From the IMG/VR virus record IMGVR_UViG_3300030419_007587, positions 1-33,308 of that record: a stretch of 33,308 nt of DNA. One strand, written 5' to 3'. Position numbers and translations under genes: made by a program. Source of the DNA: a virus. Below are positions 1-33,308 of this stretch, one piece after another. A model generated the notes under the pieces. The model was given only the letters and a program-made list of their open reading frames with translations. It had not been told where the DNA came from and did not search any database. How positions within the stretch are numbered: the first letter of the stretch is position 1; each line of letters begins with the position of its first letter.

Positions 1-1
1 T

Positions 2-3000
2 TTAGACACAGGTGGTAGCCGTCGAGCAAACATAAATCAACACGGGTTAAGTGGTTCTGGTGGATTGAGTGGTCATGATGGTTATTTTGCAGGTAATGTT
101 GGTATAGGTATATCATCTCCTTCTTCTTCATTACATATATGTGCTACAGACCCACGAGTTAGAGTTGATGCTACAACGGGTAATCACCCGGGTTATGAGC
201 TACTAGAATCTGGTTCTAGATGCTGGGTTATGTATAATGATCCTGACAACAGCGATGCACTTACATTTAAAAGTGATGTAGATAGGTTTGTTATAAAGGA
301 TAGCGGTAACGTTGGAATCGGATGTGCCGCGCCAACGTGTAAGTTGGAAGTGGGTGGTAATGCACTAGTCGTTGGTAATACAACCATAACCGGTAACTTA
401 TCTGTTACAGGAGATATTACGTGTTTAGATACTGCAATTTCTTTAACTTCAGCTCTATCAGTTGTTAATGCCGGTACAGGTCCTGCGCTGTATGTTGAGC
501 AAGACGGCTCGCAACCAATTGCTCATTTTATTGATAAAAACGGCGACGATATAGTATTTGATGATAATGGTAAAGTTGGTATAGGTACAAGTAGCCCGGG
601 TGATAAACTAACAGTACAAGGTAATATAAGTGCTAATGGTAACATAAAATTAATAAATCCTACCCCGTGGATTAGACTACAAACGTCAGATGCTTCAGAA
701 AAACGTTTAGATTTATGTGTAGATAGTAATTCTATAGGTATAATAGCTGCTAACCAATCAGCTCAGCAGCTAGCGTTTTGCACAACTAATTCCGAAAGAA
801 TGCGAATAGATGCTAGTGGCAACGTTGGTATCGGCTACACATCATTGGTCAAAGAATTAATGGTTAATGGGTCTGTACTTACAAAAAATAACGCCGGGTT
901 TGTACAGTATGACGCAGCTGGAAATATAGCGACTCTTGTAAATCAAAACGGAAGTGATTTGTTAACTCTCGGAGACAACAACCACACAGAAAAAATTAAT
1001 ATAGCGTCAGTGGGTAATGTCGGTATTGATACAACATCACCAGGAGAAAAACTCACCGTGCAAGGTACTGTGAGTGCTAGTGGAATAAAAGTACCGGATG
1101 AATCAAAAATTAATATAGGTACAGGAAACGATATACAGCTCCAACACTCTGGTGGTAACAGTTATATTGAAAATTCAACTGGTCATTTATACATAAATAA
1201 TAACCAAGCTGATAAAGACATATTCTTCAGAAATGATAACGGTTCTGGGACTGCAACTACTTATTTCTTCTTAGATGGAAGCGCAGTTGATACCCGTGTT
1301 TGTAAAAACTTCCGATTTATTGATAATGTAAAAGCTGGATTCGGAACCAGCATGAATTTCAATATATGCCATGATGGAACAAATTCGTATTTAGAAGAAA
1401 CGGCAGGTGATTTGATAATAAAAAATACTGCGGATGATATAAAAATCTTAGCTGAAGACGATATTGTTATCAGAGATATTGACGATTCTACCAATATGGC
1501 TCACTTCATTAATGGTGGTGCTGTAGAGCTATACCATAATGGAAGCAAGAAATTCGAGACAACATCTGCTGGAGCAACTGTACAAGGTACTGTGAGTGCT
1601 AGTGGAGTAAAGGTACCAGATAACTCGTGTATTAATATAGGTACAGGAAACGATATACAACTATATCACACTGGAAGTGATAGTTATATTCTAAACAACA
1701 CCGGTAACCTTTACATAAGACAAGAGGTTGCTGATGGTGATCTCGTACTCGCTCATGGTACAGAAAAATCCTTTCTTTCTGTTAAGAACGGTCGGGCTGA
1801 ATTGCGTTATGATGACTCTGCTAAGTTATGTACAACAAATACTGGAATTAATGTTGCAGGAGGTGCAACTATTAATGGTGATATAAGTGGTTCCGGTGAA
1901 TTGTGTGGTCATGATGGTTATTTTGCAGGTAATGTTGGTATTAATACATCAGATCCAAACGAAACTCTCACTGTAGTAGGTGATATAAGTGCTACGGAAT
2001 GCTTCCGATTCCCTGGTGGCTTAAATCTTAAGCAAGGGACAAATAGTTCTCTTCAAGTTACAAATGGTAGTGGGTATGTTCAAATAGGTCCACAGAACAC
2101 TAGTTGGTCACATTTTAGTACAGATCGAAATAGATTTTATTTTAATAAATGTATTGTAGTTGATACCGGTGTTTTTAAATCGTATGATGAAGATCTAGTC
2201 ATAGGAGGTAACGAAACCGGTACAGCTTGCGATGTTATAATAAAGACAGATGATACTGATAGAATTCATGTTGAAGCAGCAGGTAATGTTGGTATAGGTA
2301 CAACAACACCAAACGAAAAGCTTACTGTAGCTGGTAACATAAGCGCAAGTGGAGATGTTTGTATTGGTGATGATTTAGTTGTTAATGGAGAGTCTATTAC
2401 AATATGCGGTGCTACTGCTCAGTTATGTCTATATGATACAACTGATTCAGACGACATGTGGATTAATTTTATAGGCGCAGGTACTTCATACGCTTGTTTA
2501 GGTTATTTGCAACGTGGCTCGTATTTTGATATCTGCACCAATAATAGAGATATAAGTTTATTACCTGGAACCGCAAATGTTGGTATTGGTACAACAAACC
2601 CTGAAGCTAAACTTACTGTACAGGGTGCTGTAAGTGCCGACGGTAGTCTTAGTGCTCACTACGGTTTAGTAGTAACTAAACCCGGGACAACAGGAAAAGC
2701 TTGTTTAGAATTAAAAGGTAAGGGTAATAGTACAGGAGATCAAGTTGGAATAGTTCAATTTAAGAGTTACTCTCAGGGTGTACCTTTAGCATCCATGCAG
2801 GGTATACGACACGATGACGATGTATTAGGTTGTTTAGCTTTCAGTACTAGTAATAGCGAGAGAGTAAGAATTGATAATAATGGTAATGTTGGTATAGGAA
2901 CAGATAGTCCAGATGCTCTTCTACATGTTTATTCAACAGGTAATGGAGAAATAGAAGTAGAGAGAAATGGCGGCGCATTAATTAATTTACAAGCACAAGC

Positions 3001-3958
3001 TAGTAAGGGAGTTATTGGCACAGATAGTAATCATCAATTAGATTTTAAAACTAATGCTAGTGCTCGCATGACCATAGAGGCAGGTGGTGATGTTGGTATA
3101 GGAACTACATCACCAGGAGAGAAACTCACTGTGCAAGGTACTGTAAGCGCTAGTGGATTAAAAGTACCAGACAACTCGTGTATTAATATAGGTACAGGAA
3201 ACGATTTACAGCTCCAGCATACTGGTAGTGAAAGTCAAATATTTAATAATACCGGGCAATTAGACATAAGAACACCCAGCCGGTTATTAGTAACCTCCAG
3301 TGGTGGTGATGAAATGATTAGAGCTGAAGTTGACGGTTCTGTATGTCTATATTACGATGACTCTGCTAAGTTATGTACAACATCTGTTGGAGCAACTGTA
3401 CAAGGTACTGTAAGCTCTAGTGGATTAAAAATGCCGGATCATTCATGTGTTAGTATAGGTACAGGAAACGATTTAAAGCTGTACCACGACGCCACAAACT
3501 CATACATGGATAATGATACTGGGCATTTATATATAAGAAATTCCGGCAGTAATGATAATTCAAATATTTATATCCAAGCAGTAGATGGTGAGCAGTCAAT
3601 AATTGCAAATGATGATGGTAGTGTTGTTCTCTATAATAATAACTCTGTCAAGTTCTGTACTTGTTCATCAGGTTCTAGAACTACTGGAACGCATTGTGCT
3701 ACAACCTGCTTACGTTCAGCTACAGTTTGTAGTACGGGTTGTTTACGTGGAGCATGTGTCTGCGGTACTAGTAGCGTTTGTAGCCCTACCGTCTATGGTT
3801 CAACAACTGTTTGTAGCCCTACTGTATGTGGTACTACCTGTGGTAGCTTTTGTACGTTATACCTCACAAATCTACCTACATCATCATGCTGCTTATGCGC
3901 CGGCGCTGTATGGAACAACTGCGGTTATCTTATGATCGTTTCCGGATGCGGGTGCTAA
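2..3958 (+). CDS. Long repeat-rich, cysteine-rich tail-fibre-like virion protein (5' partial)
   Basis: The reading frame is open from base 2, so the true start lies left of the window. The TTG at 65 is only an internal codon and the 21 codons before it continue the same repeat style. The visible part is about 1318 residues. It is built from recurring units of the NVGIGTTSPGEKLTV type followed by QGTVSASGxKxPD and INIGTGNDxQL, a pattern common in long phage fibre and adhesin-like structural proteins. The C-terminus follows the widespread phage-protein ending LPTSxxxxAGxxWNxxGxL, but with several positions replaced by Cys. The last roughly 100 residues hold about 19 cysteines. No endosialidase-type chaperone domain is seen. 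A role in receptor binding or the distal tail is inferred from the repeat type. It runs convergently to the next gene. Confidence 0.75.
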   Translation, partial: LDTGGSRRANINQHGLSGSGGLSGHDGYFAGNVGIGISSPSSSLHICATDPRVRVDATTGNHPGYELLESGSRCWVMYNDPDNSDALTFKSDVDRFVIKDSGNVGIGCAAPTCKLEVGGNALVVGNTTITGNLSVTGDITCLDTAISLTSALSVVNAGTGPALYVEQDGSQPIAHFIDKNGDDIVFDDNGKVGIGTSSPGDKLTVQGNISANGNIKLINPTPWIRLQTSDASEKRLDLCVDSNSIGIIAANQSAQQLAFCTTNSERMRIDASGNVGIGYTSLVKELMVNGSVLTKNNAGFVQYDAAGNIATLVNQNGSDLLTLGDNNHTEKINIASVGNVGIDTTSPGEKLTVQGTVSASGIKVPDESKINIGTGNDIQLQHSGGNSYIENSTGHLYINNNQADKDIFFRNDNGSGTATTYFFLDGSAVDTRVCKNFRFIDNVKAGFGTSMNFNICHDGTNSYLEETAGDLIIKNTADDIKILAEDDIVIRDIDDSTNMAHFINGGAVELYHNGSKKFETTSAGATVQGTVSASGVKVPDNSCINIGTGNDIQLYHTGSDSYILNNTGNLYIRQEVADGDLVLAHGTEKSFLSVKNGRAELRYDDSAKLCTTNTGINVAGGATINGDISGSGELCGHDGYFAGNVGINTSDPNETLTVVGDISATECFRFPGGLNLKQGTNSSLQVTNGSGYVQIGPQNTSWSHFSTDRNRFYFNKCIVVDTGVFKSYDEDLVIGGNETGTACDVIIKTDDTDRIHVEAAGNVGIGTTTPNEKLTVAGNISASGDVCIGDDLVVNGESITICGATAQLCLYDTTDSDDMWINFIGAGTSYACLGYLQRGSYFDICTNNRDISLLPGTANVGIGTTNPEAKLTVQGAVSADGSLSAHYGLVVTKPGTTGKACLELKGKGNSTGDQVGIVQFKSYSQGVPLASMQGIRHDDDVLGCLAFSTSNSERVRIDNNGNVGIGTDSPDALLHVYSTGNGEIEVERNGGALINLQAQASKGVIGTDSNHQLDFKTNASARMTIEAGGDVGIGTTSPGEKLTVQGTVSASGLKVPDNSCINIGTGNDLQLQHTGSESQIFNNTGQLDIRTPSRLLVTSSGGDEMIRAEVDGSVCLYYDDSAKLCTTSVGATVQGTVSSSGLKMPDHSCVSIGTGNDLKLYHDATNSYMDNDTGHLYIRNSGSNDNSNIYIQAVDGEQSIIANDDGSVVLYNNNSVKFCTCSSGSRTTGTHCATTCLRSATVCSTGCLRGACVCGTSSVCSPTVYGSTTVCSPTVCGTTCGSFCTLYLTNLPTSSCCLCAGAVWNNCGYLMIVSGCGC
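69..105 (+). repeat. 37-bp exact direct repeat, copy 1 (copy 2 at 1905-1941)
   Basis: The 37 bases encoding GHDGYFAGNVG with its flanks are identical at 69-105 and 1905-1941. The upstream codons (SGSGGLSG versus SGSGELCG) are also similar. This shows that the sequence left of base 65 belongs to the same repeated architecture and supports the 5'-partial call. Confidence 0.85.
1051..3490 (+). repeat. Four diverged copies of a ~100-bp coding module in the fibre gene
   Basis: Copies lie near 1051-1140, 1575-1680, 3124-3236 and 3391-3490. Each encodes TVQGTVSxSGxKxPD then a short S-x-x-x-IGTGND-x-x-L segment. A 27-base stretch (1811-1837) recurs at 3356-3382. The DNA similarity is high enough that duplication or recombination within the gene is likely. 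Confidence 0.8.
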
Positions 3959-3974
3959 TGGTAAGATGGGATAA

Positions 3975-4769
3975 TTAAAAGCCCATTAATCTCTTACGAG
4001 CATGCTCTGGACCAACAAAGCCTAGATCAGAGCTGCTCAACCCTGCTGAAACTAATAGACCTGTCGTGGTGGTACACGATCCTGCCAATAATGGATCTCC
4101 TAAGTAGTATTGAACCTCAATACCGGAATCATGATGGCCTAACCGTTGATGCCTACTCTTTGTAGCTTGCGCTGGTGATGTTCTCAAAGCGACAGTAATA
4201 CCGGATAAAGATGAGAAGACTAGAGTCTCACCCTGATGTATGCGGTGCGGTCTATGATGACTGTAAGTTTCTGTATCCTCTGGCGAAATTAGTACGTACA
4301 TGAAACCTATTTGGCGACCATCGATTTCATTGAGATTACCATATCCCTTAGCGAGGCAGGTTCCAGTATGTAGTGGAGCTTTACCGCCTGGTGCATCGCA
4401 TCCATCCGGTATATTTGTTGGCGTGTCTACTCCAGCTACCCCATCTGCTGTTGGTGGTGGGGTATATAGCAGTTGTGAGACCGGGTGTGTACCAATAGCT
4501 CCGAGCTTTTCTATTCCTATAGTACCAGATAACGCACCTGTTGCCGCAGCAATACCAACAACACCGACACCTGGATTAGGTACCGGATTAGTCCCTGGAT
4601 TTGTAATATCGCTACCGGTGCCGATTGGAGTGTAAGTTACTTTACCAGCAGTTAGAGAAACAACTTTAGCAGTTGATCCAATTGCTTCAACACCAGACCC
4701 CTCGGCTAGTTCTGGATAGCTTACTAATGATGCAGATAAAATTGCATGTGAAAATGTATTAATCGCCAT
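3975..4769 (-). CDS. Unassigned protein downstream of the major capsid gene
   Basis: A 264-residue protein that I do not recognise. The N-terminal third is Gly/Val/Pro/Thr-rich with a low-complexity TNPGTNPVPNPGVGVVG linker near residues 58-74. The C-terminal half is more ordered and His/Arg-rich (SHHRPHRIHQGETLVF), with HQRLGHHDSG further on. No signal peptide or membrane segment is seen. It is the last minus-strand gene of the head module, after a strong terminator that follows gp23, and it has its own AATAAATA late-promoter-like element 5 nt before the ATG. That places it among late, probably virion-associated proteins such as a decoration or fibre-related protein. This is inferred from context only. 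Confidence 0.6.
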   Translation of the reverse strand: MAINTFSHAILSASLVSYPELAEGSGVEAIGSTAKVVSLTAGKVTYTPIGTGSDITNPGTNPVPNPGVGVVGIAAATGALSGTIGIEKLGAIGTHPVSQLLYTPPPTADGVAGVDTPTNIPDGCDAPGGKAPLHTGTCLAKGYGNLNEIDGRQIGFMYVLISPEDTETYSHHRPHRIHQGETLVFSSLSGITVALRTSPAQATKSRHQRLGHHDSGIEVQYYLGDPLLAGSCTTTTGLLVSAGLSSSDLGFVGPEHARKRLMGF

Positions 4770-4774
4770 GTAAT

Positions 4775-4782
4775 TATTTATT
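4775..4782 (-). promoter_or_regulatory. T4-late-promoter-like AATAAATA
   Basis: AATAAATA on the minus strand lies 5 nt before the ATG at 4769. It resembles the T4 late promoter TATAAATA. No Shine-Dalgarno sequence is visible between it and the start. Confidence 0.5.
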
Positions 4783-4813
4783 AAATAAGAGTTATTTTAT
4801 CCGAAGTTTAGAC

Positions 4814-4846
4814 AAAAAAACGGCGAGACTTTCGTCCCGCCGTTTT
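4814..4846 (-). terminator. Rho-independent terminator after gene 23
   Basis: A 13-bp stem (4834-4846 paired with 4817-4829, one G-U pair) is closed by a GAAA tetraloop (4830-4833) on the minus strand. The 3' side of the stem runs into seven consecutive U (4814-4820). It lies 41 bases past the gp23 stop and separates the highly expressed capsid gene from the next gene. Confidence 0.9.
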
Positions 4847-4886
4847 AAGATTGTCTCTCGACTGCTGCTTAATCAGCGATGTACTA

Positions 4887-6413
4887 TCAGAAGTACACTG
4901 CCGTTGAGCCAGGAGTAAACGCAGTACCAAGTCCCTGAACAAGTATGACATGGTAGTAGAGATTCGCTCCGAAGATGTTGTCAACAACACCATAACGAGT
5001 AAGCAAGCCAACACGTGGTGCGAAGTCGTTAGGACCGATGGTTCTCTGAACCATGACTGGAATGTAAGGACAGTAAATAATACCAGTATCGTAGAACTCA
5101 GGACCCTTGTATCCGAGAAGAGCATACTCAATAGCAGCGCTATAAGCGCCTCCAGTGCTAGCACTGGTGTAAGTCTGCTCATCGTACACATTGGAATTCT
5201 GAACCTCTGTTCTGGTATCACGGTAAACGTTAAACCTTCCTCCGAGCGAACCAACCTTAGCAATACCAACAGGTTGTGTATTGACGTCACCTTGAACAGG
5301 TACCCACTGGAATTCAGGGAGCATTTCAAGAATGGCGGCAACACGAGGAGTACAAACAATAAAGTTTGCAGCACCACGCCTGTTACGCACAGCAATGCGG
5401 TTGGCTTCAATGATGATACGCTGGTAGAAGTCCCTGTTGCGCTCAACCATCCAACGGCCGTCTGCAGAAGCAGGTGACCAGAAGGAGAATCCTCTGTCAG
5501 CTCCAGCATTAAGAGCAGACTGGATCATTCTCATGAGCATCTCACGGTCGATCTCAGCCTGAATCTCATACGACATAGCGTTTGTGATCTCAGCGTCAAT
5601 ATCGATACCGTTCATGTTCTTAAGGTCTTGCTCAAGTTCAACGGACCAACGTGCACCAAGGCGGCGTGTGCCGGCCTCGACAGCGGTCTTCTCGAACTTA
5701 ACCTCAACCTGAGGAATGTTACCAGTAATCTCAAATGCGGAAAGGATTTGAGCAACACCTGTATCTTCCGCTGCAAACGACCAGTTAACATCACCAGACA
5801 AGCTGTATGAAGAAGCACCGGTAAAGCGGGTATCCAGGAGTTGATATCCGAGTTCATCAGCATTGAGACCTTCTGCTCCAGCATACTGTCCAGCCGCGTC
5901 GGACTGGGTATTTGTTGCAGGAGGAGTACCAGGTCCGGTAGTAGTGCCGCCGATAGGACCAGAGGTTCCATCAGCACCGTTACCAAGATAATCGGACTGG
6001 TAAGCGTAGCGAAGAGCAAATGCAAGTCCAACAGGACCTGACATTGGCTGAACACCAACGATCTCGTTTGTGATAAGCTCGGGGAACGTACGACGAATCA
6101 TCGGAATAAGGACTTTAGGAAGACGAGCATCTCCTGCTGCGTAGTTGTCGCCAGAATTAATTCCAGCAGAACCACCAGGCTGATACAAGCCACCGGTCGT
6201 GGTACTACCTTGACCGAATGAACCTTGTGCAGTAGATGAACCCTCCTCAATACACCACTTCTCCTGGTTTTCCAGCAGAATAGCAGTATTTAAGCGGGTG
6301 TGATCGTCTTCGATAGCCTTAACACTATCGGATGAATAATCTAGAACAGGCGCCCACTTCTCAAGAAGAGTGTCTGCTCTATCGCGATCAATAAATGATT
6401 GTGGTTTATTCAT
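4887..6413 (-). CDS. 23: Major capsid protein (T4 gp23-like)
   Basis: A 508-residue T4-type major capsid protein, the building block of the head hexamers. Family hallmarks include the N-terminal LNTAILLENQEKW segment, RRTFPELITNEIVGVQPMSGPVGLAFALRY near residues 90-135, and TRRLGARWSVELEQDL in the middle. In T4, gp21 removes the N-terminal propeptide after an (I/L)-x-E site. A candidate here is IEE at residues 55-57, just before a Ser/Gly/Thr-rich linker. A Gly/Thr/Pro-rich insert lies near residues 145-170. The ATG is preceded by GAAAGGAA 7 nt upstream, the clearest ribosome-binding site in the head module. The gene is noticeably less AT-rich than its neighbours, fitting high expression. Confidence 0.95.
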   Translation of the reverse strand: MNKPQSFIDRDRADTLLEKWAPVLDYSSDSVKAIEDDHTRLNTAILLENQEKWCIEEGSSTAQGSFGQGSTTTGGLYQPGGSAGINSGDNYAAGDARLPKVLIPMIRRTFPELITNEIVGVQPMSGPVGLAFALRYAYQSDYLGNGADGTSGPIGGTTTGPGTPPATNTQSDAAGQYAGAEGLNADELGYQLLDTRFTGASSYSLSGDVNWSFAAEDTGVAQILSAFEITGNIPQVEVKFEKTAVEAGTRRLGARWSVELEQDLKNMNGIDIDAEITNAMSYEIQAEIDREMLMRMIQSALNAGADRGFSFWSPASADGRWMVERNRDFYQRIIIEANRIAVRNRRGAANFIVCTPRVAAILEMLPEFQWVPVQGDVNTQPVGIAKVGSLGGRFNVYRDTRTEVQNSNVYDEQTYTSASTGGAYSAAIEYALLGYKGPEFYDTGIIYCPYIPVMVQRTIGPNDFAPRVGLLTRYGVVDNIFGANLYYHVILVQGLGTAFTPGSTAVYF

Positions 6414-6420
6414 TAGACGT

Positions 6421-6427
6421 TTCCTTT
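6421..6427 (-). promoter_or_regulatory. Strong ribosome-binding site of gene 23
   Basis: AAAGGAA on the minus strand lies 7 nt before the ATG at 6413. Most other head genes here lack a recognisable Shine-Dalgarno, so this one stands out and fixes the gp23 start. Confidence 0.7.
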
Positions 6428-6454
6428 CATTTTACCTCATGGACTTAGCATTTC

Positions 6455-6488
6455 GGACTAGTCCAAGTTACTCAGGTGACAAGCACCT
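6455..6488 (-). other. Two small inverted repeats in the gp22-gp23 gap
   Basis: GGACTAGTCC at 6455-6464 is a perfect 10-bp palindrome. AGGTG at 6474-6478 pairs with CACCT at 6484-6488 around a 5-nt loop. Both lie in the 93-bp untranslated gap before gene 23, the longest in the capsid block apart from the terminator gap. They could be mRNA processing or stability elements. No U-tract follows, so they are not standard terminators. Confidence 0.4.
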
Positions 6489-6506
6489 CATTGTTCAGGG
6501 TTGAAA

Positions 6507-7364
6507 TTATTTGTGAGACCTTTCTAACTCCGCTAGGTACGGGTTATATGGTTTCTCTTTCTTCTTCTCTGAAATCTGTTGTACAGGAGCATCAGTTTTT
6601 ACTCGACGTTTTTTGTATGCTTCCTCTTTAATTACTGTAAGTCTTTCCTTTTCTTTCTTATCAAATAACTTAGCAGTATAATCAAAATTTTCTTCGATAA
6701 ACTTAGGCGACTTATCACCTAAGATCTTAACAAGATACCCTCTCTTACTAGCAGGTAAACCGGCTGTTTTAGCTTCCAATAATAATTCAGCTTTTTGTTG
6801 TGTATAGGCTTCTTTAAGAACTTTGTTCTCTTTCTTAAGCTTATTAAGTTGTGTGCTAAGTTGATCGATTTGTGACTTACCATCAACAACAGCCTCTTTA
6901 ACAGATTCGCTCATTAAGGTAGAATCAACAGCAAGTACTTTTCTTAAATTACCAAGCACTTCTCTAGCTGTTCTATTCTTTGTAGCTTCTTCAATAGCGC
7001 GTGTCGGTACAGACTCTTCTAAATACTCTTCTAAATAATCAGAAATACTTTCCACTAAAGTAGTTTTAAAACTACTAGCACTACCAGTTAACTCCTTTTC
7101 ATATTTTTTAATAACACGTATAAGCTTGTTAGCATTATTAACATCAACAGCTTCTACCACTCTCTTTAGCTTAGAAGTATGATCCTTATCAATCGCAGTT
7201 ACTAACTCTTCAAGCTTCTCTGCATATAATTCATCTTGATTTGTTAATGCCGCTTCAACTGATAGTTGAATTTTTTCATGAATAGCAGTTTCAATAGCTT
7301 CAACTGACTCTTCAGTTAAAACCTCTTCTGCCTGTTTCGGTAATGCTTTGTTGTGTTTGCTCAT
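6507..7364 (-). CDS. 22: Prohead core scaffold protein (T4 gp22-like)
   Basis: A 285-residue, highly charged, mostly helical protein with long Lys/Glu-rich stretches. The heptad-like region KSQIDQLSTQLNKLKKEN near residues 163-180 points to a coiled coil. Composition, length (T4 gp22 is 269 residues) and position between the protease and the capsid gene match the T4 internal scaffold. That scaffold forms the prohead core and is degraded by gp21 during maturation. It contains several (L/I)-x-E tripeptides of the kind gp21 cuts. Its start is only 2 nt after the stop of the preceding small core-peptide gene, so the two are probably translationally coupled. Confidence 0.85.
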   Translation of the reverse strand: MSKHNKALPKQAEEVLTEESVEAIETAIHEKIQLSVEAALTNQDELYAEKLEELVTAIDKDHTSKLKRVVEAVDVNNANKLIRVIKKYEKELTGSASSFKTTLVESISDYLEEYLEESVPTRAIEEATKNRTAREVLGNLRKVLAVDSTLMSESVKEAVVDGKSQIDQLSTQLNKLKKENKVLKEAYTQQKAELLLEAKTAGLPASKRGYLVKILGDKSPKFIEENFDYTAKLFDKKEKERLTVIKEEAYKKRRVKTDAPVQQISEKKKEKPYNPYLAELERSHK

Positions 7365-7366
7365 TG

Positions 7367-7513
7367 TTAAAAGAGTGGTTTGTCTGTTGCGTTATTGATT
7401 TTTCTTGCAATTTTATCTTCAATTACGCTCTTTAAATATTTATGGGCCCGGGCATAATTTTTATTAGAAATCTGCTGGATAAACTTGCTAATCTTTAATT
7501 TGTCTTTAGCCAT
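7367..7513 (-). CDS. Small prohead core peptide, gp67-like
   Basis: A 48-codon ORF lies between gp21 and gp22. It starts MAKDKLKISKFIQQIS and ends NNATDKPLF. The F-I-x-x-I-S-N-K-N-x-A-x-A-x-K-x-L pattern, followed by an IEDKIARKI helix, resembles the N-terminal part of the T4 gp67 prohead core protein (80 residues). It lacks the acidic tail of gp67. It has its own AATAAATA element 5 nt before the ATG and fills the gap exactly, ending 2 nt before gp22. In T4, gene 67 also sits beside gene 21. I am confident that it is a gene and less sure of the gp67 homology because it is so short. Confidence 0.7.
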   Translation of the reverse strand: MAKDKLKISKFIQQISNKNYARAHKYLKSVIEDKIARKINNATDKPLF

Positions 7514-7518
7514 ATTAT

Positions 7519-7526
7519 TATTTATT
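7519..7526 (-). promoter_or_regulatory. T4-late-promoter-like AATAAATA
   Basis: AATAAATA lies 5 nt before the ATG at 7513 and overlaps the stop codon of gene 21 (7525-7527). Confidence 0.5.
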
Positions 7527-8190
7527 ATATACTCTTAATAAAGCTAAGAATTCTATCACGTAAAAAGGAATCAATTTCTTTTTTAGGTAATCTTTCAAGT
7601 GATTTTTCAAAATTCTCGTATACTTCTTCGTATCTATTGTCATCTACTAGTACCCATTGCTTGGATTCTAATATACCATTAACAAACGCTTTAGGATATG
7701 ATGGATCGGCTACACAGTCAATAGCAACTAATTTCATATTCTTTACAGTGCTATGTTCACTACTTTCTTCAAGTGTTCCAAGAGCACGAGACGACATGCC
7801 AACTTTAACCCCGTCATTTACTAATGATCGAACTATTTGACCACATGGTGTTGTTAGTACTTTTGATTTACCGTAAAAAACATTACCGTCTTGAGTTATC
7901 TCTGTAACCATATGGCACGCTCTTTCTAAGTCAACATCAGCTGTTGTAGGGTGATTAAGCTCTCCCATTGCGCGCCCAGGGGTGACCATCTCTTCAATAT
8001 ATCGCTTTGTTTCTCTTTCTAACTCCTTTAACGGGTATAATCGGTTGTTTCTATTAACCCCTTCTGCCATCATATATGGCCCTTTTATGTATAAATTGGA
8101 AGGTGAGTTTCTATCTACTTCTTCTTCAATGTATTCGAACTCGTCGTTTACATCGGGTTTTTCAACAACCAAATTAAGTTTTAATGACAT
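7525..8190 (-). CDS. 21: Prohead maturation protease (T4 gp21-like)
   Basis: A 221-residue serine protease that cleaves the scaffold and the capsid protein during head maturation. The catalytic His is expected in GELNHPTTADVDLE (H80) and the catalytic Ser in VGMSSRALGTL (S133 or S134). Both are in the order and spacing of the T4 gp21 / herpesvirus-assemblin type fold. The length matches T4 gp21 (212 residues). It is immediately upstream of the core peptide, scaffold and capsid genes that encode its substrates and assembly partners. A late-type AATAAATA precedes the start by 5 nt. Confidence 0.93.
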   Translation of the reverse strand: MSLKLNLVVEKPDVNDEFEYIEEEVDRNSPSNLYIKGPYMMAEGVNRNNRLYPLKELERETKRYIEEMVTPGRAMGELNHPTTADVDLERACHMVTEITQDGNVFYGKSKVLTTPCGQIVRSLVNDGVKVGMSSRALGTLEESSEHSTVKNMKLVAIDCVADPSYPKAFVNGILESKQWVLVDDNRYEEVYENFEKSLERLPKKEIDSFLRDRILSFIKSI

Positions 8191-8195
8191 ACAAT

Positions 8196-8203
8196 TATTT
8201 ATT
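8196..8203 (-). promoter_or_regulatory. T4-late-promoter-like AATAAATA
   Basis: AATAAATA lies 5 nt before the ATG at 8190 and touches the stop codon of the gp4-like gene (8203-8205). Confidence 0.5.
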
Positions 8204-8643
8204 CATTTGTTACGAATAAGCTCTTTTTCTGTTAAAATAATAAAAGAACCCCCTATTTTTTTGCTATATTCTTTTGCGGCGGCCCACTTAGCTTGATTAA
8301 TAGCGTAACACCGCTGTTCATAAATGAGATGACGCTTCTTTTTATATTTAACTGTAGGTGGTTTTGTTTGTTTTGAGGGTTTTATTTCTACCAAATATTT
8401 TACATTTTTCTCACCTTCTTTTATCTCGATATAATTATCTACAAAATATCTATGCATTTTATGATCTATAGGGCTTCTATACGGTATAACAATATTTTCA
8501 CTTCCCCACTTTAACACATTGGGATTACTGTCACAAAATCTAAAAAATTTTAATTCTAATCCTGATCTATATATGGCTTTACTCCCAATAAATTTATCCT
8601 TATTTTTGGGGACAAAAATACCTTGACGCCATCTACCCATCAC
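8203..8643 (-). CDS. 4: Head completion protein (T4 gp4/gp50-like)
   Basis: A 146-residue basic protein. The stretch YRSGLELKFFRFCDSNPNV, then LKWGSENIVIPYRSP and HRYFVDNYIE, is diagnostic of the T4 gp4 head-completion family. The family has an endonuclease-like fold. The acidic residue in SGLELKF, the D in YFVDN and the E-x-K in VEIKPSK are in PD-(D/E)XK-like order. In T4 the protein is needed to finish the filled head before tail joining. The gene overlaps the upstream gene by 4 nt (ATGA type), implying translational coupling. In T4 gene 4 lies elsewhere, so placement in the head block is a rearrangement. Confidence 0.9.
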   Translation of the reverse strand: MMGRWRQGIFVPKNKDKFIGSKAIYRSGLELKFFRFCDSNPNVLKWGSENIVIPYRSPIDHKMHRYFVDNYIEIKEGEKNVKYLVEIKPSKQTKPPTVKYKKKRHLIYEQRCYAINQAKWAAAKEYSKKIGGSFIILTEKELIRNK

Positions 8644-9833
8644 CCTACAAAGAACATCGGTGGATCTGTATCTCCTAATCCTGGTGCGCTTCCTGTTAAT
8701 AATTTTTCTTCGAGCTCCGCTTTTCTTTCTAGACCCTCTGAAAGCATGTCATAATTTAAAGAGCCTCCACCTAATAGAGCAACATTTCCAAATTTACCTC
8801 TAACTCGGCCGATAGTTATTTGCGATAAAGCTAATGCGTATTCATACACCCATTGCTCCATAATAACATCTCTAATTGCTCTTTCAAGATAGCAGGACAC
8901 TACTCCATAGAATCTATCACCACCGGGTTGTGGATACATTTGCATATATTGAGTTCTTGGATCAAATTTTATATCACGTCTAATAGCCAGTACTTTTTCG
9001 CGTGTATCTATCCACTCCTTTAATGTATACCAAGATATTAGATCAAATCCATAATTCCCCATTGCATAACTAAAGTATGTTTGTTGAGCTAGTGTTTGCT
9101 CTAATGTAAAGAGTGTATTAATACCTGTAGTTGAACCTTCTTCAAAATCAGTAACATCAATTACCTTTCTATAGTCCATTATATCATAATCAAATACATT
9201 TTGATAAAATATGGCTTTCGAAGCAGACCCTTCAAAAGTAAGAGTATTTTGTGGTGTTTCTTTGAAACTGGCGCTTAAAGTATGATTAAATGTTGTAATG
9301 GTAGAATAAAGTGTATGATCAAATAATTCGAATTGTGCTATTCCAGGAGATTGTCCTCCGTCGTCATAAGAAAATGTAGCAGATAAGGTACTTGAAGCTG
9401 AAAATACACTACCACTTAGAGTAGATGTTGCGACAAATAGAGTTGGTCCAAAAGCACTTGTATATGGTGCCCGGGAACCATAAAATTCTGGTCCCGGTCC
9501 TAGAGGATTCTCACCGCTTGTGCGTTGTCTGTTTGTATCTAAATCTGAATTCGCAAGAGTGTATAATAAATCTAAACGAATACCTTTATTGTTTTCATAC
9601 ATGTTTGAGTCAAATATTAAATATTCTCTAGTATAACCAGCGTATTTAGTAAAATATTCAACAGCAATTTGTATATTCTCTCTAAGTTGATCAGTATGTA
9701 TTTCTAATGAAACTAAAGGATATCCTAGGGATCTTTTTATTCTATCTCCTAATCTATCATATGATTCAACTTTTGAATTTAAATTTGTTGAGAGAAAGGC
9801 CGAAAGAGGCTGAATTGTGCATGCAAGTGCCAT
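8640..9833 (-). CDS. Virion structural protein, probably head or neck region
   Basis: A 397-residue protein that I cannot assign to a numbered T4 gene. The N-terminus (IKRSLGYPLVSLEIHTDQLRENIQ region, residues 33-55) and the C-terminus (WVYEYALALSQITIGRVRGK, then FGNVALLGGGSLNYDMLSEG and a terminal PPMFFVG) look like conserved structural segments. The middle (about 100-230) is Ser/Thr-rich and beta-like. It lies between the portal and gp4 genes and is coupled to gp4 by a 4-nt overlap. An AATAAATA lies 5 nt before its start. A connector, neck or completion role is inferred from this position only. Confidence 0.65.
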   Translation of the reverse strand: MALACTIQPLSAFLSTNLNSKVESYDRLGDRIKRSLGYPLVSLEIHTDQLRENIQIAVEYFTKYAGYTREYLIFDSNMYENNKGIRLDLLYTLANSDLDTNRQRTSGENPLGPGPEFYGSRAPYTSAFGPTLFVATSTLSGSVFSASSTLSATFSYDDGGQSPGIAQFELFDHTLYSTITTFNHTLSASFKETPQNTLTFEGSASKAIFYQNVFDYDIMDYRKVIDVTDFEEGSTTGINTLFTLEQTLAQQTYFSYAMGNYGFDLISWYTLKEWIDTREKVLAIRRDIKFDPRTQYMQMYPQPGGDRFYGVVSCYLERAIRDVIMEQWVYEYALALSQITIGRVRGKFGNVALLGGGSLNYDMLSEGLERKAELEEKLLTGSAPGLGDTDPPMFFVG

Positions 9834-9838
9834 AAAAT

Positions 9839-9846
9839 TATTTATT
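9839..9846 (-). promoter_or_regulatory. Late-promoter-like AATAAATA, leftward arm of a divergent pair
   Basis: AATAAATA lies 5 nt before the ATG at 9833. With the rightward element at 9855-9862 it forms a small inverted repeat (TTATTTA at 9838-9844, TAAATAA at 9853-9859). Confidence 0.5.
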
Positions 9847-9854
9847 CCCGACTA

Positions 9855-9862
9855 AATAAATA
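9855..9862 (+). promoter_or_regulatory. Late-promoter-like AATAAATA, rightward arm
   Basis: The plus-strand AATAAATA ends 1 nt before the ATG at 9864, closer than the 5-nt spacing seen for four minus-strand genes. If it is a promoter, the message would be essentially leaderless or would start further downstream. Confidence 0.4.
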
Positions 9863-9863
9863 T

Positions 9864-10283
9864 ATGGCGACATCACCACCTAAAAGTAATGAACCGTATA
9901 CAAGCACTTATTATAATCAAAATCAGTGTTTTTCCTTTTCAAGACATGTTCCAACATCAATAGTACAATTATCTGGGCAAGATCCTAATGCTCCAGAACC
10001 ATGGGGGACAAATACAAATACAGCACCTGCGGTTGCAGTTAAAGTAGGTCAACCATGTTCTGAGGTTGTAATTTATAACACTACAGGTGGTGCTTTAGAG
10101 ATCTACGTAGATACGAGCGGTAATTATGGTACAGTTAGAGCTGATCATGTAATTAAAATACATAATAACCATGAAACAACTGTTAGAGGTCTTACAAATG
10201 TAAACCAAGTATCTGCAAAGGCTGGGACCGCCGGTTTAGTACATTATAGAACTCAATTTTATAGTTCAAATCCAGTGCGTTAA
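9864..10283 (+). CDS. Small probable virion protein, opposed to the head operon
   Basis: A 139-residue protein that I do not recognise. After a short polar N-terminus the sequence is rich in alternating hydrophobic and polar residues and Gly/Thr/Val (VKVGQPCSEVVIYNTTGG, then VIKIHNNHETTVRGL), which suggests a beta-sandwich. That would fit a small decoration or fibre-type protein. It is the only plus-strand gene inside the minus-strand head block. It starts from a divergent late-type element and ends tail-to-tail with the portal gene, sharing the four bases TTAA as both stop codons. No terminator is visible between them. Confidence 0.65.
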   Translation: MATSPPKSNEPYTSTYYNQNQCFSFSRHVPTSIVQLSGQDPNAPEPWGTNTNTAPAVAVKVGQPCSEVVIYNTTGGALEIYVDTSGNYGTVRADHVIKIHNNHETTVRGLTNVNQVSAKAGTAGLVHYRTQFYSSNPVR

Positions 10284-12091
10284 GCTATAGGTTCTTCTTC
10301 TACAGCTACATCAGCTTCAACGTCAACATCTACAGGCTCGTCAACGTCAGCCGGTCCTCCGCCGAACTCTGGTATTCCACCGCCGCCGGCTCCTCCGACA
10401 CCGCCACCTTCACCGCCTACAGCTGCTTCACCTTCTGCTAGTTCTCCAGCAAGTGCTTGTTCCTTCCAAGCTGGCCCGGCTGCAGTAATTTGCGCTAGCT
10501 CCCATTGCAATTCGGCATCTTTTCTCAAAAACTCTCTATTAGCAAGAATATCTCTATCTTTCCATCCAAGGTATTTTTTCTGTGCGTAAGTTGCGGATAC
10601 AAACTCATCTGCTGCTAAATTTCCATAATTAGATGTTTTTAATTCAAGTCTCTGATGCTCTCTCAACTCATAAAAATTAGTAGGCACGTTAAACTCAATT
10701 TCAATATTTTGTTCATTAAGTTCAAGCTTTTCAAATATACCCATTAACGTTAGGTGAGTAATATATCCTTTTTTCAATCCAGCAGCAAATCGCTGCTGCT
10801 GTCTGATAATAAATCTAGCAAACTTAAGTTCCTCCCTTAACATTGAGGTGCCTCCTGGCTCCACTGAATCCTGTGGATCTATGCGCATAGAAGGCACTTT
10901 AAGAGCTCTATACAACTTTTTAATAAAATACATAAGATCAGCTAGTTCGCCTAAATTAGAAGCACCAGCTAATTGATCTACTGAAGTACCCTCTGACCCT
11001 TGTCTCTTTGCAAACCAAAAAGCATCGAGCATTGACTGAGGATTAAACTTCTTAACAACATCATTTTGATCAACATCAAATGTCTTTCTTGACCAATAAT
11101 TATTGATAAGCTTCTTAAGATAAGCTTCTGCTTTTGGTGGAGCCATGTTACCTACATCAACGTTAAAGACTAATCTTTCAGGCGCTCTAACTAATCGGTA
11201 AATGACAATTGCATCTTCAATTAGGGATAGCTGTCTATATGGCCGTCTAGCATTTTCTAGAAACGGAATAACAAAGTTTTTAGTTTCATTATATACACCA
11301 GAATTTACATACATAATCTGGTTTTGATCCATTGGTATAAATTCAATTTTTTCTACCTTCTCCGGATGCTCTGGGCTAAATATAGGCTTTCTATATATAT
11401 ACCCTTTTACGAGCATATTTTGTATATTGTTATATACTGGATCAATAATTTCGGCGGGTAAATTAATCACACCGAGCACACCATCTTTTACGTAGCCTTC
11501 ATGAATTATTTGCTCAAAGAAAACTTCACCCTCGACCATTAACTGTCGAAAATATTGCCACCCTCTATTTTTTAAATCATAATATTCAACATATCTATGA
11601 AACTGTTTATCGAGTTCTTCCTTTTCTTCAATTGTAAGATCAATATCCTTTAACTGTAATTTTGTTATCCATCCGGACTCATCCGGATTAATTGTTTCGT
11701 CACATATTTCATCTAAAGCATCTGATACTTCAGAATATGCTGCCATAATTCTATAATCTCTTAATCTACCCGCTTTATCGTCTTGTATGTTTGCATACAT
11801 GACATCGCCAAAAGATGAATCTTTTGCAAAATCACCAATAGGAATATTATTAAATGGGTTAGAAGAAGAAACTGAAGCTTTAGCTAACGCCTCAGCTCTC
11901 CTCATACCGGCTTTTTGGAAAAACTTATACTTAGGGTTTAATGCATCGTTTTCACCACGACCGTCAGTAGCATACGGTAGCCTATTTTGAATGTATTGAA
12001 TTAAATTTCTACCAAAAGTCGCTGCACGGCCGTCATTTGTAACGTACGAGCGATTCTGGTCTGAACTAGTTGATGATCCGAGTCCTGGCAT
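10280..12091 (-). CDS. 20: Portal vertex protein (T4 gp20-like)
   Basis: A 603-residue portal protein. It forms the dodecameric ring at the head vertex through which DNA is packaged and to which the neck attaches. The N-terminal region contains RLRDYRIMAAYSEVSDALDE (about residues 107-126), typical of T4-like portals. VKKFNPQSMLDAFWFAKRQG and the central VPSMRIDPQDSVEPGGTSML segment also match the family. The last 60 residues are a Gly-rich, then Asp/Glu/Val-rich low-complexity tail, longer than needed for the portal fold. Length is close to T4 gp20 (524 residues) plus this tail. A late-type CATAAATA lies 8 nt upstream of the ATG. Confidence 0.95.
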   Translation of the reverse strand: MPGLGSSTSSDQNRSYVTNDGRAATFGRNLIQYIQNRLPYATDGRGENDALNPKYKFFQKAGMRRAEALAKASVSSSNPFNNIPIGDFAKDSSFGDVMYANIQDDKAGRLRDYRIMAAYSEVSDALDEICDETINPDESGWITKLQLKDIDLTIEEKEELDKQFHRYVEYYDLKNRGWQYFRQLMVEGEVFFEQIIHEGYVKDGVLGVINLPAEIIDPVYNNIQNMLVKGYIYRKPIFSPEHPEKVEKIEFIPMDQNQIMYVNSGVYNETKNFVIPFLENARRPYRQLSLIEDAIVIYRLVRAPERLVFNVDVGNMAPPKAEAYLKKLINNYWSRKTFDVDQNDVVKKFNPQSMLDAFWFAKRQGSEGTSVDQLAGASNLGELADLMYFIKKLYRALKVPSMRIDPQDSVEPGGTSMLREELKFARFIIRQQQRFAAGLKKGYITHLTLMGIFEKLELNEQNIEIEFNVPTNFYELREHQRLELKTSNYGNLAADEFVSATYAQKKYLGWKDRDILANREFLRKDAELQWELAQITAAGPAWKEQALAGELAEGEAAVGGEGGGVGGAGGGGIPEFGGGPADVDEPVDVDVEADVAVEEEPIA

Positions 12092-12099
12092 CTTATATA

Positions 12100-12107
12100 T
12101 ATTTATG
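12100..12107 (-). promoter_or_regulatory. T4-late-promoter-like CATAAATA
   Basis: CATAAATA lies 8 nt before the portal ATG at 12091 and overlaps the end of the gp15-like gene (stop at 12103-12105). Confidence 0.4.
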
Positions 12108-13305
12108 TCATTTGTAGGATAGAGCTAGTGGCGGGATAAGAAGAACCCCAGCCGGCTTCATTTGCTGATACAAAAACGAACTTACCAGCTGCACTTAGAG
12201 TAGACGTTGGTAAAAATATGTTTGTTATGTTATCGTTTACTACTTCGTACAGAGATGTACCAAGTTTATACCCACTAATTGTAGCAGATTTTGCAGAAGT
12301 AATTTCTTGGTAGTTAGAGTAGAACGGGTTGTCTGGAAGCGGTCCCCCCATATCTGTTGCGCTTAAAAAGAAGTCATTATCATAATCAAAACGTTTACCA
12401 TATAGTATAAAGTTATTTGGGTGACTAGAAAGTAATCGAGAAGTGGTTTGATATAACTGCGTAAATGTACCAGTTGTAGAGTAATACAGGTTGGTAATTT
12501 CAGGTATTGCAGAAATTGTTACTGTTTCAGAGTATGCGTCCGGAACGCCGTCATTATAACCTGATAGAGCTCTATATCCCTGTTGGTTATACGACGCGTT
12601 ACTTACAACTTCATTATTATCCAAAGGTGAGTATATTCTGTTTGCAAGATTAACTGCTATAAAATTATTATCTATTTTATAGATATTACCTTTAGTATCT
12701 TTCTGCTCAGGGAATAACCACCCTTTAATGGTAAAGGTTGTATCTACTGTAATTCTAAATTTATCACTATACGTAGTATCTGTCGGTGTATCATATACTA
12801 AATTACCATCCCATAGTACTTCGGTTCTAATTTCCTGATCATAACCGGCACCAAAAGCTGAGGGTACTTTCCAGGTTAATATAATATACGGATTATTATA
12901 TGGTACAAAATTAGATACAATTTGATCTACATCTTGCATATACCGCGCTAATATTGACATATTAACTTCAATATTAATCGGGACGGGCATTAAAAAGTTA
13001 GAAGATGATTTGGGATCAGACTCTCTTTGTGTGGGAATAAATGTATTTGGTAGCTTATTAAATACTCTATCATTGTCACGCGTAATACCTGTTAAGTTTA
13101 TAGCGACAACAGGGAGAGTTATGTTTTGAGCCTTATTAATAATATCGTACATTACACGCTGTTTGGGCGCGAATACATACCTAACTTCGATATTATTTTT
13201 TCTATCCCTGCTTTTATTATATCTACTTATAACCGTATCATCAAACGCAGCAACAAATTGCGTCAGTAAGTTTTTTATTTCAAAATGAAATGCTCGGTTC
13301 TTCAT
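12103..13305 (-). CDS. 15: Tail sheath stabiliser/completion protein (T4 gp15-like)
   Basis: A 400-residue protein whose first 225 residues follow the layout of T4 gp15, which caps the tail tube and sheath and joins the tail to the head. Shared landmarks are an early IEVRYVFAPKQRVMYDIINK strand (T4: VPITYASKEHFMMKLNK) and a LPVVAINLTGI strand. NIEVNMSILARYMQDVDQIV (about residues 112-131) corresponds to the T4 ELSIFTRYEDDMFQIVEQIL segment. TTFTIKGWLFPE corresponds to TFEVNGWMYPP. It is about 130 residues longer than T4 gp15, with an unassigned C-terminal domain. The gene is next to the portal gene. The call rests on aligning these patterns by eye. Confidence 0.7.
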   Translation of the reverse strand: MKNRAFHFEIKNLLTQFVAAFDDTVISRYNKSRDRKNNIEVRYVFAPKQRVMYDIINKAQNITLPVVAINLTGITRDNDRVFNKLPNTFIPTQRESDPKSSSNFLMPVPINIEVNMSILARYMQDVDQIVSNFVPYNNPYIILTWKVPSAFGAGYDQEIRTEVLWDGNLVYDTPTDTTYSDKFRITVDTTFTIKGWLFPEQKDTKGNIYKIDNNFIAVNLANRIYSPLDNNEVVSNASYNQQGYRALSGYNDGVPDAYSETVTISAIPEITNLYYSTTGTFTQLYQTTSRLLSSHPNNFILYGKRFDYDNDFFLSATDMGGPLPDNPFYSNYQEITSAKSATISGYKLGTSLYEVVNDNITNIFLPTSTLSAAGKFVFVSANEAGWGSSYPATSSILQMT

Positions 13306-13316
13306 GTGTACTTATA

Positions 13317-13324
13317 TATTTATT
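13317..13324 (-). promoter_or_regulatory. T4-late-promoter-like AATAAATA
   Basis: AATAAATA lies 11 nt before the ATG at 13305 and overlaps the stop of the helicase gene. It is the first late-type element on entering the virion module, consistent with a late transcription unit starting here. Confidence 0.5.
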
Positions 13325-14960
13325 ATACAAACCTGTCGATGAAATATTTCGGTAGTTTATGTATGTTGTTTACAACGCTTTCAGCAATAGCACCGTCTAA
13401 TATATAAGTTTTACAATAATCCTTTTTTGATCTAATACCCCTTCCACAGGATTGAATCAGTGAGCATAACATTTTATTCGCATACCAATTAAAGTCGTCA
13501 CTCATGAGCCTTTCTATTCTTTTATCTTTTGTTGGTAAATAAGGCGCTTTAACAATAATTTGAAATCTAGCTAGGTCATCTTTTAAATCAACACCATGTG
13601 ACATTGATGGAGATATTAACACCGTTGGCTCGTCTGTTGTTAAATGTTGTTGTAGTATTTCCTCATTGCGGATCCCGGGTTCTCTAATTAAAAATCTAGA
13701 ACTAGTTAATTTACTTGATAAAAACGATGTAATTGTATTGTTATGTGTATGAATTATACCTTTTTCATTTTTGTGATGCTCGCAAATTTGCTTTATTTGT
13801 TCCACAACTTTTGGTAAATTACGCTTTAAGTTATGATAGTTTAGCTTAAGTTTAGTATTACATAATATGGGTGATACTGTCGGATCAAAAGTAGAATCAG
13901 CTTCAACATATTTAAATTTATCGATACCTAAACTTTTGCAAAAGTTAGATGGGTCAATAATTGTAGCCGACATTAGAATTACCTTATCAGCATATTTAAA
14001 TAAATGATTAGATAAATTATTAACTTTTAGTGGCATAAAGTTAATACCTTCTCTACTAGTTTCAAAAAGATATTCACTCTCATTCCAAGTTTCAACAATA
14101 AGAGATAATTTTGAATGCAAATTACGGATTCCAACTAGTTGCTTTCTAGTTTCAACAAGAAACTTTTTATTATTAGTATTTGTACTGTTGAGAGTATCGC
14201 GTAATTCGTCTACTTTATCGCTTAAATCTAATATTAAATTATTAATCCATTTTATAACATTAGCAGTATTTTTAGAGTAGAATGGTCTTACCACGATATC
14301 CATTCTACTCAACATTTCAAAGTTAACATTACAAGAAAACTCTTTTACTAATTGATCTTCTAATTCAGCAGCTTCATCACAAATTAAATATTGTCTTTTT
14401 TTCACATGATTAGGGAGAGAAAAAAACATGTTATAATTTAGAGCTGCAAATTTACTTGTTAAGGCGTCTCTACGATCATTATGATACGGGCATTTATGAC
14501 TTCTTCGATGATCCTCTAAAATATTTTTAGGCATAATTAAAGACTCCAATTCAACATCAATATTTGAATCAATTGTACTTACATAATTGCTTTTACCTTT
14601 TAATATTGTTGTATCTTTAAATAACCCTTTGTATTGATCTTGCAGGGCTTTAGTTATTGTAAGCGCAAAAGCTCCAGCTGGAGTTTCTTCTTCACACTCT
14701 TGCTCATGAGTATAATTGCCTGTTTGATCTATTTTAAATGCTACATAAGAAGATATTAAATCTTTAAAATTATCGGTTGCTTCCTTTGAAGCGTTTGATA
14801 TTGTCTTAGAAATAAAAGATTTTCCAGACCCGGTTGGCGCGTTACATACTACAAACTTATAACCATCCTCAAAAGCTTGATCAATGTTTTTTAGTAGTTT
14901 TACTTGCGAAGAGTTAGGAGTATAACCTTCCGGAAAATTATTCAATAGACCACCTACCAC
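13323..14960 (-). CDS. DinG/Rad3-type superfamily 2 DNA helicase
   Basis: A 545-residue helicase. Walker A is APTGSGKS (residues 41-48) and the Walker B box is DEAA (195-198). The VILMSATI motif, the LISPSMSHGVDLKDD segment and motif VI QSCGRGIR (503-510) are all in the order of the XPD/Rad3/DinG group. These enzymes unwind DNA in repair or recombination. Family members usually carry a four-cysteine iron-sulfur cluster between motifs I and II. Here only one Cys of that region (C157 in KCPYH) remains, so the cluster is probably absent. The gene sits between the virion block and small replication and chaperone genes. Confidence 0.85.
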   Translation of the reverse strand: MVGGLLNNFPEGYTPNSSQVKLLKNIDQAFEDGYKFVVCNAPTGSGKSFISKTISNASKEATDNFKDLISSYVAFKIDQTGNYTHEQECEEETPAGAFALTITKALQDQYKGLFKDTTILKGKSNYVSTIDSNIDVELESLIMPKNILEDHRRSHKCPYHNDRRDALTSKFAALNYNMFFSLPNHVKKRQYLICDEAAELEDQLVKEFSCNVNFEMLSRMDIVVRPFYSKNTANVIKWINNLILDLSDKVDELRDTLNSTNTNNKKFLVETRKQLVGIRNLHSKLSLIVETWNESEYLFETSREGINFMPLKVNNLSNHLFKYADKVILMSATIIDPSNFCKSLGIDKFKYVEADSTFDPTVSPILCNTKLKLNYHNLKRNLPKVVEQIKQICEHHKNEKGIIHTHNNTITSFLSSKLTSSRFLIREPGIRNEEILQQHLTTDEPTVLISPSMSHGVDLKDDLARFQIIVKAPYLPTKDKRIERLMSDDFNWYANKMLCSLIQSCGRGIRSKKDYCKTYILDGAIAESVVNNIHKLPKYFIDRFV

Positions 14961-14966
14961 ACTTAA

Positions 14967-15317
14967 TTATATTGTAGCTTCCTCAGAAGGCAATATATAT
15001 ACGAGATTGTCGTATAGTTTTGATTTTGACGAACTATCTAAAAACTTTACCTTATTAATTTGTTTTTTAGGTATAAAGGAGCTTAAGTGATAATTAAGAA
15101 TTGCTATATTATCATTCCAGTCCATTTTATATGGATATGGTATTTCGTAGGACTTTATTGAATCATTATATTCTAGAGTAAAGTTTATGTAATATTGCTT
15201 AATTTGAAATATTTTTAGCTTACCTCGTTTTAAAATTTTTTTATCTGTTTTTATTACTATATCCTGCAATAAAAATGGTTTTAAAAAATCTGTTACTTTT
15301 TCTAAACTTACGTTCAT
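14967..15317 (-). CDS. Unassigned small protein
   Basis: A 116-residue basic protein that I do not recognise. It is rich in Lys, Ile and Tyr, with alternating hydrophobic strands (KIFQIKQYYINFTLEYN, then SYEIPYPYKMDW), and has no signal peptide or membrane segment. Its start overlaps the stop of the upstream gene by 4 nt and its stop lies 6 nt before the helicase start. It is therefore part of the same transcript as the helicase. Confidence 0.6.
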   Translation of the reverse strand: MNVSLEKVTDFLKPFLLQDIVIKTDKKILKRGKLKIFQIKQYYINFTLEYNDSIKSYEIPYPYKMDWNDNIAILNYHLSSFIPKKQINKVKFLDSSSKSKLYDNLVYILPSEEATI

Positions 15318-15691
15318 GAGTTCATAAAATTAAATTTTTGTGCAGATGACATCGGGTAGATATTTTCATTAAAATATACCCAAAAATCATCATTAGCAGG
15401 AATTTCCTGTATTAGATCACATTGGTCCATGTTAATGTTTCTATAATCTTGCATTAATATATCCCATGCTACTGCAAGATGATCTGGTCCGAGATATGCT
15501 TTCGGAGGCCCTTTAGGTGGAAAATAATTAAGTGAAATTCTACCATTTACAGAGTTAAGTAGAGATAATGATTTTGTACAAAGCATTCTTCTTGTAGAAG
15601 CCTGCCCCGGCTTAATTATCCTACGAGGAAATCTTATCTCACAAACGTTATTCAAAAGAAGTGAATCAAGAGCTGCTTTTTGTATTAACAT
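15314..15691 (-). CDS. Small protein with DUF2693-like (SH3-fold) pattern
   Basis: A 125-residue protein. The stretch from RRMLCTKSL (residues 34-42) through DHLAVAWDILMQDYRNINMD and LIQEIP resembles small phage and bacterial proteins of the DUF2693 group. Those have an R-x-x-x-CT start and a VWDV-x-x-x-x-WRSF-type core. No function is known for that group, and the match is by pattern only. The start lies 26 nt inside the co-chaperonin gene, a long overlap. M36 is a possible alternative start that would keep the conserved core. Confidence 0.5.
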   Translation of the reverse strand: MLIQKAALDSLLLNNVCEIRFPRRIIKPGQASTRRMLCTKSLSLLNSVNGRISLNYFPPKGPPKAYLGPDHLAVAWDILMQDYRNINMDQCDLIQEIPANDDFWVYFNENIYPMSSAQKFNFMNS

Positions 15692-16082
15692 TTTTTTCTT
15701 TGCAAATCCCGAACATTCTTTCTTCGTTTAAAAATATACCTTTTGCTACTTTCCCTTTACCTGTTACTTCTACCCCAGAAATAGTAACACCCATATTGTT
15801 TGGAAAAATTACTATATCACCTTCTTTTGCGTATTTTGTATCCGGGCCTGATAAGATTACTTTGCCCTTTCGCCAGGCTTTAGTTAGCGCGTTAGTTGGT
15901 ACTAATATACCATTACGTTCTACTTCACCTTCAGGTGTTTCATCTACATATTCAATAAGTAAAATATCATCAAAAATAAAACTTAGTTCATAATCATCTA
16001 TTCCAAAATCACCTTTATCAGGGTTGGTTAGATCAATTAAACCTTTTGTAGGTGCCAAATTATCTATGCTAGCCATTGCCAT
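15666..16082 (-). CDS. GroES-like co-chaperonin (functional analogue of T4 gp31)
   Basis: A 138-residue Cpn10-type protein. FDDILLIEYVDETPEGEVER opens the chaperonin-10 fold (about residues 37-56). The mobile-loop segment with the GroEL-contacting hydrophobic triplet is NGILVP (57-62). KGKVILSGPDTKYAKEGDIV and the GDIVIFPNN turn follow the GroES core. It carries an N-terminal extension of about 35 residues and a short C-terminal tail not found in standard GroES (about 97 residues). In T4, gp31 replaces GroES on the host GroEL so that the large gp23 can be folded. A similar role is likely here, given the gp23 gene in the same region. Confidence 0.85.
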   Translation of the reverse strand: MAMASIDNLAPTKGLIDLTNPDKGDFGIDDYELSFIFDDILLIEYVDETPEGEVERNGILVPTNALTKAWRKGKVILSGPDTKYAKEGDIVIFPNNMGVTISGVEVTGKGKVAKGIFLNEERMFGICKEKNVNTKSSS

Positions 16083-16086
16083 ACAG

Positions 16087-16461
16087 CTATTTACATAGAA
16101 CGTCGCTTAATTCAACATAGGCAAGTAACTCACGCTTTGATATATTTTTATTTTTTGCAACTAGAGCTATGTCCTTTTCCTCCTCTTTATCTTTCTTTTT
16201 CTTTTTAATATAGCTTATCTTTTTCCACTTTAAACGAGGTATAAGATAATAGTACATTCTATAAGATTGTTGCTTGTCATCAAAAATAGTACTAAATTTA
16301 TTTAACGTTTCATTTGTAAAAACACACATATCGTTATTATAGAACGACAGCCATCTATTAAATAAAAAAGGAACAAAGCTTTGTTCCCCTTCTGTATCTA
16401 AATCACCTGCGGTTTCTTTCTTTGAATAAAATAATTTGTTTTGTAGTTGGAAAAAATTCAT
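16087..16461 (-). CDS. 62: Clamp-loader small subunit (T4 gp62-like)
   Basis: A 124-residue protein. SFVPFLFNRWLSFYNN (about residues 28-43), then NETLNK and a DKQQSYRMYYYLIPR segment, is followed by a Lys-rich stretch and a C-terminal helix ending ELSDVL. This order matches the small gp62 proteins of marine T4-like phages. With gp44, gp62 loads the sliding clamp gp45 onto primer ends for the replicative polymerase and for clamp-dependent late transcription. gp44 is not in the window. The gene lies 4 nt before the co-chaperonin gene. The assignment is by motif pattern and moderately sure. Confidence 0.6.
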   Translation of the reverse strand: MNFFQLQNKLFYSKKETAGDLDTEGEQSFVPFLFNRWLSFYNNDMCVFTNETLNKFSTIFDDKQQSYRMYYYLIPRLKWKKISYIKKKKKDKEEEKDIALVAKNKNISKRELLAYVELSDVLCK

Positions 16462-16466
16462 TATTG

Positions 16467-16883
16467 TTACCTTCTAGGACTTTTTTGTAGTCTTCTATAA
16501 TCATATTCTAATATTTTTGTTGTAGAATATCCACTAACTCTTTCAAAGAAACGCAGTTCCTTTGCGTGTTCCTTACCCACGACTGTTTTACCCTCCCAAT
16601 CGGAACCAATTACCATTATGTCAGGTTCGATCTCTTTAATTAAGTTTTCTAATCCTTCTGTAGTATTAAAACTACGTACTTCATCAACAAAGCGTAGTGA
16701 CTCGAGCATTTTTACCCTATCATCTAGAATGTTATATGGTCTATCCTTCCCCTTATCACGGCGGACCTTTTCATCAGAATCAACACCTACATATAAATAA
16801 CCTAAACTCTTTGCATATTCAAATAGATCTAAATGACCTCGATGTAATATATCAAAGCAGCCATTTGTAAATATTTTTTTCAT
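16467..16883 (-). CDS. RfaE2/HldE-type sugar-phosphate nucleotidyltransferase
   Basis: A 138-residue single-domain cytidylyltransferase-fold enzyme. It begins FTNGCFDILHRGHLDLF, with the nucleotide-binding HxGH at residues 14-17, and has the conserved STT motif (120-122) near the end. The TNGCFDILH start is typical of the C-terminal half of HldE, which adenylates heptose-1-phosphate. Glycerol-3-phosphate cytidylyltransferases are the alternative. The matching kinase half of HldE is a separate gene at 21487-22260, so both halves of the bifunctional enzyme seem to be present but split. The start overlaps the DUF366 gene by 4 nt. Confidence 0.8.
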   Translation of the reverse strand: MKKIFTNGCFDILHRGHLDLFEYAKSLGYLYVGVDSDEKVRRDKGKDRPYNILDDRVKMLESLRFVDEVRSFNTTEGLENLIKEIEPDIMVIGSDWEGKTVVGKEHAKELRFFERVSGYSTTKILEYDYRRLQKSPRR

Positions 16884-17461
16884 ACAATAATTTTAGTAGT
16901 AGCGACAAATTGATCTCTTACTTCAGAATTAAAATAATCAATAACCGATTTACTAAATGCAGTAACCTGTTTATCTGTTAACTTAGATGAATATGCAAAA
17001 GGAGGAGCTTTATCTCCAGCTACAATGTTAATACCAGTGTGACCGAGTGCCACATTTTCTTTAGAGTATGTAATAGATACGCTTACCTTACCTGATTCTC
17101 TTACTTGTTTATCCGTACCTAAAAATTCATCTTGTACTAATAGATCGTCTCCGTCTACCATAATACCTTTACTAATGTAACCTGATAATATATTAGCAAC
17201 CCCAGTATTAAAAAGCCTTTGAAAAGAAACAGCCCCTAGTGGACATAATCCTGGAATTTCCCAGCAAAAATTAATCGCGTCTTGACTATGAATAAAATCA
17301 TTTTCGAGCGAATCTTCAAGATCGATTAAAGCATCCTCCACATACATTGGAGCTCTAAATGCTACAATATTACCTACGCTCGCTACGTCTTTTCGAAAAA
17401 ACTTATAAGCAAACCTTTCATGAATTAGTTTGCCGTCGTATACACCTTGGTCAATAATCAT
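16880..17461 (-). CDS. DUF366 family protein
   Basis: A 193-residue protein matching the layout of DUF366, an uncharacterised family best known from archaea and some bacteria. Landmarks are NIVAFRAPMYVEDALIDLED (about residues 31-50), the central GIMVDGDDLLV, KVSVSITYSKENVALGHTGI and the following NIVAGDKAPPFAY. The order and spacing match the family pattern of a KLSVSIAT-like strand followed by an HxGIN segment. No activity is known. It is the first gene of a short unit that continues into the nucleotidyltransferase, gp62-like and co-chaperonin genes. Confidence 0.65.
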   Translation of the reverse strand: MIIDQGVYDGKLIHERFAYKFFRKDVASVGNIVAFRAPMYVEDALIDLEDSLENDFIHSQDAINFCWEIPGLCPLGAVSFQRLFNTGVANILSGYISKGIMVDGDDLLVQDEFLGTDKQVRESGKVSVSITYSKENVALGHTGINIVAGDKAPPFAYSSKLTDKQVTAFSKSVIDYFNSEVRDQFVATTKIIV

Positions 17462-17468
17462 ATACTCT

Positions 17469-17496
17469 ATTATAAGTAACTATGATTAGTTTTCAA
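17469..17496 (-). promoter_or_regulatory. Possible sigma70-type promoter before the DUF366 gene
   Basis: On the minus strand TTGAAA (17491-17496) and TATAAT (17469-17474) are separated by 16 bp. They lie in the 42-bp gap between the glycan island and the DUF366 gene. The start codon at 17461 is only 7 nt past the -10 box, so the leader would be almost absent. This could be an early or host-polymerase promoter for the replication and chaperone genes. An inverted repeat (17476-17481 with 17502-17507) overlaps it. Confidence 0.4.
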
Positions 17497-17503
17497 CTGT
17501 AAG

Positions 17504-18418
17504 TTACCTATTATAGTTGTCGTGTAGTGTTTGTTGGATACCCCATAAAATTTTTAGATATATATCTGGGCATCTCGTACCCGGAACAGCTCCTTTAACA
17601 TTTTCGTTAATTAATCTAGCGCTTTCATAAGCTTTCCATAGACCCGGTGGCGTGTAGTTTTCTATATTTTCGGTAACTATATGATAAATCGCTGTTAGTA
17701 TTTCTAATACTAGTTGTGGGTTTTCCTTACAGTCAGGTACTGATCTATTGATATGTGCCATTCTATTGTGATTTTCTTTATCTCTTTTTGTGGGCTCCTT
17801 AGAAGCGTTGTGACAAGACCACTGCGTTATGTTAATAGCAGGTTTAGTTGTGGCGACTCTGTTTAGTGTGGTGTATATTTTATCAATGAACCAATCAGCA
17901 CCCCAGCTGGGAATTAAAGATGGAGCAAGAAAAAAGCCTAACGTATCGATACTAGCTCTTGTTAATATTGGAAAGCAACAAAACCCTTCACCGCCTACAT
18001 TGCCTTCTCCGTACGTTTTAATTAGCAGGTAGTGCTTTTTATGAATACCCTCTGTTTTAATTAGGCCTTCTTTCGTTTTTATTAATAAGAGATCATAATT
18101 AGGCGTATCGATTACAATATCATCTGCTCCTGGCATTACAAAAAAGCCATTGCTTTTTTTAGCACCATAATTGTAATAATCGTCTGTAATATTAAGAGAC
18201 CGTTTTCTTATAAGAAGTTGAAAATGTTTTAATTGTTTAAATCCCTTTTCATTAGATATAAAATTAATGGTTTTTTTATCATCTTCATCTACTACAAAGA
18301 TTAATTCAACATTATTTACATCACCGGTATTATGTACAAACGATCTAAGAAAACCATCTCTTAACGCCTCTATGTTATCTCTAGTAGGGATAATAATTGA
18401 TAGTATTGGTTGCTTCAT
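17504..18418 (-). CDS. GT-A (family 2-like) glycosyltransferase, duplicate B
   Basis: A 304-residue putative glycosyltransferase. It opens ILSIIIPTRDNIEALRDG, the nucleotide-sugar-binding strand of family 2 enzymes, and has MPGADDIVI near residues 94-102 in the DxD metal-site position. It is a tandem copy of the gene just upstream (18420-19376). The first 55 residues are nearly identical, as is the block from ITDDYYNYGAKKSNGFF through the DD motif. The C-terminal half, expected to bind the acceptor, has diverged strongly. The two genes are separated by 1 nt. Donor and acceptor are unknown. It is the last gene of the glycan island. Confidence 0.75.
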   Translation of the reverse strand: MKQPILSIIIPTRDNIEALRDGFLRSFVHNTGDVNNVELIFVVDEDDKKTINFISNEKGFKQLKHFQLLIRKRSLNITDDYYNYGAKKSNGFFVMPGADDIVIDTPNYDLLLIKTKEGLIKTEGIHKKHYLLIKTYGEGNVGGEGFCCFPILTRASIDTLGFFLAPSLIPSWGADWFIDKIYTTLNRVATTKPAINITQWSCHNASKEPTKRDKENHNRMAHINRSVPDCKENPQLVLEILTAIYHIVTENIENYTPPGLWKAYESARLINENVKGAVPGTRCPDIYLKILWGIQQTLHDNYNR

Positions 18419-18419
18419 A

Positions 18420-19376
18420 TTACTTTATATGGTTAAAATTTCTGTATAGTGCTTGCTGGATACCTATTAATATCTCTTCGTAAATATGGGGGCATATACT
18501 TCCTTTGGCAATAACACCTATAGGGGATCCTACCGCGGTCGCAGCAGCTTCGTTTACTCTATTAGCTTCATATTTCATCCACTTGCTTTTTGGTGTATAC
18601 TTTTCTAAATTATCTAAAACAATATAATGTATGGCCCTTAATATTTCAAGCCATATTTCTGGATTTTCTTTTGGAGTGATTGCCGATAAATAAACTTCTT
18701 TCATCCTTCTATATTTTTCTTTTTCTTTTTCGGATGGATTCTTTTTGTTTGAGTGCTGTGATACTTGTGCTATATTGATAGGTGGGTTAGTTGCTGCGAC
18801 CTTGTTTAAAGTAGTATATATTGTATCAATAAACCAATCAGCTCCCCAACCGGGTATACCCGCGGGTGCTAAAAAATAACCTAGACGATCGATACTATCT
18901 CTCGTTAATATAGGGAATCCGGAATGTCCGTCGCGACCATCCGGATCTTTGCCTATATTACCTTCTCCGTACGTTTTAATTAGCAGGTAATGCTTTTTAT
19001 GAATACCCTCAATATCAAGTAAATCTTGTCTTACTTTGATTAAAACGAGATCATAATTTGGTGTATTGATTACAATATCATCTGCTCCTGGCATTACAAA
19101 AAAGCCATTGCTTTTTTTAGCACCATAATTGTAATAATCGTCTGTAATATTTTTGGATCTCTCTCTAATAAGAAGTTGGAAAAACGCGATATGTTTAAGT
19201 GCATCGTTTTTTTGTAAGAAGTTAATAGTTTTTTTATCATCTTCATCTACTACAAAGATTAATTCAACATTATTTACATTACTAGTATTATGTACAAACG
19301 ATCTAAGAAAACCATCTCTTAACGCCTCTATGTTATCTCTAGTAGGTATAATAATTGATAGTATTGGTTGCTTCAT
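18420..19376 (-). CDS. GT-A (family 2-like) glycosyltransferase, duplicate A
   Basis: A 318-residue paralogue of the following gene, with the same SIIIPTRDNIEALRDG start and MPGADDIVI metal-binding motif. It shares the GWGADWFID-type segment (residues about 180-190) with its copy (SWGADWFID). It differs by an insertion rich in Gly/Asp (GKDPDGRDGHSG) and an unrelated-looking C-terminal third. A short upstream GGG, 5 nt before the ATG, may serve as a ribosome-binding site. Presumably it transfers a related sugar to a different position of the same glycan. Confidence 0.75.
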   Translation of the reverse strand: MKQPILSIIIPTRDNIEALRDGFLRSFVHNTSNVNNVELIFVVDEDDKKTINFLQKNDALKHIAFFQLLIRERSKNITDDYYNYGAKKSNGFFVMPGADDIVINTPNYDLVLIKVRQDLLDIEGIHKKHYLLIKTYGEGNIGKDPDGRDGHSGFPILTRDSIDRLGYFLAPAGIPGWGADWFIDTIYTTLNKVAATNPPINIAQVSQHSNKKNPSEKEKEKYRRMKEVYLSAITPKENPEIWLEILRAIHYIVLDNLEKYTPKSKWMKYEANRVNEAAATAVGSPIGVIAKGSICPHIYEEILIGIQQALYRNFNHIK

Positions 19377-19377
19377 A

Positions 19378-19686
19378 TTACCCTATATGTTGCTTTACGT
19401 AATCGTCGATATTTATACACCTATCATCAATCCATAAATCATACGGTGGCTTATGCATCATAAGCTTATTATACTTTACACCCCACTCTTTAAGCTGATT
19501 AACTGTCTCGTATGTCCAGTCTCGCCCGGAGTTTCCTCCTCTAGCTGTGTAATATGTTATATGCACACCGTCATCATAAAGTTTATTAAAGTGTTTAATT
19601 ATTTTTTCATGTGGTGTTGATTCTGAGTAATCAAACGTCTTTGTCTCACAAATTGTGTTATCAATATCAATTAACAGTTTTTTCAT
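19378..19686 (-). CDS. Small HAD-type phosphatase (capsule-biosynthesis-like)
   Basis: A 102-residue HAD-superfamily protein. Motif I is DIDNT (nucleophile D7, D9), motif II is in YYTARG (T47), motif III Lys is in HKPPYD (K79) and motif IV is WIDDR (D87, D88). It has no cap domain. The compact form with the IDDR ending fits the small phosphatases of polysaccharide clusters (EcbF/BcbF type) better than full-length GmhB. A sugar-phosphate substrate is likely given the heptose-kinase and nucleotidyltransferase homologues nearby. AGGAGA 9 nt before the ATG is one of the clearest Shine-Dalgarno sites in the island. The start overlaps the cupin gene stop by 4 nt. Confidence 0.75.
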   Translation of the reverse strand: MKKLLIDIDNTICETKTFDYSESTPHEKIIKHFNKLYDDGVHITYYTARGGNSGRDWTYETVNQLKEWGVKYNKLMMHKPPYDLWIDDRCINIDDYVKQHIG

Positions 19687-20051
19687 TTTTGACTATCTCC
19701 TGGTTCTACTCTGTAACTATCGTGCTCAAAATGCTGCGTACTAACTTCGATAATTTCAGAATCTTCTAATGCTTCAAGCTTATGTGGAATATTTGGCTTA
19801 ATATCAACAACTGTCCCTGTTTTAATTACTTCAGATATGCGGCTAGCATTAGTTAAATCGTAGTATGATAGCCTTAAGCTACCTTTTGATACATACCAAG
19901 TTTCTTCCTTCTCAATATGATAATGCATTGAAAAAGAGCTACCTTTTTTAAAGGATAAAATTTTTAGACAGTATTTTTCTTTATTAACTACCCATCTTTC
20001 GTGTCCCCACCCCTTGGGGTAATCTTCATATTCTATAATCTCAGGCTTCAT
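19683..20051 (-). CDS. Cupin-fold sugar-phosphate isomerase-like protein
   Basis: A 122-residue single cupin domain. The metal-binding motif 1 is visible as HYHIEKEETWYV (residues 43-54) and motif 2 as DIKPNIPHKLEAL (about 83-95). The opening KGWGHERWVVN resembles the C-terminal cupin of type II mannose-6-phosphate isomerase / mannose-1-phosphate guanylyltransferase proteins. It may act on a sugar phosphate or be a binding protein. Activity cannot be fixed from the sequence. It overlaps the apt gene by 11 nt and the HAD gene by 4 nt. Confidence 0.7.
   Translation of the reverse strand: MKPEIIEYEDYPKGWGHERWVVNKEKYCLKILSFKKGSSFSMHYHIEKEETWYVSKGSLRLSYYDLTNASRISEVIKTGTVVDIKPNIPHKLEALEDSEIIEVSTQHFEHDSYRVEPGDSQK
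19696..19701 (-). promoter_or_regulatory. Strong ribosome-binding site of the HAD gene
   Basis: AGGAGA on the minus strand lies 9 nt before the ATG at 19686, inside the end of the cupin gene. It supports this start for the small phosphatase. Confidence 0.6.
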
Positions 20052-20562
20052 ATTTTATAACGCTTTTAACATCTGTCGGACCATGTAAAAAGTCAAGATC
20101 AATAAAAACAACTTTACCAATTACATCATACCCGGCTTCTTTACATAACTGTTCTGCTGCATCCATTGTACCACCAGTTGCATACACATCATCAACTATA
20201 ACTACCTTACCTGTTCCAGGTTGAATTTCTATAGTATCATTACCGTACTCTAATTCATATGTCTTTGTAATTGTCGGTGGAGGTAATTTACCTTTTTTTC
20301 TAAGAAGCTTTAACCCCTTATTTGAAAACTGAGATAAACCGGATGCAAAAATAAAGCCTCTAGAGTCAATTCCAACCCAATAATCCATTGTCGTTTCAAA
20401 TTTTCTAAACATCTCCTGTATTGCTTGTTGAAATGCATCCGGGGATGATAAAAGTGGTTGTATATCCTTAAAAGTAATACCTTGTTTCGGAAAGTTTGGA
20501 ACATCAGCAACGTATGTTTTAAGATCAAGAATAGCTGAAGATGCTTTGGAAAAATCTACCAT
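20041..20562 (-). CDS. apt: Adenine phosphoribosyltransferase
   Basis: A 173-residue type I phosphoribosyltransferase of about the usual APRT length. It has the APRT-type N-terminus VPNFPKQGITFKDIQPLL (residues 21-38) and WVGIDSRGFIFA (62-73). KGKLPPPTITKTYELEYG carries the catalytic-loop region. The PRPP-binding motif is VVIVDDVYATGGT (120-132). It would convert adenine and PRPP to AMP (purine salvage). Its place inside a glycan operon is odd. It may recycle adenine from ADP-sugar or SAM chemistry (inference) or simply serve nucleotide supply for replication. Confidence 0.9.
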   Translation of the reverse strand: MVDFSKASSAILDLKTYVADVPNFPKQGITFKDIQPLLSSPDAFQQAIQEMFRKFETTMDYWVGIDSRGFIFASGLSQFSNKGLKLLRKKGKLPPPTITKTYELEYGNDTIEIQPGTGKVVIVDDVYATGGTMDAAEQLCKEAGYDVIGKVVFIDLDFLHGPTDVKSVIKYEA

Positions 20563-20563
20563 A

Positions 20564-21490
20564 TTATATATTATTAACTTTTTTAAGAAAATCTAATACC
20601 ATTAGTGTAGGATCTTTAAAGTATTCTACTACTACTTCCTCGAAATATTTTCGAGCTAATCTACACATATCATGTAGCCTGGGTAAGGGCGTATCGTGTA
20701 TTTTTTTAAATTCTTTTGCCATTTCTTCATTGCTTAAATTAGGGTCTATTCTATAAAAAAATATGTCCTGAAGATCGTCTTCACACATTATTTTAGGGTA
20801 ACCAATAATAATTGGAACTCTTCCGAAAAAACACGACTCATAAAACCGGATAGTATCTTCACCGGCTCCACGCGGACATAAAGAAAATATATTATTTTCT
20901 AGTTTTTTAGCGAATCCTTGAACAATATTATTGTCGGATTTTAGATCAACTTGCGCAAACCACCCGGGGTTAAATTCAATGTCATTGGGTATACCTGCAG
21001 CATTTAATACTTGTGCGACTTTTATTCTGGTACCATACGGATCAACCTGGCCTTTAAATCCAAAGCTTTTAGTGTCAGGCAGTGTTAGTTCATATTTAAT
21101 TTTTTCGGTATTTTTAGCAAGGTGTATTAAAAGAGTGCTTAGGCACGGTCTAGTAAAAAAGTTTTCTTTATTATAAAATGTTCTATTAGCATTACCCATA
21201 CACGTACATTTTAATAACCAATCCGGAGCTTTATCATTTAACCAGTCTCCTTCAAGCTCTACTAAGTGTCTTTTTTCATTACCTTCAAAAAAAGAGAAAT
21301 CACTAGATTTAAACTCTTTATACGTACCGCAAGATATTTGTCCCATATAAAAGTAATCTGCTTTTTCTGGCTCGGTAATTTTAAAGTGGTCCTTAATACC
21401 TTGTTCAGATAGGGGCGTAGTATTATAATATTTTTCAGATTTGTCCTGACTATGCTTTAAGGCTGTAGGATAGATGTATAGATTTTTCAT
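20564..21490 (-). CDS. Exostosin-like (GT47-type) glycosyltransferase
   Basis: A 308-residue protein. The segment FSLCPRGAGEDTIRFYESCF, followed by FGRVPIII (roughly residues 202-229), is the signature of exostosin-family GT-B glycosyltransferases. In that family the R-x-x-E region binds the nucleotide sugar. The N-terminal part has the EKADYFYMGQ pattern also common in this family. Donor and acceptor are unknown. It is the only GT-B type enzyme seen in the island. It overlaps the heptose-kinase-like gene by 4 nt. Confidence 0.75.
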   Translation of the reverse strand: MKNLYIYPTALKHSQDKSEKYYNTTPLSEQGIKDHFKITEPEKADYFYMGQISCGTYKEFKSSDFSFFEGNEKRHLVELEGDWLNDKAPDWLLKCTCMGNANRTFYNKENFFTRPCLSTLLIHLAKNTEKIKYELTLPDTKSFGFKGQVDPYGTRIKVAQVLNAAGIPNDIEFNPGWFAQVDLKSDNNIVQGFAKKLENNIFSLCPRGAGEDTIRFYESCFFGRVPIIIGYPKIMCEDDLQDIFFYRIDPNLSNEEMAKEFKKIHDTPLPRLHDMCRLARKYFEEVVVEYFKDPTLMVLDFLKKVNNI

Positions 21491-22260
21491 TTTATAAAGT
21501 TTTTTTGGATTACATTGACGCCTTTTTTCTGCACGACATTAGTCGCGCACTTATTTCCAAACTCAATACTTTTTTGTATATCATTTGTTTTTAAAAAGCA
21601 ACATACTAGCCCAGAAAGAAATGTATCACCAGCTCCAGATAGATCCTTAACTTCTACATCTTCAACATCATACTGTATATTTTTATATACTGCTCCTCCC
21701 GATCCTAGAGTTGTAATAATATTCTCTTTTAACTTATTCGTGAGAACATGTTCTGATTCTTTATATTCCTTTCTATTAATTTTAATAAACTTTATACTAC
21801 TAGCCCACGTACCGAGAATTTTTTTTGTATCTAAAAAAGTAATTGGATGATTATTACCAATATGCTGTATTTCTTCTTCTGTAATAAAGCCTTTATTGTA
21901 ATCTGAAATTACAACCGCTGAATAATCATCAAAATTTAAATTAGAACAATAATCCTTAAATGTACTCTTTAATTGTGTCTTTGTGTCAATTCGGATAAAC
22001 ATGTGATTTGTTTTGTAGTCAACATATCTTGTCTTAATAATACTCTTATAATTTTTATTTGTTAATAGATGTGTTTCGCAATTTAAAGCTTCAAGATTCT
22101 TAAGAACATTACCCGCCATGCCTTTATTTGTCTTAGTTTTTATAATATCTAATAACGGCACGGGGGCTTCAGGACAAAGCCGTTTACACTTACAGTAAAC
22201 AAATTTATCTGTACAAGAGTCTCCTACTAGTAATATTGGCTTGTTAATCGCTTTCTGCAT
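21487..22260 (-). CDS. RfaE1/HldE-type heptose-phosphate kinase (PfkB family)
   Basis: A 257-residue ribokinase-fold kinase. ILLVGDSCTDKFVY (residues 9-22), then CPEAPVP (29-35) and KGMAGNVLKNLEAL, correspond to the HldE N-terminal domain pattern (D-x-x-x-D, SPEAPVP, GGAANV). VISDYNKGF is conserved, and the anion-hole motif GAGDTF (209-214) carries the catalytic Asp (D212). In HldE this domain phosphorylates D-glycero-D-manno-heptose-7-phosphate at C1. It is shorter than the usual domain (about 315 residues) and not fused to the nucleotidyltransferase, whose homologue is at 16467-16883. The start overlaps the upstream gene by 17 nt. Confidence 0.85.
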   Translation of the reverse strand: MQKAINKPILLVGDSCTDKFVYCKCKRLCPEAPVPLLDIIKTKTNKGMAGNVLKNLEALNCETHLLTNKNYKSIIKTRYVDYKTNHMFIRIDTKTQLKSTFKDYCSNLNFDDYSAVVISDYNKGFITEEEIQHIGNNHPITFLDTKKILGTWASSIKFIKINRKEYKESEHVLTNKLKENIITTLGSGGAVYKNIQYDVEDVEVKDLSGAGDTFLSGLVCCFLKTNDIQKSIEFGNKCATNVVQKKGVNVIQKNFIK

Positions 22261-23011
22261 CTATACTGTAAATTGCTTTTAAATTATCTTTGTTAGAGTT
22301 TCCTCGGGGCCCGGGCCTTAATATTAATTTTAACTTACTAACATCTTCATTTCTTTGATCTGCGCTCTGACTCCATAAATCAATACTATCATCATGTGGT
22401 GCATCTGATCCTGTTTTATAGGTTTCATCATACTCTGCCTTTCCAGCGCCCCAATGGCAGTGCTCAAAATAAACCGGAGTATAAACTAATCTTCCTAATT
22501 TTCTATATATATCCGTTAGCCAATTATCCGAATAATTATATCCCATATTTACCGGGTGTACATATCCAACTTGCTCAATTGCTCTTCTACTTAAAAACCC
22601 ATGAGTTGCTAATGTTCCGTTAGGCTGCATGCCGTCTGGTCCAAATACTAGACAGACTTTATCAGAGTAGCGGTTAAATTCTTCATTTATTAAAATGTCC
22701 CAATTTTTAGTTTTAAAATGAACATCATCAGCAGAATACATTATTATATCGCCCTCGCACATATCAAAGGCGTAATTGTACATATCTGCTAGTTTTATTT
22801 TATGCTTATTAACTATAGCAGACCCGGGTATTTTACCTAAATGTTTATTAATTTCTCCGGACTTTATAAAGTCTATAGTATTTGTATCGTCACTATCAAC
22901 ATAAAATACAACTTCCACCTGCTTAGGTTGAAGAGTATTTTGATTTAAGGTCTTTAGTACCTTTTTAAGATTTTTAACTCTATTTTTTGTTGGTATAATT
23001 ATTGATATCAT
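22244..23011 (-). CDS. GT-A (family 2-like) glycosyltransferase
   Basis: A 255-residue protein. It starts MISIIIPTKNRVKNLKKVL and has MYSADDVHF (about residues 91-99) as the metal/nucleotide-sugar site, then NYSDNWLTDIYRKLG and an HCHWGAGKAEYDET segment near the end. It appears related to the tandem pair at 17504-19376 but is more distant. It overlaps both neighbours (17 nt downstream, 4 nt upstream). Substrates are unknown. Confidence 0.8.
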   Translation of the reverse strand: MISIIIPTKNRVKNLKKVLKTLNQNTLQPKQVEVVFYVDSDDTNTIDFIKSGEINKHLGKIPGSAIVNKHKIKLADMYNYAFDMCEGDIIMYSADDVHFKTKNWDILINEEFNRYSDKVCLVFGPDGMQPNGTLATHGFLSRRAIEQVGYVHPVNMGYNYSDNWLTDIYRKLGRLVYTPVYFEHCHWGAGKAEYDETYKTGSDAPHDDSIDLWSQSADQRNEDVSKLKLILRPGPRGNSNKDNLKAIYSIDAESD

Positions 23012-23952
23012 TTTACTGGGTGAAATGAATGTAATATATGGTTGTAATCTAATTGATTTGATTTAAGAAAAAGATTTTCTCTAATATATTTTTTTAAAGT
23101 ATCGTTTTTAACATGGCCTTCAGAAGTATATAACTCCGGATTATGTAGTAATACGCCTCCGAGTTCCTCATATCCGAGTCCAACTTCACGTGCTTTTGGA
23201 TCATTAACTATATTTTCCATATCCGCACAACCGTATAAATTATTCCATGGAACCTGTCTGGGTCCTATATGATCATAACTAAGCGTTGCACCGTCTTTTT
23301 CTTTTATATGTGTGAGAATTATATCTTTTATTATAACCCATTGCTTTTGAATGCTAGCATTCAAAAAAGAAAACACTGATTCAGTACAATATGCGTTAAA
23401 AATATCCGGAATTAACCGGCCAAATGCATTTAGTAAATCGTTTGAAAAATACGATACATGTAAATTACAACATCTACCTACCGGTACTATAAAATCTTTA
23501 TCTTTTATGTAAGGATTATGTTCGTGGTCTTTTTTAAACCAATGATGACCATGATCAGTATCAGTCTGAACACTAATCATACTAAAGCGCTCAGTTTGAA
23601 CTCTGTTATCTATTTCTTCTAATAGATTATAATTCTCTTCTGTGTTTACTCCTGAATCAATGTATATATATCCTGTAAATTCTTTAAATCTCTCAACGCA
23701 TTTTAGAACAGCAAGATTAAAAGTAATATTTACCGAGAGAAAATTTTCAGTATAACAAAAGGATATCTTATCTTTAAATTTATTAAAAAGTTCCTTTTTT
23801 GTTTCTTCAGTAACCCTACAACCACTGACTGCTACGTGAAATTTTTTATGATCAAGTTTTAATAAATTGTCAATACATTTTATATACCATTCACAATTTC
23901 TTCTACCAATTTCACAAATATTATATACAACGAGATATTTATTATTAGACAT
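23008..23952 (-). CDS. Probable GT-A-like glycosyltransferase
   Basis: A 314-residue protein. The N-terminus (YLVVYNICEIGRRNCEWYIK) and a central YIYIDSGVNTEENYNLLEEI (about residues 94-113), with an acidic motif where GT-A enzymes have DxD, suggest a divergent glycosyltransferase. So do the conserved-looking GHHWFKKDHEH and the C-terminal ELGGVLLHNPELY. Family membership is uncertain. The context supports a role in glycan assembly. It overlaps the ColD-like gene by 8 nt and the next gene by 4 nt. Confidence 0.6.
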   Translation of the reverse strand: MSNNKYLVVYNICEIGRRNCEWYIKCIDNLLKLDHKKFHVAVSGCRVTEETKKELFNKFKDKISFCYTENFLSVNITFNLAVLKCVERFKEFTGYIYIDSGVNTEENYNLLEEIDNRVQTERFSMISVQTDTDHGHHWFKKDHEHNPYIKDKDFIVPVGRCCNLHVSYFSNDLLNAFGRLIPDIFNAYCTESVFSFLNASIQKQWVIIKDIILTHIKEKDGATLSYDHIGPRQVPWNNLYGCADMENIVNDPKAREVGLGYEELGGVLLHNPELYTSEGHVKNDTLKKYIRENLFLKSNQLDYNHILHSFHPVK

Positions 23953-25192
23953 TATTAAGCAGTGTTAAAAGATTGGTAATTTTTTCTTTTTTAAGAGAAG
24001 GGTAATTACCAATATACCAACTATAATTATGCACGTGCTCGACATTTGCAAAGTGATGCTGCAACATGTCGTCTGTGAGAACCGAGCCAATTGGCTCGCC
24101 TATTTTATGATTATACGGACTACGTGTAAGGAATCCCATTTTATGGGAGTATTCCTTAATGTAGGGTTGTCTAAGTTGATTACCGCCTCCGGATAATCCG
24201 CGTCTAAATTCTATATTGTTATCATTTAACATTTTTTCAATTTTATTGCGTTGATTAATGTCTGCTTCCTTCATTATAACAATAAAGGCATAATTGCTTT
24301 GACCTTCTACATCTAGTGTTGTAATATATTTGGTTGAATTAAGCTTAGATAAAAAATAATTAAAATTTTCTTTACGTTTATTATTGTTTTTGTCTAAAGA
24401 TTTAATCTGAGATAATCCTAAAACAGCATTAAGTTCGGTGCTTCTAAAATTATACGCGGGTGCTAAAAATATAAAATCTGGATTAAGGTCAGGGTGATCC
24501 AGTTTTACTTGCTGTTTAAATTCTTCATTTTTGCATTCTCTAACCATGCCATGAGAGCGGCTAAATCTTAGAATATCATAAAACTCGTCATTGTTAGTAC
24601 ATACCATTCCGCCTTCAATTGTAGACATATGATGTGCAAAATAAAAACTAAAGTTACTAACGTCTCCGATCGACCCGGCTTTTTGATCTTTAAAAGTTGC
24701 ACCATGTGACTCGCATACATCCTCTATTAAAAAAAGATCATTTTCTTTACAAACTTGTAAAAGTTCATCAGTAAGACCATTAAGACCAAGAACATGTGTT
24801 AAAAATATAGCTTTTGTTTTAGGTGTAATTGCTTGTTTTAACTTTTCGATATCGAAGCTTAAATTTGAAAGGTTAATATCTACAAAAACAGGATTGTGAC
24901 CTGTATTAATAACACTAGCAACATCTGAAACCCAGGTCAAGGGCGGTACAATAACTTCACAAGCTCCATATTTGTAATATAAGAGCTGCATAGTCATATA
25001 GTTTGCACTCGACCCTGAGTTTACAAATACACTATGTTTTACACCAAGCCATTCAGACCATTTCTTTTCAAACTCTTCAACCTTTGGGCCGTTGGTAAGT
25101 CTTGGGATTGGATCTTGTTGTAAGAAGTTTACTAACTCGTCAACATCATTACGAGTTATATTATCTGACATTAATGGTATATTAAAATTCAT
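23945..25192 (-). CDS. DegT/DnrJ-fold PLP enzyme with His in place of Lys (ColD/RfbH-type sugar 3-dehydratase)
   Basis: A 415-residue member of the DegT/DnrJ/EryC1/StrS fold. The PLP-phosphate region is VNSGSSANYM (residues 58-67) and the cofactor-ring Asp lies in LIEDVCESHGA. At the position of the internal aldimine lysine (usual pattern SFxxxK) the sequence reads FSFYFAHHMSTIEGG. H187 therefore aligns with the Lys. This Lys-to-His change defines the 3-dehydratases ColD and E1/RfbH, which remove the C3 hydroxyl of 4-keto-6-deoxy nucleotide sugars. The RfbH iron-sulfur cysteines are not seen, so ColD is the better model. It lies directly upstream of, and overlaps by 4 nt, the ThDP enzyme pair. 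Confidence 0.82.
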   Translation of the reverse strand: MNFNIPLMSDNITRNDVDELVNFLQQDPIPRLTNGPKVEEFEKKWSEWLGVKHSVFVNSGSSANYMTMQLLYYKYGACEVIVPPLTWVSDVASVINTGHNPVFVDINLSNLSFDIEKLKQAITPKTKAIFLTHVLGLNGLTDELLQVCKENDLFLIEDVCESHGATFKDQKAGSIGDVSNFSFYFAHHMSTIEGGMVCTNNDEFYDILRFSRSHGMVRECKNEEFKQQVKLDHPDLNPDFIFLAPAYNFRSTELNAVLGLSQIKSLDKNNNKRKENFNYFLSKLNSTKYITTLDVEGQSNYAFIVIMKEADINQRNKIEKMLNDNNIEFRRGLSGGGNQLRQPYIKEYSHKMGFLTRSPYNHKIGEPIGSVLTDDMLQHHFANVEHVHNYSWYIGNYPSLKKEKITNLLTLLNNV

Positions 25193-25719
25193 TTTTCGCT
25201 ATAATAATCTCCCCACTCTACTAAAATTGTTGATTTACCGTCTTCACGCCATAGTGCTTTTGTATAAGCCGGGAAAATATCTTCTGGTTCATCTAGTCGA
25301 ATTATTTCTACATTTTTACACATGCTTGTAAATGCTTCTGTATAATCACCAGTGTGTTGATGATGTGGGTGTAAAGGTCTAACAGAACCAATACCGGTCC
25401 GAATAATAGCCTTTGTTTTAAAGTTTGATATCATCGGAAATTTATCTAAGTGGTTAACGATTTGATTAGTACCTAGTAATAAAAAGTTCCATCGCGGAAA
25501 AATACTCACCGGAATTTTACCGGCAAGAGCAAGCCCGTTAGTCATTCCCATTTGCAAATCTTCACACACTGGCAATTCTAACTTTTTTTCATTCGCTACA
25601 TCTTTAAGCGTATTCGACATTGCTGTACCAGCACAATTTACCGCTTGTCCCATAAACAGAGTATCGCGATGCGCCGCTAACATATCCATAGATCGTTTTA
25701 ATTCATCAAAGTATTTCAT
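25189..25719 (-). CDS. ThDP enzyme, E1 beta-like (transketolase pyrimidine-domain) subunit
   Basis: A 176-residue protein. I choose the ATG at 25719, 2 nt after the stop of the alpha-like gene. The longer frame would overlap that gene and adds an unrelated 14-residue start. CEDLQMGMTNGLALAG (residues 52-67), followed by FPRWNFLLLGTNQIVNHLDK, matches the pyrimidine-binding domain of E1 beta subunits. E53 is in the place of the catalytic Glu that activates the cofactor. The C-terminal transketolase domain of normal E1 beta (about 330 residues) is missing. With the alpha-like partner it would form a minimal two-subunit ThDP enzyme. Confidence 0.75.
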   Translation of the reverse strand: MKYFDELKRSMDMLAAHRDTLFMGQAVNCAGTAMSNTLKDVANEKKLELPVCEDLQMGMTNGLALAGKIPVSIFPRWNFLLLGTNQIVNHLDKFPMISNFKTKAIIRTGIGSVRPLHPHHQHTGDYTEAFTSMCKNVEIIRLDEPEDIFPAYTKALWREDGKSTILVEWGDYYSEK

Positions 25720-25721
25720 AA

Positions 25722-26321
25722 TTAAAATTGTACACGTTGTCCTGCGCCAGCATGTGGCCATTTAGTTTCATATTTATAATAATATACGTATTCATCGTTA
25801 ATTCCAGCATATGGGTGGTCATTAGTATTCCAGGTTTCTTTTGTATCTGTACATACCGATTTACCATTATCTTCAATTATAAATTTAATAGGCAATTTAT
25901 GAGCTTTTGAATATCTTAAACACTCGTCAAAAGAACCTGTAAGAGCTGTCATGTCCCCTACAAAGCAATAAACTTTGTTATTGCCCCCATCTCGTTTGAT
26001 ATCTAATGCTAAACCAACACTAATGGGTAAAATACCGGTTACAATTGCAGAAGAAAAAATTCTATATTCTGGAAAACTCAAAGAAATAGATCTACCAGCC
26101 ATGATTTCAGCTTTAACTTGTTCTGGTGGAACACCCTTAAGTAAACATTGATAGTGACTCCTCCAGGTACATAGTACCCAGTCGTCTTTGTTAATATCTT
26201 TAAATATTTTAATACTCTCTTCTTCGTTTCCGGAGTAGAGATGAATTGGTGCTTTAATTTTTGAATTATTAAATTCGTCAGCTATATCTTCTTCAAAACT
26301 TATTAGATCTTCTTTAGTCAT
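25722..26321 (-). CDS. ThDP enzyme, E1 alpha-like (pyrophosphate-binding) subunit
   Basis: A 199-residue protein with the ThDP/Mg-binding signature. GDMTALTGSFDECLRYSKAH (from residue 122) replaces the usual GDG start and runs on to FIIEDNGKSV, whose N152 is in the metal-ligand position. LPISVGLALDIKRDG before it is the usual preceding helix. It is much shorter than pyruvate-dehydrogenase E1 alpha (about 360). No lipoyl E2 is nearby, so central metabolism is unlikely. Two-subunit ThDP enzymes of this kind act in branched-sugar pathways (avilamycin AviB1/AviB2 are the precedent I know). The ThDP fold is seen, while the sugar role is inferred. Confidence 0.75.
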   Translation of the reverse strand: MTKEDLISFEEDIADEFNNSKIKAPIHLYSGNEEESIKIFKDINKDDWVLCTWRSHYQCLLKGVPPEQVKAEIMAGRSISLSFPEYRIFSSAIVTGILPISVGLALDIKRDGGNNKVYCFVGDMTALTGSFDECLRYSKAHKLPIKFIIEDNGKSVCTDTKETWNTNDHPYAGINDEYVYYYKYETKWPHAGAGQRVQF

Positions 26322-27450
26322 TTTTTAAATTTAGTTTAATGTTTAAGGCTTGTTGTGTTATTAGGGAAAATAATCTTTTACAGTTTCTAATTATTTGCTG
26401 AGCACCAGAAAATGTATTATAATTATAATCTAGAACCGGAGCCGTCCATTCTCGGTGTTGGTTTTCCGGAGGCGTCTCAACAGTTAATGTATTTCTTGAA
26501 TAAAAATTTTGTATTCTTGTCGTTATACTTAGGTCAAATTTTTTTGCAAGAATAGCTCCTAGAAAAGTAAAGTATGCATCTATACTTGGCATCCAAAAGT
26601 TTCCACTTATAGCATCGTATACTTCTTTTGAAAAAACAGGACAATATTCTCCGATATACTTATGTAATGGCGTGTCATGTATTTTAACTGCACCACTAGC
26701 TATATTATTAATTATCTCTGGTGTTACATCTGGAAAGCTACTCCATTCATTTATAGGCATCATTTTTTCGTCCCATGGATACAGCTCCCCGTCTCTTTCT
26801 TTATTATAATAATATACTTTATCCTGCTCCTCTATTTCATTAGTATATTCTATCTGTTTTGTAGAACATGGACCTATAATACAAAAGCCGTTTTTTTCCT
26901 TTTTTGCCTTTTTATAGGTGCTTAATAAATCGGTTACCCAGTTTTTTCTTAAAAATATAAAATCATCTGCTACATTAAAATAAAGCACAGAATCAGGATG
27001 AGCTATACTTCCCATATAAGATAAGAAATCATGTATGCTAGCGCGTCCCTCTGACTTGTCATATACCACACATCTAATAGCTAGTCCTTTATATGACTTA
27101 ATTAAATCACCATAATCTAGATCTCTATCTTCATGATCACTGCGTTTATCAAAATAAATTATATGTTCACCAAAATTATTTTTAATCCAATCTAAATCAT
27201 CTTGTGTATCAAACTTAATTATTATTTCTAATCTTTCTCGTTCTTCTTCAGTTGTAGTATTAATAATTGAATTAATAAATAAAGCTAGATTTTTTGCGTT
27301 TCCAAGTCTAGGATTTGACGGTGATCTCTCTTTAAAGACAGAGCTAAATAAAATAGAAATGCTAGGTTTATTTTTTGGTACTCCCTCTATGTAGTTGTTG
27401 AACCAATGACCAACCTTATAACGCGTCGTGTTGTCACTACTACCCATCAC
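26314..27450 (-). CDS. Probable GT-A glycosyltransferase
   Basis: A 378-residue protein. Its central part reads SVLYFNVADDFIFLRKNWVT (about residues 153-172). This is a hydrophobic strand followed by a double Asp and then a K/R-NW segment, as in family 2-like enzymes (compare SADDVHFKTKNWDIL in the 22244-23011 gene). ISILFSSVFKERSPSNPRLG near the N-terminus is the likely first beta-strand. A C-terminal extension of about 100 residues is unassigned. It overlaps the radical SAM gene by 11 nt and the E1 alpha-like gene by 8 nt. Confidence 0.65.
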   Translation of the reverse strand: MMGSSDNTTRYKVGHWFNNYIEGVPKNKPSISILFSSVFKERSPSNPRLGNAKNLALFINSIINTTTEEERERLEIIIKFDTQDDLDWIKNNFGEHIIYFDKRSDHEDRDLDYGDLIKSYKGLAIRCVVYDKSEGRASIHDFLSYMGSIAHPDSVLYFNVADDFIFLRKNWVTDLLSTYKKAKKEKNGFCIIGPCSTKQIEYTNEIEEQDKVYYYNKERDGELYPWDEKMMPINEWSSFPDVTPEIINNIASGAVKIHDTPLHKYIGEYCPVFSKEVYDAISGNFWMPSIDAYFTFLGAILAKKFDLSITTRIQNFYSRNTLTVETPPENQHREWTAPVLDYNYNTFSGAQQIIRNCKRLFSLITQQALNIKLNLKND

Positions 27451-28972
27451 TATATAACTTTCTCTTAAGTTTTACTGCTGTCATATCTTTAATATTATCA
27501 ACTTGCTTTTGACCATATTTTTTACGTACGAGATTTAAAAAAGGTTTATGGTTATGGTATTCATTATAGGCGTCATCTCTAAATTTTAAGATTTCACCGG
27601 CTGTACATTCATCAGTAGGTGATGGCAATGTATCGTAGCTAAAGAAAGAATAGCCTTCATATGAGTCCGGAAGTTTATGACCTTTGTCTAGTGCATCTTT
27701 ATACAATTGACTACCTGGTAGTGGCATCGCTGCGTATGCATTCCATCCCATTGTGCATAATCTCTTACTTAGATCTAATGTTTTTTGCATCGTTGCCTTT
27801 GTGTCACCCGGTAGACCGAAAATATAATTACCCATTACATTAATATCTGCGTCGTGAATTTGCTTAACAACTTTTTCAATATCAACTTCTTCAAATTTAC
27901 CCTTAGCCACTTCTAATCTGACTTCTTTTTCACCACTTTCAATACCTAGAGCTAACCACTTTATACCAGCAGCTCTAACTGTTTTAAGTAATTCCGGTCT
28001 TCGGACAGTGTCTATCCTAGAATAAGCCCACATTGTTAATTTATCGACATATGGTTTTTCACTTAAGGCTAAACATAATGGCTCATAATATTTTTTATTA
28101 AACAAAAACAATTCATCTGTTATTTTTATAGTATAAACACCTAGGTCTGCTAGTTTATCAAATTCATTAATAATAAATTCTGGAGACCAATGACGCATTA
28201 AGCTATAGTTACCAGCAACTCCTACTTCTGCATCATCATTGCGATTTAAAATATTAATCATACAAAAATTACACCCAAACTGACATCCTAATGACGTCTG
28301 TATAGCTGCATACGGTGATCTTTTTGTTTCATCATACTCTGCATGCCACATTGGCGCTCTATATAGATCTAATGGTCTTTCTTTATATGGCAAAAGGTCC
28401 CATGCATATCCAGGTAGATCGATATCCATTTTATCACGGGGGACAACAATTTCTGACGGGTTAAAAGTTGGCTTGCCGTTCTTTCTCCAAGCTATACCTT
28501 TTATTTCCTCTAAATTATTAATATCAATTTTATCTAAAGATAAGATATTTCTTAAAGCATACACGCCTTCATTTGTAAAACAAAAATCAATCGAAGGTTC
28601 ATCTGTTAGTGCTTTAATTGGAACTGCTTGAACATGGGATCCGACATAAGCAATAGGTGTCTTAATGTTGTTCGCTTTTAAATATTCGGAAAGATAGACA
28701 GATCCTGACATATTTACGGTACCTGCATTAACATTTTGCCCGTAAACAACAAAACAAATAAGTCTAGGATTTAATTTTTTAACTCTCTGTAAAACATCCT
28801 CAGCGTTAAGTTGTTCTGCATTTGCGTCACAAATACCGACTTCAAAGCCTACGGATCTACATGACTGTGCTAGGAGCAGCGACCACGTTGGGGGTTCAAT
28901 AGCTGCATAAGAGTTAGCAAGATCTTGATAAATACCCTTGCTGTTACCTGGTGATATAAATAGTACGTCCAT
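27440..28972 (-). CDS. B12-binding radical SAM enzyme
   Basis: A 510-residue protein. Residues 1-150 form a Rossmann-like cobalamin-binding domain, with EPPTWSLLLAQSCRSVGFEV, then ICDANAEQL. It has D but no His at the cobalt-ligand motif, typical of base-off binding in this class. The radical SAM domain follows, with the cluster motif C230-x3-C234-x2-C237 (CQFGCNFC). Later segments such as ITDELFLF, LALGIESGEKEV and GNYIFGLPGDT are characteristic. Members methylate unreactive carbons or do other radical chemistry. The position between the epimerase and a glycosyltransferase suggests a sugar or lipid substrate, but this is inferred. Confidence 0.88.
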   Translation of the reverse strand: MDVLFISPGNSKGIYQDLANSYAAIEPPTWSLLLAQSCRSVGFEVGICDANAEQLNAEDVLQRVKKLNPRLICFVVYGQNVNAGTVNMSGSVYLSEYLKANNIKTPIAYVGSHVQAVPIKALTDEPSIDFCFTNEGVYALRNILSLDKIDINNLEEIKGIAWRKNGKPTFNPSEIVVPRDKMDIDLPGYAWDLLPYKERPLDLYRAPMWHAEYDETKRSPYAAIQTSLGCQFGCNFCMINILNRNDDAEVGVAGNYSLMRHWSPEFIINEFDKLADLGVYTIKITDELFLFNKKYYEPLCLALSEKPYVDKLTMWAYSRIDTVRRPELLKTVRAAGIKWLALGIESGEKEVRLEVAKGKFEEVDIEKVVKQIHDADINVMGNYIFGLPGDTKATMQKTLDLSKRLCTMGWNAYAAMPLPGSQLYKDALDKGHKLPDSYEGYSFFSYDTLPSPTDECTAGEILKFRDDAYNEYHNHKPFLNLVRKKYGQKQVDNIKDMTAVKLKRKLYSDG

Positions 28973-28973
28973 T

Positions 28974-29918
28974 TTATAAATTTGTAAAATCTTTATTTTT
29001 AAATGTTGAAATTAGCTGATACCCTTTAATAAGTTCGGTAATACCGTCCTCTAGAGAAAATTTAGGCAACCATCCTAATTTTTCTAGCTTTTCGTTCGAA
29101 ACTATGTAGTTACGCTTATCAAAGTCTTCTGTAAATTCTTCTTCTATGATAACGAGCTCTGGAATATATTTTTTAATTGAATGAGCTAGCTCTAATTTAC
29201 TTAAATTAGCAGTAGATAATCCTACATTAAACGGTTCTCCAACACATTTATCATAGTTTTCTATTACGAATAAGAAGGTATTAGCTATATCTCGAACGTG
29301 AATGTAGTTTCTTTTAAAGGATGACTGAAAGAGTACTAATAATTTATCTGTAACTGCCCTATAGACAAAATCGTTTACGAGAAGATCTAATCTCATTCGC
29401 GGAGATAGACCGAATACTGTTGCTAATCTTAATGCGACGCCCGAGCGATCACTATCTAACACAGCTGTTTCAGCGAGACATTTTGTTTTTGCGTAATGCG
29501 AAAGAGGTTTAAACGGGCTTTCCTCCGTAATAACATTTTCTGAAGAGCCATATTGAGAGTTCGTATTAGGAATTATCAATTGTTGATTTTTTGTTGTATT
29601 GTTTACAATTGATACAATCTGCTCTAGGTTAATTTCGGTAGCTAGTTCTGGATTCGTATCACAAGCAGGCATGCCAACTATAGCTGCTAAAGGAATTATA
29701 ACGTCGAAATCCTTTAAATTGACCAACGATGTTATGTTTCTAACGTCTCCCTTAATAAAGGTAAAGTTCTTATTATAGCAATAAGATGTTAAACTTTGCT
29801 GTTTATAAGCGAGGCTATCGATAACAGTAACTTTGTACTTTTTATCTAATAATAGACCGACTAATACACTTCCTAAGTAACCAGCACCACCGGTAATTAA
29901 TACTCTATTTGATTTCAT
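28974..29918 (-). CDS. NAD(P)-dependent sugar epimerase/dehydratase (extended SDR)
   Basis: A 314-residue extended short-chain dehydrogenase. The cofactor motif is TGGAGYLG (residues 9-16). An LAAIVGMPACDTNP loop follows, the SQYGSS segment carries the catalytic Ser/Thr region, and the catalytic pair Y142-x3-K146 is in HYAKTK. RNYIHVRDIA and GEPFNVGLS are typical of nucleotide-sugar enzymes. It could be an epimerase, 4,6-dehydratase or 4-reductase, and the sequence alone does not decide which. It is 3 nt after the RmlC-like gene, so it probably works on the same nucleotide sugar. Confidence 0.85.
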   Translation of the reverse strand: MKSNRVLITGGAGYLGSVLVGLLLDKKYKVTVIDSLAYKQQSLTSYCYNKNFTFIKGDVRNITSLVNLKDFDVIIPLAAIVGMPACDTNPELATEINLEQIVSIVNNTTKNQQLIIPNTNSQYGSSENVITEESPFKPLSHYAKTKCLAETAVLDSDRSGVALRLATVFGLSPRMRLDLLVNDFVYRAVTDKLLVLFQSSFKRNYIHVRDIANTFLFVIENYDKCVGEPFNVGLSTANLSKLELAHSIKKYIPELVIIEEEFTEDFDKRNYIVSNEKLEKLGWLPKFSLEDGITELIKGYQLISTFKNKDFTNL

Positions 29919-29921
29919 AAA

Positions 29922-30446
29922 TTAACTATCTCTATCGGATATTATAGCTTTGTTTAGATCGAATGGCCAGTTAAAGTTATAGGTTTTATCATGCCATTTA
30001 ACAGTATATTGACTTCCAACACCGTTATAATGTTCTGTCATCTTATAGCTAAATAAACATTCATGACTAATACAGTAGTGACCGTTAACACAGTCAGCAG
30101 GTACTAATACTTGCTGACGAGTTTTGTTATCTAAATAAAATTCAGCCCACTTTTTAGACGATGGCTGAGCAACAACGAGGTATATTTTACCATATAAACA
30201 TGAAATAAGCTTCCATGTCTTGTTATCCCCATGCAGTCCCCTGAATACAGGCCATCTAGATTTTGAAAATGTATCTAAAACGAACTCTTTTTCTTTAAAG
30301 TGTTCTCTTAAGTATTTGTCTGAAGAAATTTCCTCTCTAAACTTCAAACTGTCGTATGATTCAAAATTATGACCTCTTTCGTCCTCATACAGTGTTGGAG
30401 TAAATAGAGTTAATCCTGAAATTCCGTTAATATTAAATTCTGCCAT
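29922..30446 (-). CDS. RmlC-like 3,5-epimerase-type cupin
   Basis: A 174-residue cupin of the dTDP-4-dehydrorhamnose 3,5-epimerase family. RWPVFRGLHGDNKTWKLISC (residues 64-83) carries the conserved RGLH with the catalytic His (H72). VNGHYCISHECLFSYKMTEHY (about 119-139) is the equivalent of the family segment with the catalytic Tyr. It would epimerise or isomerise a 4-keto-6-deoxy nucleotide sugar. 3,4-ketoisomerases share this fold, so the exact reaction is open. The stop lies 3 nt before the SDR start. Confidence 0.85.
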   Translation of the reverse strand: MAEFNINGISGLTLFTPTLYEDERGHNFESYDSLKFREEISSDKYLREHFKEKEFVLDTFSKSRWPVFRGLHGDNKTWKLISCLYGKIYLVVAQPSSKKWAEFYLDNKTRQQVLVPADCVNGHYCISHECLFSYKMTEHYNGVGSQYTVKWHDKTYNFNWPFDLNKAIISDRDS

Positions 30447-30754
30447 TAAAATTTTATTCTACCTCTAATAATATCAAATAACATAATCCAATCGCATATT
30501 TTTGCTTTAATAGGGTGTTTAAATGCTGCTGGTTTGTTTTTTTCAAAGAAGAAATGACCGGACCAGGCGAATGGGTATACAATAAACGGAACCAAAAGAA
30601 GTAAAGGCGCAAACAGGACGCTCATAGAAAGCATTAAGTGTACTATTAAAGCAGTATATAATAACGTCATTGCTTGCCCTAAGACATGTAAGCGTCTACA
30701 TGTCTTATTTTGATGTAAAGTTAGGTAATGTTTATAATATTCTCTAATTTTCAT
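30446..30754 (-). CDS. DUF962/Mpo1-like membrane protein
   Basis: A 102-residue membrane protein. I choose the start MKIREYYKHYLTLHQNK at 30754. The longer frame from 30802 adds 16 residues that read through the end of the upstream gene. YYKHYLTLHQNKTCRRLHVLG at the N-terminus and FAWSGHFFFEKNKPAAFKHP near residue 70 match the DUF962 family, with conserved His residues. Two or three hydrophobic segments lie between them (about residues 27-70). The yeast member Mpo1 is an iron-dependent dioxygenase in fatty-acid alpha-oxidation. A lipid role here is speculative. The stop and the next start share one base. Confidence 0.75.
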   Translation of the reverse strand: MKIREYYKHYLTLHQNKTCRRLHVLGQAMTLLYTALIVHLMLSMSVLFAPLLLLVPFIVYPFAWSGHFFFEKNKPAAFKHPIKAKICDWIMLFDIIRGRIKF

Positions 30755-31175
30755 TTTTAAAAATATCCCAGTTCTGTAAATCTGATTTAAGTTCCGCTGC
30801 AAGGCAATCCGTCTTTAGATCTACCCGCTCACCGAGCTCGTTTGAAATAACATTTTTAGCTGTATTTCGTACACCGTTAATTGAATGGGTTAACTTAAGT
30901 AATTGTGCTTCATTATTATCTGCACTACTTCTTACTTTACTTTCATTTTCCCAAATATATCTATTTGAAAGCATAACAATACTAATAGCTCTAATAAGCT
31001 CTGCAGTTAAGTCGACATCTTTCTCTTTGATAATTTCATCAATATCGTGCTTTATGTCACTTATCTCCTTATCATATGCTTCTTTATTTTCAGGAATAAA
31101 AATAGACTTTAATTGACATATTGTCATTCTATCAATTAATTCCGCGAATGTTGGTAGGTATTTTCTATTTGCCAT
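30744..31175 (-). CDS. Unassigned helical protein, DUF4254-like pattern
   Basis: A 143-residue, mostly helical, charged protein. ELIRAISIVMLSNRYIWENE, followed by SKVR and later LLKLTHSINGVRNTAKNVIS, resembles the DUF4254 pattern (a helix with W-x-x-E-x-K-x-R, then K-x-x-I-x-x-x-N-x-x-R). DUF4254 is an uncharacterised family found in polysaccharide clusters. The match is by eye and tentative. No membrane or signal segment is seen. It overlaps the upstream glycosyltransferase gene by 11 nt and the DUF962 gene by 11 nt, so it belongs to the same operon. Confidence 0.55.
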   Translation of the reverse strand: MANRKYLPTFAELIDRMTICQLKSIFIPENKEAYDKEISDIKHDIDEIIKEKDVDLTAELIRAISIVMLSNRYIWENESKVRSSADNNEAQLLKLTHSINGVRNTAKNVISNELGERVDLKTDCLAAELKSDLQNWDIFKNEN

Positions 31176-31947
31176 TTTTAATATCTTTTAAAGTTTTTAT
31201 AACAGTTTTAATTTCTGTATCTGGTACAGAAGTTGGACCTATACCGTGTTTATCAGTAAATTTACTCCATGCGTCTTGAATATTAGATTGCCAATCTTTT
31301 CTTGGTCTAATAGCCGAATTATTTTCAGAACATGCTTGCTCTACAACATAATCTAAACTGTTGCTAATATCCGGCCACCACCAATACGGTGTACAATATT
31401 TCTTTTTTGATAATTGATAGGAGTGGTCAACATGCTCAAAAGCGTTAGTATATTTTTCATCGTACAAACCAACGTCCTTTAAACATTCTTTTGTATAAAA
31501 ACAAACAGCACCAACACAATGCTGATTTAGAGCGATTTTTATATCACCATAATCAAAAACCTTACGTGGTACAGGCTTACCACCACTTATACCTGCTTTA
31601 TTTGCAGGTCCATGGTAAGCGAACATGAAATGGTGTATACCTGTTTTTTTATACGCTTTAATGTATTGTTCAAAAAGGTTACCCTTAAACAGCATATCAT
31701 CTTCTACGAGAACAATATAGTCACATCCCTTCTCCAATAAATGTTTAATAGCTTTATTTTTAGCCTTTCCTACGCCCTCTCCCCCGTTTGTTTTTATTAC
31801 CGGTGCTCGTGCATCTTCTAGAGGGTCTTTACCGTCGTTTACAACGACAATATAATTATACCACTTGTGATTTATAGATTCGCGGCACTTTTTAAAAAAT
31901 TCAGGCCTATCACATGTTATAATACCTACACCAATTGATTCGTTCAT
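31165..31947 (-). CDS. GT-A (family 2-like) glycosyltransferase
   Basis: A 260-residue protein. The start IGVGIITCDRPEFFKKCRES is the usual first strand. GVGKAKNKAIKHLLEKGCDY precedes the metal-binding motif IVLVEDDMLF (about residues 80-89). GLYDEKYTNAFEHVDHSYQL carries the late D/E-H acceptor-side motif often seen in this family. Donor and acceptor are unknown. It overlaps the FkbM-like gene by 4 nt. Confidence 0.8.
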   Translation of the reverse strand: MNESIGVGIITCDRPEFFKKCRESINHKWYNYIVVVNDGKDPLEDARAPVIKTNGGEGVGKAKNKAIKHLLEKGCDYIVLVEDDMLFKGNLFEQYIKAYKKTGIHHFMFAYHGPANKAGISGGKPVPRKVFDYGDIKIALNQHCVGAVCFYTKECLKDVGLYDEKYTNAFEHVDHSYQLSKKKYCTPYWWWPDISNSLDYVVEQACSENNSAIRPRKDWQSNIQDAWSKFTDKHGIGPTSVPDTEIKTVIKTLKDIKNGK

Positions 31948-32714
31948 TTAAATTTTTCCTTTCTAAAATAAGATTCATTTACCCATATTTCATCAGATTT
32001 AACTTTTGTTTTATATGTAAAACCTCGGTCTTTTAGTATTTTTCTAATTTCTTCTTGTTCTTTAGATCTAGAATCTTGAGAGTGCATTTCAATACAAATA
32101 ACATAAACAGGTATATCCCAATTCATTGTTTTTATAACATCAATTTCACTACCTTCAACGTCGATAAAAAATAAATCAATGTACTCTATTTTACTATCCT
32201 TTAAAATAGAAGACATTGTCCTGCCCGTAACTTCATATGTTGAAGGTTCTCCGGAGAGTTGCTTTTGTGCATATTCACTAGCATCGGTTTCTTGACGGTT
32301 TTGTAATACGTTTTTAAGTGTACCTGAAGTGGCGTCAGATCCAAAAAAAGTTACTTTAGGTTCTGTTGATATAGCTGCTCTAAAATTTTGTGTATTAGGT
32401 CTATTTATGTCCATTGCAACATAAGCATCTGACGCTTCAATAAGTACACCACTAAATCCAAACGCATCTTCAAATCCCTTAGTATTCGAATATGTAATAC
32501 CATCATAGCCTCCTAACTCTACAAAGGTACCATCTTGAACTTGATTAATTTTGGGCATAAAGTTCTTTATTATAACAGCTTCTTGACCTTGTTGGCTGTA
32601 TGCGACCATTTTACGGCCGTTTATATCATAAACCGGGCAACATTTACTACGCTTTCTAGCTGAAAGAGCTTCTGTCAACCACAGTAGTAACAAACTACTT
32701 TCACCCTCCATCAT
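31944..32714 (-). CDS. FkbM-family SAM-dependent methyltransferase
   Basis: A 256-residue methyltransferase. AYSQQGQEAVIIKNF (residues 38-52), then FVELGGYDGITYSNT (64-78, SAM motif I) and GVLIEAS (motif II region), followed by IEYIDLFFIDVEGSEIDVIK, are the hallmarks of FkbM-type O-methyltransferases acting on sugars and polyketides. The first 35 residues (Leu-rich, then Lys/Arg/Cys) are not part of the domain. M36 is a possible alternative start, but the 4-nt ATGA overlap with the upstream gene favours 32714. It probably caps or decorates the glycan by O-methylation. Confidence 0.85.
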   Translation of the reverse strand: MMEGESSLLLLWLTEALSARKRSKCCPVYDINGRKMVAYSQQGQEAVIIKNFMPKINQVQDGTFVELGGYDGITYSNTKGFEDAFGFSGVLIEASDAYVAMDINRPNTQNFRAAISTEPKVTFFGSDATSGTLKNVLQNRQETDASEYAQKQLSGEPSTYEVTGRTMSSILKDSKIEYIDLFFIDVEGSEIDVIKTMNWDIPVYVICIEMHSQDSRSKEQEEIRKILKDRGFTYKTKVKSDEIWVNESYFRKEKFK

Positions 32715-33307
32715 AATCCAAACTTTCTATAAAGATCTTTCTCTTTCTCTTCTTGATCTAATGCAGTTTTTTGCTGTGTAACAAGTTGTTCCAGTTTATC
32801 AATATCCTTAAAAATAGACTCGTCATCGCCATACATTCCGCCTGATGGTGTTACATACTCGGCTATTAAATCAATTCTTTCTTGACCCTTGTGAGGTAAT
32901 TCAATCACACAAGGTGAATCACCCTTTGGAAAAAATACATCTGCTTCCGGGTTTTGAGTATACTGTAAATATAGCGAATGAAAGATATTATCTACTTCTT
33001 GTATAAAACTTTTATCTGTCTCTCTAAAGCCATCATCTTCAACAGCTTGATTTTCATCAAATCTACACACAAATATAATATCTAAAAATCTCATTGATTC
33101 TTTCATTAGCTCTATTTGCTTGGCGACGTAACTATTTGTAAAACCTTCTACCTTTTTTTCATTACACCACATTGAATAAGCAATATTATCCAATGGACAT
33201 CTATCAAAAATTATATTACTATCTTTATCGGCTTCTTGAACCTGCTCAATCATAAAGTTAAGAATCTTCTCCTGTGTTTTAGTAGTCGTTTTAGATGAGT
33301 GTGGTAA
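32711..33307 (-). CDS. P-loop NTPase/kinase-like protein (5' partial)
   Basis: The frame stays open to the right edge of the window, so the ATG at 33253 is internal and the N-terminal P-loop lies outside. About 198 residues are visible. NIIFDRCPLDNIAYSMW has the Walker B-like FDR-x-PLD motif of AAA_28/NadR-type and nucleotide-kinase-like ATPases of phages. RFLDIIFVCRFDENQAVEDD, followed by FRETDKSF, resembles their lid region with Arg residues. A C-terminal coiled-coil-like stretch follows (DIDKLEQLVTQQKTALDQEEKEKD). The substrate is unknown. It overlaps the FkbM gene by 4 nt and so belongs to the start of the visible glycan operon. Confidence 0.65.
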   Translation of the reverse strand, partial: LPHSSKTTTKTQEKILNFMIEQVQEADKDSNIIFDRCPLDNIAYSMWCNEKKVEGFTNSYVAKQIELMKESMRFLDIIFVCRFDENQAVEDDGFRETDKSFIQEVDNIFHSLYLQYTQNPEADVFFPKGDSPCVIELPHKGQERIDLIAEYVTPSGGMYGDDESIFKDIDKLEQLVTQQKTALDQEEKEKDLYRKFGL

Positions 33308-33308
33308 A

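Follow-up and report, generated by a model that had tools for sequence, protein, structure and literature searches.

A cysteine-rich phage tail fibre whose cysteines are possibly anchor points for a sugar coat

The window, i.e. the whole stretch of DNA that was analysed (33,308 nt, IMG/VR record IMGVR_UViG_3300030419_007587), opens with a tail-fibre gene that is rich in cysteine and whose 5' end lies beyond the left edge. The encoded protein matched the PHROG tail-fibre families phrog_9942 and phrog_8745 (E about 1e-47). The window further encodes gp23 capsid, gp20 portal and gp15-like sheath stabiliser homologues (E 2e-90, 2e-97 and 3e-22), which identifies a T4-like phage. The following features were considered:

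2..3958 (+), Cys-rich tail-fibre gene, 1318 codons in view, 45 Cys
320..352 (+), GCAAPTCKLEV, an example of Cys in the GIGTTSPxxKLxV repeat
3656..3955 (+), Cys-saturated tip, 19 Cys in 100 residues, with partly regular 11-residue units (VCGTSSVCSPT, VYGSTTVCSPT, VCGTTCGSFCT)
3872..3904 (+), LPTSSCCLCAG ending
4887..6413 (-), major capsid protein gp23
16467..16883 (-), HldE/RfaE domain II-like nucleotidyltransferase (heptose 1-phosphate adenylyltransferase type)
19378..19686 (-), small HAD-type sugar phosphatase of the same gene set
19683..20051 (-), cupin sugar-metabolism gene of the same gene set
20564..21490 (-), possible GT47-like glycosyltransferase whose start overlaps the HldE-I-like gene, a candidate fibre transferase
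21487..22260 (-), HldE/RfaE domain I-like kinase (heptose 7-phosphate kinase type)
31165..31947 (-), GT2 glycosyltransferase, another candidate fibre transferase

The initial annotation had described a fibre tip at positions 3000-3958 with roughly 19 Cys in the last 100 residues, and this observation was confirmed. Exactly 19 of the last 100 residues are Cys, and Cys makes up 3.4% of the fibre residues in view, whereas the other 37 ORFs of the window average 1.4%. The binomial probability of at least 19 Cys in 100 residues is 2e-16 at the rate of the other ORFs and 5e-13 at the rate of the fibre's own shaft. However, the enrichment is not confined to the tip, as GCAAPTCKLEV, which had been cited for this region, is real but lies at 320..352, so that the substitutions run along the whole fibre.

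To analyze how far these features are shared, related sequences were compared. The exact tip (TTGTHCATTCLRS..., LPTSSCCLCAG...SGCGC) is shared with two IMG/VR contigs, L002 and L003, in which LPTSSCCLCAG is identical and all nucleotide differences around it are synonymous and at third codon positions. Other contigs keep the start of the Cys module but end in a different domain of about 120 residues. A tblastn search of cultured phages with the tip alone gave no match, although the low-complexity filter may hide one. All contigs with Cys-rich fibres of this kind encode gp23 at 80-88% identity to that of the window, while the best cultured gp23 is about 35% identical, indicating an uncultured T4-like clade. 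The fibres of about 20 such phages contain 3-8% Cys over up to 2000 residues and are built on GIGTTSP-type, GYTTCTG-type and YadA-head-like repeats. Fibres with the same modules elsewhere have about 0.1-0.5% Cys, and fibres of other phages that share an upstream module have mostly 0-0.8%.

The view of the initial annotation that phage fibres are normally Cys-poor also held. Fibres with the module GYTTNTG have a median of 0.13% Cys (n=79, maximum 1.0%), whereas fibres with GYTTCTG have a median of 3.8% (n=21, minimum 1.45%), and the two distributions do not overlap. The GYTTCTG search also reached phages without this gp23, some of them, judging from accession prefixes, apparently from rumen and freshwater samples. 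In 318 YadA-like repeats of Cys-rich fibres, Cys reaches 10-18% at several variable positions and is never found at the core positions 0-4, 7 and 8. That the variable positions are solvent-exposed is inferred from the YadA head fold. Across 872 related pairs of Cys-rich fibres, which are not independent, Cys is the most conserved residue (0.877). Homologues with the same ending but without Cys, which had been named beforehand as evidence for drift, were not found.

Subsequently, we aimed to understand if the arrangement of the Cys points to a particular chemistry. CxxC spacing is not enriched, adjacent Cys are depleted, and Cys pairs 11 residues apart are in excess. Cys at the same position of successive repeats do not co-occur more than expected (17 observed, 15.1 expected), so that a disulfide or metal ladder has no sequence signature. 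The last 110 residues contain one His and cannot carry HxH motifs. Two AlphaFold2 models of the tip, both of the monomer, had pLDDT values below 50 over the Cys region and were not used further. An overlapping reading frame at 3603-3935 is open in the three contigs with this tip, but the synonymous-shuffle P is only 0.026 and the aligned differences are all at third positions of the fibre frame, and it was therefore rejected. Reassignment of the TGY codons was rejected as well, since Cys replaces many different residues and other genes have ordinary Cys levels.

Comparison of Cys-rich phages of different groups showed one shared gene beside the fibre in the phage contigs G012, G016, G018/G023 and G025. 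The encoded protein is GT9/heptosyltransferase-like and corresponds in 24 of 28 members to phrog_8954, a family of unknown function. Pfam support for GT9 (PF01075) is borderline, with 22.6 bits for G018 and 22.1 bits for HTVC112P at a gathering score of 22 and 9 of 28 members at E<0.01, and the match to WaaF (1psw) is weak. Among the loci then examined, a profile of this gene hit only loci with Cys-rich fibres or with no fibre in view. It then predicted Cys-rich neighbours in named phages: S-CAM3, Sf-FS3 and AG-345-O18 have proteins with 8-11.6% Cys directly upstream of the gene, and AG-345-L05 has a fibre with 2.65% Cys 15 kb away. In the Pelagibacter phages HTVC112P and HTVC111P the gene overlaps the end of the preceding fibre gene, and that fibre has 1.5-1.85% Cys. 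HTVC112P, HTVC111P, S-CAM3 and Sf-FS3 are cultured. A Bacteroidetes MAG contig shows the same pairing (66 Cys in 991 aa). Two T4-like relatives at 68-70% gp23 identity (L155 and L176) carry the GT9-like gene, which in L155 lies beside a fibre with 3.2% Cys.

To test this linkage out of sample, two new scans were performed, which gave 160 loci with the gene in 71 clusters at 80% identity. Within +-10 kb, 49 of 53 clusters with a fibre in view have one with at least 2% Cys, against 3 of 74 control loci (p=1e-26). In size-matched +-5 kb windows, with Cys left out of the fibre criterion, the figures are 42 of 52 distinct loci against 3 of 74 (p=3e-20), while loci around the wider gp23 group give 6 of 44. 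The controls were chosen by the GYTTNTG motif and are thus not a random sample of fibres, although the mean number of fibre ORFs is equal (2.9 and 2.9), and a few of the 53 clusters had been seen in earlier steps. Some loci with the GT9-like gene have Cys-poor fibres in view (L440 and L442). Conversely, none of 50 records with Cys-poor GYTTNTG fibres carries a credible GT9-like gene, the one 15-bit match, which runs across stops, being spurious. The Cys-rich fibres of 59 loci fall into 13 sequence families, at least 10 of them at 2% Cys or more and unrelated to each other, so that shared descent of one fibre does not explain the link.

HldE-type kinase and nucleotidyltransferase genes occur together in 10 of 53 loci with the GT9-like gene and in none of 122 control loci (p=3e-6). 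The window encodes homologues of both, for which the best NCBIfam matches were TIGR02198 and TIGR02199, with E-values of 1.9e-34 for the domain I-like kinase and 2.4e-33 for the domain II-like nucleotidyltransferase, both below the equivalog cut-offs; GmhA was not identified. The kinase is 41-42% and the nucleotidyltransferase 47-55% identical to genes in the clusters of S-CAM3, Sf-FS3 and AG-345-O18, and together with the small HAD phosphatase and the cupin the set shares 36-55% identity with these clusters. A carbamoyltransferase is present in 27 of 27 loci of one type, and sulfotransferase or APS-kinase genes lie beside others. This points to heptose-like, further decorated glycans, but the window's clade is mixed, as only the window and the related contig G030 have the heptose-type genes. 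No GT9-like gene was found in the window or in its closest relatives G009 (86 kb), G020 (99 kb) and G030 (66 kb), about 280 kb in total of incomplete genomes, and a profile comparison of three window proteins without assignment with the GT9-like profile showed no similarity. The window's own candidate transferases are the GT2 gene, with homologues in G030, G009, G020 and G005 (a further contig), and the possible GT47-like gene (E 7e-5 and 4.5e-4, below the gathering scores), with a homologue in G030.

Based on these data, we propose that the fibre belongs to a discrete class of Cys-rich phage fibres in which Cys occupy probably exposed positions of beta-repeat shafts and tips and are acceptors for S-linked sugars, added in the infected cell by a phage-encoded glycosyltransferase. 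In most phages of the class examined this would be the GT9/heptosyltransferase-like enzyme encoded beside the fibre, giving a densely glycosylated adhesin. The Cys enrichment, its conservation and placement, the linkage to the GT9-like gene and the homologues of heptose-type genes in the window were established by the analysis, whereas glycosylation itself, Cys as the acceptor, the heptose-like nature of the sugar and the presence of such an enzyme in the window's phage (GT9-like in the unseen part of the genome, or its own GT2 or GT47-like gene) are inferred, and linkage does not prove that Cys is the acceptor. The model is somewhat better supported for the class, where we consider it more likely than not, than for the phage of the window, where it is about as likely as not.

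The interpretation of the initial annotation was supported in part, in that the Cys appear functional rather than the outcome of drift, while the disulfide or metal chemistry it had proposed was not. Disulfides, which might form between chains or laterally after lysis in oxic water and lock the trimeric fibre, remain the strongest rival although we regard them as unlikely to be the main reason. The very high conservation of Cys, the origin of many members from aquatic samples and the suitability of Cys for beta-structures would fit, and disulfides cannot be excluded because the model of the tip was poor and only a monomer could be modelled. On the other hand, there is no coupling of Cys in successive repeats, adjacent Cys are depleted without an excess of CxxC, two members (G012 and G016) appear to be rumen phages and thus from a reducing habitat, and a thiol-disulfide role does not explain the linkage to a GT9-like gene. 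It is also possible, but unlikely, that the enzyme modifies Ser/Thr on the fibre or a host glycan and that the Cys serve another purpose selected in the same phages. Enzymes of the GT9 kind modify Ser in the BAHT family (PMC4358343) and phages use glycosyltransferases in many ways, but the linkage is to Cys content itself, across at least 10 unrelated fibre families in which Cys occupies positions taken by N or other residues in Cys-poor fibres.

Metal (Fe, Zn, Cu) thiolate sites at the tip, helping stability or imitating a metal source for uptake receptors, are very unlikely. The Cys density would allow them and T4 gp37 tips bind iron through HxH, but CxxC is not in excess, the tip lacks HxH, Cys run along shafts of a thousand residues and no metal genes were seen beside the fibres. 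No evidence was obtained for the suggested connection to host metal-uptake receptors. Neutral drift or composition bias is contradicted by the conservation of Cys, by the restriction of differences in the aligned ending to third codon positions and by the ordinary Cys content of other genes of the same phages; Cys is chemically close to Ser and Ala, but no evidence in favor was found.

The closest described system is the BAHT family (TibC/AAH bacterial autotransporter heptosyltransferases, PMC4358343), in which a GT9-related enzyme hyper-heptosylates a repetitive beta-structured adhesin on Ser. ADP-heptose genes are found in part of the phage loci, and the phage family works in a plausibly similar way. 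However, the phage proteins are shorter (about 290-390 aa), no Cys is invariant so that the four-Cys iron finger is absent, the N-terminal beta-barrel of about 97 residues before the catalytic domain is lacking as the GGxGK motif starts near residue 10 in the aligned members, the putative acceptor is Cys rather than Ser, and the substrate would be a virion fibre. The phage family was therefore not assigned to BAHT. S-linked sugars on Cys occur in glycocins such as sublancin of the SP-beta prophage, where the phage-borne SunS-type enzyme is a GT2 enzyme acting on a short bacteriocin and not a GT9-like enzyme acting on a large fibre. In mycobacteriophages, phage-encoded glycosyltransferases reportedly decorate virion proteins (Freeman et al. 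2023, cited in PMC12619734), but this is not known to involve Cys or Cys-rich fibres. YadA-head-like and GYTTNTG-type phage fibres share the repeat scaffolds and S74-type or collar-type endings but are Cys-poor, and the GYTTNTG fibres have N where this class has C. Literature searches for Cys-rich marine fibres and for heptose with cyanophage carbamoyltransferases found nothing relevant, and no report of Cys-rich fibres linked to a glycosyltransferase was found in a literature collection that covers few subscription journals.

In its furthest form, which we consider slightly less likely than not, this view would mean that phages of several unrelated groups have repeatedly converted tail fibres into Cys-saturated scaffolds that are coated with S-linked glycans, probably heptose-type and in places further carbamoylated or sulfated, by a dedicated GT9-like enzyme, which would be a protein S-glycosylation system dedicated to virions. 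If right, it gives a function to phrog_8954, which is found in hundreds of viral contigs, and explains a recurrent class of Cys-rich fibres. It would add a virion modification that could affect receptor recognition, ageing of virions in water and sensitivity to host defences. Even if the chemistry is wrong, the linkage between fibre Cys content and one glycosyltransferase family is a strong regularity that needs explaining.

A 110-aa hydrophobic open frame overlapping the Cys tip (window 3603-3935, + strand, second frame) was also open in L002 and L003, two related contigs. However, the shuffle P of 0.026 and the codon-position pattern speak against a gene. Two pairs of adjacent genes or ORFs were further observed in the window:

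17504-18418 and 18420-19376 (-), tandem GT2-like genes 65% identical to each other, a recent duplication
25189-26321 (-), two adjacent ORFs resembling the two parts of a thiamine-diphosphate E1/transketolase-type enzyme, next to a DegT aminotransferase and a radical SAM/B12-binding protein, within a sugar-biosynthesis island

Near GT9-like genes or Cys-rich fibres of other loci (L numbers), genes that look like sulfotransferases were found, with PF13469 confirmed for L155 only and the others recognized by N-terminal motif:

L155:11377-12381
L176:1073-1891
L567:9733-10548
L380:6476-7294 and 16690-17613
L367:13407-14033

In L356, an APS-kinase-like gene (12830-13276; PF01583, E 2e-14) lies between a 3777-aa, 156-Cys fibre gene and the GT9-like gene. 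In addition, a NodU-type carbamoyltransferase gene accompanies the GT9-like gene in L381, L382, L384 and 27 of 27 representative loci from one scan for the GT9-like gene. Two genome bins labelled Paceibacterota and Taylorbacteria (L565, L566) carry GT9-like genes in tandem pairs near a sulfotransferase-like gene, with no Cys-rich protein in view. In L430, L458 and L530, further Cys-rich proteins (6-12.5% Cys), of sequence types other than those studied here, lie beside GT9-like genes.
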